Both the position numbers and the translations under genes were made by a program. Of a stretch of DNA of 64,000 bases, positions 1-64,000 are shown piece after piece. The notes beneath the pieces were generated by a model. It was not told the DNA's origin. It worked only from the letters and a program-made list of their open reading frames with translations, and did no database searches. Source of the DNA: Lachnospiraceae bacterium (lineage in GTDB: Bacteria; Bacillota; Clostridia; Lachnospirales; Lachnospiraceae); contig JAIKWF010000025.1 of assembly GCA_024685005.1 (NCBI GenBank), forward strand, positions 1-64,000. The letters are read 5' to 3'. Positions within the stretch are counted from its first letter, which is position 1, and each line of letters begins with the position of its first letter.

Positions 1-3000
1 ATATTCCGTCGCAGCAAAAAGGCTGATCCGGAGGAAGTGCTGCCGGAAGAAGAAACCGGTGCGGAAACCACGGAAGACAGAGCAGAAGTTGCTGCCTATA
101 TGATCGCGGAAGCAATCACCGGCGAGGGAGAGAAGGACGCGCAGGCAGCATCTGCAGGCGAAGGTCAGAGCACAGCAGAGACCGCAGCCGCCGCTGAAGA
201 TGAGACGGATGCGCAGACCGCACTTGCCGACGAAGGTCAGAGCGCAGTTGAGACTGCAGTCACCGGAGAAGACAGCGTGGAAGATAGCGCGGAAGCTGCA
301 ACCGATACGATCGCAGAAGCAGCTGCCACCGAAGAAGAAACAGACGATCAGGCAGAATATACCGACCCTGCTCAGCTTTCAAAGGAGCGGGAGAAACAGT
401 GGCGGAGAGATATGAAAAACGCCCTGAAATCCCAGCGAAGGATCCTGCGGGAAGAAAGAGCGGAAGAGAGACTGCGGATCAGAGAAGAAAACCGCATCAT
501 TCGAAGTAATGAATCCACCCCCGAAGAAAAGGAAGCGGCATGGCAATCCAGAATGGAGCGTGCCCTTTTAAAGAAACAGGAAAAAGAAGCTGCCAGAGAA
601 GAAGGCAGCATGGGCTTATTTATGGAAAACCTGATGGCCTTTACGGATATCAGGGATGATGCCATCGGCTATGACGGCGAGTATTACGGCGGCGTTTTGC
701 AGATCGACCCTGTGGCTTTTCGCTTTTTTACGGAAAACGAAAAAGAGGCTGCTGTAGACAGTGGCCTTGCAGCTATTTTCCAGATGCTTCCGGAAGGGGA
801 GTATGCCAACCTGATGAAGATCGACAGGCCTCTTTCCTTTGAGAGCTATCAGAATGCGGAAAAGGATAAGCTCGACCAGCTTCGCATCGCTTTTGAAGAA
901 GGCAGGATCAGCGAGGGAGAATTAAAGAGCAGAACAGAGGTGATCTGCGATCAGCTTCGGGAAATGAAAAAGCGCTGCGTAGACCGGAAAGTGGTTGTGC
1001 CTCATTACTATCTGGCTTTGTTTGATGAACAGCTTTCAGACTTAAATCACTTGATGGAAGATGCCCTGGCACTTCTGCGCAGAGGAAATATACCGGCTAA
1101 GAGACTGGGAACAAAAGAACTGGCGGTACTTTTGAAGTACTCCAACCAGATCGATTTTGACGAAACGCTGATCGATTCCATTGATCCGGAAGACTACGTG
1201 CAGTGGGCGATGCCGGATTATGTGAAATGCAAAGCAAGACAGATCAACGTCAGTCACGTTCTGACGAAGACATATCGGGTCTGCGATTATCCTACCCGTG
1301 TCAGAGATGCATTTTTAGCAAAAGTGATGTCCGTACCCGGAACAAAGGTAATGCTCAAAGCGACTCCCATTGACAGGATCAGTGCCGTAAATGCCATTGA
1401 CCAGTCCTTACAGGAGCTTCGCAGCAGATATGCATCCACAGTCAGAGATTCAGCGGTTTTGAAGCTGAAGGATCACATTGCATCCTTAAGCGAACTGCTT
1501 GGCAGGCTGCAAAATGACAATGAAGTACTGATGGATGTAAATATTTACGTCACCATCTACGACATTTGTGAAACAGTGGAAAGCGGCAGCTACGACTACC
1601 CGGAGCATTCCCTCCGGCCTTACGTGGAGGAGATGGAAAAAACCGTAAAACAGTTCTGGGATAATGCCGGTCTTGGACTTGTGCGCATGGACTATGATCA
1701 GTTGGACGGTTTTGTGGCATCTCAGATTTCGGGCTTTGACCCCCTGCGGAAGCAGGCAAGGGGAATTCCGTCAAAGACACTTGCCGCAGCATTCCCCTGG
1801 ATCTATCCCCGTCTGTCAAAAGAGGGCGGAACCTTTATCGGGTATAGTGATCAGGCCCCTGTATTTGCTGATTTTTATCATGAAAAGCCGGAAGACAAGA
1901 ATCCGGATCTGCTGGTAACAGGCGGTGAGGATCCTGCGCTTTTGCAGAGTATTGTTGCGCAACTTGCCACAACGGACGGGAAAGTGTTTGTGATCGACCC
2001 GAAGGGAGATTACAGACAGCTTTGTGAAAACATGTGCGGAAAACAGATCCGAATGCATAATGCATCCCTTGCAAGGATCAATCCCTTTGCTTTCCGGGAG
2101 TGTGATCTTTCGGATCAGCTTGCCTTCTTGGAACGTTTTTACCGTATGATCCTTCCCGGTTGTGACAAGACAGCCCGCCGGTATTTAGGACTTTTGACGG
2201 AGCGCATGTACGAACGCTACGGCATCGACAGGCAGACGCAGATCGGGGCAAAAGGCAAAGCAGCCTTCCCGATTTTTGACGATCTTTATGAAGAAGTTCT
2301 TTATGAGCAAAAATGGGCAAAGAGCCGGGAACAGAAACAGATGCTGTCAGCCATTTTGCGGGATCTTGGGGCATACTGCAAAGACGGTAAATACGCCGAC
2401 TACTGGAACGGACCTACCACCCTGGAAGCCGGCAGAGGAATGAATGTGTTCGGCTTTGATGTGCTTTTGACCCAGCTTCCGTCTTATATGGCCCAGGCGC
2501 AGCTCCTTTTGCTGCTTCGTCATCTGACGGAATACTGCGATGGATTGCAGAGAGCAGCGGCAAAAGAGGGCAGAAAGAGCCCAGTGACCCTAGTACTCGA
2601 GGATCTGCTGGCATTTTCCGGACAGGAAGATCGGACCCTTTGGCAGTATCTGTCGGACAGACTTTCCGACAAAGAGAAAAAGGAAAGGCTATGGATCCTT
2701 TCCCTGCGTGATCTTTCCGGTATGACCGAGAATGAGAAGATCAGAAAGATGATCGCAGAGCTGGTACTGCGAAGCAGATTCCACCTCATCGAACCGCCTT
2801 ACGTAGAGGATGAAGAGGCGTTATGTAAACTATATGAAAAAACCGGTATTGTAAGCCACCGCGAATTTGATCTGATCAGATCTTCCGCCAAGAAGGTATA
2901 TCTGATCTGCTCCGATAAGAACAGAGCATTTGTGGAACCGGACTATTTGCCTGTTGTTACGGATCTTGTCACAAAGAGCCGTTTTGTCAGCCATTATTTC

Positions 3001-3723
3001 TCCGGCAAAAACGGAAAGAAGAAATGGGATGAGCTGATGACTGAGAGCAGGCAAAAGTCTGACATTCTTCGGGCCCAGCAGGAAAGTGCGGCTGCACTGA
3101 ATGAAGAAGTTATGTCAACCAGAGCGGATATTGATCAGACAGTACCTCCCGCTGAGGATGCCTTCAGACTGAATATTGAAAAAGCTCTGGCAGACAGAGC
3201 GGAAGCAGATTATGCGTTGGCGTTGGAAGAGCAGGCCATGGAAGAACAGGCTGCAGAAGGTGCAGCTGCTGAAAGTCCGGCTCAGGAAAATACTGCTGCA
3301 GAGACTGCAATTTCGGATGAAATCGCCGCAGCGACCAATGCCAAAGAGGACTGTGCAGCAGAGGATAGCAGTGTAGAAAGCAGCACTATGGATCAGGCTG
3401 CCATAGGCAGTGATACGGTTGAAAAAATGCTTGAAGATCTCGATCGTGTTGAAAATAGTGGTAATAGTGTAACGGAAGAAACCGACCTGCGGGAAGAGCT
3501 TCGCAGGGAACGGGAGGAGATCGCAAGACTCCAGACCGAGCTTGAGAGAGAAAAACTCAGGATGGAGAAGGAGCGTCTGGATTCCGAAAGACAGCTTCTG
3601 ATGATGGAGCGCGCTGTATTTGAAGCAAGAAAGAAGGGAGCCATGCAGGATGCTTTTGCTTCTCTGACCGAAACCATTAAACAGATGCAGGATGCCATGA
3701 GAGATCCCGGCTCCGATGCGTGA
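1..3723 (+). CDS. VirB4/TraE/TraC-like conjugation-type ATPase homologue, 5'-truncated by window edge, Walker A degenerate, C-terminal coiled coil
   Basis: Frame is open to base 1 (IFRRSKKADPEEVLPEEE...), so the track start at 37 is probably internal. VirB4-like blocks: FVIDPKGDYRQLCENMCGKQIRMHNASLARINPFAF and a C-terminal LVLEDLLAF...; Ala/Glu-rich N-terminus; C-terminal REEIARLQTELEREKLRMEKERL coiled coil. Confidence 0.7.
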   Translation: MFRRSKKADPEEVLPEEETGAETTEDRAEVAAYMIAEAITGEGEKDAQAASAGEGQSTAETAAAAEDETDAQTALADEGQSAVETAVTGEDSVEDSAEAATDTIAEAAATEEETDDQAEYTDPAQLSKEREKQWRRDMKNALKSQRRILREERAEERLRIREENRIIRSNESTPEEKEAAWQSRMERALLKKQEKEAAREEGSMGLFMENLMAFTDIRDDAIGYDGEYYGGVLQIDPVAFRFFTENEKEAAVDSGLAAIFQMLPEGEYANLMKIDRPLSFESYQNAEKDKLDQLRIAFEEGRISEGELKSRTEVICDQLREMKKRCVDRKVVVPHYYLALFDEQLSDLNHLMEDALALLRRGNIPAKRLGTKELAVLLKYSNQIDFDETLIDSIDPEDYVQWAMPDYVKCKARQINVSHVLTKTYRVCDYPTRVRDAFLAKVMSVPGTKVMLKATPIDRISAVNAIDQSLQELRSRYASTVRDSAVLKLKDHIASLSELLGRLQNDNEVLMDVNIYVTIYDICETVESGSYDYPEHSLRPYVEEMEKTVKQFWDNAGLGLVRMDYDQLDGFVASQISGFDPLRKQARGIPSKTLAAAFPWIYPRLSKEGGTFIGYSDQAPVFADFYHEKPEDKNPDLLVTGGEDPALLQSIVAQLATTDGKVFVIDPKGDYRQLCENMCGKQIRMHNASLARINPFAFRECDLSDQLAFLERFYRMILPGCDKTARRYLGLLTERMYERYGIDRQTQIGAKGKAAFPIFDDLYEEVLYEQKWAKSREQKQMLSAILRDLGAYCKDGKYADYWNGPTTLEAGRGMNVFGFDVLLTQLPSYMAQAQLLLLLRHLTEYCDGLQRAAAKEGRKSPVTLVLEDLLAFSGQEDRTLWQYLSDRLSDKEKKERLWILSLRDLSGMTENEKIRKMIAELVLRSRFHLIEPPYVEDEEALCKLYEKTGIVSHREFDLIRSSAKKVYLICSDKNRAFVEPDYLPVVTDLVTKSRFVSHYFSGKNGKKKWDELMTESRQKSDILRAQQESAAALNEEVMSTRADIDQTVPPAEDAFRLNIEKALADRAEADYALALEEQAMEEQAAEGAAAESPAQENTAAETAISDEIAAATNAKEDCAAEDSSVESSTMDQAAIGSDTVEKMLEDLDRVENSGNSVTEETDLREELRREREEIARLQTELEREKLRMEKERLDSERQLLMMERAVFEARKKGAMQDAFASLTETIKQMQDAMRDPGSDA

Positions 3724-3762
3724 TACGGGAAATCAGGCTGAATCACAACAAAAAGTAAGCAT

Positions 3763-3778
3763 AGGCTAACATTAGCCT
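3763..3778. repeat. Inverted repeat AGGCTAA-CA-TTAGCCT in the intergenic region
   Basis: Perfect 7-bp arms with a 2-nt spacer between the VirB4-like gene and the large exported protein gene. Confidence 0.5.
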
Positions 3779-3806
3779 GACAGATATAAAACCGCAGGAA
3801 GATCCT

Positions 3807-6800
3807 ATGAAAAAAAGAACACAGGGACAACTGCATAAAGTAACCGCAATTCTTTTAGCTGCGGCGCTGGTGATGACATCCGTTCCGGCAGAACGTTTTG
3901 TTTTTGCGTCCGAAAACGGGGACAGCAGCACAGCAGGGGCAATCTCTGCATCTGCTCTTATTTCGGCTACCGACTATACCAGTCTGGAAAACGGAAAAGT
4001 GATCTCGGTGCCTGATACAAGCTACAGTCCCTTGTTGGGCGGCTTTTTTTACAGCACGGATAAACGCAAGCTTTATGATCCGGAGGAAGATAAAACCGTT
4101 TCTTTGGATAAGCTGTTTGAGGCGCCGGGACTGGGATCCGTATCCGGCGTAGCAACGCCTTTTATCGAGGATGGCTATCTGGCTGTCAAAAAGCTGTTTT
4201 CCCTGTTTTATTATGATCCGGTAAACAATACGTGGAATAAGATGCGTCCGGCCTGCGCTAAGCAGGTCTATGTGCCGTTGCCTTCGGAAAAGACAGAAGC
4301 GGACGATGTGACCGGAGAAGAAGCAGATCCCCTCAGTGATGTTCTGGCAAAGCTGGAAGAGGGTGAAGATGCTGAAGATGCGGATACCGGCTATGACGAC
4401 ATGGACGAAGAAGACGAAGCGGATGATGCAGACTATGAGGATGACGAAGAAGATGCGGATTCCGAGGCAGATGAAGACGCAGACGATGAGGATCTTTATG
4501 AAGATGATCAGGATGAAGATCTGAGCGATGAGGATGCCGGAGAGGATCTGGCAGAGGACGAAACTGATACAGAAGAAGCAGAGGATTCCGAAAAGGAAAA
4601 GAACAAGGATCCGGAGAAGGAAGTCCTGGATTCCCTGATGCAGGAAGAGTCTGCAAAACACGAATATGTATTTGAAATATCAACAGGTGAAAACGACGGC
4701 CGGAATATCACCTTTTTGAAGCTGTGCTACAACGGCAACAGAAGCGTGTATCTGTTTCCCCGGAAAGGAGACTTTAAACGGGGATTTTTGGCGGCCGACA
4801 AAGAGGAACGGATCCTTTCGGAGATCGCTGATTATGAATCCTATACCGATGTGCATCTGCAGGATCCCTATCAGATGGACAGCAGAGGGCTGCGGAAAAA
4901 TGCCACGGACCAGGTGCTTTTTGAAACCAGAGATGCTATTGAATCGCTGGATGGTGTCCTGTGCTATGCAAAATACGAAGACAAACCCTGCCAGTGGAAT
5001 CTGACAGGTATGAAGCTGTATCGGGTGGACAGCCTTTCGGGTATTGCCATGAGAGGCGGCTATTCCGATTCCTTCTTCATTGACTTTGAGGGAGAATTGT
5101 TAGCTAAGGCTGACTTTAAAAACGAATCTCCCAACATGGGCTGCCAGTTCCAGTGGGAACGGGAGCGGTGCTTTCGGATTTTGCCTGCGGAAACGGAAAA
5201 GCCGGGCAAGTTCAGCAAACTGAAAAACAAAAAGGAAAATGATACCGTCGAAAAGACCATGGAACCCGGCACGGAAGATGATCGGGATGTGGAAGAAAAC
5301 GACAGCGAAGATGCGGATCCGACAGAAGACGGCAGCGGCCTGAAAAAGATTCTGCCGGGATTTGGAAAAGACGGCAGAAATTCCAACGCAGATGTATCCG
5401 GAGAGGAAGATTCCGACGCGGAGGAAGAGGAAGATTACGACGAAGAGGATGAGGATACAGAGGACGAAGACCTTGACGACGAAGAGGAGGATGATGACTC
5501 TTACGACGAAGAGGAGGATGATGACTCTTACGACGAAGAGGACGAAGACGCAGAGGATGAAGACACGGAAGATGAGGTCGAGGACGAGGAAGATACGGAC
5601 GACGGCGAAGACGATGATCTGGATGCCGGTTTAAAATGGGGCGCCACCATCAATCCCGTTAAGGGTTCCTTTACCGGTATTTCCGGTATGCAGACGCAAA
5701 CAGGATCTGAGGATCCTTCCGTAAGCGGGGATCAGGTACAGCCGGATGCACCCCAAAGACTTGGGAAAACCTTTGATGTTAACGATGCCCTGGATTCCCG
5801 GACACAAATGGATGAGGGATACGGCAGCGAAGATGCGACATCGGGCTTTGACAGCAGCACCTACCGGGAAGATACCGGGGACGCGGATACAGAGGAAGCC
5901 ACAGAAGGCACAGACGAAGCAGAAGACGGATCCACGGCAAAAGAAGAGGAACAGAAAGAAAAGAGCGTTCTTCTGGTCTACAAACCGGAAAACAGAGTCA
6001 GCCTGATGACAGAAGGCATCTCTGACAGCGTAAAGCTGTATGCACCGGGAAAAAATGATGTATACGGATTCCGGATCCATTTTGCGGACCAGCCCGGAGG
6101 CGGCCTTGAGAACCTTTCTTACAGAGGCAAAAGATCCCTGAAAGAGGGAGAATATATTGAGAGCATTGCCCTGCGGGTGGAATATACGGATAGATTCGGA
6201 AAGCAGATGAGCATCTGCCTTCCTGCGGTGACCAATTCCCTGAAATGGGCAGTGGACAAGGGGATCGGTCAGCAGCCGGTGGCTTGCGTTGCCCAGGCCG
6301 GACAGGAACTGTATTTTGAAGGCGAGATCCCCGAGTTTTCGGAGCTTCGCCAGATCTGTCTGGTAAACGGCTCTGAAACCGTGGCAAAAGCCTGTGGTCT
6401 CAGCCTGCGGGAAGATGCCACCCCGCTGATGTTAGAACGCAGACAGGAGAGCAATGAAGAGGAAGCATCCCTTAGCAGACTGGCTGTTTATCATCTGGAA
6501 GAAGGGGTTAACATAAAACCTGAAATGGAAGGAAGCATGATAAGCTATGATTATCAGGGTCTTCCCAGGTTTTACAGAAAGTCGGAAACGGAGTTCGGAC
6601 TGCAGATCGCCGCATCGGCTATGACAGGAATCCAGATGCTGCGTCCCAATAAAAATTTCGATTTCTCCCCCGTAGGATGGGGCACCAGGAAGTATCTCAT
6701 CGGAATTACAACCGACAAGGATCAATCAGCCGGGACCTTGTCTCAGCTGAATATGCAGCTAAGTTATGTAAACACACTCGGACAACAGACCAAGTCACCC

Positions 6801-9800
6801 ATATACTCTTTAGCCGAGGAATCCGAAGCCTTTTACGGTGTTTGGAAACAGGACCAGGCCGAGGACGGACAGTTTGGCTACCTGGCAGGGGTTTCCCCGG
6901 GAAATACCCTTTACTTTACTGTGTCTATTCCCGATGCGGACTATTTTACCGCAGCGGATTTCTATCTGAAAGAAGGCAATGATGAGTGGAAAGGCAGCGG
7001 TATTCAGATCTGGGCTTTGGACCAGCTTTCCGGTTTTCAGGGAGACTGGAGCGGTGTATCCGTTACCAATGGTGACAGAGCGCTTAACAGTGACATCCGT
7101 TTCTACAGACAGTTCCAGGGTATCAATATGCTGAATATTGATGACAGCAAGGCCGCCGGCAAAGAGCAGGAGACGGCTCCGGAAGCTGCCATGGAGCAGG
7201 CCGATGTAAGTGAGACATCCTTGCTGCAGGAAGGTGTGCGGGTGGCAGCAAACCACCCCGACGGATTCAGTTTTGTATCCAAAAACATCCGGGAAGTGGA
7301 AGAGGAAGAAGTGGTATCCATCCGGGACGAGATCACCTATGCTGACAGTCTGCAGGACTTCGGATTTGCCAAAAGCCGGAAGAACTATGAAGTGAAGGTA
7401 AAAGTGCGGGATAAGGATCCCGGCATGAATGTGGATACCGATTGCGGTTCCGACAGTGATTTTTACTTCCAGCTGGTATTCGAAAACGGAACCAGCGGAG
7501 TTGTGCTTGCTAACCATCAGTTAGAGGGAGACAGATTCCGCAGTGGTAACACCGAATGCTTTACCATCGGAACCAACAAGGATTTCGGTAAGCTGATCGC
7601 TGTCAGGATCATCCCCCAGGAGCGGCGGGAAGATGAACCGGAGGATAAGCTTTGCATCGATCAGATCCGTGTTACGGAGCAAAGCCAGGCCCCTTACACC
7701 GATACCTGGATCATCGACAATATCCCCGATGACGGCTGGATCAGCGAGCGCATCGTGAAAAATAAGAGACAGCATGAGATTTCCCTTGGCACAGATCAGG
7801 AGGAAAACGAAGCGTCCCGCAAGGCTGCCATTGAGCTGCCGGTACAAAAATCAGCCAACGAGCTGGATTTCCTTGTATGCCTTGCCACCGGAGAATACGG
7901 TGGGAATGCATCCCAGTTTAAGGGCACCATGACCATGCGGGTGGATTATATCGACACCTTCGGGGAGCCTGCATACCGGGAGTTTGACATCGTAGATGCC
8001 ATGTACCGGTATTATGAAAAAGAGCCGGCACAGATCAGCAGCGGCGAGAAAAACGGCGCCGTGGATACGGTTAAAAAGGTTGTCAGTGATGAAAAATACA
8101 TGTTCCGGGGAGAGCATACAGACCGGTTTATCATCAGTCTGGAAAATGTCAGATCCATTTATCAGGCTACTCTCATCGGAGAGAGCATGAATGAAAACTG
8201 CAGACTGCCGGTTTGTGCATTAAGTTTCCAGGTGCTGGAACAGGACGGCGGCCTGAAGCTTTCATCCAACGGTGAATACGTTCATCTTTCCCAGGCAAGA
8301 CTGCTTACATCCGATATGAACCTGCTTACGGGGCAAGAAGATGATGCCATGGTCTTTACCCCGGGAAAAGAGCAGCAGAAGGTGATTGACCTGAAGGCGA
8401 ACGAACTTGCCATGCGAAATGACGGCAGTAAATATCTGTCTGTTCACAGCGAGGATCCCGAGAGCACGGATGATCGTCTGAACATCTATGTTTATCCTAC
8501 GGCGGACAGCCCGGATCTGGATTCCTGGGATCTGTCCTGCAGAGTGGATTATTCCGATATCTGCGGCAATCATTTTTCCGTAAGCGGACAGGCAAAGGAT
8601 GAAGTGATGCAGCGACACAAAGGATCCGGAGAAGACGAGGGAGACTACTTCTACGCAGAAAGTGTATCCGCCAACAGTATTGGCGTGTTGGATATGCTGT
8701 ACCTGAAAAATGCGAATGAATCGGAAACGGCGGGCAAGATCGATCATGCCCTGATCCGCCAGATGCGGGGAGATACTGTTGTCAGGACCTGCTATCTGGA
8801 CGGCTATGAAATGGGCATTGCAGGGATCCTGGGACTGCGTCCCGGCAAAAAGACCTATGTGGGTATCACCGACAGACAGGAGGTTACCCTGCAGCTTTCC
8901 GCAGACACGGCGCCTGCAACGCTGCTGGCAAAAGAAGCAGACCTTGGCGTAAGCTTTACCTACAGATCGCCCATGGATCCTTCCGGGGAGCAGCTGCGCT
9001 CCGCAGTCAGGTATCTGACGGATGAAGAGATCTACCAGATCAGAGCAGGAAAAGTTGTGACTCTGACCTTTAAAGAGCCGTATGTCAGTGAGATCACATC
9101 CCTGCGGATCGTAAATCCCGACGGAAGTCTTTCCGGAAGCGTTGAAAAAGCTTATGCGGTGAACTATCACGTGAGCAGCGAAGATGATACGGCCAGAACG
9201 GAAGACGGCTGGTACAGCTTTGGCAGCGGAGCATCCTTTAGTCCGGAAGGCAGCGATATGCAGCAGACGGGAAGAGAGAGCAGCTCCGACAAGACGGTAG
9301 CACCCCTTAGCATAACCTTCCGCACCGCAGCGCCGAAAGCTACGGAAGAAAGCGGTATCAACGCACCCATATCCATGACCTTGGGTTATGAGGATGCATA
9401 TGGCCATGAGAGTACCTTAAAGGTAAATGATATCAGAACCTATATTACCGACGAAGAGGATCAGAATTTTGACGCCGGAAGCGAAAAGACCATACTTCTT
9501 CTGGCAGAGGGCGTCTCACGGATCACCTACATGGAGCTGAATCCGGCCGCATCGAATACAGGCTATGACGAAGGCTGGAATCTGGAATCTGTCAGCGCAA
9601 AGGTGGGAAGATCAGGTGCTGTCAGCAGAAGGCTCACAGAGCGGATAGAAGCAGGCAAGACCAAACACATCAGCTTCAATACCGTAAAGCTTACCGTGAA
9701 AGCGACTTATCCTTCCAGGACCCAGAATACCAATGAGACAAAGGAAGTAGAAAATGAAAATGCGGACTTTATCATTGCATCCGGAAAGAGCGTGACCTTC

Positions 9801-10178
9801 CGTACAGAGCTTACGGGATCTTCGAAGGGCGTGAATACGCTGGTGGAAAAACGTGTGGGATCGAGCATGCAGACAGAAAGCAGTCTGCTGACGAAAAAGA
9901 GTTCTTCCTCGGATAAAGTGGCAGAGTTTGAATTCACGCCGCCGAAGAATGATACACTTTCGGATGTGGTATACCGCATCACATTCAAGTCCGCCGAAAA
10001 TGAAGAAGCCTGCTGTGTATTCACCGTAACGGTGCTGGCGGAGCCTGCTAGTACAACAAGTACGGATTCAGGCAGCAGTTCCTCATCCGGCCAGAGCGGC
10101 TCCCAAAACCAGTACAGGACAGAGGACGGCTCCGGCGGGGATGAGCAGCAGATCTTTTATCTGCCTGACGAAGAATAA
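3807..10178 (+). CDS. Large exported/surface protein with Asp/Glu-rich low-complexity tracts (2123 aa)
   Basis: N-terminal signal peptide MKKRTQGQLHKVTAILLAAALVMTSVPAERFVFA; two poly-acidic tracts (about 4340-4600 and 5400-5625); no recognisable LPXTG. Confidence 0.85.
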   Translation: MKKRTQGQLHKVTAILLAAALVMTSVPAERFVFASENGDSSTAGAISASALISATDYTSLENGKVISVPDTSYSPLLGGFFYSTDKRKLYDPEEDKTVSLDKLFEAPGLGSVSGVATPFIEDGYLAVKKLFSLFYYDPVNNTWNKMRPACAKQVYVPLPSEKTEADDVTGEEADPLSDVLAKLEEGEDAEDADTGYDDMDEEDEADDADYEDDEEDADSEADEDADDEDLYEDDQDEDLSDEDAGEDLAEDETDTEEAEDSEKEKNKDPEKEVLDSLMQEESAKHEYVFEISTGENDGRNITFLKLCYNGNRSVYLFPRKGDFKRGFLAADKEERILSEIADYESYTDVHLQDPYQMDSRGLRKNATDQVLFETRDAIESLDGVLCYAKYEDKPCQWNLTGMKLYRVDSLSGIAMRGGYSDSFFIDFEGELLAKADFKNESPNMGCQFQWERERCFRILPAETEKPGKFSKLKNKKENDTVEKTMEPGTEDDRDVEENDSEDADPTEDGSGLKKILPGFGKDGRNSNADVSGEEDSDAEEEEDYDEEDEDTEDEDLDDEEEDDDSYDEEEDDDSYDEEDEDAEDEDTEDEVEDEEDTDDGEDDDLDAGLKWGATINPVKGSFTGISGMQTQTGSEDPSVSGDQVQPDAPQRLGKTFDVNDALDSRTQMDEGYGSEDATSGFDSSTYREDTGDADTEEATEGTDEAEDGSTAKEEEQKEKSVLLVYKPENRVSLMTEGISDSVKLYAPGKNDVYGFRIHFADQPGGGLENLSYRGKRSLKEGEYIESIALRVEYTDRFGKQMSICLPAVTNSLKWAVDKGIGQQPVACVAQAGQELYFEGEIPEFSELRQICLVNGSETVAKACGLSLREDATPLMLERRQESNEEEASLSRLAVYHLEEGVNIKPEMEGSMISYDYQGLPRFYRKSETEFGLQIAASAMTGIQMLRPNKNFDFSPVGWGTRKYLIGITTDKDQSAGTLSQLNMQLSYVNTLGQQTKSPIYSLAEESEAFYGVWKQDQAEDGQFGYLAGVSPGNTLYFTVSIPDADYFTAADFYLKEGNDEWKGSGIQIWALDQLSGFQGDWSGVSVTNGDRALNSDIRFYRQFQGINMLNIDDSKAAGKEQETAPEAAMEQADVSETSLLQEGVRVAANHPDGFSFVSKNIREVEEEEVVSIRDEITYADSLQDFGFAKSRKNYEVKVKVRDKDPGMNVDTDCGSDSDFYFQLVFENGTSGVVLANHQLEGDRFRSGNTECFTIGTNKDFGKLIAVRIIPQERREDEPEDKLCIDQIRVTEQSQAPYTDTWIIDNIPDDGWISERIVKNKRQHEISLGTDQEENEASRKAAIELPVQKSANELDFLVCLATGEYGGNASQFKGTMTMRVDYIDTFGEPAYREFDIVDAMYRYYEKEPAQISSGEKNGAVDTVKKVVSDEKYMFRGEHTDRFIISLENVRSIYQATLIGESMNENCRLPVCALSFQVLEQDGGLKLSSNGEYVHLSQARLLTSDMNLLTGQEDDAMVFTPGKEQQKVIDLKANELAMRNDGSKYLSVHSEDPESTDDRLNIYVYPTADSPDLDSWDLSCRVDYSDICGNHFSVSGQAKDEVMQRHKGSGEDEGDYFYAESVSANSIGVLDMLYLKNANESETAGKIDHALIRQMRGDTVVRTCYLDGYEMGIAGILGLRPGKKTYVGITDRQEVTLQLSADTAPATLLAKEADLGVSFTYRSPMDPSGEQLRSAVRYLTDEEIYQIRAGKVVTLTFKEPYVSEITSLRIVNPDGSLSGSVEKAYAVNYHVSSEDDTARTEDGWYSFGSGASFSPEGSDMQQTGRESSSDKTVAPLSITFRTAAPKATEESGINAPISMTLGYEDAYGHESTLKVNDIRTYITDEEDQNFDAGSEKTILLLAEGVSRITYMELNPAASNTGYDEGWNLESVSAKVGRSGAVSRRLTERIEAGKTKHISFNTVKLTVKATYPSRTQNTNETKEVENENADFIIASGKSVTFRTELTGSSKGVNTLVEKRVGSSMQTESSLLTKKSSSSDKVAEFEFTPPKNDTLSDVVYRITFKSAENEEACCVFTVTVLAEPASTTSTDSGSSSSSGQSGSQNQYRTEDGSGGDEQQIFYLPDEE
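5476..5540 (+). repeat. 27-bp in-frame tandem repeat (GACGAAGAGGAGGATGATGACTCTTAC, about 2.3 copies) coding EEEDDDSYD
   Basis: Direct reading: DDEEEDDDSYDEEEDDDSYDEEDED. Confidence 0.85.
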
Positions 10179-10198
10179 ATCATACGGGAGATGATATT

Positions 10199-11857
10199 GT
10201 GAGTGATTGGTACAAGACAATGGCCTTTTACCAGATCTGGATCCGAAGCTTTGCCGACGGAAACGGAGACGGGATCGGGGATCTGCAGGGTGTATACGAA
10301 AAACTGCCCTATATAAAGGAGCTGGGAGTGGACGGCATTTGGTTTTCCCCCATTTACCCTTCGCCCAATGCAGACTTCGGGTATGATATTTCCGATTACA
10401 AAAATATCCATCCGGACTACGGCACCCTGGAGGAGTTTCAAAAAGTACTGGAAAAAGCCCATGAATTGGGGCTGAAGGTCATTATGGATCTGGTGGTGAA
10501 CCATACTTCCGACGAACATCCCTGGTTTCTGGAAAGCCGGAAGGGAAAGGACAATCCCTACAGTGATTATTATATCTGGCGGGATGAGCCCAATAACTGG
10601 GACTCTCTTTTTGAAGGAAAGGCCTGGGAATATGACCCTGTTCGGGGCCAGTATTATCTCCACCTGTTTGCGAAAAAGCAGCCGGATCTGAACATGGACA
10701 ATCCCGCTGTCCGAAAAGAAGTGGAAGAGATCATGCGCTTCTGGCTGGATCTGGGAGTGGACGGTTTCCGGGAGGATGTGATCAATTTTATCTCCAAAAA
10801 AGAAGGCCTGCCCAACGGCGTTCCTTTCCTGCCTGCCGTAAACGGCATGATTCACTATAAGGACGGCCCCCATATCTACGAGTATAACAGCCAGTTCCGC
10901 AAGGTATGCATGGAATATGATGCCTTCCAGGTGGGAGAAGGCCCCATGACCACCCTGCCATCTGCCCTGAAGTATCTGACAGGAAAAAACAAATGTCTGG
11001 ATATGATGTTTTCCTTTGATCATATGATGGCGGACTGTTTTTACACAGAATACATGCACAGACCTTTTTCCCTGGTGAAATTCAAAAAAGCCATTTCCAA
11101 ATGGCAGTATGGCCTTCAGGGAAAAGCCTGGAATGCCCTGTATCTGGAAAATCACGACCATCCCAGGATCATCAGCCGCTACGGAAGCGAGATCTTCTGG
11201 AAACAGAGCGGCACCATGCTGGCGGCCTGCTATCTGTTTCTGCAGGGAACCCCCTTTATCTATCAGGGGCAGGAGATCGGCATGACCAATATCAGGCTGG
11301 GACGGATCGAACATTACGAAGATATCTCCAGTAAAACCAACTATCACACCTATCATTTGAAGGAGAGTACGGCAAAAAGGCTCCACCGCATTCACTTATC
11401 CAGCAGGGATTCTGCCAGGACCCCCATGCAGTGGGATGATTCGCCCCACGCAGGTTTTACCGTGCCGGAGGCGAAGCCATGGTTTTATGTAAACCGAAAT
11501 TATAAAAAGATTAATGTAAAAGCCCAGGAGCAGGATCAGGACAGTATCCTGAATTTTTATAAAACATGCCTGCGCATGCGAAAGACTTCCAAGACCCTGC
11601 TGTTTGGCAGTTACCGGGAGTATTTCCCCAAAAACAGAGAGCAGTTCATCTACGAAAGACAGTTAGAAGATAAGCACTATCTGATCATCTGCTCCTTTGC
11701 GGGAAGAGCAACCCTTTTAAAATACCCGCCTGTTTTTGAAGGAAGAAAAGCAACCCTTGTGTTATCCAACTATAAACATCGGGAGCAGGTGCAGCTTTTG
11801 CAGGGAGAAAGCTTCTTAAAGCCCTATGAATGCAGAGTTTACCGCCTGAGGTTTTAG
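10199..11857 (+). CDS. GH13 alpha-glucosidase / oligo-1,6-glucosidase family protein
   Basis: GTG start with upstream GGGAG; motifs YQIWIRSFADGNGDGIGDLQGV, VDGIWFSPIYPSPNADFGYDISDY, DLVVNHTSDEHPWF, GVDGFREDVI, ENHDHPRIISRYG. Confidence 0.93.
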   Translation: MSDWYKTMAFYQIWIRSFADGNGDGIGDLQGVYEKLPYIKELGVDGIWFSPIYPSPNADFGYDISDYKNIHPDYGTLEEFQKVLEKAHELGLKVIMDLVVNHTSDEHPWFLESRKGKDNPYSDYYIWRDEPNNWDSLFEGKAWEYDPVRGQYYLHLFAKKQPDLNMDNPAVRKEVEEIMRFWLDLGVDGFREDVINFISKKEGLPNGVPFLPAVNGMIHYKDGPHIYEYNSQFRKVCMEYDAFQVGEGPMTTLPSALKYLTGKNKCLDMMFSFDHMMADCFYTEYMHRPFSLVKFKKAISKWQYGLQGKAWNALYLENHDHPRIISRYGSEIFWKQSGTMLAACYLFLQGTPFIYQGQEIGMTNIRLGRIEHYEDISSKTNYHTYHLKESTAKRLHRIHLSSRDSARTPMQWDDSPHAGFTVPEAKPWFYVNRNYKKINVKAQEQDQDSILNFYKTCLRMRKTSKTLLFGSYREYFPKNREQFIYERQLEDKHYLIICSFAGRATLLKYPPVFEGRKATLVLSNYKHREQVQLLQGESFLKPYECRVYRLRF

Positions 11858-11868
11858 TGTGATCACAC
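11857..11868. repeat. 12-bp perfect palindrome GTGTGATCACAC overlapping the GH13 stop codon
   Basis: Direct reading; lies upstream of the ABC ATPase gene. Confidence 0.5.
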
Positions 11869-11906
11869 CAATGTAATGGTTTCAGACACATAACAGAGAG
11901 GACGCC

Positions 11907-12596
11907 ATGAAGATTGAGGTAACGGATAATACCGCATATGAAACAGAGGATATCATAACCGCCAAAGATCTGGTAAAATCCTACCGTCTGGGAGACGGAT
12001 CAGATCTGACGGTGCTGGATCATATGAACCTGTCCCTGCCCAAGGGCAAGCTGATCATGATCATGGGACGATCCGGTTCGGGAAAAACCACCCTGATCAA
12101 CGTGCTCAGTAGCCTGGATACCTTTAACAGCGGCTCGGTGTCCCTTATGGGACATGAGTATTCTCAAATGAGTGACCGGGACAAAGAGCTTTTGCGCCGG
12201 TATCAGATGGGCTTTGTGTTCCAGTCTGTTGCCCTGATCCCGGCCATGACAGCCTGTGAGAATATTGATTTCGGACTGCGAACCGCCGGGGTCAAAGAAG
12301 GACGAAAAGAGCGGATCGCAGAGGTGCTTGAAAGCGTTGGACTGGCCGAACGGGGGAATCATTACCCCGTAGAGCTTTCCGGCGGAGAGCGGCAAAGGAT
12401 CGCCATCGCAAGAGCCATGGCCCACAGACCCAGGGTGATCTTTGCAGATGAGCCCACCGGGGCGCTTGATACGGAATCCGGCTTTCATATAGCGGATCTT
12501 TTTTTGGAACTTGCGAAAAAAGAGCAGATCACCATCGTCATGACAACCCATGATGTGCGGATCTCGGAAATGGCAGATGAAGTGATCAGACTTTAA
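11907..12596 (+). CDS. ABC transporter ATP-binding protein (MacB/LolD type)
   Basis: Walker A GRSGSGKTT, signature LSGGERQRIAIARAMA, Walker B VIFADEPTGALD, H-loop TTHD. Confidence 0.95.
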   Translation: MKIEVTDNTAYETEDIITAKDLVKSYRLGDGSDLTVLDHMNLSLPKGKLIMIMGRSGSGKTTLINVLSSLDTFNSGSVSLMGHEYSQMSDRDKELLRRYQMGFVFQSVALIPAMTACENIDFGLRTAGVKEGRKERIAEVLESVGLAERGNHYPVELSGGERQRIAIARAMAHRPRVIFADEPTGALDTESGFHIADLFLELAKKEQITIVMTTHDVRISEMADEVIRL

Positions 12597-12625
12597 AGTG
12601 ATATGAGCCGGCAGGCAGCCGGAGG

Positions 12626-13636
12626 ATGAATATGCAGGAAGCGGATAACAAAACGGAAAACAGCATAGAAGAGGCGGGCGCAAACCAGCAGGAGAGCCGG
12701 ACCTATATCAGATGTGAGGGGCTTGTCCGTATCTACAAATCAGAGGGCGTGGAAGTGATGGCCCTTCAGGGTCTGGATCTTCGTATCGATCAGGGAGAAC
12801 TGGTGGCCATCATCGGTAAATCCGGCAGCGGCAAATCCACTCTTCTGAATCTTTTGGGAGGACTGGACAAACCCAGTGCCGGCGCGGTTTATTTCCATGA
12901 TGATAATCTGGCAGAGATGAACGAAAGACAGCTGGCAGCTTATCGAAACAAGCACATCGGCTTTGTCTGGCAGAAGATCTCGGATAACCTTCTGTTTTAT
13001 CTGACAGCGGCGGAAAACGTAGAGCTTCCCCTGCTGTATACGAAAATGAGCAGAAAAGAAAAAAGAGAGCGGGCCATCAGCATGCTGGCGGCAGTAGGTC
13101 TGGAGCACAAGGCAGACGCCTATCCCGAGCAGCTCTCCGGCGGCGAGCAGCAGCGTGTGGCCATTGCCACGGCCCTGATCAATGAGCCGGAGCTTCTTTT
13201 GATGGATGAGCCTACGGGCGCTGTGGATAAAAAAACATCCCACCTGCTGCAGGATCTGTTCAAAAAACTGAACCGGGAACTGGGGATCACGGTGGTCATC
13301 GTAACCCATGATATTTCCCTGGCGGACCGGGTAGACAGAGTGGTGATGATCTCCGACGGAAAGATCAGTTCCGAGCGGATCTTAAAAGAAGCGGAGTCAG
13401 CAGATGCAAACAATCTGTCAGAGGCTGCGCAGGATACGGCTGAGGGCAGCGTGCAGGAAGGCAATGTGGAAAGCGCCGTGGCAGGAGAGATCCTTACCCA
13501 TGAAGAGTTTTCCATCCTTGACCGGGCGGGCCGTGTGGCATTGTCGGCTGAGATGCGAAAAGCAGCAGGTATCACCACAGACAGAGTAAAGATCGATATC
13601 GAAGACGGCAGGATCGTTATCACTGCCCCGGATTGA
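12626..13636 (+). CDS. ABC transporter ATP-binding protein with C-terminal AbrB/MazE-like domain
   Basis: Walker A GKSGSGKST, LSGGEQQRVAIATAL, LLLMDEPTGAVD; C-terminal LDRAGRVALSAEMRKAAGITTDRVKIDIEDGRIVITAPD resembles a SpoVT/AbrB-type swapped-hairpin motif. Confidence 0.92.
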   Translation: MNMQEADNKTENSIEEAGANQQESRTYIRCEGLVRIYKSEGVEVMALQGLDLRIDQGELVAIIGKSGSGKSTLLNLLGGLDKPSAGAVYFHDDNLAEMNERQLAAYRNKHIGFVWQKISDNLLFYLTAAENVELPLLYTKMSRKEKRERAISMLAAVGLEHKADAYPEQLSGGEQQRVAIATALINEPELLLMDEPTGAVDKKTSHLLQDLFKKLNRELGITVVIVTHDISLADRVDRVVMISDGKISSERILKEAESADANNLSEAAQDTAEGSVQEGNVESAVAGEILTHEEFSILDRAGRVALSAEMRKAAGITTDRVKIDIEDGRIVITAPD

Positions 13637-13659
13637 ACTGAAAAAACAGGAGAGGCAAT

Positions 13660-14832
13660 TTGGATGCGGTTATAAAAAGAAGGATCATAAAGGACGTCAC
13701 AGTGCTCTGGATAGCATTGATTGCATTGGCCATCGTAGTCTGGGTGCCAATCGTTTATTTTGCGTCGGCTGATAACATCTTCAGCGTTCTTTTGCCTGCC
13801 AAAAAGATCACCGCAGGGGAGGATCTGTCAGGCTATGAAGGGAAAAAAGTCAGCTGCAGGATTCACTGCGTCGGAGGCTATGTGGTGCAGTATTACAGTA
13901 ACTCAGACCCTTACCGGTCCATCTATGCCTGCGGCTACATGGCATTGGATGATCAGCTGAAAAACCCCTTCTGTGTCTTCGTGCCCACAAGATTGGAAGG
14001 CAGGATGGAAACCCTGCTTAATAAAACCTGGGACAGACGCAACGGTATTACAGATGCGAATACGGATGAGAATTTTTATGTGGAGGTAAATGGGGTTGTA
14101 AGGAAGCTGAATTCCGATGAACGGCAATATTTCGTGGAAGCAGTCCAGTATTTTTACGAAAACAATAAGCCCCGCTACGGCGATGTATATTACATTGATG
14201 GCGGCAACGTGATGGGAAAGCATCAGGGAGATACGAAGCTGCTATTGTTAGAGCTGTGCTTTATCTTTTTCTATGTGGCAATGGCGGTCATTCTTGCGGT
14301 GTACACCGTAAAAGCCTTTCAATATCCGAAAGTGATCGAGGAATTCCTTTTGCAAAGCAGAATGAGCAAAAGCCAGCTGGAAACCGCATTTCAATCCGCA
14401 GAGGAAGTGTATAAGGGAATCTGGATCAGCCCGGAGATCACCGTTTTTTTTGAGATCAGGGGCTTTGGGATCGTGCGAAACAGGGATCTGGTCTGGGCAT
14501 ATGTCATAATGGAAAGAGGCTATAAAGGCAGTCGGAAATACTATTTGGAACTGTATGATAAGAACAAGAATCGATGCGGCCATATCGGGGTGAATCATAA
14601 ATATCAACCGGTCCTGGATTATTATGAGAAGTATTGTACTCATATTGTGATCGGTCTGGATGAGGAAAAGCAAAGACTGTTTGATTTTGCTTTTGACAAG
14701 TTCCTCCGGCTGCGGTATTACTGGAATATGGATCTGAGGGAGGAGGAGTTTTCCCGGGGATTCGGAGCAGGCTATAACAGCGATCTGAGCGGTTATCAGA
14801 ATCTGATATTCGAAGAAGATAATTTTAAATGA
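13660..14832 (+). CDS. Membrane protein of unknown function (N-terminal TM, second TM mid-protein)
   Basis: TTG start 8-9 nt after CAGGAGAGG; hydrophobic segments VLWIALIALAIVVWVPIVYFA and LLLLELCFIFFYVAMAVILAVYTV. Confidence 0.75.
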   Translation: MDAVIKRRIIKDVTVLWIALIALAIVVWVPIVYFASADNIFSVLLPAKKITAGEDLSGYEGKKVSCRIHCVGGYVVQYYSNSDPYRSIYACGYMALDDQLKNPFCVFVPTRLEGRMETLLNKTWDRRNGITDANTDENFYVEVNGVVRKLNSDERQYFVEAVQYFYENNKPRYGDVYYIDGGNVMGKHQGDTKLLLLELCFIFFYVAMAVILAVYTVKAFQYPKVIEEFLLQSRMSKSQLETAFQSAEEVYKGIWISPEITVFFEIRGFGIVRNRDLVWAYVIMERGYKGSRKYYLELYDKNKNRCGHIGVNHKYQPVLDYYEKYCTHIVIGLDEEKQRLFDFAFDKFLRLRYYWNMDLREEEFSRGFGAGYNSDLSGYQNLIFEEDNFK

Positions 14833-14844
14833 TTCAGACAAACA

Positions 14845-14872
14845 AAAAACCCTCGTAAATACGAGGGTTTTT
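14845..14872. terminator. Bidirectional intrinsic terminator (AAAAACCCTCGTA-AA-TACGAGGGTTTTT)
   Basis: Perfect GC-containing stem with flanking A and T tracts; sits between the convergent 13660-14832 CDS and the minus-strand tRNA. Confidence 0.9.
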
Positions 14873-14874
14873 AG

Positions 14875-14946
14875 CAGCCAGTAGGGGAATCGAACCCCTG
14901 TTTCCGCCGTGAGAGGGCGGCGTCTTAGCCGCTTGACCAACTGGCC
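14875..14946 (-). tRNA. tRNA-Glu (anticodon CUC)
   Basis: Reverse complement GGCCAGTTGGTCAAGCGGCTAAGACGCCGCCCTCTCACGGCGGAAACAGGGGTTCGATTCCCCTACTGGCTG: cloverleaf arms pair, TTCGATT T-loop, anticodon CTC; CCA is not encoded. Confidence 0.95.
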
Positions 14947-15042
14947 ACAAGTTGCTTTCGTGAAGCGACCTTTGTTATCTTATAACAGGTTGTGGGAAAA
15001 AGCAAGCTTTTTTTAGAAAAATTTTTGAGAAAGAGGTAACAC

Positions 15043-15385
15043 ATGTTAGTAAGAAAGCAAAACGGATTTGATGACTTTGTCTGCATCGCCGATAAGTGCC
15101 CTAAAAGCTGCTGTATCGGCTGGCAGATCGTCATTGATGATAAGAGGCTTCAAAAGTACAAATATATCCCTGCTGTATACGTATTTTTGCGGAAGCGTCT
15201 ACGACGGACAGCTTTATGCCAGGTGCATGATCGCCCTGTGGAGCGTCCGCTGGATCATGCTGATCTTTGCGGCAACAGACCTGCCCATAGACAAGGTGAT
15301 CTATCTGTATGCAAGGGAGATTGAGCACTCCGATGAAAATATCAACGCACTCATCGCGTTTTTCGAAGGGGAAATCCCGGAGTAA
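15043..15385 (+). pseudogene. Internally deleted, frameshifted FliB-like (flagellin lysine-N-methylase / YkgJ-type) remnant
   Basis: Frame 1 N-terminus MLVRKQNGFDDFVCIADKCPKSCCIGWQIVIDDKRLQKYK matches the FliB Cys motif; frame 2 then carries a C-terminus-like SVYDGQLYARCMIALWSVRWIM...YLYAREIEHSDENINAL. The middle of the protein is absent. Confidence 0.75.
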
Positions 15386-15518
15386 ACCACGGAAAGACCC
15401 CGGGGATCTGCGGTGAAAATATGAAGGATTACCGTGAAATATCATCGCATATTTTGTCGTATTTATGGTATACTTATAAGTGTATGTATGACGCAGCTTT
15501 GAGGAGGAGAGGAAAGCT

Positions 15519-17798
15519 TTGAAGATCAAAAGAGCATTATTGGCAACGCTTACTGCATGTTGCCTTTTACTGATACCGCAAACAGGCGGAAGTTATTTGT
15601 GCATGGCCGCAGAAGAGGGCGGCGAAAGCAAGGTGGAAAAGATCACGATCCGGCCCGGCCCCGATGATGTCAATGTGATCCCCGATAAATACAATACCGG
15701 ATGTAAGGGTACGCTTACTAAATTTGCCGGAACCCAGGGGAAAGAGGAGGTTCATGCAGCAGGCCCGGAGGGGGAAGTGAGCATTTTCCTGAAAAAAAGC
15801 AGTGCCGCGGATACCTATAATATCGACTTTAACGACAACGGTCATTTACCGGAGGAGGTTTTGGTAAAGGATATGGATTTCTCCGCCTTTACCATCAATA
15901 TGCTGCGGGATTCTTTGTCGGACCATTCCGTTACCATCCGGTTTGAGAATTGCAGATTCGGTCGGGTTTCCAAGGATAACTTTGACAGTAAGGTCCTCTT
16001 TTTGTTCGATCACTGCACCATCCGCCGGTTTATCGGCAGTAATGCCATTTTAAACAGGTGTGCCATGGGGGGCAGCAATGAAGATCCTCTGGTACCTTTT
16101 CGCAATGTGGAAGTCGCAGGCTGCTATTTTTCCGATCTGAACTATCCGGATACGGATAAGGTGACCCATATCGACGGCACTCAGATCTATGGCTATCGCT
16201 ATACGGATAGGACCACCGGAGAGGTGAAGGAAGTGGATGTGCAGGATGTGTCCTATGAAAACTGCCGGTTTGAGGTCCCCAACTTCCAGTATAACTTCGA
16301 GAACAAAGCCACGGTCAATTCCTGCATCATGATCCAGTTAGAGTATGCAGACGCTTACAATATCAAAATAAAGGACTGTATCGTAAACGGCGGAGGATAT
16401 ACCATTTTTGCCAGAAGTAAAAAAGGAGACCGGAAGCTAGAGGGCGTCTCCCTGGAGAATGTCAGGGTCGGCGATGCCAAATATTTCGGCGCCATCTATC
16501 CCACCATCGATAAAAAAGTAAGATTCTCCAATCTTTGCGGAACCGACAGCCTCTACATCGGAACGGTGGAAAAGCTGGAAGGTAAAACAACTTTTTCCGT
16601 TACCAACGATACGCGAAAGATCAGGAAGCTGAGAATCCTGACAGATAAGGATACCTATGACTTTGCCATTCCCGCAGGTGCCACCAGAGAGAGTCTGGAT
16701 AAAAAGCATTTTACAAGCTTTTCCCAGCTGCCCGCCGACCGGATCTATACCATCCCGGAGGCCTGCGAGTATGCCATCTGTCTGGATGTGACGGATTCGA
16801 ATAATGTAAAGCAGATCCGCTTTGTAAATTACACTGACGGTGAAGTGGTTGTGGATAAAAGCCAGCTTGGCAATATAGATCCGGATGTGCCCCTTGCGTC
16901 GGGAACCTGCAAGGAAGGGCTGACCTATACCATCAGCAAAGACTATACCCTGACCGTTTCCGGCAACGGCATCATGGAGGATTTCCATTCCGGCAAGCTT
17001 CCCCTCTGGGACGGCTATAAGGATTATGTGAAAAAGGTTGTGGTTGAGGACGGCGTTCAGGGCCTTGGCAATATGGCATTCAGGAACTTTTTCGCACTGG
17101 AGGAAGTTGTGCTGCCGGATTCCTTAAAGCGCATCGGTGCAAGGTGCTTTGCCAACTGCAATACCCTTTCTGTGATCGATATCCCGGAAGGCACCAAGGT
17201 GGAAAAAAATGCCTTTGTAGGCGTGGCAAAGATCATTGTGGAAGATCAGGAAACATCCGACGAAGAAGATGAAGAACTGAAAAAATATCAGGAGCAAAAC
17301 AAAGATCCGGATGAAGACACCCCGGATCCCGCCGGCCCCGGAAAAGATGAAAAGCAAGACAGTAAGCCGGAGGTAACTAAGGGAGAGCCCGGACAAACAC
17401 CGGCAGACCCTTCTGCAGACCATCAAAACAAATCTGTAAAAAAGGGTGATAAGATCACAGACGAAAAGACCGGATTTGTGTATCAGGTGACGAAGGAAGG
17501 TAAGACGCCGACCCTTTCCCTGATCAGGTGCCCGAAAAAGAAAAAGTCGCTGAAAATCAAGAGCAAAATCACCATTGACGGGCAAAAGTATAAAGTGACA
17601 AGCATTGGTAAAAAAGCCTTCAGAAACAATAAGAAGGTGCAAAAGATCACTTTGGAAAAGGGCATCACAAAGGCCGGCAAGGGAGCCTTTAAAGGCTGTA
17701 AGAATTTAAAAAAGGTGATCGCAAAAGACAAGAAGCTGACAAGGAAAAAGCTTTGGTCGGCGGGACTGAAAAAGAGCGTCACTGTATCGAAAAAGTAG
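15519..17798 (+). CDS. Secreted beta-helix plus BspA-type leucine-rich-repeat surface protein with basic C-terminus
   Basis: TTG start after AGGAGGAGAGG; signal peptide MKIKRALLATLTACCLLLIPQTGGSYLCMAA; repeated ENCRF/DHCTI/NRCAM beta-helix rungs; C-terminal IGKKAFRNNKKVQKITLEKGITKAGKGAFKGCKNLKKV. Confidence 0.82.
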   Translation: MKIKRALLATLTACCLLLIPQTGGSYLCMAAEEGGESKVEKITIRPGPDDVNVIPDKYNTGCKGTLTKFAGTQGKEEVHAAGPEGEVSIFLKKSSAADTYNIDFNDNGHLPEEVLVKDMDFSAFTINMLRDSLSDHSVTIRFENCRFGRVSKDNFDSKVLFLFDHCTIRRFIGSNAILNRCAMGGSNEDPLVPFRNVEVAGCYFSDLNYPDTDKVTHIDGTQIYGYRYTDRTTGEVKEVDVQDVSYENCRFEVPNFQYNFENKATVNSCIMIQLEYADAYNIKIKDCIVNGGGYTIFARSKKGDRKLEGVSLENVRVGDAKYFGAIYPTIDKKVRFSNLCGTDSLYIGTVEKLEGKTTFSVTNDTRKIRKLRILTDKDTYDFAIPAGATRESLDKKHFTSFSQLPADRIYTIPEACEYAICLDVTDSNNVKQIRFVNYTDGEVVVDKSQLGNIDPDVPLASGTCKEGLTYTISKDYTLTVSGNGIMEDFHSGKLPLWDGYKDYVKKVVVEDGVQGLGNMAFRNFFALEEVVLPDSLKRIGARCFANCNTLSVIDIPEGTKVEKNAFVGVAKIIVEDQETSDEEDEELKKYQEQNKDPDEDTPDPAGPGKDEKQDSKPEVTKGEPGQTPADPSADHQNKSVKKGDKITDEKTGFVYQVTKEGKTPTLSLIRCPKKKKSLKIKSKITIDGQKYKVTSIGKKAFRNNKKVQKITLEKGITKAGKGAFKGCKNLKKVIAKDKKLTRKKLWSAGLKKSVTVSKK

Positions 17799-17822
17799 TG
17801 AATGAAGGAGTAAAAACAGAAC

Positions 17823-18701
17823 ATGAAAGTAATCAGTAAACAGCATTATTCAGAGGAAAGACCGCTGTTTCGGGAAAAGGGACTTCGGTTGGAAGGCTGC
17901 ACCTTCGATCAGGGGGAATCCCCTTTGAAAGAAGCCTGCAGCATTACCATGGAAGGGGGGGCATTTCAATGGAAATACCCCCTTTGGTATGCAAAAAACA
18001 TTCAGGTGAAGGGAACGTATTTTGCAGAAAATGCAAGAGCGGGGATCTGGTACACGGATCAGATCGAGCTGTCGGATCTGATCATCGATGCGCCCAAAAC
18101 CTTCCGCCGCTGCAACGGGATCCGGCTGAACAATATTAAGATGCCAAATGCCGCAGAGACTCTCTGGTATAACAGAGATGTAGAACTTGAAAATGTGGAA
18201 GCTACAGGGGATTATTTTGCCATGGGTACGGAAAACATCCGGGTGAAGAATCTTTTGCTGAACGGAAATTACAGCTTTGACGGCTGCAAAAATGTGGAGA
18301 TCACGGATTCAAAGCTTTTGTCCAAGGACTGTGTCTGGAACTGCGAAAATGTTCTGATCAAAAACTCCTATATTGAAGGGGAGTATCTGGGGTGGAATTC
18401 CAAAAACGTAACACTGCAGGACTGCACCATAAAGAGTCTGCAGGGAATGTGTTATGTGGAGAATCTCAAAGTGATCAACTGCCGGCTGGAAGGCACCAGC
18501 CTTGCCTTTGAATTTGCAACGGTTCAGGCGCAGATCACAGACTCTGTCGACAGCGTGATGAACCCCATAGCCGGAACCATTACGGCGCCTTTGATCAAAA
18601 AGCTGATTATGGACCCTGCCCAGGTGGATCCGGCAAAGACCACGATCAACGCGGAGGTTGCGGAAAGGCTTGATCGATTTGACGGGATCATACCGGATTA
18701 G
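17823..18701 (+). CDS. DUF3737 family protein (right-handed beta-helix)
   Basis: Sequence KVISKQHYSEERPLFREKGLRLEGCTFDQGESPLKEA...WKYPLWYAKNIQVKGTYF...ARAGIWYTDQI is characteristic of DUF3737. Confidence 0.85.
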   Translation: MKVISKQHYSEERPLFREKGLRLEGCTFDQGESPLKEACSITMEGGAFQWKYPLWYAKNIQVKGTYFAENARAGIWYTDQIELSDLIIDAPKTFRRCNGIRLNNIKMPNAAETLWYNRDVELENVEATGDYFAMGTENIRVKNLLLNGNYSFDGCKNVEITDSKLLSKDCVWNCENVLIKNSYIEGEYLGWNSKNVTLQDCTIKSLQGMCYVENLKVINCRLEGTSLAFEFATVQAQITDSVDSVMNPIAGTITAPLIKKLIMDPAQVDPAKTTINAEVAERLDRFDGIIPD

Positions 18702-18733
18702 ATTGTTTGAAATAATAAAACCGGGAGGGAAAT

Positions 18734-19918
18734 ATGAGCTACGACTTTGACAGGATCATCGACAGAACCAATACGGATTCCATTAAGTGGGATATTAAGG
18801 AGGGAGAGCTTCCCATGTGGGTGGCGGACATGGATTTTGCCACGCCGCCGGAGGTTTTGGATACCCTGAAGCAAAGGGTAGAGCACGGCGTGTTCGGATA
18901 CAGTGACGTGCCGGGCGCCTGGTATGATGCCTATATCGGCTGGTGGGAAAAACGATATGGTTTTTCCATGGAAAAAGAAGGATTGATCTTTTCTACCGGT
19001 GTGATCCCGGCCATTTCTTCCATTGTAAGGAAGATAACCTGTGTTGCGGAAAAGGTGCTGATCATGACACCGACCTACAATAATTTTTTCAACAGCATTC
19101 GCAATAACGGCCGGGTGCCTTTGGAATGTCCCCTTAACTATGTGAAAGAGGGAGAGGGAGACGGAGGATCACGTTTTGCCATTGACTGGGAGGGCTTTGA
19201 AGCCTGCGCAAAGGATCCCCAGACCAGCCTTTTTATTCTTTGCAATCCCCACAATCCCACGGGAACGCTGTGGGATGCGGATACCCTTGCAAGGATCGGC
19301 GAGATCTGCGAAAAATGGGGCGTTACGGTATTAAGCGATGAGGTACACTGTGACCTGACACCTCCGGGAAAGCCCTATATTCCCTTTGCTTCAGTCAATG
19401 AAAGGAACAAAAGGATCAGCGTAACCTGCCTTTCCCCGGCGAAAACCTTTAATCTTGCGGGACTGCATTCGGCAGCGGTTTATGTTACGGATCCTGTTTT
19501 ACATCACAAAGTGTGGCGGGGACTGAATACCGATGAGGTGGCAGAACCCAATGCCTTTGCCTGCGGCGGCGCAATTGCAGCCTATACAAAGGGTGGAGCG
19601 TGGGTAGATGAGCTGCAGGCCTACATCACTGAAAATAAGCGGATGCTAAGTGAATATATCCGGGAGCAGATCCCCTGGCTGTTAGATGCATCCGGGCCGG
19701 CCACCTATCTTTGCTGGGTGGATGTAAGCCGCGCAGGAAAAAGCGGCGACTTTCGAAATTTTCTGCGACAGAAGACCGGCCTCTGGATCACCGACGGGGC
19801 GATCTACGGAGATGGCGGAGACGGATTTGTCCGGATCAATGTGGCCTGTCCCCGAGAGCTTCTCAGCGACGGTCTGCAGCGCCTGAAAAAAGGAACGCAG
19901 ATGTTTTTACAGCGGTAA
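18734..19918 (+). CDS. PatB/MalY-type PLP-dependent C-S lyase (aminotransferase fold)
   Basis: MSYDFDRIIDRTNTDSIKWD...LPMWVADMDFATPPEV; CNPHNPTGTLW; VLSDEVHCDLT; SPAKTFNLAGLHSA (PLP lysine). Confidence 0.93.
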   Translation: MSYDFDRIIDRTNTDSIKWDIKEGELPMWVADMDFATPPEVLDTLKQRVEHGVFGYSDVPGAWYDAYIGWWEKRYGFSMEKEGLIFSTGVIPAISSIVRKITCVAEKVLIMTPTYNNFFNSIRNNGRVPLECPLNYVKEGEGDGGSRFAIDWEGFEACAKDPQTSLFILCNPHNPTGTLWDADTLARIGEICEKWGVTVLSDEVHCDLTPPGKPYIPFASVNERNKRISVTCLSPAKTFNLAGLHSAAVYVTDPVLHHKVWRGLNTDEVAEPNAFACGGAIAAYTKGGAWVDELQAYITENKRMLSEYIREQIPWLLDASGPATYLCWVDVSRAGKSGDFRNFLRQKTGLWITDGAIYGDGGDGFVRINVACPRELLSDGLQRLKKGTQMFLQR

Positions 19919-19935
19919 AACCGGGAGAATGAAAG

Positions 19936-21711
19936 ATGAAATTTCTGCTTGTGGCAGTTAATGCAAAATATATTCATTCCAATCCGGCCGTCTATTCTTT
20001 ATATGCTTATGCCAGAAAAGAATATGAAGAGATGATCGGCATTGCGGAATATACCATCAATCAGAAAACAGAAGAGATACTGGCACAGATCTATGCAGAG
20101 AAGCCCGATGCCATCGGGCTTTCCTGTTATATCTGGAACTGGAATATGATCTGCGATCTGCTATCAGATTTAAGTAAGGTACTTCCGGATGCCCACATCT
20201 GGCTTGGAGGTCCCCAGGTAAGCTACAATGCCCCTTCTGTTCTAGCACAGTTTCCTTTTGTGAAAGGGATCATGGTGGGAGAAGGAGAAGTTACCTTCTG
20301 CAAACTTTTGGAGCATTATCAAAAGGGGAATGCGGAAGACTTTTCCGATGTGGCCGGTCTCTGCCTGGCTTCCGGATTTACGCAGCAAAGAGAGACCACG
20401 GACCTGAGCAATATTCCTTTTTTGTATGAGGATACGGCTCCGTTTGCCAACCGGATCATCTATTATGAAAGCAGCAGAGGGTGCCCTTACAGATGCAGCT
20501 ATTGCCTTTCCTCCATCGACAAAAAGGTCAGGCTTCGGGATATAGAGCTGGTAAAAAAAGAACTGGATTTCTTTCTGGATGCAAAGGTCAGTCAGGTGAA
20601 GTTTGTGGACAGAACCTTTAACTGCGTGCATGAACATGCCATGGCTATCTGGCAGTATCTTTCAGACCATGATAATGGCATAACGAATTTTCATTTTGAG
20701 ATCTCTGCGGATATCATAAAAGATGAGGAAATTGCGCTTCTGCAAAAACTCAGACCGGGACAGGTGCAGCTGGAGATCGGGGTCCAGTCCGCCAATGATA
20801 AGACCCTGGAGGCCATTAACAGAAAGATGGATCTTGGCAGGCTTGCCCGGGTAGTGGCAAAGATCAAGGAAGGCGGCAATATTCATCAGCATCTGGACCT
20901 GATTGCCGGCCTGCCCTATGAAGATTATGACAGCTTCGGTCGTTCCTTTGACAGGGTATATGCCATGGCACCGGATCAACTGCAGCTGGGATTTTTGAAG
21001 GTGCTCGCCGGCGCCCCCATTGCGGAAAAAACAGAAGAGTTCGGCATCGCTTATACGAAGCAGCCGCCCTATGAGGTGCTCTATACAAAGTGGTTACCCT
21101 TTGAAGACGTGATCCGTTTAAAGAGGATTGAAGAGATGGTGGAACTGTATTATAACAGCAATCAGTTTCTGCATACCCTGCGTTTTCTGGAAGGGGCTTT
21201 TTCATCTCCTTTTGCCATGTTTGAAGCCCTGGCTGAGTTTTACAGGGAGCAGGGTCTTTTTACAAACAGTCCCTCCCGCGTTTACCGCTATGAAGTGCTT
21301 TTGCAATTTGCCGGTAAAGTCGATCCTGGGCAGCAGGAGATTTACACAGAGCTTTTAACCTATGATCTGTATCTGCGGGAAAATATGAAGAGCCGGCCGG
21401 CCTTTTGCAGATCCCTGCAGGATGAAGAATATAAAGGTTTTCGACGGGAGTTTTACAGGAAAGAAGAGCAGAGCAGGAATTATCTTCCGGAACTGGAAGA
21501 ATATGATGCAAGGCAGCTTTCCGGCATGACCCATCTGGAACCCTTTGTCTATCCGGTATGGGATCCGGAAAAAATAACTGCCTGCAGAAAACCCGCAGGC
21601 AGGAAAGAAAAAAGAGTATCGGAAGACAGCACAGTGTATATGCTGTTTCATTATGGAAAGCGCAATCCTCTTACCAGAGAAGCTGCGACTTATATTGTTA
21701 GCGGCGGCTAA
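19936..21711 (+). CDS. B12-binding domain / radical SAM protein (DUF4080-type)
   Basis: CX3CX2C motif SSRGCPYRCSYCLSS; N-terminal B12-binding-like region VAVNAKYIHSNPAVYSL...GLSCYIWNW. Confidence 0.9.
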   Translation: MKFLLVAVNAKYIHSNPAVYSLYAYARKEYEEMIGIAEYTINQKTEEILAQIYAEKPDAIGLSCYIWNWNMICDLLSDLSKVLPDAHIWLGGPQVSYNAPSVLAQFPFVKGIMVGEGEVTFCKLLEHYQKGNAEDFSDVAGLCLASGFTQQRETTDLSNIPFLYEDTAPFANRIIYYESSRGCPYRCSYCLSSIDKKVRLRDIELVKKELDFFLDAKVSQVKFVDRTFNCVHEHAMAIWQYLSDHDNGITNFHFEISADIIKDEEIALLQKLRPGQVQLEIGVQSANDKTLEAINRKMDLGRLARVVAKIKEGGNIHQHLDLIAGLPYEDYDSFGRSFDRVYAMAPDQLQLGFLKVLAGAPIAEKTEEFGIAYTKQPPYEVLYTKWLPFEDVIRLKRIEEMVELYYNSNQFLHTLRFLEGAFSSPFAMFEALAEFYREQGLFTNSPSRVYRYEVLLQFAGKVDPGQQEIYTELLTYDLYLRENMKSRPAFCRSLQDEEYKGFRREFYRKEEQSRNYLPELEEYDARQLSGMTHLEPFVYPVWDPEKITACRKPAGRKEKRVSEDSTVYMLFHYGKRNPLTREAATYIVSGG

Positions 21712-22484
21712 TTATTTGCCAGATATTCCTCCAAAGTCAGACCCTCTTCGTGGATCTGCTCTGCAACGTCTTTTCCGACATAGCGATAGTGCCAGGGCTC
21801 ATAATCAATGCCGGTGACGTTTTCTTTTCCCTGGGGATAGCGCAGGATGAAGCCGTACTGCCATGCATTTTGAGCCAGCCATTCATACACTTCATCACTT
21901 GTGCTTTGCTCCTGGTCTGCATTGATATCCACCGCCAGCCCCAGTTCGTGTTCGCTGGTACCGGGAGCGGCAACCCATTTCTGGGCAAGCTTTTTTGCCG
22001 TAAAATACAAATGGCCTTCATTCATATAGGCTTTCGTTTTCTGCTCCAGGATTTCCTGCTGCTCCTCTCTTGTTCTGTATCCTTCCCTGACAAAAGGATA
22101 AACACCCTGACTTCTGGCATCGTCAAACATCTGCTGCAGATCCGGATAGATCCGGTTGTCGATCTTTTGACCGTTGGAAAGCACGGTGAATTCTATGGCG
22201 TAATCCTCCGGCAGGGGATGGGTGCTGTTAACAAGGGTAAGATTCCAGGGCACATCCGAAGCAGTCCCTGCTGCAAGATCGTTTTGCGCGGCCTGCGGCC
22301 TGAAGGCGGTGATATCCCTGTTTGCCAGTCGCTGCCCGTATCGTATGATCAGGGGCATGAGCAGGGCAAGACAGACGATCACCGCCAGTTCAAATAACAG
22401 CAGTCCGGTCATTTTTCTTTTCTTTCGTTTCCTTCCGTAGTTTCTGTAATTTTTGTAGTTGGGTGTTGCATATATGGCAGACAT
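21708..22484 (-). CDS. VanY-type D-alanyl-D-alanine carboxypeptidase (M15B), membrane anchored
   Basis: N-terminal TM; REGYRTREEQQEIL, APGTSEHELGLAVDI, YEPWHYRYVG zinc-peptidase motifs. Stop overlaps the convergent radical SAM stop by 4 bp. Confidence 0.93.
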   Translation of the reverse strand: MSAIYATPNYKNYRNYGRKRKKRKMTGLLLFELAVIVCLALLMPLIIRYGQRLANRDITAFRPQAAQNDLAAGTASDVPWNLTLVNSTHPLPEDYAIEFTVLSNGQKIDNRIYPDLQQMFDDARSQGVYPFVREGYRTREEQQEILEQKTKAYMNEGHLYFTAKKLAQKWVAAPGTSEHELGLAVDINADQEQSTSDEVYEWLAQNAWQYGFILRYPQGKENVTGIDYEPWHYRYVGKDVAEQIHEEGLTLEEYLANN

Positions 22485-22610
22485 ATCATTCCTCCGTGGA
22501 AAGTGACGGCTTGTTTCTCATTACAATAAAAAGTAAACCATATGTTTTTTAGGATTTTATTAAGATAAGTAGAAGGATTCCGCAAAATTGAATCTTGCAA
22601 AAATGCAGTA

Positions 22611-22639
22611 TGGATAAATGAAAGGCTATGACTTATAAT
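22611..22639 (+). promoter_or_regulatory. Putative sigma-A promoter for iorA (TGGATA-N17-TATAAT)
   Basis: -35 22611-22616, 17-bp spacer, -10 22634-22639; supports a start at 22686 rather than 22638. Confidence 0.55.
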
Positions 22640-22685
22640 GGATGGTGTGGGTTTTCTCACGGAAAAATGGAAGGAGCAAAAGCTT

Positions 22686-24476
22686 ATGAAAGAATACGTA
22701 ATGGGCAACGGCGCCATCGCGCTGGGTGCGCGGCAGGCCGGTGTGAGCGTGGTATGCGGATACCCGGGCACGCCCTCTTCCGAGATCATTGAGACCATTG
22801 CAAAATACCCCCATGAGGGGATGCATCTGGAGTGGTCCGTCAATGAAAAGGCAGCACTGGAAGTTGCAGCCGCTACCTCCTATGCGGGAGCCAGAGCTAT
22901 GGTTACCATGAAGCAGGTGGGACTGAATGTGGCTTCCGATCCGCTGATGTCCCTTGCTTACGTTGGTGTGGAAGGCGGCTTTGTGGTGGTCAGTGCAGAT
23001 GACCCGGGTCCCATTTCATCCCAGACAGAGCAGGATACCAGAAGGTTTGCGGAGTTTGCCAGAATCCCGGTGTTTGATCCCGCAACGCCGCAGGAAGCCT
23101 ATGAGATGATTCAGGATGCCTTTGCCTATTCGGAAAAATATAAGACCCCGGTGATCTTTCGGCCCACCACCAGAGTGTGCCACGGATACGCTTCCATATC
23201 GGCGCCGGATACCTTTGCGCCGGTCCGTGGAAAAGGGTTTGAAAAAGATGCGGGCCGGTTTGTGATCTTCCCCCGCCTTTCTTATAAAAACCACGGATTG
23301 ATCGAGGAGAGGAATGTTAAGATCGGAGAGGAGTTTTCCTCCTACCGGTTTAATACCGCGGAAGGCGGCCCGGCGAAAAAAGCTGTCCTTGCAAGTGGTG
23401 TCAGCTATATGTATGCAAAAGAAGCACTGCTTGACCATTCCGGGGTTAAACTGATCCGGATCGCAACCGCTTACCCTCTGCCGGAAAGCTTCCTGCTTCG
23501 GGAACTTGCGGGCGTGGAAGAAGTGATGTGCTTAGAGGAACTCAGTCCTTATCTGGAAGAGCAGCTTTTGAAACTTGCCGGCAAACATCATCTTTCCCTG
23601 AAGGTATGGGGCAAGCTGACAGGACATGTGCCCGCCATGGGTGAGAACAGTACGGAGATCGTGCAAAAGATCCTGGCATCTTACCTCGGATGGGACAGTC
23701 AGGCGCAGGAGAATGCAAAGATCCCGCCCCTTCCCGCAAGACCGCCGGTGCTTTGCGCAGGCTGTCCTCACAGAGCATCTTTTTATGCTGTGAAAAAAGC
23801 CATGGCGGGAAAGAAGACCTATTACTGCGGCGACATCGGCTGCTATACACTGGGCAATGCCATGCCGCTGGATATGGTGGATACCTGCCTTTGTATGGGA
23901 GCAGGGGTTACCATGGCCCAGGGCTTTTCCCATATAGACAGCGAAGGCAAAGCCTTTGCATTTATCGGTGATTCCACCTTCTTTGCATCGGGGATTACCG
24001 GCGTGGTGAATGCGGTATTTAATGAGGCAGATCTGACCATCTGTGTTCTGGACAATTCCACCACCGCCATGACAGGGCATCAGCCCCATCCCGGTACCGG
24101 CAGGAATATGATGGGACATCAGACCCAGAAAGTCAGCATCGAAAAGGTTCTGGAAGGCATCGGCATCCAAAAGATCATTACAACGGATCCTCTGGATCTT
24201 GCCGCTTCCATGGATGCAGTCAGGGAGTGTGCGGACCTTCCCGGTGTGAAGGCCATCATCTTTAAGTCCCCCTGTATTGCCATCGAAAAATCAAAGAAAA
24301 AATGCCATATCACAGATGACTGCATTAACTGCAAACTGTGTATCAAAGAGACGGGTTGCCCTGCCCTTACCATTGCGGAGGGAAAAGTTACCATCGATGC
24401 ATCTCTTTGTACCGGCTGCGGCCTTTGCAGTCAGGTTTGTCCCAAAGCAGCTATAGGAGGTGAGAGCCATGAATAA
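22686..24476 (+). CDS. iorA: Indolepyruvate ferredoxin oxidoreductase, alpha subunit
   Basis: ATG at 22686 preceded by AAGGAGCAAAAGCTT; CGYPGTPSSEII, WSVNEKAALEVA, TPP region GDIGCYTLG/GDSTFFASG, C-terminal two [4Fe-4S] clusters CINCKLC/CTGCGLC. Confidence 0.95.
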   Translation: MKEYVMGNGAIALGARQAGVSVVCGYPGTPSSEIIETIAKYPHEGMHLEWSVNEKAALEVAAATSYAGARAMVTMKQVGLNVASDPLMSLAYVGVEGGFVVVSADDPGPISSQTEQDTRRFAEFARIPVFDPATPQEAYEMIQDAFAYSEKYKTPVIFRPTTRVCHGYASISAPDTFAPVRGKGFEKDAGRFVIFPRLSYKNHGLIEERNVKIGEEFSSYRFNTAEGGPAKKAVLASGVSYMYAKEALLDHSGVKLIRIATAYPLPESFLLRELAGVEEVMCLEELSPYLEEQLLKLAGKHHLSLKVWGKLTGHVPAMGENSTEIVQKILASYLGWDSQAQENAKIPPLPARPPVLCAGCPHRASFYAVKKAMAGKKTYYCGDIGCYTLGNAMPLDMVDTCLCMGAGVTMAQGFSHIDSEGKAFAFIGDSTFFASGITGVVNAVFNEADLTICVLDNSTTAMTGHQPHPGTGRNMMGHQTQKVSIEKVLEGIGIQKIITTDPLDLAASMDAVRECADLPGVKAIIFKSPCIAIEKSKKKCHITDDCINCKLCIKETGCPALTIAEGKVTIDASLCTGCGLCSQVCPKAAIGGESHE

Positions 24477-25062
24477 AGATATTTTGATCTGTGGCGTAGG
24501 CGGCCAGGGTACGGTGCTCTCATCCAGGATCATTGCAGCTGCCGCCATGGAACAGGGATACCCGGTAAAAAGTGCGGAGACCATCGGTATGGCCCAAAGA
24601 GGCGGCCCGGTTACCAGCCATGTCAGGATCGGAGAGAATGCCTTTTCGCCGCTGATCCCCAAAGGAAAAGCGGATCTGATCATAGGCTTTGAGCCGGCGG
24701 AAGTGGTAAGGAATCTGGACTATCTGGCGACCGGGGGACTGGCTGTAGTCAATACCGCCGCCATCAGACCCACCACAGCGTCTCTTTCCGGAGACGGTTA
24801 TGACGGGAGCGAGATGCGGGCCTATCTGCAGGAGCATGTAAACTGCATTCTGGCAGACGGAAACAAAGAATGTGAGCAGTTAGGATCCGTGAAGTTTTTG
24901 AATATCCTGCTGTTAGGAATTGCCCAGGGATCCGGAAAGTTGGAAATCCCGGGGGAGGTCATGATCAAAGAGATTGAAAAAAGAGTTCCGGAAAAGTTCA
25001 GGGAGGTTAACATTCTGGCCTTTAACCGGGGCTGCGAAATCGGGGAACAAAGCAAAGCGTAA
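24469..25062 (+). CDS. iorB: Indolepyruvate ferredoxin oxidoreductase, beta subunit
   Basis: MNKDILICGVGGQGTVLSSRIIAAAAMEQGYPVKSAETIGMAQRGGPV; overlaps the iorA 3' end by 8 bp. Confidence 0.95.
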   Translation: MNKDILICGVGGQGTVLSSRIIAAAAMEQGYPVKSAETIGMAQRGGPVTSHVRIGENAFSPLIPKGKADLIIGFEPAEVVRNLDYLATGGLAVVNTAAIRPTTASLSGDGYDGSEMRAYLQEHVNCILADGNKECEQLGSVKFLNILLLGIAQGSGKLEIPGEVMIKEIEKRVPEKFREVNILAFNRGCEIGEQSKA

Positions 25063-25108
25063 TAAAGAACAATTCATGATGCAATGAGAAGGAAACGGGA
25101 GGAGAAAC

Positions 25109-26350
25109 ATGAAACTGAATGAAACACAGATCAAACAGGTGGATGCGCAGATTAAACGGCTTTTGAAAACCGACAGCTACTACGGTAAGCTGTACCGGGA
25201 AGCGGGGATCACCGGCGTGGAATCCCAGGAAGACTTTGAAAAGATCCCTTTTTCCAGTAAGGCGGATCTGAGGAACGCTTACCCCTTGGGGATTCAGGCA
25301 GTGCCCGATGAAGAGGTGGTAAGGATCCATTCCTCTTCCGGAACAACCGGTAAGCCTGTGATCATACCTTATACCGCCAAGGATGTGGATGACTGGGCGG
25401 TGATGTTTGCAAGGTGCTATGAGATGGCAGGCATTACAAAGCAGGACAGACTGCAGATCACACCGGGATACGGCCTTTGGACGGCAGGCATCGGATTCCA
25501 GGCAGGCTGCGAAAAGCTGGGAGCCATGGCAATCCCCATGGGACCGGGCAATACGGAAAAGCAGCTGCAGATGATGGTGGATCTGAAGGCAACGGTTATC
25601 TGTGCCACTTCCTCCTATGCGCTTTTGCTGGCGGAGGAGATCGAACGCCGGGGCATGAAGAAGGATATCTGCTTGAAAAAAGGAGTCATCGGATCAGAAC
25701 GCTGGAGCGAAAAGAAGCGGGAATATATCCATGACAAACTGGGCATCGAACTGTATGACATCTACGGCCTGACGGAGATTTACGGACCGGGTATCGGAAT
25801 CAACTGCGACAAGCAGAGCGGTATGCATTACTGGGATGATTACCTGTATATTGAAATCATTGATCCTGTCACTGGAGAGAATGTACCGGACGGCGAAGAA
25901 GGTGAGATCGTGATCACAACACTGGTTAAGGAAGGAGCACCCCTGCTTCGTTTCAGAACCCACGATCTGTCCAGGATCATCCCCGGAGAGTGCCCTTGCG
26001 GCTCCAAATATCCCAGACTGGATATCATCCGCGGAAGAAGCGACGACATGTTCAAGGTACACGGCGTCAATATGTTCCCCAGCCAGGTAGAAGAGCTCTT
26101 GGGACAGATCGACGGCGTATCCAGTGAGTACAATATCAACATCGCCCACGACGATGAGATCAACAAAGACGTGATCCTGATCACAGCCGAGGCAGAGGGC
26201 AGAGTAAACTTTGAGAACACCGGCAAGCTGATCCGGGAGGCGTTCAAATCCAAGATGAATGTTACGCCCAGGGTTACGGTGGTTCCCGTGGGAACCCTTC
26301 CCCGCTCCGAGAAAAAGACCCGGCGTGTATTTGATCACAGAGAAGAATAA
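25109..26350 (+). CDS. paaK: Phenylacetate-CoA ligase family protein
   Basis: SSSGTTGKPVIIPYT, DIYGLTEIYGPG, LRFRTHDLSRIIPGECPCG, IRGRSDDMFKVHGVNMFPSQVEE; directly after iorAB. Confidence 0.93.
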   Translation: MKLNETQIKQVDAQIKRLLKTDSYYGKLYREAGITGVESQEDFEKIPFSSKADLRNAYPLGIQAVPDEEVVRIHSSSGTTGKPVIIPYTAKDVDDWAVMFARCYEMAGITKQDRLQITPGYGLWTAGIGFQAGCEKLGAMAIPMGPGNTEKQLQMMVDLKATVICATSSYALLLAEEIERRGMKKDICLKKGVIGSERWSEKKREYIHDKLGIELYDIYGLTEIYGPGIGINCDKQSGMHYWDDYLYIEIIDPVTGENVPDGEEGEIVITTLVKEGAPLLRFRTHDLSRIIPGECPCGSKYPRLDIIRGRSDDMFKVHGVNMFPSQVEELLGQIDGVSSEYNINIAHDDEINKDVILITAEAEGRVNFENTGKLIREAFKSKMNVTPRVTVVPVGTLPRSEKKTRRVFDHREE

Positions 26351-26388
26351 ATTAGCATACGCTAACTTTTTGCAAAAGGAAACAGACT

Positions 26389-28623
26389 ATGGAAAAAGAA
26401 ATAAAAGAATACAGCATTGATCTGACTGCTGTAAGACGGCAGCAGCTTCGCGATCTTCCGAAGAAACATTTTTCCGGAAAAGATCCCACAGGCAGGGAGC
26501 TGGCATTTACCAACTATTACATGACGCTGGAGGGGAAACCCTTTTTCGGCATCAGCGGAGAATGTCATTTTGCCCGGGTTTCGGAAAACCAGTGGGAAGA
26601 TACGGTTTTGAAGATGAAGGCCGGTGGGCTGAATATCATTTCCACCTATATCTTCTGGATCCATCATGAGGAAACGGAAGGAGAGTTCAACTTCCGGGGC
26701 AGACGGAATGTCAGAAAGTTTGTGGAGCTTTGCAAAAAGCACGGCATGTATGTGATCCTTCGGATCGGCCCTTTTAATCACGGGGAAGTACGAAACGGAG
26801 GATTGCCGGACTGGCTTTACGGAAAGCCCTTTGAAGTCAGAAGCGATAACGAGGGATTCCTGCAGAAGGTGGAGAGCCTTTACGGCGCCATTGCTAAGGA
26901 GGTAAAAGGCCTGATGTTTCAGGACGGAGGTCCGGTGATCGCTGCCCAGATCGACAACGAATATATGCATGCCGGTGCTCCCTGGGAGATGACTACGGGG
27001 ATTTCCGATGAATGGGTACCTGCCGGTTCCTGCGGCGAGACCTATATGAAAAAACTGAAAGCCATTGCGGCAGGTGCAGGCATCACACCGCCTTTTTATA
27101 CCTGCACGGGATGGGGCGGCGCAGCAGCACCCGCAGATGAGATGCTGCCTCTTTGGGGCGGATATGCATACTGGCCCTGGATGTTTTACAAAAATGATTA
27201 TGTGCATCCCGCCACGCCGGAGTACATTTACAGGGATAACCACAACAATGCGGTGCCCTCCACTTACAACTTTGAACCATCCTATCAGCCGGAAAGTGTA
27301 CCTTATGCCTGCTGTGAAATGGGAGGAGGCATGGCTAACTATTACAATTACCGTTTTATTCTGCCTTTTGAATCGGTGGATGCCATGGCTAACGTTAAGC
27401 TGGCAAGCGGCTGCAATTTTCTGGGATACTACATGTACCGCGGAGGCAATAATCCCCGGGGCGAGAAGATTCCGTACTTAAATGAGCATCAGTGCCCGAA
27501 GATCTCTTATGATTATCAGGCACCCATCGGTGAGTTTGGTCAGATCCGTCCCAGCTTTTACAGACTTCGCTGTATCCATTATTTTACGACAGACTATAGG
27601 GAGCAGCTTTGCGATCTTGTAACGGTGCTGCCGGAAGGATCGCAGTCCATTGATCCTGCAGACGGCAGATCCCTTCGCTACGCGGTTCGCACCGACGGCA
27701 AAAGAGGATTTGTATTTATCAACAACTTCCAGGATCACGCCACCTGCAGTGATAAAGAGGATCTGACCATCACACTGCAGCTGGATGGCGAGCAGATCCG
27801 AATGGAACACATCTTTTTGAAGGAAGGGGAAAATGCCATTCTTCCCTTTGGAATGGATGTGGAAGGGACGACCCTTTCTTATGCCACGGCCCAGCCCCTT
27901 TCCAAATACAGAGAAAAAGATGAGACCACCTATGTGTTCATCAAGCATGAAACCATGCCGGCGGCCTTTGTTTTTGCAGACGGTCAGAAGGAGTGCTTTG
28001 AAAAAGAAGAGAGTACCTCTTTTGTAAAAGAATGTAAAAACGGCAGGGCGCGGTTTGTTGTCCTCAGCAGGGCAGACAGCCTGAAGTTTACCAGACTTCA
28101 GTATCAAAATGAGACCCTTGCCTTTTTGGCGGATACAGCGGCCTGCTTTGACGGGCAGAATATCCGGATGGAAGAGGCGGGCAGTGAAACGAAGGAACTG
28201 CAGGTAACGTCGTGCGGAAAAAACCGGTACACGATTCATCTGCCGGAGCTGTCCGAAAAATGCAAGGATACCATCCTGCAGATCGACTATCGTGGAGATA
28301 TCGGAAGCCTGTATGGCAGCGACGGAACTTTGCTGTCGGATAATTTTTCCAATGAAGATCTGTGGGAGATCGGCCTTCGTGAAACGGAGCTGGAAAGCGG
28401 CGGAGAGTATACGCTTTATATCACACCGAGAAAGGAAGATGTGGTGGTGGATGTATCCTCTACCATGGCAGGCCGGTCCGAGAAATACGATAAAGAGTAT
28501 GCGGCTCTTTTATCGGTAAAAACCCGGGAAGTATATGAGAAGGTGATCCCGCTTTCGGGAAGCATAGCGCAGGCGGAGGAAATTTTGAAAGAGAAGGGTC
28601 TTGTGCCTGTAAGCAGTATTTAA
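26389..28623 (+). CDS. GH35 beta-galactosidase
   Basis: GKPFFGISGECHFARVSENQWEDTVLKMKAGGLNIISTYIFWIHHEETEGEFNFRGRRNVRKFVELCKKHGMYVILRIGPFNHGE; AAQIDNEYM. Confidence 0.93.
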   Translation: MEKEIKEYSIDLTAVRRQQLRDLPKKHFSGKDPTGRELAFTNYYMTLEGKPFFGISGECHFARVSENQWEDTVLKMKAGGLNIISTYIFWIHHEETEGEFNFRGRRNVRKFVELCKKHGMYVILRIGPFNHGEVRNGGLPDWLYGKPFEVRSDNEGFLQKVESLYGAIAKEVKGLMFQDGGPVIAAQIDNEYMHAGAPWEMTTGISDEWVPAGSCGETYMKKLKAIAAGAGITPPFYTCTGWGGAAAPADEMLPLWGGYAYWPWMFYKNDYVHPATPEYIYRDNHNNAVPSTYNFEPSYQPESVPYACCEMGGGMANYYNYRFILPFESVDAMANVKLASGCNFLGYYMYRGGNNPRGEKIPYLNEHQCPKISYDYQAPIGEFGQIRPSFYRLRCIHYFTTDYREQLCDLVTVLPEGSQSIDPADGRSLRYAVRTDGKRGFVFINNFQDHATCSDKEDLTITLQLDGEQIRMEHIFLKEGENAILPFGMDVEGTTLSYATAQPLSKYREKDETTYVFIKHETMPAAFVFADGQKECFEKEESTSFVKECKNGRARFVVLSRADSLKFTRLQYQNETLAFLADTAACFDGQNIRMEEAGSETKELQVTSCGKNRYTIHLPELSEKCKDTILQIDYRGDIGSLYGSDGTLLSDNFSNEDLWEIGLRETELESGGEYTLYITPRKEDVVVDVSSTMAGRSEKYDKEYAALLSVKTREVYEKVIPLSGSIAQAEEILKEKGLVPVSSI

Positions 28624-28647
28624 ACGGTATTTAAAGGGGGAGCAGTT

Positions 28648-28758
28648 ATGAGTCAGGTGAAGGTATGGGAAGAATGGGTCAGTATACCGACGTACGAGGT
28701 TGGCTTGCCGGATAAAAATCCCATGTTTCTGGAAAGCTATCTGAAGATGACAAAATGA
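28648..28758 (+). pseudogene. 36-codon N-terminal remnant resembling a DUF5107-family protein
   Basis: Good RBS (AAAGGGGGAGCAGTT); MSQVKVWEEWVSIPTYEVGLPDKNPMFLESYLKMTK resembles the N-terminus of much longer DUF5107 proteins; stops after 36 codons. Confidence 0.6.
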
Positions 28759-28795
28759 TGTCAGAGTGATGTCACAGCGATGATCAGGCAATGAA

Positions 28796-28823
28796 AAAAG
28801 CTCCCGCAATTGCGGGAGCTTTT
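28796..28823. terminator. Bidirectional intrinsic terminator (AAAAGCTCCCGCAATTGCGGGAGCTTTT)
   Basis: Perfect palindrome with A/T flanks between convergent transcription units. Confidence 0.88.
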
Positions 28824-28849
28824 ACACTTACAAATGATATACCGGATAC

Positions 28850-29308
28850 TCAGATATCTCCGGCGGTGGGGATGAAAAGGTTGCCGGCTTCGGCAAGAAG
28901 ACGTTCCTTGCTCTTAGCCTGCTGGCTCAGATCACTGAGGGGCTTGGATACAATACCGTGACGGCTTGCATGCTCTTCATTGGATGCGGTTTCTTTGGAG
29001 TCGCTGACAGCAGTAGCGCTCTTATCATAGAACTCAAGTGCCACAATCTCATCATAACCCATGTAGTAATCCGCATGTCTGGAATCACCCTTACGGGTCT
29101 GACCGGTGTAATCGTAGGTAACTTCGGTCCGCTGACGGATACCTACGTAGGTATCCTCGATCTTGATGAAGGAAACATCGGTTTTGGATGTTCTGTTACC
29201 CTCGATCAAAAGCTCCTGTGAAATGCGGATACCACCGGAGAGTGTAACGCTGACCAGCGTACTGTTGATGTTCTCCATGACGATCGTATTAAAAACTTCT
29301 CTTTTCAT
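28850..29308 (-). CDS. Hypothetical protein (152 aa)
   Basis: Uninterrupted ORF with plausible GGAAAGG-type RBS on the minus strand, followed by the shared terminator; no family recognised. Confidence 0.75.
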   Translation of the reverse strand: MKREVFNTIVMENINSTLVSVTLSGGIRISQELLIEGNRTSKTDVSFIKIEDTYVGIRQRTEVTYDYTGQTRKGDSRHADYYMGYDEIVALEFYDKSATAVSDSKETASNEEHASRHGIVSKPLSDLSQQAKSKERLLAEAGNLFIPTAGDI

Positions 29309-29586
29309 GCCCTTCCTTTCCCCCTGTAAAAGCCTTTGTTATACCAACAAAAAGATAAATGCTCATATACGCTTTTATTTTACCTCTTATCCCCTAAAAT
29401 CGCAAGGAAAAATCACGGGTTTTGACCATTTATGTTTTTTTTGTGTATTTTTTTGCTTTTGTGAGATTTTTATATAGCATTTTCAGCCGCATTCGTTCAT
29501 AATAATACTGTTTTGAGCAAAAAAGCGGAAAAAGGGGCGGAAAATCCCTATGATTAAAGAGTTTTCAGTGATTACAAGGAGTGTTT

Positions 29587-32500
29587 ATGTCGAAGTATTG
29601 TGTTAAAAAACCGTTTACGGTTTTGGTGGGAGTGATCCTGGTACTGGTTTTGGGATTTGTGAGTTTTTCCAAACTGTCCACAGACCTGTTGCCCAGCATT
29701 TCCCTACCCTATATCGTAGTTGTGACAACCTATCCCGGCGCATCACCGGAGCGTGTTGAAAAAGAAGTCACCGCCCCTTTGGAAAGCGCCCTTGGAACAG
29801 TAAACGGCGTAAAGAGCGTTCGAAGCAATTCCAATGAGAATTACAGTATGATCATGCTGGAGTTTGAAGATGACACCAACATGGATTCCGCCATGGTCAA
29901 GGTTTCTACCCAGACAGATCAGCTGGAGCTTCCGGAAAAAGTGGGAAAACCGGCGCTGATGGAGATTTCACCGGATATGCTGGCTACCATGTATGCGGCT
30001 GTCTATTATGACGGAGCGGACATCTATTCCCTGACGGACTTTACGAAGGAAGAAGTGATCCCCTATTTTGAACGTCAGGAGGGCGTTGCGGGAGTGGATG
30101 CCACAGGTCTTGTGGAAAAGACGGTGGAGATTTGCTTAAACGAGGAAAAGATCGACAAACTCAACGATGAGATCAAAGGCATCGCCACGGAAAAGATCGA
30201 TGAAGCCCAGGCGGAGATCGATGACGGGAAAAAGGAACTGGAGGATGCCAAGGCAAAGCTTCATAAGGGCGAAAAAGAGCTGGCAGCCACAGAGCAGGAA
30301 AAGAGCCAGGAGTTGGCAGAGTACAGCAAGAGTCTGGATGAGGCAATGGCTACCAAGGCCTCTTTTAATGCCCAGCTTATGGGACTACAGGCAGACCAGA
30401 AAGCCCTGGAGATGGAAAAAAAGGCCTATGAGGACAACAAAGTCGCCGAGAATCTGAGTAAGATCGAAAAAGGTTTTCAGTCGGCAAGGGATACCATCGC
30501 ATCCGAGGAAACCTATAAAACCATTTACGATATGGTCTACAGACAGGCTCTGATCACTGCGGTGGCACAGGCTCTGGAAGGTGCCGGAATGGCAGGAGCC
30601 AATGTGGATGATTCCAATGTGGACATCATGATCTCCCTTTTGCCGGATGAGGCAAGGGTAGCCTTAGAGTCCACCGTTGCACAGACCGCTGAAACCGTAG
30701 CAAAAGAACAGCAGCAACAGCAGCTGGATGCCATTCCCGTAGATGCGGCGGATGCCCTGGCCCATCCCAAAAAGCTGAAAGCCATGCGCAAGATGCTGAA
30801 GGAACAGGGGCAGGAAGAAGCGGCAGAGCAGCTTACGGAGGAGAATATCCGTACCGTATATGATATCGTAAATACCCGTATGCCCCAGATCGATACGGAG
30901 CTGGCCAACCTGAAGGTTGAGATCGTTGCAGCCAATGCCGTCAATACGGAAGTGGGCAATTCCATTGCGGAGGCTGAGGCAGCCTATACCCAGGTGGAAG
31001 CAGGTAAGATCCTGGCAGCTGCCGGTTTTGGTGCGGGAGAGGCCAAGATCGCATCCGGTCTGATGCAGATCGAAAACGGAGAAAAGCAGCTGGAACAGGC
31101 ACAAAAGCAGCTGGATGAGAGCAGGGAAAATGCCTTAAAGAGCGCCAATCTGGATGCCCTTTTAACGGTAGAGACCCTGTCCAATATGATCAAGGCCCAG
31201 AACTTTGATATGCCCGCAGGCTATATCAAGCTGGATGCGGATCAGCAGCTCCTTGTAAAAGTGGGAGATGAGTTTAACGCCGTTTCCCAGATCGAAGATA
31301 TGCTGCTGGTAAAAGTCAATAAGATCGGAGACGTAAGGATCCGGGATGTGGCGGATGTAAAGGAAAGCGACAACGCAAATGATTCCTATGCAAAACTGAA
31401 TTCCGCTCCTGCCATCATCCTGAGCATCAACAAAGCAAGTACAGCAGGAACCTCCGATGTGTCCAAAGTATGCAACAGCTCCATTACTGAGCTGGAAGAG
31501 CGGTTCCCGGGACTGCACATTGTTCCCATGATGGATCAGGGAGATTACATCAAGCTCATTGTAAACTCTGTATTGTCCAACCTGATCTTTGGTGCCCTGC
31601 TGGCGATCCTGGTGCTGGCTATCTTCCTAAAAGATGTACGTCCTACAGTGGTGGTGGCATTCTCCATTCCATTGAGCGTGCTTTTTGCTATTGTACTGAT
31701 GTACTTTTCCAATATCACGCTGAACATCATTTCCCTGTCGGGACTTGCACTGGGCGTCGGTATGCTGGTGGATAACTCCATCGTAGTCATAGAGAATATC
31801 TACAGGCTCAGAGGCAAAGGAATCCCTGCGGCAAGAGCAGCGGTTATGGGAGCACGGCAGGTGGCAGGCGCCATTGCGGCTTCCACACTGACCACCATCT
31901 GTGTATTTTTGCCCATTGTATTTACCACCGGTATGACCCGGGATATTTTTACGGATATGGCACTGACTATCGGCTATTCCCTCATCGCATCCCTGATCGT
32001 GGCGCTGACTGTGGTACCAACCATGGGATCTACGGTGCTGAAAAACTCCGTACAAAAGGAGCACAGACTGTTTGATAAAGCAATGAAAGGATATGCGAAG
32101 ATCCTGCAGTTCTGTCTTCGTTACAAGCTGCTTCCCATTGCGGTGGCAGTAGGGCTTTTGGCAATGTGCGCCATCAAAGTGGTTTCCACCGGCATGGTAT
32201 TTTTGCCAGAAATGGGCGGGAACCAGATGTCCCTGAGCTTCTCCGTACCGGATGAATGCAGTGTAGAAGACGGTTACAAGATCGCAGATGCGGTCCTTGA
32301 AAAAGTAGCCGCCTTAGACGGCGTTGAAAACGTAGGTGCCATGGCAGGCGGAGGCTCCACCTCCATTCTGTCCACAGGCTCCAACAAGAGCTTTTCCTTT
32401 ATGATCCTGCTTTCGGATAAGCAGGGAAAAGATAATCCGGTGATCGCGAAAGAATTAGAGCAGATCATGGAGAAAGATTACCCCGACTGTGAGTATTCCG

Positions 32501-33669
32501 TATCCACATCAAACATGGATATGTCGGCCCTGGTGGGCTCAGGAATGCAGATCGATATCTTTGGCGAGGAAATCGATAAGCTCCTTTCCACAAGCGAAGA
32601 TGTAATGGCACTGATTTCCGATATCGAAGGCTTTGAGAATGTCTCCAACGGTCAGGAAGAGGCGGATGAGCAGCTTCATATCACGGTGGACAAGGACAAG
32701 GCCATGCGGCTGAATCTTACTGTGGCCCAGATCTTTCAGGAGTTGTCCGGCAAGCTGACGACGGAAAAAGACTCCGCCACACTTGAAACCGACAGCCAGA
32801 CCTACAAGATCAAACTGATCAATGAGACGAAGCCTGTAACGGAAGAAAACCTGAAGGATTATGAGTTTACCGTCACACTGAAGGATGATGACGGGAAAGA
32901 TAAAGAAGAAAAACACAAGCTTTCCGAGTTTGCTACCATCACAAAGCAGCCCGGCATTTCCAGTATCCGAAGAGAGGATCAGGGAAGAAAGATCGAAGTG
33001 ACGGCAGATACCATGGAGGGTTACAATACCACCCTTCTGGCCCGGCAGGTGGAAGAGAAACTTGCGAATTACAAAGCGCCTGACGGCATGCGGGTGGAGA
33101 TCGCAGGTGAGACCATTCAGATCCGTGATATGATGCACGATATGATCCTGATGATCCTGCTGGCTATTGTCTTTATCTACCTGATCATGGTGGCCCAGTT
33201 CCAAAGCATGCTGTCGCCCTTTATCGTAATCTTCACCATACCTCTGGCATTTACCGGCGGCTTTATCGGACTGATGATCACAGGGGAGCCCCTTTCCATG
33301 ATCGCCATGATGGGCTTTTTGATCCTGGCCGGCGTGGTGGTAAACAACGGTATCGTGTTCGTGGATTATGTAAACCAGTTGCGGCTGGAGGGTATGGAAA
33401 AATCCGACGCCCTGGTGGAAACCGGCGTGACCCGTATGCGGCCCATTTTGATGACGGCTATGACCACCATTCTTGCCAACTTTACTCTGGCATTGTCCAG
33501 GGACGCATCGGCTGTAATGAGTAAGGGCATGGTGATCGTAACCATCGGCGGACTTTCCTATGCAACGCTGATGACCCTGTTCATCATTCCCGTCATGTAT
33601 GATATTTTCTTCCGAAGAGAGCTTAAGAAAGTGGATCTGGGAGATGAGAATAACTGGGATGAGGACTGA
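29587..33669 (+). CDS. RND (HAE1/AcrB-like) efflux transporter permease with about 330-aa coiled-coil insertion in the porter domain
   Basis: ATG 29587 after ACAAGGAGTGTTT; LLPSISLPYIVVVTTYPGASPERVEKEVTAPLE, GLALGVGMLVDNSIVVIENIYR, GFLILAGVVVNNGIVFVDYVNQLR. Confidence 0.95.
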   Translation: MSKYCVKKPFTVLVGVILVLVLGFVSFSKLSTDLLPSISLPYIVVVTTYPGASPERVEKEVTAPLESALGTVNGVKSVRSNSNENYSMIMLEFEDDTNMDSAMVKVSTQTDQLELPEKVGKPALMEISPDMLATMYAAVYYDGADIYSLTDFTKEEVIPYFERQEGVAGVDATGLVEKTVEICLNEEKIDKLNDEIKGIATEKIDEAQAEIDDGKKELEDAKAKLHKGEKELAATEQEKSQELAEYSKSLDEAMATKASFNAQLMGLQADQKALEMEKKAYEDNKVAENLSKIEKGFQSARDTIASEETYKTIYDMVYRQALITAVAQALEGAGMAGANVDDSNVDIMISLLPDEARVALESTVAQTAETVAKEQQQQQLDAIPVDAADALAHPKKLKAMRKMLKEQGQEEAAEQLTEENIRTVYDIVNTRMPQIDTELANLKVEIVAANAVNTEVGNSIAEAEAAYTQVEAGKILAAAGFGAGEAKIASGLMQIENGEKQLEQAQKQLDESRENALKSANLDALLTVETLSNMIKAQNFDMPAGYIKLDADQQLLVKVGDEFNAVSQIEDMLLVKVNKIGDVRIRDVADVKESDNANDSYAKLNSAPAIILSINKASTAGTSDVSKVCNSSITELEERFPGLHIVPMMDQGDYIKLIVNSVLSNLIFGALLAILVLAIFLKDVRPTVVVAFSIPLSVLFAIVLMYFSNITLNIISLSGLALGVGMLVDNSIVVIENIYRLRGKGIPAARAAVMGARQVAGAIAASTLTTICVFLPIVFTTGMTRDIFTDMALTIGYSLIASLIVALTVVPTMGSTVLKNSVQKEHRLFDKAMKGYAKILQFCLRYKLLPIAVAVGLLAMCAIKVVSTGMVFLPEMGGNQMSLSFSVPDECSVEDGYKIADAVLEKVAALDGVENVGAMAGGGSTSILSTGSNKSFSFMILLSDKQGKDNPVIAKELEQIMEKDYPDCEYSVSTSNMDMSALVGSGMQIDIFGEEIDKLLSTSEDVMALISDIEGFENVSNGQEEADEQLHITVDKDKAMRLNLTVAQIFQELSGKLTTEKDSATLETDSQTYKIKLINETKPVTEENLKDYEFTVTLKDDDGKDKEEKHKLSEFATITKQPGISSIRREDQGRKIEVTADTMEGYNTTLLARQVEEKLANYKAPDGMRVEIAGETIQIRDMMHDMILMILLAIVFIYLIMVAQFQSMLSPFIVIFTIPLAFTGGFIGLMITGEPLSMIAMMGFLILAGVVVNNGIVFVDYVNQLRLEGMEKSDALVETGVTRMRPILMTAMTTILANFTLALSRDASAVMSKGMVIVTIGGLSYATLMTLFIIPVMYDIFFRRELKKVDLGDENNWDED

Positions 33670-33689
33670 CCGAAAGGCCGGTCCTTTTT
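33667..33689 (+). terminator. Intrinsic terminator overlapping the RND stop codon (GACCG-N6-CGGTCCTTTTT)
   Basis: 5-bp GC stem followed by a T run. Confidence 0.65.
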
Positions 33690-33712
33690 CCGCTTTTTGC
33701 AATCCGTTTTCA

Positions 33713-33741
33713 TTGAAAAATCGCCGTTTATATGACATAAT
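33713..33741 (+). promoter_or_regulatory. Putative sigma-A promoter for the ECF sigma gene (TTGAAA-N17-CATAAT)
   Basis: -35 33713-33718, 17-bp spacer, -10 33736-33741. Confidence 0.6.
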
Positions 33742-33774
33742 GGTAACAAATCTTCAGGATCGGAAGATGGCCTT

Positions 33775-34332
33775 ATGCATGAGAAAACGGATGAGGAACT
33801 TTATAAGATTTTTCTTCATACGGGCAGGGAGGAAGCGCTTGGCATATTGATGGACCGTCACAGCGCTTCCTTAACCCTGTTTTTGTATAATTATGTAAAC
33901 CGCATGGAGGATGCCCAGGAGCTGATGTTGGATGCGTTTGCCGAGGTGGCAGCGGGTCCGACTCTTTTTTCAGGCAGAAGTTCCTTTAAAACCTGGCTGT
34001 TTTCCATCGGAAAAAATCTTGCCAAAATGCATCTTCGGAAGCGAAGGTTTGTAACGGAATCCCTGGATGAGTTTCCGGAAAAAGCAGCTGAGGAGGGATC
34101 TTTTCCGGAAGAGATGTTTTTGGAACAGGAACGAAACCGGCAGCTGTATCGGGCGCTTTCCTTTGTAAAGGAAGAGTATCGAATGGTGCTGATGTTGGTT
34201 TATTTCGAAGATATGTCTTATGAAGAGGCGGCCAGAGTTATGGGAAAGAGTAAAAAACAGATCTATCATCTCATCGAAAGAGGAAAGAAAGCGCTGAAAG
34301 AGCAGCTGGAAAAGGCGGGGACGGAGTTATGA
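33775..34332 (+). CDS. ECF-type RNA polymerase sigma factor
   Basis: Sigma-70 region 2 (DAQELMLDAFAEVAAG...FKTWLFSIGKNLAKMHLRK) and region 4 (YRMVLMLVYFEDMSYEEAARVMGKSKKQIYHLIERGKKALKEQL). Confidence 0.93.
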   Translation: MHEKTDEELYKIFLHTGREEALGILMDRHSASLTLFLYNYVNRMEDAQELMLDAFAEVAAGPTLFSGRSSFKTWLFSIGKNLAKMHLRKRRFVTESLDEFPEKAAEEGSFPEEMFLEQERNRQLYRALSFVKEEYRMVLMLVYFEDMSYEEAARVMGKSKKQIYHLIERGKKALKEQLEKAGTEL

Positions 34333-35108
34333 GCATGGAATTTCTGCTTCCTTTGTTCAGAATCCTGGTGCTTCTCTTTGTGATCCTGCGCAGCTTTGCC
34401 ATCATCGGGCGAACCAAACATCCCGTGACGACGGGATTTTTTGCCTTTGCCATGGTAAGCACCCTGCTCAGTGATCTGTACTGGCTGACCTATGACCTGA
34501 TGCGGCCGGGGGTACGTATGCCCTTTGCCGCCAATGAGATCTGCGAATGGGGATTATTTCTTTTGCTGGGTGCGGCAGCGGCAACCATCGGCGGCGGAAA
34601 GCGGGTAACAGACAGAAAATGTCTGCTGGCAGCGGCGCTTATCTCAGCAGTTAATGCCATGCTTTGGATCGGCTGGAGCAGGGAGTGGCTGCAGGACATC
34701 TGCACCGGTGCAGCGCTTTGCTACTATCTCTCTGCGGTTTTTTACGGTATGAAAAGAGAGCGGTTTTTTACGAGAAAAAAACTGCTCTTTTTTGGCGTCA
34801 TCACTCTGGCGGTGCTTGTGACACAGGCTGTCAGCTTTACGCTGCCGCAGGATGTGGTGAAGGCTACGGATATTTTAGTTAGCGTGCTGCTTTTGGTTGG
34901 GGCGGGCGGTTTGACCGTATACGCCGCTTCGGCCCTTCGAAAAAAACAGTATGCCATGGCTTACTATTTATGGAATGGGGTTTTTGCCTGGGCAATTTTC
35001 TCCATGTATATGAGTGCGGGGAGCATCTACCTTATTTTCCTGGCAGTATCTGTCTGCTGCAACCCGCTTTTGCTTTATGCGCTTGAAAAGGAGGGAATGA
35101 GTCAATGA
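34329..35108 (+). CDS. Polytopic membrane protein, unknown function
   Basis: About 7 hydrophobic segments; start overlaps the sigma stop (ATGA). Confidence 0.8.
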   Translation: MSMEFLLPLFRILVLLFVILRSFAIIGRTKHPVTTGFFAFAMVSTLLSDLYWLTYDLMRPGVRMPFAANEICEWGLFLLLGAAAATIGGGKRVTDRKCLLAAALISAVNAMLWIGWSREWLQDICTGAALCYYLSAVFYGMKRERFFTRKKLLFFGVITLAVLVTQAVSFTLPQDVVKATDILVSVLLLVGAGGLTVYAASALRKKQYAMAYYLWNGVFAWAIFSMYMSAGSIYLIFLAVSVCCNPLLLYALEKEGMSQ

Positions 35109-35743
35109 TCCATGCGGAAAACATCCTTCTTTGCATCATGCTTCCTCTGGGAGTTTCCATTTTGTATATCAAAGGAGAAGTCAGGCGCTATGTCATAGGC
35201 TTTTTGCTTGGGATGGCAGAGTGTCTCATCGCTGCGTATATCAGCGGATTTTTGAACCTGCATACCGGAATGGGCGCCAATGATACGGCAATTTTCCTTT
35301 CTCCTGTGGTGGAGGAGCTTTTGAAATTCCAGCCCCTTTTATTTTTCCTGCTTTTGTTCATGCCGGAGGATCACAGTTTTTCCATGTTTGCGGTGGCCAT
35401 CGGAGCCGGCTTTGCCACCTTTGAGAACTGCTGCTATATCCTGCGGTCCGGTGCAGACCACCTGCCTTATATTATGATCCGCGGACTGGCGGTGGGGGTA
35501 ATGCATATCGTCGGGATCTATGCCCTGTCCCTCTGGATGATCGTGGGGAAAAGGCTGCGGCTTTTTTCCTTCCCCGTAGTGGTTGGCGGCATTGCCGTAT
35601 CCATGACCTTTCATGCATTGTATAATTTATTGGTTTCCGAGCCCGGAGTATCCTCCTGGATCGGCTATCTGATGCCGGTCCTTACGGCCATCGGACTGTA
35701 TCTTTTGTACCGGAAAGTATCAAAGGTTTTTGCGACGTTGTAA
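35105..35743 (+). CDS. PrsW-family intramembrane metalloprotease
   Basis: SPVVEELLKF, GFATFENCCYIL, VGVMHIVGIYAL, FHALYNLLV match PrsW motif order; overlaps the upstream ORF by ATGA. Confidence 0.85.
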   Translation: MIHAENILLCIMLPLGVSILYIKGEVRRYVIGFLLGMAECLIAAYISGFLNLHTGMGANDTAIFLSPVVEELLKFQPLLFFLLLFMPEDHSFSMFAVAIGAGFATFENCCYILRSGADHLPYIMIRGLAVGVMHIVGIYALSLWMIVGKRLRLFSFPVVVGGIAVSMTFHALYNLLVSEPGVSSWIGYLMPVLTAIGLYLLYRKVSKVFATL

Positions 35744-35847
35744 AATAATTTAAAAAAATAAAAATTTACTGGGCAATTTCCCCCGAAGTTGCAACTAAGT
35801 AGTATACAGCTGTTTTTTACGCAATATCAGAAGGAGGTGAAAAGAAG

Positions 35848-36177
35848 ATGAAGTATGCAAAAGACGAAGCACTGTCGGAAGTTTTAAAGCGCAGCCGTAA
35901 AGTACGGGAGCGCCGCGCAGCAAAGGCAAAAGCAGCACTTTCGTCGACTGCGGTTCTTTTGTTTACATCTCTTGTATGGCTGATCGGCGCCCTGCCCATG
36001 CGCCCGGAGAAACTGGATGATTCCGTATACGGATCATTTATGCTGTCTCAGGATGCTGGCGGTCTTGTACTGGTTGCGGTACTTGCTTTCAGCCTTGGTA
36101 TGCTGCTGACAATTCTGATCCTGCATTGGAGAAACAGCAGGAATAATGAAGAAAGGAACGGGGGAAACGAAGGATGA
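35848..36177 (+). CDS. Small two-TM membrane protein with basic N-terminus (109 aa)
   Basis: RBS AGAAGGAGGTGAAAAGAAG; two hydrophobic segments; stop overlaps the start of the 1964-aa surface protein (ATGA). Confidence 0.85.
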   Translation: MKYAKDEALSEVLKRSRKVRERRAAKAKAALSSTAVLLFTSLVWLIGALPMRPEKLDDSVYGSFMLSQDAGGLVLVAVLAFSLGMLLTILILHWRNSRNNEERNGGNEG

Positions 36178-39100
36178 ACAAAAAAAGGACGAAACAGTTT
36201 ATCAGTATTCTTCTTGCCGGAATCTTGCTGCTTGTGCAGCCTGCGAGCACCTTCGCTTACATAGGAGCGATCTGCCCGAATAACCCGGAACAAGTCAAAT
36301 ACGGCAATTTTGTAAGTGGTGGAGCCAAATACACGTATATGGAAAATGAGTATCTTCATTTCGATATCTGTATTGATGATACAAAGCCTGAAATGAGCGG
36401 TACCGTGGCCCACACCATTCCCATGGTAACACTGGATAAGACCTACAAGAATATCGATAATGCCGGCAGACAGGTCTTCAAGATGGAGACTGCACCCATG
36501 TCTATGGATAGTGTCGGTCAATTTCAGCCCGGCAAATACAGCAAGCTCAGTGTGATGTCGGCAAAGGTACGTACCGGAAATATCCATGATACGATTACCA
36601 CCGATTGGGATACGAGCGGTAAATCGGTGGATACCTTCGAGATGTCTGCGGATATGGCTGTGGATTATTATTTCATCGATCATGACGAGTATGTACTGAC
36701 CAATTATTTCAAATTCGTCAAATTGAACGAAGGCAATACCGGAAACGGAGAAACGGTTGATATCGCAAATACGGCCGTTATGTATGATGAAAATGACGAA
36801 ACAGAGAACTGGGGCGTTTCCTGTGTGGGAATCTTCCGAAATCTGAGCGAAGTAGAGGAATCGGTACTTGATGAGAATAAGCCCTATGGTATCTTTTTCA
36901 GGCAGAATATGGATTTTGAAAAATTCCCTGCCATGGGACATGACACCATCAAGGAAAGCGATTACCCCAATATCGCTGTCAATGCTCAGTATTATTCTCC
37001 TTCCTGTGAGATTTCTTACATGAATATTTCAAACGGCGTGGCACAGACCCCGGATGATGCCGTATGGGAGGTATACAGCGACAGCTATGCCTTTGCATCG
37101 CCCTTTGTGGCAACTTCCGGCTATTATGCCTATCATGCGCCGTACAATGAGTTTGCAGACGGTTACGGTGTAGAGGGACATCATGAAGCCTATCCCATCG
37201 CTGTTTCTTATGCAAAGAATACGTTGACGACTGTAGGACGCGCAGGAAACGATCCTGCATACAGATTGAAAAGGAACGATGGAAAAAAGGATTTCATCCA
37301 CGAGTGTGATGCGCTTTGGGGCTTCCGCAATCTGAAGGAGCCCAAGGAAGAAGAGGGTACCACAACCAATCCGGATGCCTTTAAGATCCAGGGAGATGCC
37401 CCTTATCTTTGCGTTTTTGAAAACGGAGACAAAAAGGGAGCAGACGGTAAACAGGCCCATGTAGTAATCCCCGCGGATACGGAAGATGATATCAAGCGCT
37501 TCGAAGAAAAATACGGAACCTGCGTTGCAAAATATCAGGGCAACTATTTTTCCGAAGTGATAAAAGGAGAGACGGTTTATTCATTCCGGGATGGTTCTGC
37601 TGCCATCAGCCCCACCATTGTGGCCAGCTGGAGCAACCCCGTTGTCAGCGGACTGAAGCTTCATGAAGACGGAACCCTTGACATCGATCAGTCCCGGGTA
37701 TCCTTAAATGCACCTACCTTTAAATTCTATGAACCCAAAGAAGGAGGCGGTCTGTCTTTTGATTCCTACGATAAAACAAAAGGACTTGCGCTGAAGATCG
37801 ATCCTTCCAAGAATAATTCTTACATCAACATCGATATTCCCGGTAACGGTGTATCCGTAAAAGGCGTCAGCCTGGATACCTCCGGCAATCTGGTATTTAC
37901 CGGTAAGTTTAAGATCAATCTGTTCCTGGCGCAGATGGATATGAAGAAACTGGGCTACGGCCTGAACGGCAAGTCTGAATTCGTCTGCAACGGCGTTCAT
38001 GCGGAAGGTATGCTGAAAGTGCCCAAGATCCCGGGAAAAGATAAAGGAGAAGGCGAAGAAAAAGACGCCAGCCCTTCCGTTTTGGGATTTGGCGGCGCCA
38101 AAATGCATGGCGAGGTAAACACCTTTAAGGGTGAGGAAAAATATGCCTTTGAATTTACCATGAACATCAAGAGCCTGTTTTCCACGCAGGCAGAGCTGGA
38201 GCTTGTACGTCTGAAGAACGGACGTCTTTGCCCGGAGCATCTGTATTTCGAGTTTAAGGGCGAAAAGCCGGGTATGGGAGTTGACATTCCCCCCGGAACA
38301 CCTGTAGTAACCATCACCGGCGGCGGTGGCGGTATTGACGGACTGGCATCCACCATTGACGGCAATTACGTAGCCATTCCTCCTGTGGTACTGACACTGG
38401 TAGCTTACGGTGAGATCGTAAAAGTGGTAGACGGCAAGCTGACCGTGAAAGTAGGACCTTCCCAGCTTCGACTCATCGGCGAGGATGTAGGCTTTAAGGT
38501 GGGAGACGAATCCCTGAAGCTCATAGACAGCATGTATGCCGGCGTTTATTTAAACGGCAAGGAAGTAACATACACTTCCAAGGATGAGTTGATCGGAACC
38601 CGTACCTACCGGGGCGTAGCCTTCGGCGGGGAGATGGGTCTTGGTATCAAGATCTTTAATTATTCTGATGAAGATATCGAAAACGAGACCAATTCCATGA
38701 AGAAGGCCTCCAAAATGTTTGCGAAGGACTTTAACGGTACCATCCGTGCAAAGGTTGCCCTCTCAGCAGAGACCTGCGTGGCCAATGCCGTAGATGATCC
38801 GCAGTTTTGCTATGTATATCTGGGAAGCACCGGATCTGCCCATGCATCCCTTTGCGTTCCGGAAGCTGTACCGCTGTTTGGGGGCAAGTCCCTTGCCGGC
38901 GCCGGACTGGATTATAAGATCGGTGCGCAGACAGCATTCCAGACAGGAAACGGCACCGCCAGTGCATCTGCTTTCTTTAGGAACTTAAGCCTGTCCGGCG
39001 GTATTGCAGCTACCGGTTCCTTTATCGGATGTTACGGTCGTGTGATCTATCTGTTCCCGCAGAATGAGATCAAAACGCAGGGAAGCGCATTTCATGAACT

Positions 39101-42068
39101 GGGCGAAGTGAACTGGGACGAGCTTTTGAATACGCAGACAGGAGACTATGACGAAGAGGAGATCGCATCCCTGCTTCTGGGAGACCCTGTGGCTGTAACA
39201 ACAGAAGACGGACAGCAGGCTCTTATGATGGTGGAAGCTAATATTGCACCCCTTGCCATCGAGGAGATCGCAGCAGAAAACGACGATAAAGGAACGAGCT
39301 TTTCACATACCATCAACGTCGATGACCCTCAAAGCATTGCCGATGGCGAAAATGCAGTTCTGATCGTGGTACCTACCGATCAGACAAACATGACGAAAGA
39401 GAAGATCGATGCATTTGCACAGAGTCTTACCTGTAATGCGCCGACCCTGAATCTTGCTACTTCCGAAGCTGCTCTGGATGAAGGTAATTACAACGGTTAT
39501 GCCGGAACCCTGGAAACAGATGATGATGGCAACGTTACAAAGAGAGCTGTCTTTGTTTCCCTGACAAAAGAGGAGGCCGTCAATGCCAATGCATCCGGTA
39601 TCACCTTTAACGCAGACAGTGACTTCAGAATTGTGGGATTACAGAGTACGCCTGCTACGAATCTTGCGGTAGTAAAGAAGACGGAAAGCAGCGGAGATTA
39701 TCTGGATATTCAGGTAACCGATCCTGAAGAGAACAAAGAATACTGCCTCTACACCTATCTGGGAACGGAAAAAGAAGTAGAGGATGAAAACGGAAACATT
39801 CAAAAACAGATCGGAACCGATTATATGGTAGACAGCCGCACGCTGGATGCAAAAGCCCTGTCAGGTCCGATCAAGGTATCTTTGGCAGGACTGGATCTGG
39901 CACCCTCAGGTGAATATTACCAGACCGTAACCTTAGTGGAAAAGAAAAAAGTTACGGTAACGAATGAAGACGGAACCGAAGAAGAGATCGAAACAGAAGT
40001 ACCTGTTACCACCTGGCAGTCAGCCGCAGCCAGCGAATACGAGAACAAGCTGGAGCTTGCAGCACCCGAGGATGTGGATCTTACGCTTCTTGGAAATGAA
40101 TCCGTACGCGGAAGCTGGAGTGAGGTAGCGCACGCTGACGGTTACAAAGTGACCATCTATCAGGAGACAGAAGAAGGCGGCGTGAAGTCCTATGTAGATA
40201 CCGGCCGCGGCTTTACCTACAACACCGAGGACTTTACGGGAACGGAGGATACCCTTCCGATGCAGGGTCTGTCTTATGATGAAACCAGCCATACCTTCAG
40301 TCTGGATACCACACTGACCGCCAACGGCGAAAAGATCCTTACCGACGAAGACGGAAAAGAAGTAAGTGCGGAAACCGCAGGCGAATCCGTGACGCCCAAT
40401 GGCGATCAGGATGATGCCGTAATAGAGCTTACCCCCGGTAAGAACTACAAGATCGGCGTATCCGCCTTCAAGAAGTGCGAGGTGACAACGGACGGAGAGA
40501 CTTCTGAGTATGAAAAATTCGGAAGTGAAAAGCAGTCAGATTCAAAGCTCCTTCCGGAATATAAACCGGTAGACTTCAAAGTAAGTGCAATTGAAGGCTG
40601 GAATGACGGATGGTGGCATGAAGCAACCACAGAACTTAGTCAGGATGCAACAGGAACCTATTCCCATACCTTCAAAGGGGAAGAGGGAAGGACCCTGGAT
40701 ATTCAGATGAGCGGCCTGAAGGACAAAGACGGCCATGACGTTTCGGCTGATACAACCTTCAAGGTAACGAGACTGGATGCGGTAGATGATCAGGGAAACC
40801 CTGCAGAGATTCCCATGGCGTCAAGCAGCGATCCCGAAAAACCGAACACCTTCAGCATCAGTGACTTTGAAGGATCAGCCAGTCTGGAAGTCAAAGCCCT
40901 TTACAACCATGACGGCGTAACGGATGAGACCATCCGATATGTGAACCTGAATAAGGACAATACTGCACCTGTTGTTACCCTGGATCAGGAGGTGACTTAT
41001 ACAGAAAACGACGGAACCTTTAACCTGACCGGTATCACAGAGCCGGGATCAAAGGTGACTATGCTCTACACGAATCCGGAGAATCCGGAAGAAGAATTAA
41101 AGGTTACGGATATTTCCGTTGACGCTGAAGGCGCGTTTACCGTCACCGGCAAACTGGAAAACGGTGAAGCATCCAGGATCAGCAGCATTATTGCAACAGA
41201 TCCCGTTGGAAATGATTCCCAGCGTGCAAGTACGGTAGTGACCAGAAATGAGAACTTTGAGCACACCATCGTCTTTGAAGACGGATTCGGCAATGTACTT
41301 TCTACCCAGAGCGTTCTTCATGGCAAGGATGCCGTAGCGCCTGCAGCACCTTCCAAAGAAGGACTGGCCTTCGACGGTTGGGACAGAGAGTTTAAGAACG
41401 TACAGGCCAATATGGTCATCAAAGCCCTTTGGAAAGATGATCAGAGTGCAAAGCCTGTTACGGAACCCGAAAAGAAAAAAGAAAAACCCAATCCGAACCC
41501 TGCGCCCCAGCCTCAGAAGGATGATCCGAAACCCGAGGCGGCCGTAAAGGTCAGCAAGATCAATATCACCGGTATTTCCAAAAAGATCGCTGCCGGAAAG
41601 AAGATTCAGCTCACTGCTGAGGTACTTCCCGAAAATGCCGCGGATAAAAACGTGACATGGGAAAGCAGCAATCCCAAAGTGGCAACAGTGGATGCAAATG
41701 GCCTAGTTAAGATCGGCAAGAAAGCCGGCGGAAAGAAGGTGACCATCACTGCAACCGCCGCAGATGGATCCGGCATAAAGGCTGACTACAAGATCACCGT
41801 GATGAAAAAAGCCGTAAAGAAGCTGAAACTTTCCGGCAAAAAGAGTGTGAAGGCGGGCAGAAAGCTGAAACTGAAAGCGAAAGTAACGGCGCCCAAAGGA
41901 GCCAATACCAAGCTGAAATGGGAAAGCAGCAATCCTGCCATCGCCACGGTAAACAGCAAGGGTCTTGTGAAAGCAAATAAGAAAGCAAAAGGAAAGAAAG
42001 TGACCATTACGGTGATGACCACCGACGGCACCAACCTGAAAAAGAAACTGAAGATCAAGATCAAGTAA
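36174..42068 (+). CDS. Giant surface/adhesin-like protein (1964 aa) with InlB-B-like repeat, Big2 Ig-like domain and Lys-rich C-terminus
   Basis: Signal peptide MNKKRTKQFISILLAGILLLVQPASTFA; AFDGWDREFKNVQANMVIKALWK; VTWESSNPKVATVDANGLVKIGKKAGGKKVTITATAADGSG; no LPXTG. Confidence 0.92.
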   Translation: MNKKRTKQFISILLAGILLLVQPASTFAYIGAICPNNPEQVKYGNFVSGGAKYTYMENEYLHFDICIDDTKPEMSGTVAHTIPMVTLDKTYKNIDNAGRQVFKMETAPMSMDSVGQFQPGKYSKLSVMSAKVRTGNIHDTITTDWDTSGKSVDTFEMSADMAVDYYFIDHDEYVLTNYFKFVKLNEGNTGNGETVDIANTAVMYDENDETENWGVSCVGIFRNLSEVEESVLDENKPYGIFFRQNMDFEKFPAMGHDTIKESDYPNIAVNAQYYSPSCEISYMNISNGVAQTPDDAVWEVYSDSYAFASPFVATSGYYAYHAPYNEFADGYGVEGHHEAYPIAVSYAKNTLTTVGRAGNDPAYRLKRNDGKKDFIHECDALWGFRNLKEPKEEEGTTTNPDAFKIQGDAPYLCVFENGDKKGADGKQAHVVIPADTEDDIKRFEEKYGTCVAKYQGNYFSEVIKGETVYSFRDGSAAISPTIVASWSNPVVSGLKLHEDGTLDIDQSRVSLNAPTFKFYEPKEGGGLSFDSYDKTKGLALKIDPSKNNSYINIDIPGNGVSVKGVSLDTSGNLVFTGKFKINLFLAQMDMKKLGYGLNGKSEFVCNGVHAEGMLKVPKIPGKDKGEGEEKDASPSVLGFGGAKMHGEVNTFKGEEKYAFEFTMNIKSLFSTQAELELVRLKNGRLCPEHLYFEFKGEKPGMGVDIPPGTPVVTITGGGGGIDGLASTIDGNYVAIPPVVLTLVAYGEIVKVVDGKLTVKVGPSQLRLIGEDVGFKVGDESLKLIDSMYAGVYLNGKEVTYTSKDELIGTRTYRGVAFGGEMGLGIKIFNYSDEDIENETNSMKKASKMFAKDFNGTIRAKVALSAETCVANAVDDPQFCYVYLGSTGSAHASLCVPEAVPLFGGKSLAGAGLDYKIGAQTAFQTGNGTASASAFFRNLSLSGGIAATGSFIGCYGRVIYLFPQNEIKTQGSAFHELGEVNWDELLNTQTGDYDEEEIASLLLGDPVAVTTEDGQQALMMVEANIAPLAIEEIAAENDDKGTSFSHTINVDDPQSIADGENAVLIVVPTDQTNMTKEKIDAFAQSLTCNAPTLNLATSEAALDEGNYNGYAGTLETDDDGNVTKRAVFVSLTKEEAVNANASGITFNADSDFRIVGLQSTPATNLAVVKKTESSGDYLDIQVTDPEENKEYCLYTYLGTEKEVEDENGNIQKQIGTDYMVDSRTLDAKALSGPIKVSLAGLDLAPSGEYYQTVTLVEKKKVTVTNEDGTEEEIETEVPVTTWQSAAASEYENKLELAAPEDVDLTLLGNESVRGSWSEVAHADGYKVTIYQETEEGGVKSYVDTGRGFTYNTEDFTGTEDTLPMQGLSYDETSHTFSLDTTLTANGEKILTDEDGKEVSAETAGESVTPNGDQDDAVIELTPGKNYKIGVSAFKKCEVTTDGETSEYEKFGSEKQSDSKLLPEYKPVDFKVSAIEGWNDGWWHEATTELSQDATGTYSHTFKGEEGRTLDIQMSGLKDKDGHDVSADTTFKVTRLDAVDDQGNPAEIPMASSSDPEKPNTFSISDFEGSASLEVKALYNHDGVTDETIRYVNLNKDNTAPVVTLDQEVTYTENDGTFNLTGITEPGSKVTMLYTNPENPEEELKVTDISVDAEGAFTVTGKLENGEASRISSIIATDPVGNDSQRASTVVTRNENFEHTIVFEDGFGNVLSTQSVLHGKDAVAPAAPSKEGLAFDGWDREFKNVQANMVIKALWKDDQSAKPVTEPEKKKEKPNPNPAPQPQKDDPKPEAAVKVSKINITGISKKIAAGKKIQLTAEVLPENAADKNVTWESSNPKVATVDANGLVKIGKKAGGKKVTITATAADGSGIKADYKITVMKKAVKKLKLSGKKSVKAGRKLKLKAKVTAPKGANTKLKWESSNPAIATVNSKGLVKANKKAKGKKVTITVMTTDGTNLKKKLKIKIK

Positions 42069-42088
42069 TTTTTCCTTTAAAAAGGGAC

Positions 42089-42117
42089 TTGCAAGAGCTA
42101 TGAAACTGTGCTATTGT
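42089..42117 (+). promoter_or_regulatory. Putative promoter of the rimP-nusA operon (TTGCAA-N17-TATTGT)
   Basis: -35 42089-42094, 17-bp spacer, -10 42112-42117. Confidence 0.45.
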
Positions 42118-42141
42118 ATGTAATGTAGTCAGTTGATTGTG

Positions 42142-42169
42142 AAAAGTGGACCGGAGAGGTCCACTTTTT
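42142..42169 (+). terminator. Intrinsic terminator/attenuator hairpin upstream of rimP (AAAAGTGGACC-GGAGA-GGTCCACTTTTT)
   Basis: Strong 11-bp stem, 5-nt loop, T tract; about 45 bp before rimP. Confidence 0.8.
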
Positions 42170-42213
42170 GCATGTTTGATCAATTCGTGTGACGGTCAAA
42201 AGGAGAGGCGTAT

Positions 42214-42678
42214 ATGTCGAGAAAAGAGACCTACGAAGCAAAAGCCGAGGAGCTGATCACTCCCATCCTTACGGAGAACGGTTTTGAGCTTTGCGACATG
42301 GAATATGTCAAGGAAGCGGGAAGCTGGTATCTGCGTGCCTACATTGACAAGGAAGGCGGCATTACCATAGAGGACTGCGAACTGGTAAGCAGAGCATTTT
42401 CGGATCTGCTGGATCAGGAAGACTTTATAGAGGAATCCTACATTCTGGAAGTCAGCTCCCCGGGACTGCTTCGCCCCTTGAAAAAGGACCGGGATTTTCA
42501 AAGGAAGATGGGAGAAGAGCTGGAGATCAAAACCTATGCTGCAGTTGACGGCAAAAAGGATTTTACCGGCGTTCTGACAGCCTTTGATAAGGACAGCATC
42601 ACACTTCAGACAGAAGAAGGCGAGCGGACCTGGAAGAGAAGCGAGCTTGCCCTTGTCAGACCATATGTGGAATTTTAA
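42214..42678 (+). CDS. rimP: Ribosome maturation factor RimP
   Basis: FELCDMEYVKEAGSWYLRAYIDKEGGITIEDCELVSRAFSDLLD...SYILEVSSPGLLRPLKK; upstream of nusA. Confidence 0.96.
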   Translation: MSRKETYEAKAEELITPILTENGFELCDMEYVKEAGSWYLRAYIDKEGGITIEDCELVSRAFSDLLDQEDFIEESYILEVSSPGLLRPLKKDRDFQRKMGEELEIKTYAAVDGKKDFTGVLTAFDKDSITLQTEEGERTWKRSELALVRPYVEF

Positions 42679-42721
42679 GCAGAAAACAGCTTTTGTACAT
42701 TCATTTTAGGAGGAGAAAAAA

Positions 42722-43963
42722 ATGAACAGCGAACTTTTGGAAGCGATCAATCTACTCGAGAAGGAAAAAGGCATCAGCAGAGAGACTCTGTTCGAAGCAG
42801 TAGAGAGTTCATTGGAAAATGCTTACAAGAATCACTACGGAAAAGGGGATATGGGACGTGCCGAGAACGGTAAGGCCGTAGTGGACAGACAGACGGGAGA
42901 TTACAAGATCTACTCCGTAAAAGAGGTTGTTGAAACGGAGGATGACATTTTTTCCGATATCCTGCAGATTTCCCTGGAGGATGCAAAACGATATGACAAA
43001 AATGCAGTCATCGGCGGAACCGTTGATGTGGAAGTGCAGTCCCGTGAGTTTTCCAGAATCGCAGCACAGAATGCAAAGAACAGCATTTTGCAGAAGATTC
43101 GCGAAGAAGAAAGAGTTGTGATCTACAACCAGTTTAATGAAAAAGAGAAAAACATCGTTACCGGTGTGGTTCAGAGAGATACCGGCCGCGGACTGATCAT
43201 CAATCTGGGCAGGATCGATGCCACCTTAAGCGAGAAAGAGATGGTTAAGACCGAGCGTTTCAGACCCGGCGACCGGATCAAAGTGTATGTGGTGGAAGTA
43301 CGCAATACCACCAAGGGACCCCGTATCATGGTTTCCAGAACCCATCCGGATCTGGTGAGAAAGCTTTTTGAGTCGGAAGTGACCGAGATCGCTGACGGAA
43401 CCGTACAGATCAAGGCCATCGCAAGAGAGGCCGGCAGCCGTTCCAAGATGGCAGTCTGGAGTGAGAATCCCGACGTGGATCCCGTAGGAGCCTGCGTAGG
43501 TATGAACGGTGCCAGAGTCAATTCCATCGTAGATGAGCTCAGAGGCGAGAAGATCGATATCATCAACTGGGATGAGAACCCCGGTCAGCTGATCCAGAAC
43601 GCTCTTTCCCCGGCAAAGATCGTTTACGTGTTCGCCGATCCCGAGGAAAAGACTGCAAAGGTAGTAGTACCCGATTATCAGCTTTCCCTTGCCATCGGTA
43701 AGGAAGGCCAGAATGCCCGTCTTGCCGCAAGACTGACAGGCTATAAGATCGACATCAAGTCAGAGACCCAGGCCAAAGATGCACCCGGCTTCCGTCCCGA
43801 AGATTATATGGACTATGATGACGAGTATGATGAGGAATACGAAGGCGAGTACGAAGAAGAGCAGTACGAGGAAGCCTATGAAGAAGAGCCTGCTTCAGAG
43901 GAAGCTTATGAGGAAGCTGAGCAGGATTCCGAGCAGGAAGATACGGATTCCGAAGAAGCATAA
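42722..43963 (+). CDS. nusA: Transcription termination/antitermination protein NusA with acidic C-terminal tail
   Basis: S1 and KH regions (DPVGACVGMNGARVNSIVDELRGEKIDIINW; LSLAIGKEGQNARLAARLTGYKIDIKSE); tail DDEYDEEYEGEYEEEQYEE. Confidence 0.97.
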   Translation: MNSELLEAINLLEKEKGISRETLFEAVESSLENAYKNHYGKGDMGRAENGKAVVDRQTGDYKIYSVKEVVETEDDIFSDILQISLEDAKRYDKNAVIGGTVDVEVQSREFSRIAAQNAKNSILQKIREEERVVIYNQFNEKEKNIVTGVVQRDTGRGLIINLGRIDATLSEKEMVKTERFRPGDRIKVYVVEVRNTTKGPRIMVSRTHPDLVRKLFESEVTEIADGTVQIKAIAREAGSRSKMAVWSENPDVDPVGACVGMNGARVNSIVDELRGEKIDIINWDENPGQLIQNALSPAKIVYVFADPEEKTAKVVVPDYQLSLAIGKEGQNARLAARLTGYKIDIKSETQAKDAPGFRPEDYMDYDDEYDEEYEGEYEEEQYEEAYEEEPASEEAYEEAEQDSEQEDTDSEEA

Positions 43964-43977
43964 AGAGGCAGCATAAC

Positions 43978-44244
43978 ATGGAAAAAAAGAAACCCGAAAG
44001 GCAGTGTATCGGCTGCGGAGAGAAAAAACCGAAGCAGGAACTGATCCGCGTGGTCAGAACGCCGGAGGGGCAATTTGTCTTGGATGAAACGGGCAGGTGC
44101 AACGGCCGCGGTGCTTATATCTGCAAGGACACAGGATGTCTTGCAAAGGCAAGGAAGAAAAGAGCACTTTCCCGAAGCTTTTCGCAGGAGGTTTCCGAAG
44201 AGGTGTGGAACCTTTTGGAAGAGGAAATGCAAAAGCTTGTTTGA
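43978..44244 (+). CDS. rnpM: YlxR/RnpM-family nucleic-acid-binding protein
   Basis: RQCIGCGEKKPKQELIRVVR...GRCNGRGAYICKDTGCLAKARKKRALSRSF. Confidence 0.93.
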   Translation: MEKKKPERQCIGCGEKKPKQELIRVVRTPEGQFVLDETGRCNGRGAYICKDTGCLAKARKKRALSRSFSQEVSEEVWNLLEEEMQKLV

Positions 44245-44272
44245 CAGTGTAACGCAAAGCAAAGGATGAAGA

Positions 44273-44587
44273 ATGGAAAAAAAGATCTTATCCTTCCTTG
44301 GACTGGCCAATCGGGCGGGGAAGGTCGCAAGCGGCGAGTTTTCTGCCGAAGCGGCCGTCAAGGATCGAAAAGCAAAGCTGGTGATCATAGCAGCGGATGC
44401 TTCAGACAATACAAAAAAACTGTTTCATGACAAAAGCAGTTATTATGGGATCCCGATACTGACATTCGGGACAAAAGAAACGCTGGGAGGAGCCATAGGC
44501 AAGCAGATGCGGGCCTCGCTGGCGATCCTGGATGAGGGCTTTGCGGAAAAACTGAAAGAAATGATACAAAAGCAGGAGGTAAAATAG
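44273..44587 (+). CDS. Ribosomal L7Ae/L30e-like protein YlxQ
   Basis: ILSFLGLANRAGKVASGEFSAEAAVKDRKAKLVIIAADASDNTKKLF. Confidence 0.9.
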   Translation: MEKKILSFLGLANRAGKVASGEFSAEAAVKDRKAKLVIIAADASDNTKKLFHDKSSYYGIPILTFGTKETLGGAIGKQMRASLAILDEGFAEKLKEMIQKQEVK

Positions 44588-47326
44588 ATGGCAAAATTGA
44601 AGTTGAAAGAATTGGCACAGGAGCTTGGGATCAGTAATGACGATGCCAAGAAGATCCTGGTGGAGAACGGACGGGAGAAAAATTATACCCGCCTTACGAT
44701 TGCCTCCGCGCTGGAAGAGGAAGATATCGAACTTTTGAGAAAGAAAGCAGGCAGCGCTAAGGCGCCGGAGAAAAAAGAGAACGCACCGGCAGAGCAGAAG
44801 GCTGAGAAAGCACCCGCTCCCGCAGCTGAGAAAAAGGAAGCTGCAGCGGAGGAAAAGAAACAGCAGACACCTCAGGGTAAGCCCGCTGCACCTGCGCAGC
44901 CCCAGCAGGGAGCCGGACAGGGAGCACCTGTAAAGAAAAAGAAGAAGAGCATTATTTTTGTCAATAATGCAGCAGGCGCACAGGGCAGAGGAAATCAGCA
45001 AAGAAGCGGACAGAATCAGCAAAGAGGCAACAGACCGGGACAGCCTCATCAGATCATCCGTCCCACCATTAAGCCCGGTGCCATTGTAGGAACACCCCGT
45101 CCCGCTCAGCCGCAGCAGGGCGTAAAGAAGAACGCGCCCGAGAAGAAAGAGCAGGATGTGATCCGTAACCAGCAGACAGCTCCCGCACCGAAAGGAGAGC
45201 AGAGAAATGTCGAGAAGAGAGAAGAGATCAAAACGGTCAGAACAAATGATCAGGGCAGCAGAAACAGGTCTGAAGGCGTACAGAATCGCCCAGCTCCTGG
45301 CAGGAGCTTTAGCAATCCTGATCGCCCTTCGCGCAGCGATGGAGGATCGCAGGGTGGATCCAGAAAGAATCAGGGTGGTAACAAATTCGGTGAAGGGAAC
45401 AGCCAGCAGGGTGAAAGAGGCGGTGAAGGCAAAGACAAAAGACGCCTGAAAGACAATGGCCGCAAGAGAGGCAACAACCGTTTCTTCGAAGAAGAGGAAG
45501 AGACTGTAAAGACCAAGAATAAAGCAGGCAGATTCATCAAGCCTGAGAAGAAGCCCGAACCGGAAGAAGAGAAGATCAAAGTGATCACCATTCCCGAGAT
45601 GATCACCATTAAAGATCTGGCAGATAAAATGAAAGTCCGTGCATCGGAGATCATCAAGAAGCTCTTTATGCAGGGCCAGATCATGACGGTAAATCAGGAG
45701 GTTGATTTTGAGACCGCCGAGAATATCGCTATTGAATACGAGATCATCTGCGAGAAAGAAGAAGTTGTGGATGTGATCGAAGAGCTTTTGAAGGAGGATG
45801 AAGAGGATGAAAAACTTCTTCAGCCCCGTCCCCCCGTTATCTGCGTAATGGGTCACGTTGACCACGGTAAAACATCCCTTCTGGATGCCATCCGTAAGAC
45901 CAACGTAACAGACAGAGAGGCAGGCGGTATCACCCAGCATATCGGTGCATATATGGTTAAGATCAATGACCAGAAGATCACCTTCCTTGATACGCCGGGA
46001 CATGAAGCATTTACCGCTATGCGTATGCGAGGTGCTAACTCCACGGATATTGCCATCCTGGTAGTAGCAGCTGATGACGGCGTAATGCCCCAGACAGTTG
46101 AGGCTATCAACCATGCAAAAGCAGCAGGCATCGAGATCATCGTTGCAGTTAACAAGATCGACCGTCCCAATGCGAATATCGACAGAGTAAAACAGGAGCT
46201 TACCGAGTATGAGCTGATCCCCACCGACTGGGGCGGATCTACCGAGTTTGTACCTGTATCCGCTAAGACGGGAGAAGGCATCGACACCCTTCTTGAGACC
46301 ATCATCCTTACCGCTGAGATCTTAGAGCTTCGGGCTAACCCCAACAGAATGGGAAGAGGTCTGGTCATCGAGGCAGAGCTGGATAAGGGAAGAGGTCCTG
46401 TGGCTACCGTACTGGTACAGAAGGGTACGCTGAAAGTCGGCGACTACATCTCAGCAGGCATTGCCCACGGAAGAGTCCGTGCCATGGTGGATGATAAGGG
46501 ACGCCGCGTAAAAGAAGCAAAACCCTCCACACCCGTGGAGATCCTGGGACTTTCCGACGTGCCCAACGCCGGCGAGATCTTTATCGCACATGCAAATGAT
46601 AAAGAAGCCAAGTCCTATGCGGACGTATTCGAATCCCAGAATAAGATGAAGAAGATCGAAGAGACCAAATCCAAAATGTCTCTGGATGATCTTTTTGCCA
46701 AGATTCAGGAAGGCAACCTGAAGGAACTGAACCTGATCGTAAAGGCAGACGTTCAGGGTAGTGTAGAGGCAGTAAAACAGAGCCTGATGAAGCTGTCCAA
46801 CGACGAAGTTGTTGTAAAATGCATCCACGGCGGCGTAGGTGCCATCAACGAATCCGATGTGATCCTGGCCAGCGCATCTTCCGCTATCATCATCGGATTT
46901 AACGTACGTCCCGATGCAATGGCAAAGGCAACAGCCGAAAGAGAAGGCGTGGACATCAGACTTTACAAGGTTATCTATCAGGCTATCGAAGATGTGGAAG
47001 CAGCCATGAAGGGTATGCTGGATCCTATCTTTGAAGAGCAGGTGATCGGACATGCGGAAGTACGCCAGATCTTCAAGGCATCCGCAGTAGGTAATATCGC
47101 CGGATCCTATGTCCTTGACGGAAGATTTGAGCGTGACTGCAAGATCCGTATCACAAGAGAGGGCGATCAGATCTACGAAGGAACCCTGGCATCCCTGAAG
47201 CGTTTCAAAGACGATGTTAAGGAAGTGAAAGCAGGCTTCGAATGCGGACTTGTATTCGACGGCTTTGACCAGATACAGGAGATGGATATCGTAGAGGCCT
47301 ACATCATGGTAGAAGTACCCAGGTAA
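44588..47326 (+). CDS. infB: Translation initiation factor IF-2
   Basis: [16 protein letters not shown]-type G1 ([23 protein letters not shown]), [26 protein letters not shown]; long KAPE/Q-rich N-terminus. Confidence 0.98.
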
Positions 47327-47367
47327 TTATGTAAACCGAGGAAAATGGCGTTTACGAGGAAACAGCA

Positions 47368-47748
47368 ATGAGAAAAAACAGTGTTAAGAATACCCGCATT
47401 GATGCGGAAGTCCAGCGTGAGCTGGCATCCATCATCAGGGACTTAAAAGATCCCCGGATCAGCCCCATGACCAGCATTACAAGTGTGGCTGTGACGCCGG
47501 ACCTGAAGCAGTGCAAGGCATACATTTCCGTCCTTGGAGACGACGAAGAGCTTGCCCGCACTGTGGAAGGACTTAAGAGCGCAGAGGGATTTGTCAGAAG
47601 AGAACTGGCGTCCAGGATCAATCTGCGCAACACCCCCCAGATCCAGTTTGTGGGAGATGCGTCCATAGCATACGGGATCAACATGTCCAAGAAGATCGAT
47701 GAAGTGATCGCCAAGGACGGAAGAAAAGAGGATTCTTTTCCGGAATAG
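47368..47748 (+). CDS. rbfA: 30S ribosome-binding factor RbfA
   Basis: RIDAEVQRELASIIRDLKDPRISPMTSITSVAVTPDLKQCKAYISVLG. Confidence 0.95.
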   Translation: MRKNSVKNTRIDAEVQRELASIIRDLKDPRISPMTSITSVAVTPDLKQCKAYISVLGDDEELARTVEGLKSAEGFVRRELASRINLRNTPQIQFVGDASIAYGINMSKKIDEVIAKDGRKEDSFPE

Positions 47749-47761
47749 GGAGGGAATAAAT

Positions 47762-48724
47762 ATGATAGATATTTTAAAGGAATGCCGGGGAGCAAAAAAG
47801 ATCGCCATTACAGGCCACACCAATCCGGATGGGGACTGTATCGGATCTACTCTGGCACTCTGGCAGTTTTTACAAAAAGCGCTTCCGGAAACGGAAAGCT
47901 GTGTTATGATCGAACAACCGGACCCTTCATACAGTGTTATTAAGGGGATTGACCGTATCGTAACCGACTACAGTGAGGATACGGTGTATGACGTGGTATT
48001 TGTCCTGGACAGCGTCACCGACAGGTGCGGTGAGGCAAACAAATACGTGGAGAGTGCCAAAAAAGTCATTAATATCGATCATCATATCAGCAATCCCGGA
48101 CAGGGAGATGTGAGCTACGTAGTACCCGAGGCTTCCTCCTGCGGAGAAGTACTTTACGAGGTACTATGCAGCAAAGAAGAGTATAAGGCACTGATCGACA
48201 AAGACATCGCTTTATCGATCTATGTTGCCATCATTCATGATACCGGTGTGCTCCAGTATTCCAATACTTCGCCCAAAACCCTTCGGGTGGTGGCAGATTT
48301 GATTTCCTTCGGCTTTGATTTTCCGAAGCTGATCGATAAGACATTTTATGAGAATACCTATGTACAGTCCCAGGTCCTCGGAAGAGCGCTGTTAGAAGCC
48401 TTTCCCCTTTTGGACGGACAGGTTATGGTATCCCGCATGGATACAAGGACCATGGGATTCTACGGCGCAGTGAAATCGGATCTTTCCGGTATTGTAAACC
48501 AGCTGCGGATTATCAAAGGCGTTAAGGTGGCCATCTTTATTTATGAAGTGGGTCCCCAGGAGCACAAAGTCAGCCTTCGGTCCAGCAGTGATGACTGCAA
48601 TGTGGCGGAAGTTGCGGCAGCCTTTGGCGGCGGCGGACACATCAGAGCCGCAGGCTGCAATCTGAACGGAAACTTTTATGATGTATTAAATGCGATCATG
48701 GAAAAAGTAGAGGCTATCCTGTAA
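47762..48724 (+). CDS. nrnA: DHH-family phosphoesterase (NrnA/PAP phosphatase-like)
   Basis: ITGHTNPDGDCIGS, NIDHHISN, GGGGHIRAAG; position after rbfA. Confidence 0.93.
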   Translation: MIDILKECRGAKKIAITGHTNPDGDCIGSTLALWQFLQKALPETESCVMIEQPDPSYSVIKGIDRIVTDYSEDTVYDVVFVLDSVTDRCGEANKYVESAKKVINIDHHISNPGQGDVSYVVPEASSCGEVLYEVLCSKEEYKALIDKDIALSIYVAIIHDTGVLQYSNTSPKTLRVVADLISFGFDFPKLIDKTFYENTYVQSQVLGRALLEAFPLLDGQVMVSRMDTRTMGFYGAVKSDLSGIVNQLRIIKGVKVAIFIYEVGPQEHKVSLRSSSDDCNVAEVAAAFGGGGHIRAAGCNLNGNFYDVLNAIMEKVEAIL

Positions 48725-48778
48725 TCGGAGCCTCTATCTTTCTTTCGAAATAAAAACGGAAAAGCCACGGGATATAGT

Positions 48779-49834
48779 ATGAACGGAATCATCAACGTAT
48801 ATAAAGAAAAGGGCTTCACCTCCCACGACGTGGTGGCAAAGCTTCGGGGAATTCTGAAACAAAAAAAGATCGGACATACAGGTACTCTGGACCCGGATGC
48901 CCAGGGAGTCCTTCCCGTCTGCATCGGCAATGCCACAGGTCTTTGCGGCATGCTGACAGATGAGAATAAGGAATACGAAGCGGTGCTTTTGTTTGGCTTT
49001 GAGACCGACACCCAGGATGCTACGGGAACTGTTACGGCTAAAGCGCCTGACGCATGCTATGACGGAAAGCTGAAGGAGCCGGAAGAAGCAGAAGATCAGG
49101 AAGAATCAACCGGGCCTGACGATTCAACGGCTGCGGTGAAAAAGGGAGTGCCTGCTGTCCTGCCGGGAAAGGTAGAAGACCTTACAAACGAACAGGTTGA
49201 GGTTTACATAAAATCCTTTATCGGAGAGATCACTCAGATTCCTCCCATGTATTCTGCATTAAAGGTGGGAGGAAGAAAACTCTATGAGCTGGCCAGAGAA
49301 GGCATTGAAGTGGAGCGAAAAGCCCGGCCTGTGACCATACACGATATCAGGATCCTTTCCGTGGATCTGCCCAGAGTGACCATGCGTATCACCTGTTCCA
49401 AAGGCACCTATATCCGGACTCTGTGCCATGACATCGGCAGGAAAGCCGGCTGTGGCGCCGTGATGGAGTCACTGCTTCGGACAAGAGTAGGCAGATTCAA
49501 AATAGAGGAGGCAAAGCGTCTTTCTGAGATCGAGACCATGGTGCGGGAAGGAAGCTTTGATGCGTTTTTGATCCCGCCGGATCAGATGTTTTTAAAATAT
49601 CCTGCGGGGATTGTTACTGATGAAGCTAAAAAGGCGGTTCAGAACGGTAATAAGTTAGCAGCCGCTATGTTTTCGACCATAGAAGACGGAGAAGAAGCGG
49701 TGCGTGAGGAGCAGTATAAAACAGAGGGTAAGCTGAGAGTATATGACGGGGAAGGCAGGTTTTACGGCATTTATGAATGGACGGAAAACGGCAGCGTAGC
49801 CAAACCCGTAAAGATGTTTTTAAGTCAAAAGTAA
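48779..49834 (+). CDS. truB: tRNA pseudouridine(55) synthase TruB with acidic insertion
   Basis: GIINVYKEKGFTSHDVV, KKIGHTGTLDPDAQGVLPVCIGNAT, IPPMYSALKVGGRKLYELAREG. Confidence 0.96.
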   Translation: MNGIINVYKEKGFTSHDVVAKLRGILKQKKIGHTGTLDPDAQGVLPVCIGNATGLCGMLTDENKEYEAVLLFGFETDTQDATGTVTAKAPDACYDGKLKEPEEAEDQEESTGPDDSTAAVKKGVPAVLPGKVEDLTNEQVEVYIKSFIGEITQIPPMYSALKVGGRKLYELAREGIEVERKARPVTIHDIRILSVDLPRVTMRITCSKGTYIRTLCHDIGRKAGCGAVMESLLRTRVGRFKIEEAKRLSEIETMVREGSFDAFLIPPDQMFLKYPAGIVTDEAKKAVQNGNKLAAAMFSTIEDGEEAVREEQYKTEGKLRVYDGEGRFYGIYEWTENGSVAKPVKMFLSQK

Positions 49835-49847
49835 GCGGAGAGCAACA

Positions 49848-50876
49848 ATGCAGTTGATCAGTGATCAAACACAGTTTCATATAGAGGAGCCTTCCGCTGT
49901 AGCCATCGGCAAGTTTGACGGGATCCATATGGGCCACCGGAAGCTTTTGGAAGGCCTTTTTGCAGCGAAAAAAGAAGGACTTGCTACGGCGGTTTTTACC
50001 TTTGATCCTTCGCCGGGGGCATACTTTGATGCCCTGGCCAGACAGTGTCGGGACGTATCTCACAGAGACGAGCCGGGCTATCTGGAGCTGATGACCCGGG
50101 AGGAAAAGAGAAAGATCTTTGCCGAAATGGGCATCGACTATCTGGTAGAATATCCCTTTAACAGAGAAACGGCAGCACTGCCGCCTGAAGATTATGTAAA
50201 CCAGATTGTGCTGGAACAGATGCAGGCTAAAAGGATCATCGCAGGAGACGATGTAAGCTTTGGCAAAAACGGAGCGGGAGATGAAGCCATGCTGCGGCAG
50301 CTGGCAAATGCAGGCGGCGCCGAGGCAGTGATCATTCCCAAGATCTGCTGGCAGCAGATTCCCATCAGTTCAACCCTTGTCAGGGAAAAAGTGGCAGAGG
50401 GTGAGATGGAAGTAGCCCGGGAATTGTTAGGCATGCCTTACTTTATTATGGGCAGAGTGGAAACAGGCAACAGGATCGGACGGACTCTGGGAATGCCCAC
50501 AGCCAATATTTATCCCGATGCAGGAAAGCTCCTGCCGCCTAACGGCGTGTACTTTTCCACCATTCGGATCTTAGGTGAGGAAGGGGCAGAGACTGCGGAA
50601 GAGGCTCATACATACTTTGGCATAACCAATATCGGTCAAAAGCCCACTATTCGGGAAAAGCGAAGCGGCATCAGCGCAGAGACCTTCTTGTTTGACTTTG
50701 ACGGTGACCTTTACGGAAAGGAGCTTTCCGTGTCTCTTTTGCATTTCCACAGAAAAGAGCAGCAGTTTGACGGACTGGAAGCATTGAAAGAGCAGATGCA
50801 TAAAGACAGGGAAACCTGCAGAGAGTACGGGCATGAAATTAACGCGGAGATAAAAGCGGCGAGAGAACATTCCTGA
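49848..50876 (+). CDS. ribF: Bifunctional riboflavin kinase/FAD synthetase
   Basis: AVAIGKFDGIHMGHRKLL, GDDVSFGKNGAGD, GRTLGMPTANIYP, TNIGQKPT. Confidence 0.95.
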   Translation: MQLISDQTQFHIEEPSAVAIGKFDGIHMGHRKLLEGLFAAKKEGLATAVFTFDPSPGAYFDALARQCRDVSHRDEPGYLELMTREEKRKIFAEMGIDYLVEYPFNRETAALPPEDYVNQIVLEQMQAKRIIAGDDVSFGKNGAGDEAMLRQLANAGGAEAVIIPKICWQQIPISSTLVREKVAEGEMEVARELLGMPYFIMGRVETGNRIGRTLGMPTANIYPDAGKLLPPNGVYFSTIRILGEEGAETAEEAHTYFGITNIGQKPTIREKRSGISAETFLFDFDGDLYGKELSVSLLHFHRKEQQFDGLEALKEQMHKDRETCREYGHEINAEIKAAREHS

Positions 50877-50939
50877 ATTGGCAAATTACTTTATGCATAA
50901 CCTTTTCATTCAGTGGTGCCGGATATAAAGGAAAAACAC

Positions 50940-52262
50940 ATGGGAGCACAACAGGAAAGAAGACAGAAAACAAAAACCGGTAAGACATACCTGGTAAGCG
51001 GTAAAGAAAAGACTGTCATTACAGCAGATGCAGATAGCAGAAAACATTTCGACGTGATCGTCATCGGCGCAGGTGCGGCAGGTCTGGCGGCAGCCATTGG
51101 GGCCGGCAGATCAGGTGCAAAAGTACTGGTACTGGAACAGCGGCCGGAACCTTGCAAAAAGCTTTATGCCACAGGAAACGGCAGGTGTAATTTCGCTAAT
51201 CTGAGTATCCGTCCCGAAGATTACCGGGGAAGCGGAGCAGGTCTTGCCTTGCAGCTTACCGAAGAATATTCCGTAGAAAAACTGCGGGATTTTTTTGCGT
51301 CTTTGGGGCTTATGAGCAAGGCAATGGGAGCGTATATCTATCCCTATAATGAGCAGGCAACTGCCGTAGCGGCGGCGCTTCTTTCGGAATGTCACAGACT
51401 TGGCGTTGTGATCCGGACGGATGAAGCAGCAGTTGACATAATACAGAAATATCGCGTCGTGACAAAGAACGGAACTTACGACGCCCCCTGCATCATCATT
51501 ACCGTAGGAGGAAAAGCAAGTCCCACCCACGGCAGCGATGGAAACTTTAACAAAGTGATCCGAAAGCTGGGGCATGAGATCCTTTTGCAGCAGCCGGCGC
51601 TGGTGCCGCTGCAGTTTGAAAACAAAGCACTTTCCTCGCTGGCAGGTGTCAGAGTGAAATGCGCCGTTACCCTCAGCATTGAAGCCGGAACATTTACAGA
51701 ACAGGGAGAAGTGATCTTTAACAAAGACAACATCAGCGGAATCTGCGTGATGCAGCTTTCCCGTTATGCAGTTTATGCCCTGGCGGAAGGAAAGAAACCG
51801 GTATTGCTTCTGGATCTGTTTCCGGAGATTTCCCTGGAAGAGTTACAAAGTAGCCTTGAAAAGAGCTTTGCCATCAGTGATGGGAAGGAGCGGTCCGCCA
51901 AGAAGGCACTGAGCATGTGTGTGCATGAAAAAGTTGCATCCCTCTTACTTTCTCTAAGCGGAGCAGATGAAAATATGCCATCCTGTAAGCTGTCCCGGCA
52001 GCAGATCGACATACTGGCATCCCTTGCAAAAGCATTTCCCGTAGAGATCACCGGGAACTGCGGCTTTTCCAGAGCACAGGTTACTGCCGGCGGCGTAAGA
52101 TGCGATCAGATCACGGATGAGCTTGAATCACGGCTTTGCCCGGGCATCTTTTTCGCGGGAGAAGTCCTGGATGTGGACGGCACTTGCGGCGGCTACAATC
52201 TGCATTTTGCTTTTGCATCAGGATATAAGGCAGGAACCGAAAGTGCACGGATTTGTCGATAA
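50940..52262 (+). CDS. BaiN/HI0933-family FAD-dependent oxidoreductase
   Basis: FDVIVIGAGAAGLAAAIGAGRSGAKVLVLEQRPEPCKKLYATGNGRCNFAN; GVRCDQITDELESRLCPGIFFAGEVLDVDGTCGGYNLHFAFASG. ATG 50940 follows AAGGA. Confidence 0.93.
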   Translation: MGAQQERRQKTKTGKTYLVSGKEKTVITADADSRKHFDVIVIGAGAAGLAAAIGAGRSGAKVLVLEQRPEPCKKLYATGNGRCNFANLSIRPEDYRGSGAGLALQLTEEYSVEKLRDFFASLGLMSKAMGAYIYPYNEQATAVAAALLSECHRLGVVIRTDEAAVDIIQKYRVVTKNGTYDAPCIIITVGGKASPTHGSDGNFNKVIRKLGHEILLQQPALVPLQFENKALSSLAGVRVKCAVTLSIEAGTFTEQGEVIFNKDNISGICVMQLSRYAVYALAEGKKPVLLLDLFPEISLEELQSSLEKSFAISDGKERSAKKALSMCVHEKVASLLLSLSGADENMPSCKLSRQQIDILASLAKAFPVEITGNCGFSRAQVTAGGVRCDQITDELESRLCPGIFFAGEVLDVDGTCGGYNLHFAFASGYKAGTESARICR

Positions 52263-52322
52263 TGCGGCCGGTTTTGAAGACAAAAATCAAAATATGGGAA
52301 AATTTCTCTGTTTTTGTGGAGC

Positions 52323-52343
52323 TTTACCACAAAATGTGGTAAA
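52323..52343. promoter_or_regulatory. 9-bp inverted repeat TTTACCACA-AAA-TGTGGTAAA upstream of the FHA gene (candidate operator)
   Basis: Perfect arms about 55 bp before the FHA start. Confidence 0.5.
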
Positions 52344-52396
52344 ATGATGAGCGAAAATGTTCGGCATAGAATGGCTATGTATTTGGGAGGAAAAAC

Positions 52397-52960
52397 ATGA
52401 GACTCGAAGAAGGGGTACTGCGAATTTTAACGGGAGAATGCGCAGGAGATGAGTACCATTTTGAAGACGGCGAGATCCTGACCATCGGCAGGGATCCCCA
52501 GTCTGATATTTTGTTGCCCGACAGTTATAAGCACGTCAGCAGGAAGCATTGTTCCGTAGCCTATGACGGCATCAGACATCGTTTCTTTATCACGGACACT
52601 TCTTCCGGCGGAATTTACAATGAGAGCTGGCAGAGATTTCGTATGCAGGGATTTATTTCCGAAAGCTGCAAGATGTATTTCCCCAATGAAGAATGTACGA
52701 TTGAGTTTTTCAATATAGATGAAGACGGGAAGCGGATCCCGGCTAAAAAGAGCAATGCTGCAAAAGAACAAAAGGAACCTGTAAAACCTGCCAAAAAGCA
52801 GGCTGTTTCTGATGAAGATCAGCAGGAGCCCAAAAGCAATGTGAAAAAAGCAGCAGGGAAAAAAGCTGAAAAGAGCAAGGCAGACAAGCCTGCAAAAGAA
52901 GAAAGCAACAAAACCGCCGACGGCGCAAAAGCCGACGGGGGTAAAAAAAAACCTCTGTAA
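52397..52960 (+). CDS. FHA-domain protein with Lys/Ala-rich linker; possible N-terminal half of an FHA-TM-GH3 protein
   Basis: RBS TTGGGAGGAAAAAC; ILTIGRDPQSDILLPDSYKHVSRKHCSVAY is a canonical FHA core; ORF stops 7 nt after an A9 run (52943-52951). Confidence 0.92.
   Translation: MRLEEGVLRILTGECAGDEYHFEDGEILTIGRDPQSDILLPDSYKHVSRKHCSVAYDGIRHRFFITDTSSGGIYNESWQRFRMQGFISESCKMYFPNEECTIEFFNIDEDGKRIPAKKSNAAKEQKEPVKPAKKQAVSDEDQQEPKSNVKKAAGKKAEKSKADKPAKEESNKTADGAKADGGKKKPL
52943..52951 (+). other. A9 homopolymer at the FHA/GH3 frame junction (candidate -1 slippage site)
   Basis: Frame 0 GGT AAA AAA AAA CCT CTG TAA; a -1 shift gives AAA ACC TCT GTA AGT AAG AAA AAG AAC AGA TGG ATC AAG CAA AAA ATG GTC, open into GH3. 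Confidence 0.7.
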
Positions 52961-52992
52961 GTAAGAAAAAGAACAGATGGATCAAGCAAAAA

Positions 52993-54345
52993 ATGGTCAG
53001 CCTGGCTGCGATTGCGGCCGGGCTGCTTGTGATTGCAGGGCTGGGATTCTTGGTTTCCCTGTTTCTGAAGGGAAGCCTTTCCGGCGGTCAAAAAACAGCG
53101 GCAGGCACATCGGCCCAGGAGGCTACATTGCAAAATACGCAAGGTGATGTCAGCGATGGGGATGAGACAGATCCCGGCGCAGATTCAGGTGCATTACCCG
53201 GCACAGGAGATGGTGATCAGTTCGATGCGCCATCTTCATCCGGGGACAATGGCGGGATCGGCGAAGACCTTGATGCGGCAGGATCGCAGCAGATCGATCC
53301 GGAAACGGAAGCAAAAATCGATGGCCTGCTTTCCTCCTTATCCGTGGAACAAAAGGCGGCCCAGCTTTTCTTCATTACGCCGGAGCAGCTGACAGGAGTG
53401 GAACAGGTAACGGCAGCGGGAGAGATGACCAAAGCCGCATATGAGAAAAACCCGGTGGGAGGACTGATCTACTTTGCATCGAATTTCGAAGATCCGGATC
53501 AGACAAAGGAGATGCTGAAAAACATGCAGACCTATGCCACCCAGGCCACGGGAGGGATTCCTGTATTTCTGGGTGTAGACGAGGAAGGCGGAAAAGTGGA
53601 GCGGATCGCTTCCAATCCTGCCTTTGGCATCACATCTGCCGGCAGCGCAGCGGAGCATCAAAGTGAGCAGGATGCCAAAGCTGCGGGAGAAAAGATCGGG
53701 GAATATCTGAAGGAATACGGACTGAATGTGGATTTTGCCCCGGTGGCAGATGTGCTTTCCAATCCTGAGAATTCCGTTATCGGCCCCCGCTCCTTCGGGG
53801 AGGATCCGGAGCAGGTGAAAACGTTAGCAAAAGCTTACTCAGACGGCCTGCATGCAGCGGGTATCAAAAGCACCTATAAACATTTCCCCGGACATGGGGC
53901 AACAAAGGACGATACCCATGAGGGAACGGCTTATACGGATAAGAGTAAAGAAGAACTGGCTGCCTGTGACCTGATCCCTTTTGCGGATGCACAGACGGCA
54001 GGAACGGATTTCGTGATGGTATCCCACATAACGCTGCCCACCGTATTGGAAGATGATACCCCATGCTCCCTTTCGGAGAAGATGATCACAGGGTGCCTTA
54101 GAAACGAATTGGGCTATCAGGGGATCGTTATCACCGATTCCTTTACCATGGGAGCCATTACCCAGCATTACAGCGCAGGAGATGCCGCTGTTAAGGCAAT
54201 CCTGGCGGGCGCAGACATGATCCTTATGCCGGAAGACTATGAGACCGCATATCAGGCAGTTCTTTCGGCCTGCAAAAACGGTCAGATCCCGGAGGCCAGA
54301 TTGAATGAGGCACTGAGACACATTCTCAGGTGCAAGTTGACATAA
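52993..54345 (+). CDS. GH3 beta-N-acetylhexosaminidase (NagZ-like), N-terminal TM; possibly the C-terminal half of the FHA fusion
   Basis: N-terminal TM AAIAAGLLVIAGLGFLVSLFL; FLGVDEEGGKVERI; KHFPGHGATKDDTHEGT (NagZ D-H dyad); VITDSFTMGAI. No ribosome-binding site before the ATG at 52993. Confidence 0.93.
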   Translation: MVSLAAIAAGLLVIAGLGFLVSLFLKGSLSGGQKTAAGTSAQEATLQNTQGDVSDGDETDPGADSGALPGTGDGDQFDAPSSSGDNGGIGEDLDAAGSQQIDPETEAKIDGLLSSLSVEQKAAQLFFITPEQLTGVEQVTAAGEMTKAAYEKNPVGGLIYFASNFEDPDQTKEMLKNMQTYATQATGGIPVFLGVDEEGGKVERIASNPAFGITSAGSAAEHQSEQDAKAAGEKIGEYLKEYGLNVDFAPVADVLSNPENSVIGPRSFGEDPEQVKTLAKAYSDGLHAAGIKSTYKHFPGHGATKDDTHEGTAYTDKSKEELAACDLIPFADAQTAGTDFVMVSHITLPTVLEDDTPCSLSEKMITGCLRNELGYQGIVITDSFTMGAITQHYSAGDAAVKAILAGADMILMPEDYETAYQAVLSACKNGQIPEARLNEALRHILRCKLT

Positions 54346-54477
54346 CTTCTCTTAAATACCAAAGTCGATAACTAATAATTTGTAGAGAAAGTTCGGGAAA
54401 TGAAAAAAGACAAGAGTAAGGACAAGAACAAAGACAAGAGTGTAAGGCGAGAGTAAGGTAAGACCGGGGAGGAAGTC

Positions 54478-55200
54478 ATGGAACGACAGTACCGCTCTCT
54501 GATCCTGAGCGATGACTGGAATATCATACAAAAAGCGGTTAAAGAAGGCAGGCACGCGGTACCCTGCCTTCCTTTACGTGGTGTGCCGAAGGAAGGAGGG
54601 AATCTGTCAGGCTTTTCTTATGTTCTGGAAGATGCGGAAAATGTGGAAGATGCTTATCTGGATCTCATTGATGACAGACTCTGCGAAAGGCCCCATACAG
54701 TCTTAGAGACTGCCCGATGCCTGGTACGGGAGATTTCCTTAGAGGATCTGCCGGAGCTTTACCGGATCTATGAAGAACCGGAGATCACGGCATACATGGA
54801 GCCATTGTATGAAGATCGCGAAAAGGAAGAGGCGTATACAAGGGATTACATCAAATGGCACTACGGATTTTACGGCTTTGGCATGTGGATCGTTACAGAC
54901 AAAACAGGAATGATCCTGGGACGGGCAGGCTTTGAAGAAAAAGGAGACGGGATCGCAGAGCTGGGATTTATGATCCGAAAACAAAGCCAGAGACAGGGCT
55001 ACGCCTATGAGGTCAGTAAGGGACTGCTAACCTTTTTTATAAGGGAATACCCGGAATATCGCATCCGGAGTATGTGCCATAAAGACAATACAGCCTCTGT
55101 GAATCTGCTGACAAAACTGGGATTTATAACGGAAAGAGAAAATGGGAAAGAAAACGGGGGCGAAAACCCTTGTATCTTTTGGGAATATCAAGTAAAATAA
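54478..55200 (+). CDS. GNAT-family N-acetyltransferase
   Basis: LPELYRIYEEPEIT...IVTDKTGMILGRAGFEEKGDGIAELGFMIRKQSQRQGYAYEV...SVNLLTKLGF. Confidence 0.88.
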   Translation: MERQYRSLILSDDWNIIQKAVKEGRHAVPCLPLRGVPKEGGNLSGFSYVLEDAENVEDAYLDLIDDRLCERPHTVLETARCLVREISLEDLPELYRIYEEPEITAYMEPLYEDREKEEAYTRDYIKWHYGFYGFGMWIVTDKTGMILGRAGFEEKGDGIAELGFMIRKQSQRQGYAYEVSKGLLTFFIREYPEYRIRSMCHKDNTASVNLLTKLGFITERENGKENGGENPCIFWEYQVK

Positions 55201-55306
55201 CTTTGTATGTGTGCACAGACCTTTGCAAGCGGATAAAGGCCGCGGGGCGGTGGCGTGCAGTGCAGACTAAAATACATAAAACAATGATCAAGGAATCTGA
55301 GAAGAA

Positions 55307-56986
55307 ATGAACGCATCTACATTATTGGCACTATTCGGCGGCCTGGGGCTTTTTCTGCTGGGCATGAGCATGATGAGCGAAAGCATTGAAAAAGCAGCCG
55401 GCGCGAAACTGAGAGACATTCTGGAATTCTTTACCAAAAACACATTTACGGGAATGATCGTGGGACTTGTATTTACCGCCATCATTCAGTCATCATCAGC
55501 CTGTACGGTTATGGTGGTTTCTTTCGTAAACTCAGGTCTGATGACCCTGTATCAGGCAGCGGGCGTGATCTTCGGTGCCAATATCGGTACCACCGTCACC
55601 GCACAGCTGGTATCTTTTGATCTTTCCAAGTACGCACCCATCTTTCTTTTGGGTGGAGTTCTCGTAGTTATGTTTTCCAAAAAGCAAAATACATTTGTAA
55701 AGCTGGCATCGATTCTGATGGGTTTTGGTGTGCTGTTTACCGGCCTGGATGCTATGAGCTCTTCCATGGCGGGACTGAAAACGGATCCCCGGATCATCGA
55801 TCTGTTTGCTTCCCTGAAAAGTCCGCTGCTTGCCATTGTGGTAGGTACGGTACTGACTGCGGTGATTCAGTCTTCATCCGTTACCGTCAGCATTTTGCTT
55901 TTGATGTGTAAAGAAGGCCTGTTGGGATTGCCCATCGCCATGTTTATCCTGCTGGGATGTAACATTGGTGCCTGCGCGTCAGCGCTTCTTGCGTCTGCAA
56001 CCGGAACCAAGGACGCGAAACGTGCGGCCATGATCCACTTTTTGTTCAATGTTATCGGCAGTATCATAATGTATATCGTATTGAAGGTGGCAGTGGATCC
56101 GATTCTGGGTGGTCTTACCGCAATTTCTTCGGGAGATCCCGGCCGTATCGTGGCAAATGCCCATACCACCTTTAAAGTGGCGCAGACGATTATGATCTTT
56201 CCCTTCGCCAAGTATCTTGTGAAACTGACATATCTGGTTGTGCCCGGCGAAGATGCAAAGGTCGGATACAGAGAAAGATACCAGCTTAAGTTTATCGGTA
56301 ATAAGGCACTCTTTAACCCCGCTACGGCAGTGGTTAACGTGATCAATGAGCTGGAGCGTATGGCATCCCTTGCCAGTGAGAATCTGAACCGCGCTATGAA
56401 TGCGCTGATTACCCTGGATGAAGAGGATATTCAGGAAGTATATGAAGTAGAGGATAATATCAATTATCTGAATACCGAGATCACGCATTATCTGGTGAAA
56501 ATCAATCAGATGACACTGCCCATCGAGGATCAGAAGAGCCTGGGTTCTCTGTTCCATGTCGCAAATGATATCGAGAGGATCGGAGATTATGCCAGAGGTA
56601 TTGCCGATTCCGCATCTAAACGAAAAGAAGAAAATCTGAGTTTTACGAAAGAAGCGCAAAGGGAACTGGGTGAGATGCTCAATATGGTAAATACGCTGCT
56701 ACGATTTGCCATTGAAATGTTTTATACCAATTCCGATGAGCATCTGAAAGATATCATTAACCTGGAGGAGGGAATAGACGAAAAAGAACTGGAGCTGCAG
56801 CGCGCTCACGTGGCGAGACTTGCCAACCAGGAATGCAGCCCTGAATCCGGTATGGTTTTTGCAGATGTCACCGGCGGTCTGGAGCGTATCGCCGACCATG
56901 CCACCAACCTGGCCTTTTCCGTATTAAGTGAAGAAGCCCTTGCAGTTGCCAAGGCGGGAAGCAAGGACAAGCCTAAGAGCAGATGA
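55307..56986 (+). CDS. Na/Pi cotransporter family protein with C-terminal PhoU-like domain
   Basis: ALFGGLGLFLLGMSMMSESIEKAAG; two QSSSA/QSSSV repeats (TAIIQSSSACTVM, TAVIQSSSVTVSI); GANIGTTVTAQL; C-terminal helical PhoU-like region. Confidence 0.95.
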   Translation: MNASTLLALFGGLGLFLLGMSMMSESIEKAAGAKLRDILEFFTKNTFTGMIVGLVFTAIIQSSSACTVMVVSFVNSGLMTLYQAAGVIFGANIGTTVTAQLVSFDLSKYAPIFLLGGVLVVMFSKKQNTFVKLASILMGFGVLFTGLDAMSSSMAGLKTDPRIIDLFASLKSPLLAIVVGTVLTAVIQSSSVTVSILLLMCKEGLLGLPIAMFILLGCNIGACASALLASATGTKDAKRAAMIHFLFNVIGSIIMYIVLKVAVDPILGGLTAISSGDPGRIVANAHTTFKVAQTIMIFPFAKYLVKLTYLVVPGEDAKVGYRERYQLKFIGNKALFNPATAVVNVINELERMASLASENLNRAMNALITLDEEDIQEVYEVEDNINYLNTEITHYLVKINQMTLPIEDQKSLGSLFHVANDIERIGDYARGIADSASKRKEENLSFTKEAQRELGEMLNMVNTLLRFAIEMFYTNSDEHLKDIINLEEGIDEKELELQRAHVARLANQECSPESGMVFADVTGGLERIADHATNLAFSVLSEEALAVAKAGSKDKPKSR

Positions 56987-57079
56987 CGAACATGAACGGC
57001 ATTATTTTGATAACATATTAAAGCTTTGAAACAGACGGTTTTAATGGACATAGAATTGTAAAGATCGGTATATCGAGCA

Positions 57080-57098
57080 TTTAGATAGTTGATCTAAA
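57080..57098. promoter_or_regulatory. Inverted repeat TTTAGAT-AGTTG-ATCTAAA upstream of the acyl-CoA ligase (candidate operator)
   Basis: Perfect 7-bp arms. Confidence 0.45.
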
Positions 57099-57146
57099 AT
57101 AACGAAAGGAGATAGATGTAGCAAGGGGTTACATCGTATTGAAAAA

Positions 57147-58778
57147 ATGCCTGTAACAGAATTTTTGAAACGAAATGCAAAAATGTATCCGGATGAGGTG
57201 GCTTTAGTTGAGCTGAATCCGGAAGTGGAAGATACCAGAAGAATCACATGGAAAGAGTATGAGCTCATTGAGCCTTCACCCCAGCCTTATCGCCGGGAGA
57301 TCACCTGGAAAGTCTTTGACGAAAAAGCGAATCGTTTTGCAAACCTTTTGATCCAGAGAGGGATCAAGAAGGGGGATAAAGTAGCCATCATCATGTATAA
57401 CTGCTTGGAGTGGCTGCCTATTTACTTTGGCGTACTCAAAAGCGGAGCCATTGCAGTGCCCTTCAACTTCCGATATGATGCGGAAGAAATTCTGTATTGT
57501 GCGGAACTTGCCGAAGTGGATATGATCGTTTTCGGACCTGAATTTATCGGTCGTATCGAACAAAATGCGGAAAGACTTTCTAAGGGAAGACTTTTGATCT
57601 ATGTGGGAGACGGCTGTCCTTCCTTTGCGGAAAGCTACAGAGAACTGGTTGCGGATTGCTCCTCCAAGGATCCGGATGTTCCGCTCACGGAAGAAGACTT
57701 TGGTGCAATCTATTTTTCCTCGGGTACCACGGGTTTCCCCAAGGCAATCCTGCATAAACATCAGTCCCTGACTCAGGCGGCAGAAATGGAGCAAAAACAC
57801 CATGAGACGGGAAGAGAAGATGTATTCCTCTGCATTCCGCCTCTGTATCACACCGGCGCCAAGTTCCACTGGATGGGATCATTGGTGGCCGGCAGTAAGG
57901 CAGTGCTTTTAAAAGGTGCAAAACCCGATGTGATCCTGTCTGCTGTATCCAGTGAAAAATGCACCATCGTATGGCTTCTGGTGCCCTGGGCACAGGATAT
58001 CCTGGAAGCCCTTGATAACGGCAAACTGAAGAAAGACGATTACGAGCTGTCTCAGTGGAGACTGATGCATATTGGCGCACAGCCCGTTCCGCCTTCACTG
58101 GTGGCACATTGGAAGGATTATTTCCCGAATCACCAATATGATACCAACTACGGTCTGTCCGAATCCACCGGCCCCGGCTGCGTACACCTTGGCATGGAAA
58201 ATTCCCACAAGGTGGGAGCCATCGGTGTACCCGGCTACCGTTGGGAATGCAAGATTGTGTCGGAAGAAGATAAGATCGTAGAGCAGGGCGAAGTCGGAGA
58301 GCTGTGTGTGAAGGGCCCCGGCGTGATGACCTGCTACTATAACAATGAAGAAGCGACCAAAGAGGTGCTAAGGGACGGTTGGCTTTACACCGGTGATATG
58401 GCGATGCAGGATGAGGACGGTTTCATCTTCCTGGTAGACCGCAAGAAGGATGTCATCGTATCCGGCGGTGAGAATATCTATCCTGTTCAGATTGAGAATT
58501 TTATCCGCAAGTTTGACAAGGTAAAGGACGTTGCTGTCATCGGCCTGCCGGACAAACGCCTTGGTGAGATCACCGCAGCATCCATTGAGATCAAAGAAGG
58601 AATGACCTGCACCAGAGAAGAGATCGACGAGTTCTGCCTCGGATTGCCCAGATATAAGAGACCCAAGCAGGTATTTTTCGAGGATATTCCCAGGAATGCC
58701 ACCGGCAAGATTGAAAAACCGCGCCTTCGTAAGATGCACGGAGCAGACATGCTGGTTGCCATGGAGAACAAGAGCTGA
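57147..58778 (+). CDS. AMP-dependent acyl-CoA synthetase/ligase
   Basis: IYFSSGTTGFPKAILHKH, NYGLSESTGPG, GWLYTGDMAMQDEDGFIFLVDRKKDVIVSGGENIYP, PRNATGKIEKPRLRK. Confidence 0.94.
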   Translation: MPVTEFLKRNAKMYPDEVALVELNPEVEDTRRITWKEYELIEPSPQPYRREITWKVFDEKANRFANLLIQRGIKKGDKVAIIMYNCLEWLPIYFGVLKSGAIAVPFNFRYDAEEILYCAELAEVDMIVFGPEFIGRIEQNAERLSKGRLLIYVGDGCPSFAESYRELVADCSSKDPDVPLTEEDFGAIYFSSGTTGFPKAILHKHQSLTQAAEMEQKHHETGREDVFLCIPPLYHTGAKFHWMGSLVAGSKAVLLKGAKPDVILSAVSSEKCTIVWLLVPWAQDILEALDNGKLKKDDYELSQWRLMHIGAQPVPPSLVAHWKDYFPNHQYDTNYGLSESTGPGCVHLGMENSHKVGAIGVPGYRWECKIVSEEDKIVEQGEVGELCVKGPGVMTCYYNNEEATKEVLRDGWLYTGDMAMQDEDGFIFLVDRKKDVIVSGGENIYPVQIENFIRKFDKVKDVAVIGLPDKRLGEITAASIEIKEGMTCTREEIDEFCLGLPRYKRPKQVFFEDIPRNATGKIEKPRLRKMHGADMLVAMENKS

Positions 58779-59045
58779 TCAGCAGATGATCAAATAAGAA
58801 ATGCACAAAAAATGTGGCGAATTTTGCAATGGACAGGAGTATTCATTGCGGATTCGTCATATTTGTTTTACACTGAAATTTGGGAGATTTGGCAGAACGT
58901 AAACGGATCAAAGCACTGATGGGACGTTGACAAAGTAATTAAAACTAATTAAAACGAATGAAAGAAAAGACAATAAAGCAAACCGATACCCCATGTGGGA
59001 AGGATTTGCTTTGAGATAGAAAAGAAAAAAGGAGGAAGCAGCAAA

Positions 59046-62000
59046 ATGAAGAAAGTGAAGCGCTTCGCATTGCAGCTTTTGTTGGCAGCATTTATGGTGC
59101 TGGGAATTGCAGCCACCGAAAACGTGACAGCAAAAGCAGAAACAGAGATCAAGAGCAATATCAAGATCTGGACGAAAGGACCTGTGTGGGGGGATAAGAT
59201 CTATCGTTGCGATAAAAGATCCGTTCCGGGATATTCCGAACATGGTATGTGGACCGTATCTTTGGCGAAAGGGTTTTATGCAGCAAAGATCGGGACCCAC
59301 TATAATCAGCATGGCTACAGAAATGGGATCAAGTGGACAAGGGAACTCTTTAATGAAAAAGAACACAGCTGGTACGAGGATACCATGAGCAATGATGATA
59401 CATTTGACCCGAATATATCAAATTTTTATCATCTCTATGTGCTGATCAATGCGACAGATGATTGGATCTTACCTGCTGATCCTGCAAAGTATCCGTTGTA
59501 TTATGCCGATGTACCGGACTGCCTTTATCAGGATGATCCGCAGATCGTGGAATATGGACCGTATGGAAGTTATATTGAGTTGAAATACTCCTTTGCATTT
59601 GGTGATCTGACAAAATACCAGACGCATGTGACGTTCTCGCTGGACGAACCGCAGGCGGGACAGAAACTGTCGGATGTCAAAGTGTCTTTTAAAGACGGTA
59701 ATGAGCTGAAGAGTAATGCGCTGAATGGGGTAGATCTTTCAGACTCCTGGTACCGTTTTCCGGCGACATCGGACAAGGATAAGAGTAAGCTTGAAAACTG
59801 GGAAAAAGTAAGCCCTGATGCAACGTTTGAAAAGGATTATTACTACAAAGTTGTTAATCTTGAACAGCTTCTGGATGCATATCTGAACAGTTATAAGAGC
59901 AAGGAGCTTCATCAGCGGAAGATACCTTATGTTTTCAAGGACTATGACAGCTTTGATTGGAGTCTGGCTGTAGACGGCATAGAGGTTTCCACCTATCCAT
60001 CTAAGGATATAGAGGATGCATCCTGGACGAGTCCCCTTTTGGCAGATAAGATCCGCCAGGTGACCGTATCAGGGGATAAGCGCCATACACTGATCCCGGA
60101 TCCGGGAGAAAGTTTTACGGAGGATCATTGGAAGCTGAAGGTGGAGGAGAATTCCAAATATGCCTTGGATACGTCCTTTGGCAAAGGCGGCGTAAAATGG
60201 GTCAGCGTAATGTCGACAAATACGGAGCAGGAGGTAAAGAGCGGAGATAACATTAACGCAAATTTCAAATATCGTCTCTATGTGCAGATAAAAACGAAGG
60301 GCGATTACAGGTTTGCAAAGGATGTGAGTTTTGTGATCGATCCGAAAGACGGAGTATGTAATCCGTTTACTGTTCAGGGAAGTTCGGACGCTGACGCTAA
60401 ACATGCTCTTATGAGATTTGAATTTATTGCTCCTACCAATAATATTTTTAAGGTGAATCTGCAGGAACATCCGGTCTCCGGAGATGCTTTTTGTTATGAT
60501 GCGAATGTGGGAGGGGAAGGATATTATACTCTTTCCGCTGAAGATACGGATACGAGAAAAAATGGTGTTGAATGGCGTTATCTTGATGATGCCGGCTTTG
60601 CATACCGGACCGATTCCGGGGTGACAATGGAAGGCGGAGTGACTTACTTCGTAAGTTACCTTATCAAGCCATCTAACGGAGGTACATTTCCGAACGATCC
60701 TTACAGCTTATCGAGGATCTTCATTGATACAGATGTTACCGACATGACGGTTCGTCTTACCAATCACGGAGAATATGAGATTAAAGGCAAGTTTTATTGT
60801 CAAAAAGCAGTCAAACGACTTGATTTTACCATCGGGACATCCATAAAAGCTGGAGATGCGCCATCGGATATCTGTTATGTTGAGAGCGATTCCCATTATC
60901 CGGATCCCTTTGTCGGCGCCGGTGCGAAGCTCTTTAGAGAAGCATGGAACGGAAAGAGCTATGCGCTGACGGGAATGAAGGAGACGTGGTACGTTTCGGA
61001 TAATGGCGAAAACTGGACCAAAATGGCCGCCGGCGACGTCTTTGAGGACGGGAAATACTATGCCACAAGTGCGATCGGCGATATCTACCGGATGATCGGT
61101 GAGAATGACGTATTTCCAAGTGATGCCTATGGAATCCGGCGCGATGCACCGATCTATGTCAATGGGAAAGATACCGGCGAAACATGGAATACATTGACGT
61201 ATTCATATCGATACAACTTTGGCAGGCTGGACAGCAGGGCGAGGATCGATATTACCCTGGCAGAGGTTGGAGGCATTGTTAATAAGGTTTATACTGGCAG
61301 CGAGATCAGGCTGGACGTTGTTGTCTCGATGGAGGGTAAAAAGCTGAAAGAAGGCACGGATTATGAGGTATTATACCGTGATAACGTAAAGCCCAGTACA
61401 GACGAGAAGCCTGCAACCGTTATCATCAAAGGCATCGGCGATTATACCGGCAGCATCGAAGAAAACTTTTACATTCTTGAGCCCTGGGATGAGCTGGTTG
61501 GTGTCTTGGATATTACAAAGTCTACTGTAACCGGTATTACAGACAAGAGTTATACCGGCAGCCCCGTCACCCAGGATATTGTGGTGACCTTCGATGGAAA
61601 TGAGCTGACAGAGGGTTCTGATTATACGGTAACTTATGAGAAGAATACCGAAGCAGGCGATGCAACCGTGATCATCACCGGAACAGGCCTGTATAAGGGA
61701 ATCATTAAGAAGACCTTCAAGATCACAAAGACGGAAGATGGTGGAAACGGTGGAAACGGCGGAAATGGCGGTAACGGCGGGAATACTCCTGTAGCCCAGA
61801 AGGAAGTAGCCGGCGTTGGAAGCTTTTCTGCAGACGGTAAGAGCCTGAAAGACCCCGACGGAAACACCTTTGCGGTTGCTGAGAGCGTAACAGCGGAAGA
61901 TCTGAAGAAAGGCCTTGCGGTAGCGGATCAGCAGACCGGCAGCAAGTATCGTATCACCAAGATCGTTTACAAGAAGGGTAAGTTCAAGAGCGGTACCGCT

Positions 62001-62357
62001 GAGTATGTGGGACCTTACAACAGAGAGGATACCACAGCCAAGGTAGCGGCCAAGGTGAAGATCGGCGGCAACACCTTTACGGTAACGGCAGTAGCTGCAA
62101 ATGCCGGAAAGGGATGCGAGAAGCTTGAGAAGATCACCATCGGCAAGAACGTGACCAAGATCGGCAAGAATGCATTTAAGAATTGCGGTGCGCTCAGGAG
62201 CATCAAGATTTCTTCCAAAAAGCTTAAGAGCGTAGGTAAAAATGCACTTAAGGGAATCGACAAAAAGGCTGTGATCAAGGTTCCGAAAAACAAGAGAAAA
62301 GCATACAAAAAACTTTTCAGGAAAAAGGGACAGGCCAAGACAGTCAAAGTGAAATAA
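59046..62357 (+). CDS. Secreted surface protein with Ig-like/MBG-like repeats, GGN linker and BspA-type LRR, Lys-rich C-terminus (1103 aa)
   Basis: ATG 59046 after AAAGGAGGAAGCAGCAAA; signal peptide MKKVKRFALQLLLAAFMVLGIAATENVTAKA; repeats (KVYTGSEIRLDVVVSMEGKKLKEGTDYEVLY / KSYTGSPVTQDIVVTFDGNELTEGSDYTVTY); (GGN)n linker; ITIGKNVTKIGKNAFKNCGALRSIKI. Confidence 0.9.
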   Translation: MKKVKRFALQLLLAAFMVLGIAATENVTAKAETEIKSNIKIWTKGPVWGDKIYRCDKRSVPGYSEHGMWTVSLAKGFYAAKIGTHYNQHGYRNGIKWTRELFNEKEHSWYEDTMSNDDTFDPNISNFYHLYVLINATDDWILPADPAKYPLYYADVPDCLYQDDPQIVEYGPYGSYIELKYSFAFGDLTKYQTHVTFSLDEPQAGQKLSDVKVSFKDGNELKSNALNGVDLSDSWYRFPATSDKDKSKLENWEKVSPDATFEKDYYYKVVNLEQLLDAYLNSYKSKELHQRKIPYVFKDYDSFDWSLAVDGIEVSTYPSKDIEDASWTSPLLADKIRQVTVSGDKRHTLIPDPGESFTEDHWKLKVEENSKYALDTSFGKGGVKWVSVMSTNTEQEVKSGDNINANFKYRLYVQIKTKGDYRFAKDVSFVIDPKDGVCNPFTVQGSSDADAKHALMRFEFIAPTNNIFKVNLQEHPVSGDAFCYDANVGGEGYYTLSAEDTDTRKNGVEWRYLDDAGFAYRTDSGVTMEGGVTYFVSYLIKPSNGGTFPNDPYSLSRIFIDTDVTDMTVRLTNHGEYEIKGKFYCQKAVKRLDFTIGTSIKAGDAPSDICYVESDSHYPDPFVGAGAKLFREAWNGKSYALTGMKETWYVSDNGENWTKMAAGDVFEDGKYYATSAIGDIYRMIGENDVFPSDAYGIRRDAPIYVNGKDTGETWNTLTYSYRYNFGRLDSRARIDITLAEVGGIVNKVYTGSEIRLDVVVSMEGKKLKEGTDYEVLYRDNVKPSTDEKPATVIIKGIGDYTGSIEENFYILEPWDELVGVLDITKSTVTGITDKSYTGSPVTQDIVVTFDGNELTEGSDYTVTYEKNTEAGDATVIITGTGLYKGIIKKTFKITKTEDGGNGGNGGNGGNGGNTPVAQKEVAGVGSFSADGKSLKDPDGNTFAVAESVTAEDLKKGLAVADQQTGSKYRITKIVYKKGKFKSGTAEYVGPYNREDTTAKVAAKVKIGGNTFTVTAVAANAGKGCEKLEKITIGKNVTKIGKNAFKNCGALRSIKISSKKLKSVGKNALKGIDKKAVIKVPKNKRKAYKKLFRKKGQAKTVKVK

Positions 62358-62406
62358 AAAAGTGTATAAAAAGTGTATAAATTGTTGATTTTTAGAGTTT
62401 TTTTGA

Positions 62407-62435
62407 TTGAAATACACTAGATAAAGTGGTATCAT
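62407..62435 (+). promoter_or_regulatory. Putative strong promoter (TTGAAA-N17-TATCAT) with A/T-rich upstream region
   Basis: -35 62407-62412, 17-bp spacer, -10 62430-62435; A/T tracts upstream could act as an UP element. Confidence 0.65.
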
Positions 62436-62515
62436 GTAGAGGAAGTGAGCGGATGAGGGGATCCTTGTCTTATTCGCTACAAAATAATATGTGTATGGTA
62501 AAAGGAGGATTTATC

Positions 62516-63196
62516 ATGAAGAAGGCAATGGGATTTGTAGTAGCGGTAGCAGTTGCACTGGGTATCACCGCATCTTTCGGCACAGTAGCTAAGGCTGATG
62601 TTGTAGCAGATGCAGAGGCAACGCTTCAGGCAGCACAGAGAGCTCACAATGAGAAGATCGCAGCAGACGTAAAGGCTCAGATCGAAGCTAACAACGCAGC
62701 AAAGGTTGCTATCCAGCAGGCAGCTAAGGCAGCTACCGAAGCAGCAGCTAAGCAGGCAGAGATCGACAACAAGGCTAAGGCAGCAGCAGTTAAGGCTCAG
62801 ATCGAAGCTAACAATGCAGCAAAGGTTGCAATCCAGAAGGCAGCAGTAGAGGCTACTAAGGCAGCAGCAGCTAAGGCTGATGCAGATAACAAGGCTAAGG
62901 CAGCAGCAGTTAAGGCTCAGATCGAAGCTAACAACGCAGCAAAGGTTGCAGTTCAGAAGGCAGCTGTAGAGGCTACCAAGGCAGCAGCAGCTAAGGCTGA
63001 TGCAAACAACAAGGCTATTGCAGCAGCAGTTAAGGCTCAGATCGAAGCTAACAACGCAGCAAAGGTTGCAATCCAGAAGGCAGCTAAGGAAGCTACCGAA
63101 GCAGCAGCTAAGAAGGCTGAAGCTGATAACAAGGCAAAGGCAGAGGCTAACAAAGCAGCAGTAGCAGCTAACCTTCTGTCCAAGATGCCTAAATAA
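62516..63196 (+). CDS. Exported Ala/Lys-rich helical repeat protein (226 aa)
   Basis: ATG 62516 after AAAGGAGGATTTATC; signal peptide MKKAMGFVVAVAVALGITASFGTVAKA; four 40-aa repeats (VKAQIEANNAAKVAIQKAA...). Confidence 0.92.
   Translation: MKKAMGFVVAVAVALGITASFGTVAKADVVADAEATLQAAQRAHNEKIAADVKAQIEANNAAKVAIQQAAKAATEAAAKQAEIDNKAKAAAVKAQIEANNAAKVAIQKAAVEATKAAAAKADADNKAKAAAVKAQIEANNAAKVAVQKAAVEATKAAAAKADANNKAIAAAVKAQIEANNAAKVAIQKAAKEATEAAAKKAEADNKAKAEANKAAVAANLLSKMPK
62669..63147 (+). repeat. In-frame tandem repeat, exact 120-bp (40-aa) period, about 4 copies
   Basis: AAGGCTCAGATCGAAGCTAACAA recurs at 62672, 62792, 62912 and 63032. Confidence 0.95.
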
Positions 63197-63234
63197 GGGT
63201 TTCTGAATTATCAGAATTTTATGTTCAAGCGCAG

Positions 63235-63262
63235 AAAAGGGAACTGTTACAGTTCCCTTTTT
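63235..63262 (+). terminator. Intrinsic terminator (AAAAGGGAACTG-TTA-CAGTTCCCTTTTT)
   Basis: 12-bp stem, 3-nt loop, T run, 38 bp after the repeat-protein stop. Confidence 0.9.
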
Positions 63263-63351
63263 CTTATGTATGCATCTATCAAGGTGGTATTAGGATAGAT
63301 CCGGCGTATAATGGAATTATGATGGAATGATCGCGGATCCGGAGGACAGAT

Positions 63352-64000
63352 ATGGCAGGATTTTTGCCGCTCAGCAAAGAAGAAATGAAAAAGGCCGGCA
63401 TAAAGCAGCCGGACTTTGTATATGTAACGGGTGATGCCTACGTGGATCATCCGTCTTTCGGCAGCGCCATCATCAGCAGAATCCTTGTATCCCGCGGTTA
63501 TACGGTTTGCATGATCTCCCAGCCGGACTGGAAAAATGATAGCAGCATAACGGAATTTGGTGAGCCCCGGCTTGCTTTTCTGGTTTCCGCCGGCAATATG
63601 GATTCCATGGTGAATCATTATACAGTTTCAAAAAAACGACGGGAAAAAGACAGCTATACCCCCGGCGGTGTCATGGGAAAACGCCCGGATTATGCCACCA
63701 TAGTATACAGCAATCTGATCCGTCGCACTTACAAAAAAACGCCCATCCTCATCGGCGGGATCGAAGCAAGCCTGCGCCGTCTGGCCCATTACGATTATTG
63801 GTCGGATAAATTAAAGCGATCGGTTCTGATGGATTCCGGCGCGGATATTTTAATGTACGGAATGGGAGAGCGGGCAGTGGTGGAGCTGGCCGAAGCCCTG
63901 GATGCGGGGATCAGTGTAAAGGACATCACCTTTGTAAGAGGAACGGTGTATCGCACGGATCACGTGGATGATATGACGGATACCATTCTGCTTCCGGAGT
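63352..64000 (+). CDS. YgiQ-family radical SAM protein, 3'-truncated by window edge
   Basis: ATG after GGAGGACAGAT; FLPLSKEEMKKAGIKQPDFVYVTGDAYVDHPSFGSAIISRILVSRGYTVCMISQPDW...IGGIEASLRRLAHYDYWSDKLKRSVL; open to the window end. Confidence 0.93.
   Translation, partial: MAGFLPLSKEEMKKAGIKQPDFVYVTGDAYVDHPSFGSAIISRILVSRGYTVCMISQPDWKNDSSITEFGEPRLAFLVSAGNMDSMVNHYTVSKKRREKDSYTPGGVMGKRPDYATIVYSNLIRRTYKKTPILIGGIEASLRRLAHYDYWSDKLKRSVLMDSGADILMYGMGERAVVELAEALDAGISVKDITFVRGTVYRTDHVDDMTDTILLPE

Follow-up and report, generated by a model that had tools for sequence, protein, structure and literature searches.

A possible FHA-membrane-glycosidase fusion across a run of nine adenines in a Lachnospiraceae genome

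The window analysed here, a 64,000-nucleotide stretch of contig JAIKWF010000025.1 (assembly GCA_024685005.1, Lachnospiraceae bacterium), carries, in order, infB, rbfA, nrnA, truB, ribF, an HI0933-type flavoprotein gene, an FHA open reading frame (ORF), a GH3 ORF, and genes for a GNAT protein, a Na/Pi cotransporter, and an acyl-CoA synthetase. The coding features described below all lie on the forward strand. The FHA ORF (187 aa, 52397-52960) ends GGT AAA AAA AAA CCT CTG TAA, with a run of nine adenines (A9) at 52943-52951 and the stop codon at 52958-52960. The GH3 ORF (450 aa, from ATG 52993 to 54345) is in the -1 frame relative to it. This frame opens at 52945, directly after an in-frame TAA (52942-52944), and a sequence scan found no ATG, GTG, or TTG in it from there to ATG 52993. 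A junction between the two frames is possible only within about 13 nt (52945-52957), most of which is filled by the A9 run, and one A added to this run puts FHA and GH3 in a single frame, with a joined product of 649 aa. The original prediction had placed the end of the FHA ORF, the A run, and the stop at these positions, with the -1 frame open from the run through a transmembrane (TM) segment into GH3, and both points are borne out.

The two ORFs differ in their initiation signals. The FHA ORF is preceded by the Shine-Dalgarno sequence GGGAGG (52385-52390, duplex energy of -10.2 kcal/mol), whereas ATG 52993 has none, as had been predicted (-4.5 kcal/mol, versus a random median of -4.3). Nevertheless, truB, in the same window, scores no better (-4.1), and the missing Shine-Dalgarno is, therefore, a weak argument when taken alone. 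Further 5' of the FHA ORF lies an inverted repeat, TTTACCACA-AAA-TGTGGTAAA (52323-52343), with 9-nt arms that are 100% complementary and a 3-nt spacer. A whole-genome pattern search allowing up to 3 mismatches returned this single copy. It constitutes a putative operator, which perhaps arrived with the FHA segment.

The FHA domain occupies residues 1-115 (52397-52741) and is recognized both by profile (PF00498, 35.2 bits, Pfam cut-off 20.7) and by structure. In the AlphaFold model these residues form a complete FHA fold, with a pLDDT mostly above 90, and Foldseek matches the ORF to FHA structures including CT664 (3gqs), GarA, YscD, and 3oun (E ~1e-7), with TM-scores by target of 0.7-0.85 for FHA structures. 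The best relatives share about 30-40% identity, and in most of them the domain lies C-terminally within another kind of protein. Assignment to TagH, the type VI FHA protein, was rejected (41 bits versus a cut-off of 120). Regarding the phosphothreonine-contact residues, the Arg of GRD and the Ser of SRKH are present, and the usual SNGT loop reads SGGI. As its Asn is replaced by Gly, phosphothreonine binding by this domain is uncertain. The domain is followed by a Lys/Ala/Glu-rich linker (52742-52942), predicted to be disordered (pLDDT of 50-60).

NagZ-type enzymes are characterized by a KH(F)PGHG...D(S/T)H acid/base motif and a TD nucleophile. The GH3 catalytic domain of the window (53347-54330; PF00933, 278 bits, cut-off 27) bears the motifs KHFPGHG, DDTH, and ITDS intact, and the motif residues (KHFPGHGATKDDTH and ITDS) are invariant in an alignment with its relatives. 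Because its score for PRK05337, the NCBIfam equivalog for beta-N-acetylhexosaminidase, falls under the cut-off (192.5 versus 207 bits), it is named here NagZ-like rather than NagZ. Its relatives in the PDB are 6k5j and 3bmx. The latter is Bacillus subtilis YbbD, which shares the GH3 catalytic domain with NagZ-type motifs, but is named a lipoprotein and has a chain that is longer at the C-terminus. Upstream of the catalytic domain lies a single TM segment (53011-53067, hydropathy of 2.59 over 19 residues), corresponding to residues 206-224 of the joined protein. As a strongly positive segment stands just before it, the joined protein is predicted to have its FHA domain inside the cell and its GH3 domain outside. 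A product begun at Met52993 (MVSLAAIAAG) carries no positive charge before the TM segment.

Comparison with genus-mates bears on where GH3 translation starts. One of them (G005) has the same gene order without the FHA ORF, GH3 directly following the HI0933-type flavoprotein gene, and in two others (G001 and G004) the genes for GNAT and the cotransporter lie close to GH3, in a different arrangement. From the one syntenic comparison, with G005, the FHA segment appears to have been inserted in this lineage. The GH3 N-terminus is MKKKNRWKRQK, then FIS, before the TM segment in G005, and reads MKKNNRYKRQMLIS in G001 and MKKHNRYRQQMLIS in G004. Just past the A run, the GH3 frame of the window reads VS-KKKNRWIKQK-MVS. 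The positively charged segment KKKNRWIKQK (52963-52992) is identical to that of G005 at 8 of its 10 positions, a match reached by only 3 of 100,000 same-residue shuffles (p ~3e-5). In the alignment with the three genus-mates, the position of the relatives' ATG start is occupied by AGT (Ser, 52960-52962), and Met52993 aligns at or beside a Met that is internal in G001 and G004. Since the ATG has become AGT and Met52993 is internal in the relatives, the pre-TM segment would be translatable only via the FHA ORF and a one-base shift. The simplest reading of these alignments is, thus, that GH3 has lost its ancestral start, and that translation through the FHA ORF would still include the conserved charged segment.

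The fusion was searched for at increasing phylogenetic distance. Screening 155 GH3 loci with the FHA profile on both strands, many of these loci having short flanks, revealed no FHA domain beside a homologous GH3. No single-ORF FHA-TM-GH3 homologue was found within the genus, no fused FHA-GH3 frame among the matches listed from FHA and GH3 searches of 397 genomes of the family, and no fusion among the matches listed when 395 genomes of the order were searched with the joined protein. The search for a single-ORF homologue that had been recommended with the original prediction has, therefore, yielded no such protein in the genomes sampled. Finding the homologues consistently split into two unlinked genes had also been put forward as evidence against a fusion, an argument that is inapplicable here, the relatives having no FHA partner at GH3. 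Other Lachnospiraceae TM-GH3 homologues are likewise anchored by an N-terminal TM segment and carry a variable stalk, with their own start and no FHA domain, and the long GH3 ORFs that were inspected (at loci L175, L185, L036, L076, L078, L104, and others) bear other extensions. A literature search for FHA domains fused to glycosidases brought up nothing relevant among the papers listed.

The cytosolic extensions of GH3 homologues differ greatly between species. For example, the homologue at L104 (3386-5041) has a very acidic N-terminal extension of about 100 residues, made of ED repeats, before its TM segment.

A PASTA-type Ser/Thr kinase is also encoded in this genome, as are other FHA proteins. 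At another locus (L172, G000:C4:90000-109900), two proteins combining a trypsin-like peptidase with FHA (6193-7698 and 16562-18343) are encoded near a Ser/Thr kinase and a 1654-aa FtsK/SpoIIIE-FHA protein that is EssC-like. The 594-aa member of this pair of peptidase-FHA proteins contains, in one ORF, a signal peptide, a trypsin-like domain, a TM segment, and an FHA domain that is cytosolic according to the topology predicted from hydropathy. By this prediction, an external enzyme linked through a TM segment to a cytosolic FHA domain is an architecture used elsewhere by this organism. The joined protein also resembles YscD/Yop-YscD_cpl proteins, in which a cytosolic FHA domain, one TM segment, and an external domain are likewise combined. 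The external domain is an enzyme in the peptidase protein too, although the external partners of the YscD-type and peptidase proteins differ from GH3, and the peptidase protein is unlike the joined FHA-GH3 in that its FHA domain is C-terminal and the whole is a single ORF.

The A9 run can be set against the rest of the genome. Counting by pattern search and in inspected stretches, with expectations from a first-order Markov model, gave 11 A/T runs of nine on both strands of the 2.94-Mb genome, every one exactly nine long. As about 70 runs of at least nine are expected, such runs appear to be avoided; about 21 runs of at least ten are expected, and none occurs among the A9 sites. The other A9 runs that lie within long ORFs are crossed by an open frame. 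Because the linker is Lys-rich and biased towards AAA (12 of its 18 Lys codons outside the run), the chance of KKK being written as A9 is near 0.3, and the run is not improbable by itself.

Several ways of shifting frame at such a run can be considered. The heptamer A_AAA_AAA (52945-52951), in the FHA frame, conforms to the X_XXY_YYZ pattern of -1 slippery sites. The canonical -1 stimulators were, nevertheless, not found in place. A strong 12-bp hairpin in the TM-coding sequence (52998-53025, without a T run; z of -4.2 for the surrounding 79 nt) is wrongly positioned, 46 nt downstream, and no Shine-Dalgarno-like stimulator was found about 10 nt upstream of the run, GGGGG ending at the run itself. 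By RNA folding, the A run falls within the loop of a hairpin (z of -2.3), and a weak stem abuts it. Programmed -1 ribosomal frameshifting was, therefore, ranked as second choice, its stimulators lacking proper placement. Ribosome sliding on AAA codons was also considered, but nine A's are marginal, eleven having been needed for robust sliding in an E. coli cell-free system (PMC4363877).

Transcriptional slippage, which had been listed among the possible mechanisms together with programmed frameshifting and an assembly indel, fits both the length of the run and the direction of the shift. In many bacterial genomes, selection against slippage becomes visible in A/T runs of nine, and slippage takes place at an A9 run in Thermus dnaX (PMC1088944). 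Genome-wide, in E. coli and Buchnera, most transcriptional insertions in A/T runs add a single base, and insertions become exponentially more frequent as the run lengthens (PMC5574713), and the A11 run of Citrobacter tssM yields about 20-25% shifting (PMC4256274). As in Thermus thermophilus dnaX and Citrobacter rodentium tssM, where an A run near the stop of one frame gives mRNAs with and without an extra A and two protein lengths (PMC1088944, PMC4256274), the run in the window lies close to the stop of the FHA frame. The likeness has its limits, as the tssM run counts eleven A's versus nine here, and in dnaX the short form results from the added A, whereas in the present case the long form would. 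Furthermore, the shift considered here would couple an enzyme anchored in the membrane to a cytosolic FHA domain, and the candidate is known from one genome, no relative with the fusion having been found among the genomes searched.

Overall, it is probable that GH3 is made as an FHA-TM-GH3 protein, be it through slippage or from DNA with ten A's. The fusion that had been proposed, of FHA domain, Lys-rich linker, TM segment, and external GH3, is strongly supported by the conserved N-terminal segment and the lost start; the mechanism behind it is one that we infer. Recoding at A9 is the likeliest single mechanism, close to an even call when taken by itself, and next comes a missing A, an appreciably less probable explanation, according to which the true DNA has ten A's, or is a mixed population, and encodes an ordinary single-ORF FHA-TM-GH3 protein, as a result of assembly or sequencing error or of strain polymorphism. 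This explains all the comparative evidence for a fusion equally well, without any recoding; homopolymers are the usual sites of indel errors, and the genome is a draft in 134 contigs. On the other hand, the A10 run would be the only one of at least ten in the genome, and the other A9 runs within long ORFs are spanned by an open frame. The nine neighbouring genes that can be aligned to G005 (infB, rbfA, nrnA, truB, ribF, and those for the HI0933-type flavoprotein, GNAT, NaPi, and ACS) are unbroken, and there is thus no sign of local base errors, a mild argument against a general base-calling fault.

The conserved charged segment weighs against the view that two separate proteins are made, with the FHA ORF giving a soluble product of 187 aa and GH3 one of 450 aa, whose translation would begin at ATG 52993, 32 nt past the FHA stop, through coupling or reinitiation. 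The TM segment directly follows this ATG, and coupled genes may lack a good Shine-Dalgarno, as truB does, but KKKNRWIKQK would then stay untranslated, the start would be a Met that is internal in relatives and has no Shine-Dalgarno, and the N-terminus MVSLAAIAAG would be without positive charge, unlike those of four aligned genus-mates; this explanation is judged improbable. Even less credit is given to a fixed or phase-variable frameshift, with A9 either representing the off position of a switch driven by replication slippage or marking the onset of gene decay. Phase-variable genes typically have a homopolymer beside a stop, and few A/T runs in the genome are this long, but GH3 shows no decay, its motifs being invariant and its frame intact.

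The preferred reading, held tentatively and at nearly even confidence, is that the FHA and GH3 ORFs form one gene, and that GH3 would probably be produced only from transcripts with one A added at the A9 run. An FHA domain and its Lys-rich linker would have been placed between the HI0933-type flavoprotein gene and an ancestral TM-anchored NagZ-like GH3, whose ATG start then became AGT, leaving GH3 dependent on the FHA start. Most transcripts would keep nine A's and yield the soluble 187-aa FHA protein, while RNA polymerase, by adding one A, would give the 649-aa protein, with a cytosolic FHA domain, a positive-inside TM segment, and a putative extracellular beta-N-acetylhexosaminidase. The A9 run would thereby set the ratio between free FHA and membrane FHA-glycosidase. 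The FHA domain might bind Thr-phosphorylated partners, for example those of the PASTA kinase, so that the enzyme would be placed at sites of wall growth. That Thr-phosphorylation steers an extracellular wall hydrolase through a slippage-set switch, tempered by a decoy FHA protein from the same gene, is a speculative extension and, on present evidence, rather unlikely.

In mycobacteria, FhaA, MurJ (Rv3910), CwlM, and PknB provide a system in which the reading of PASTA-kinase phosphorylation by FHA domains is tied to the wall. There, the FHA domain and the wall factor reside on different proteins, whereas the proposed fusion would hold both in one chain. What would be new is the domain combination, and the locus is a candidate new example of an already known type of recoding. 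It also shows that gene callers would split such genes and assign a false start to GH3. If the proposed fusion is true, a single chain would link the reading of Ser/Thr phosphorylation inside the cell to a glycosidase outside, possibly as an output of PASTA-kinase wall signalling, and recoding at nine A's would allow one gene to produce a signalling protein as well as a form of it that is a membrane enzyme.
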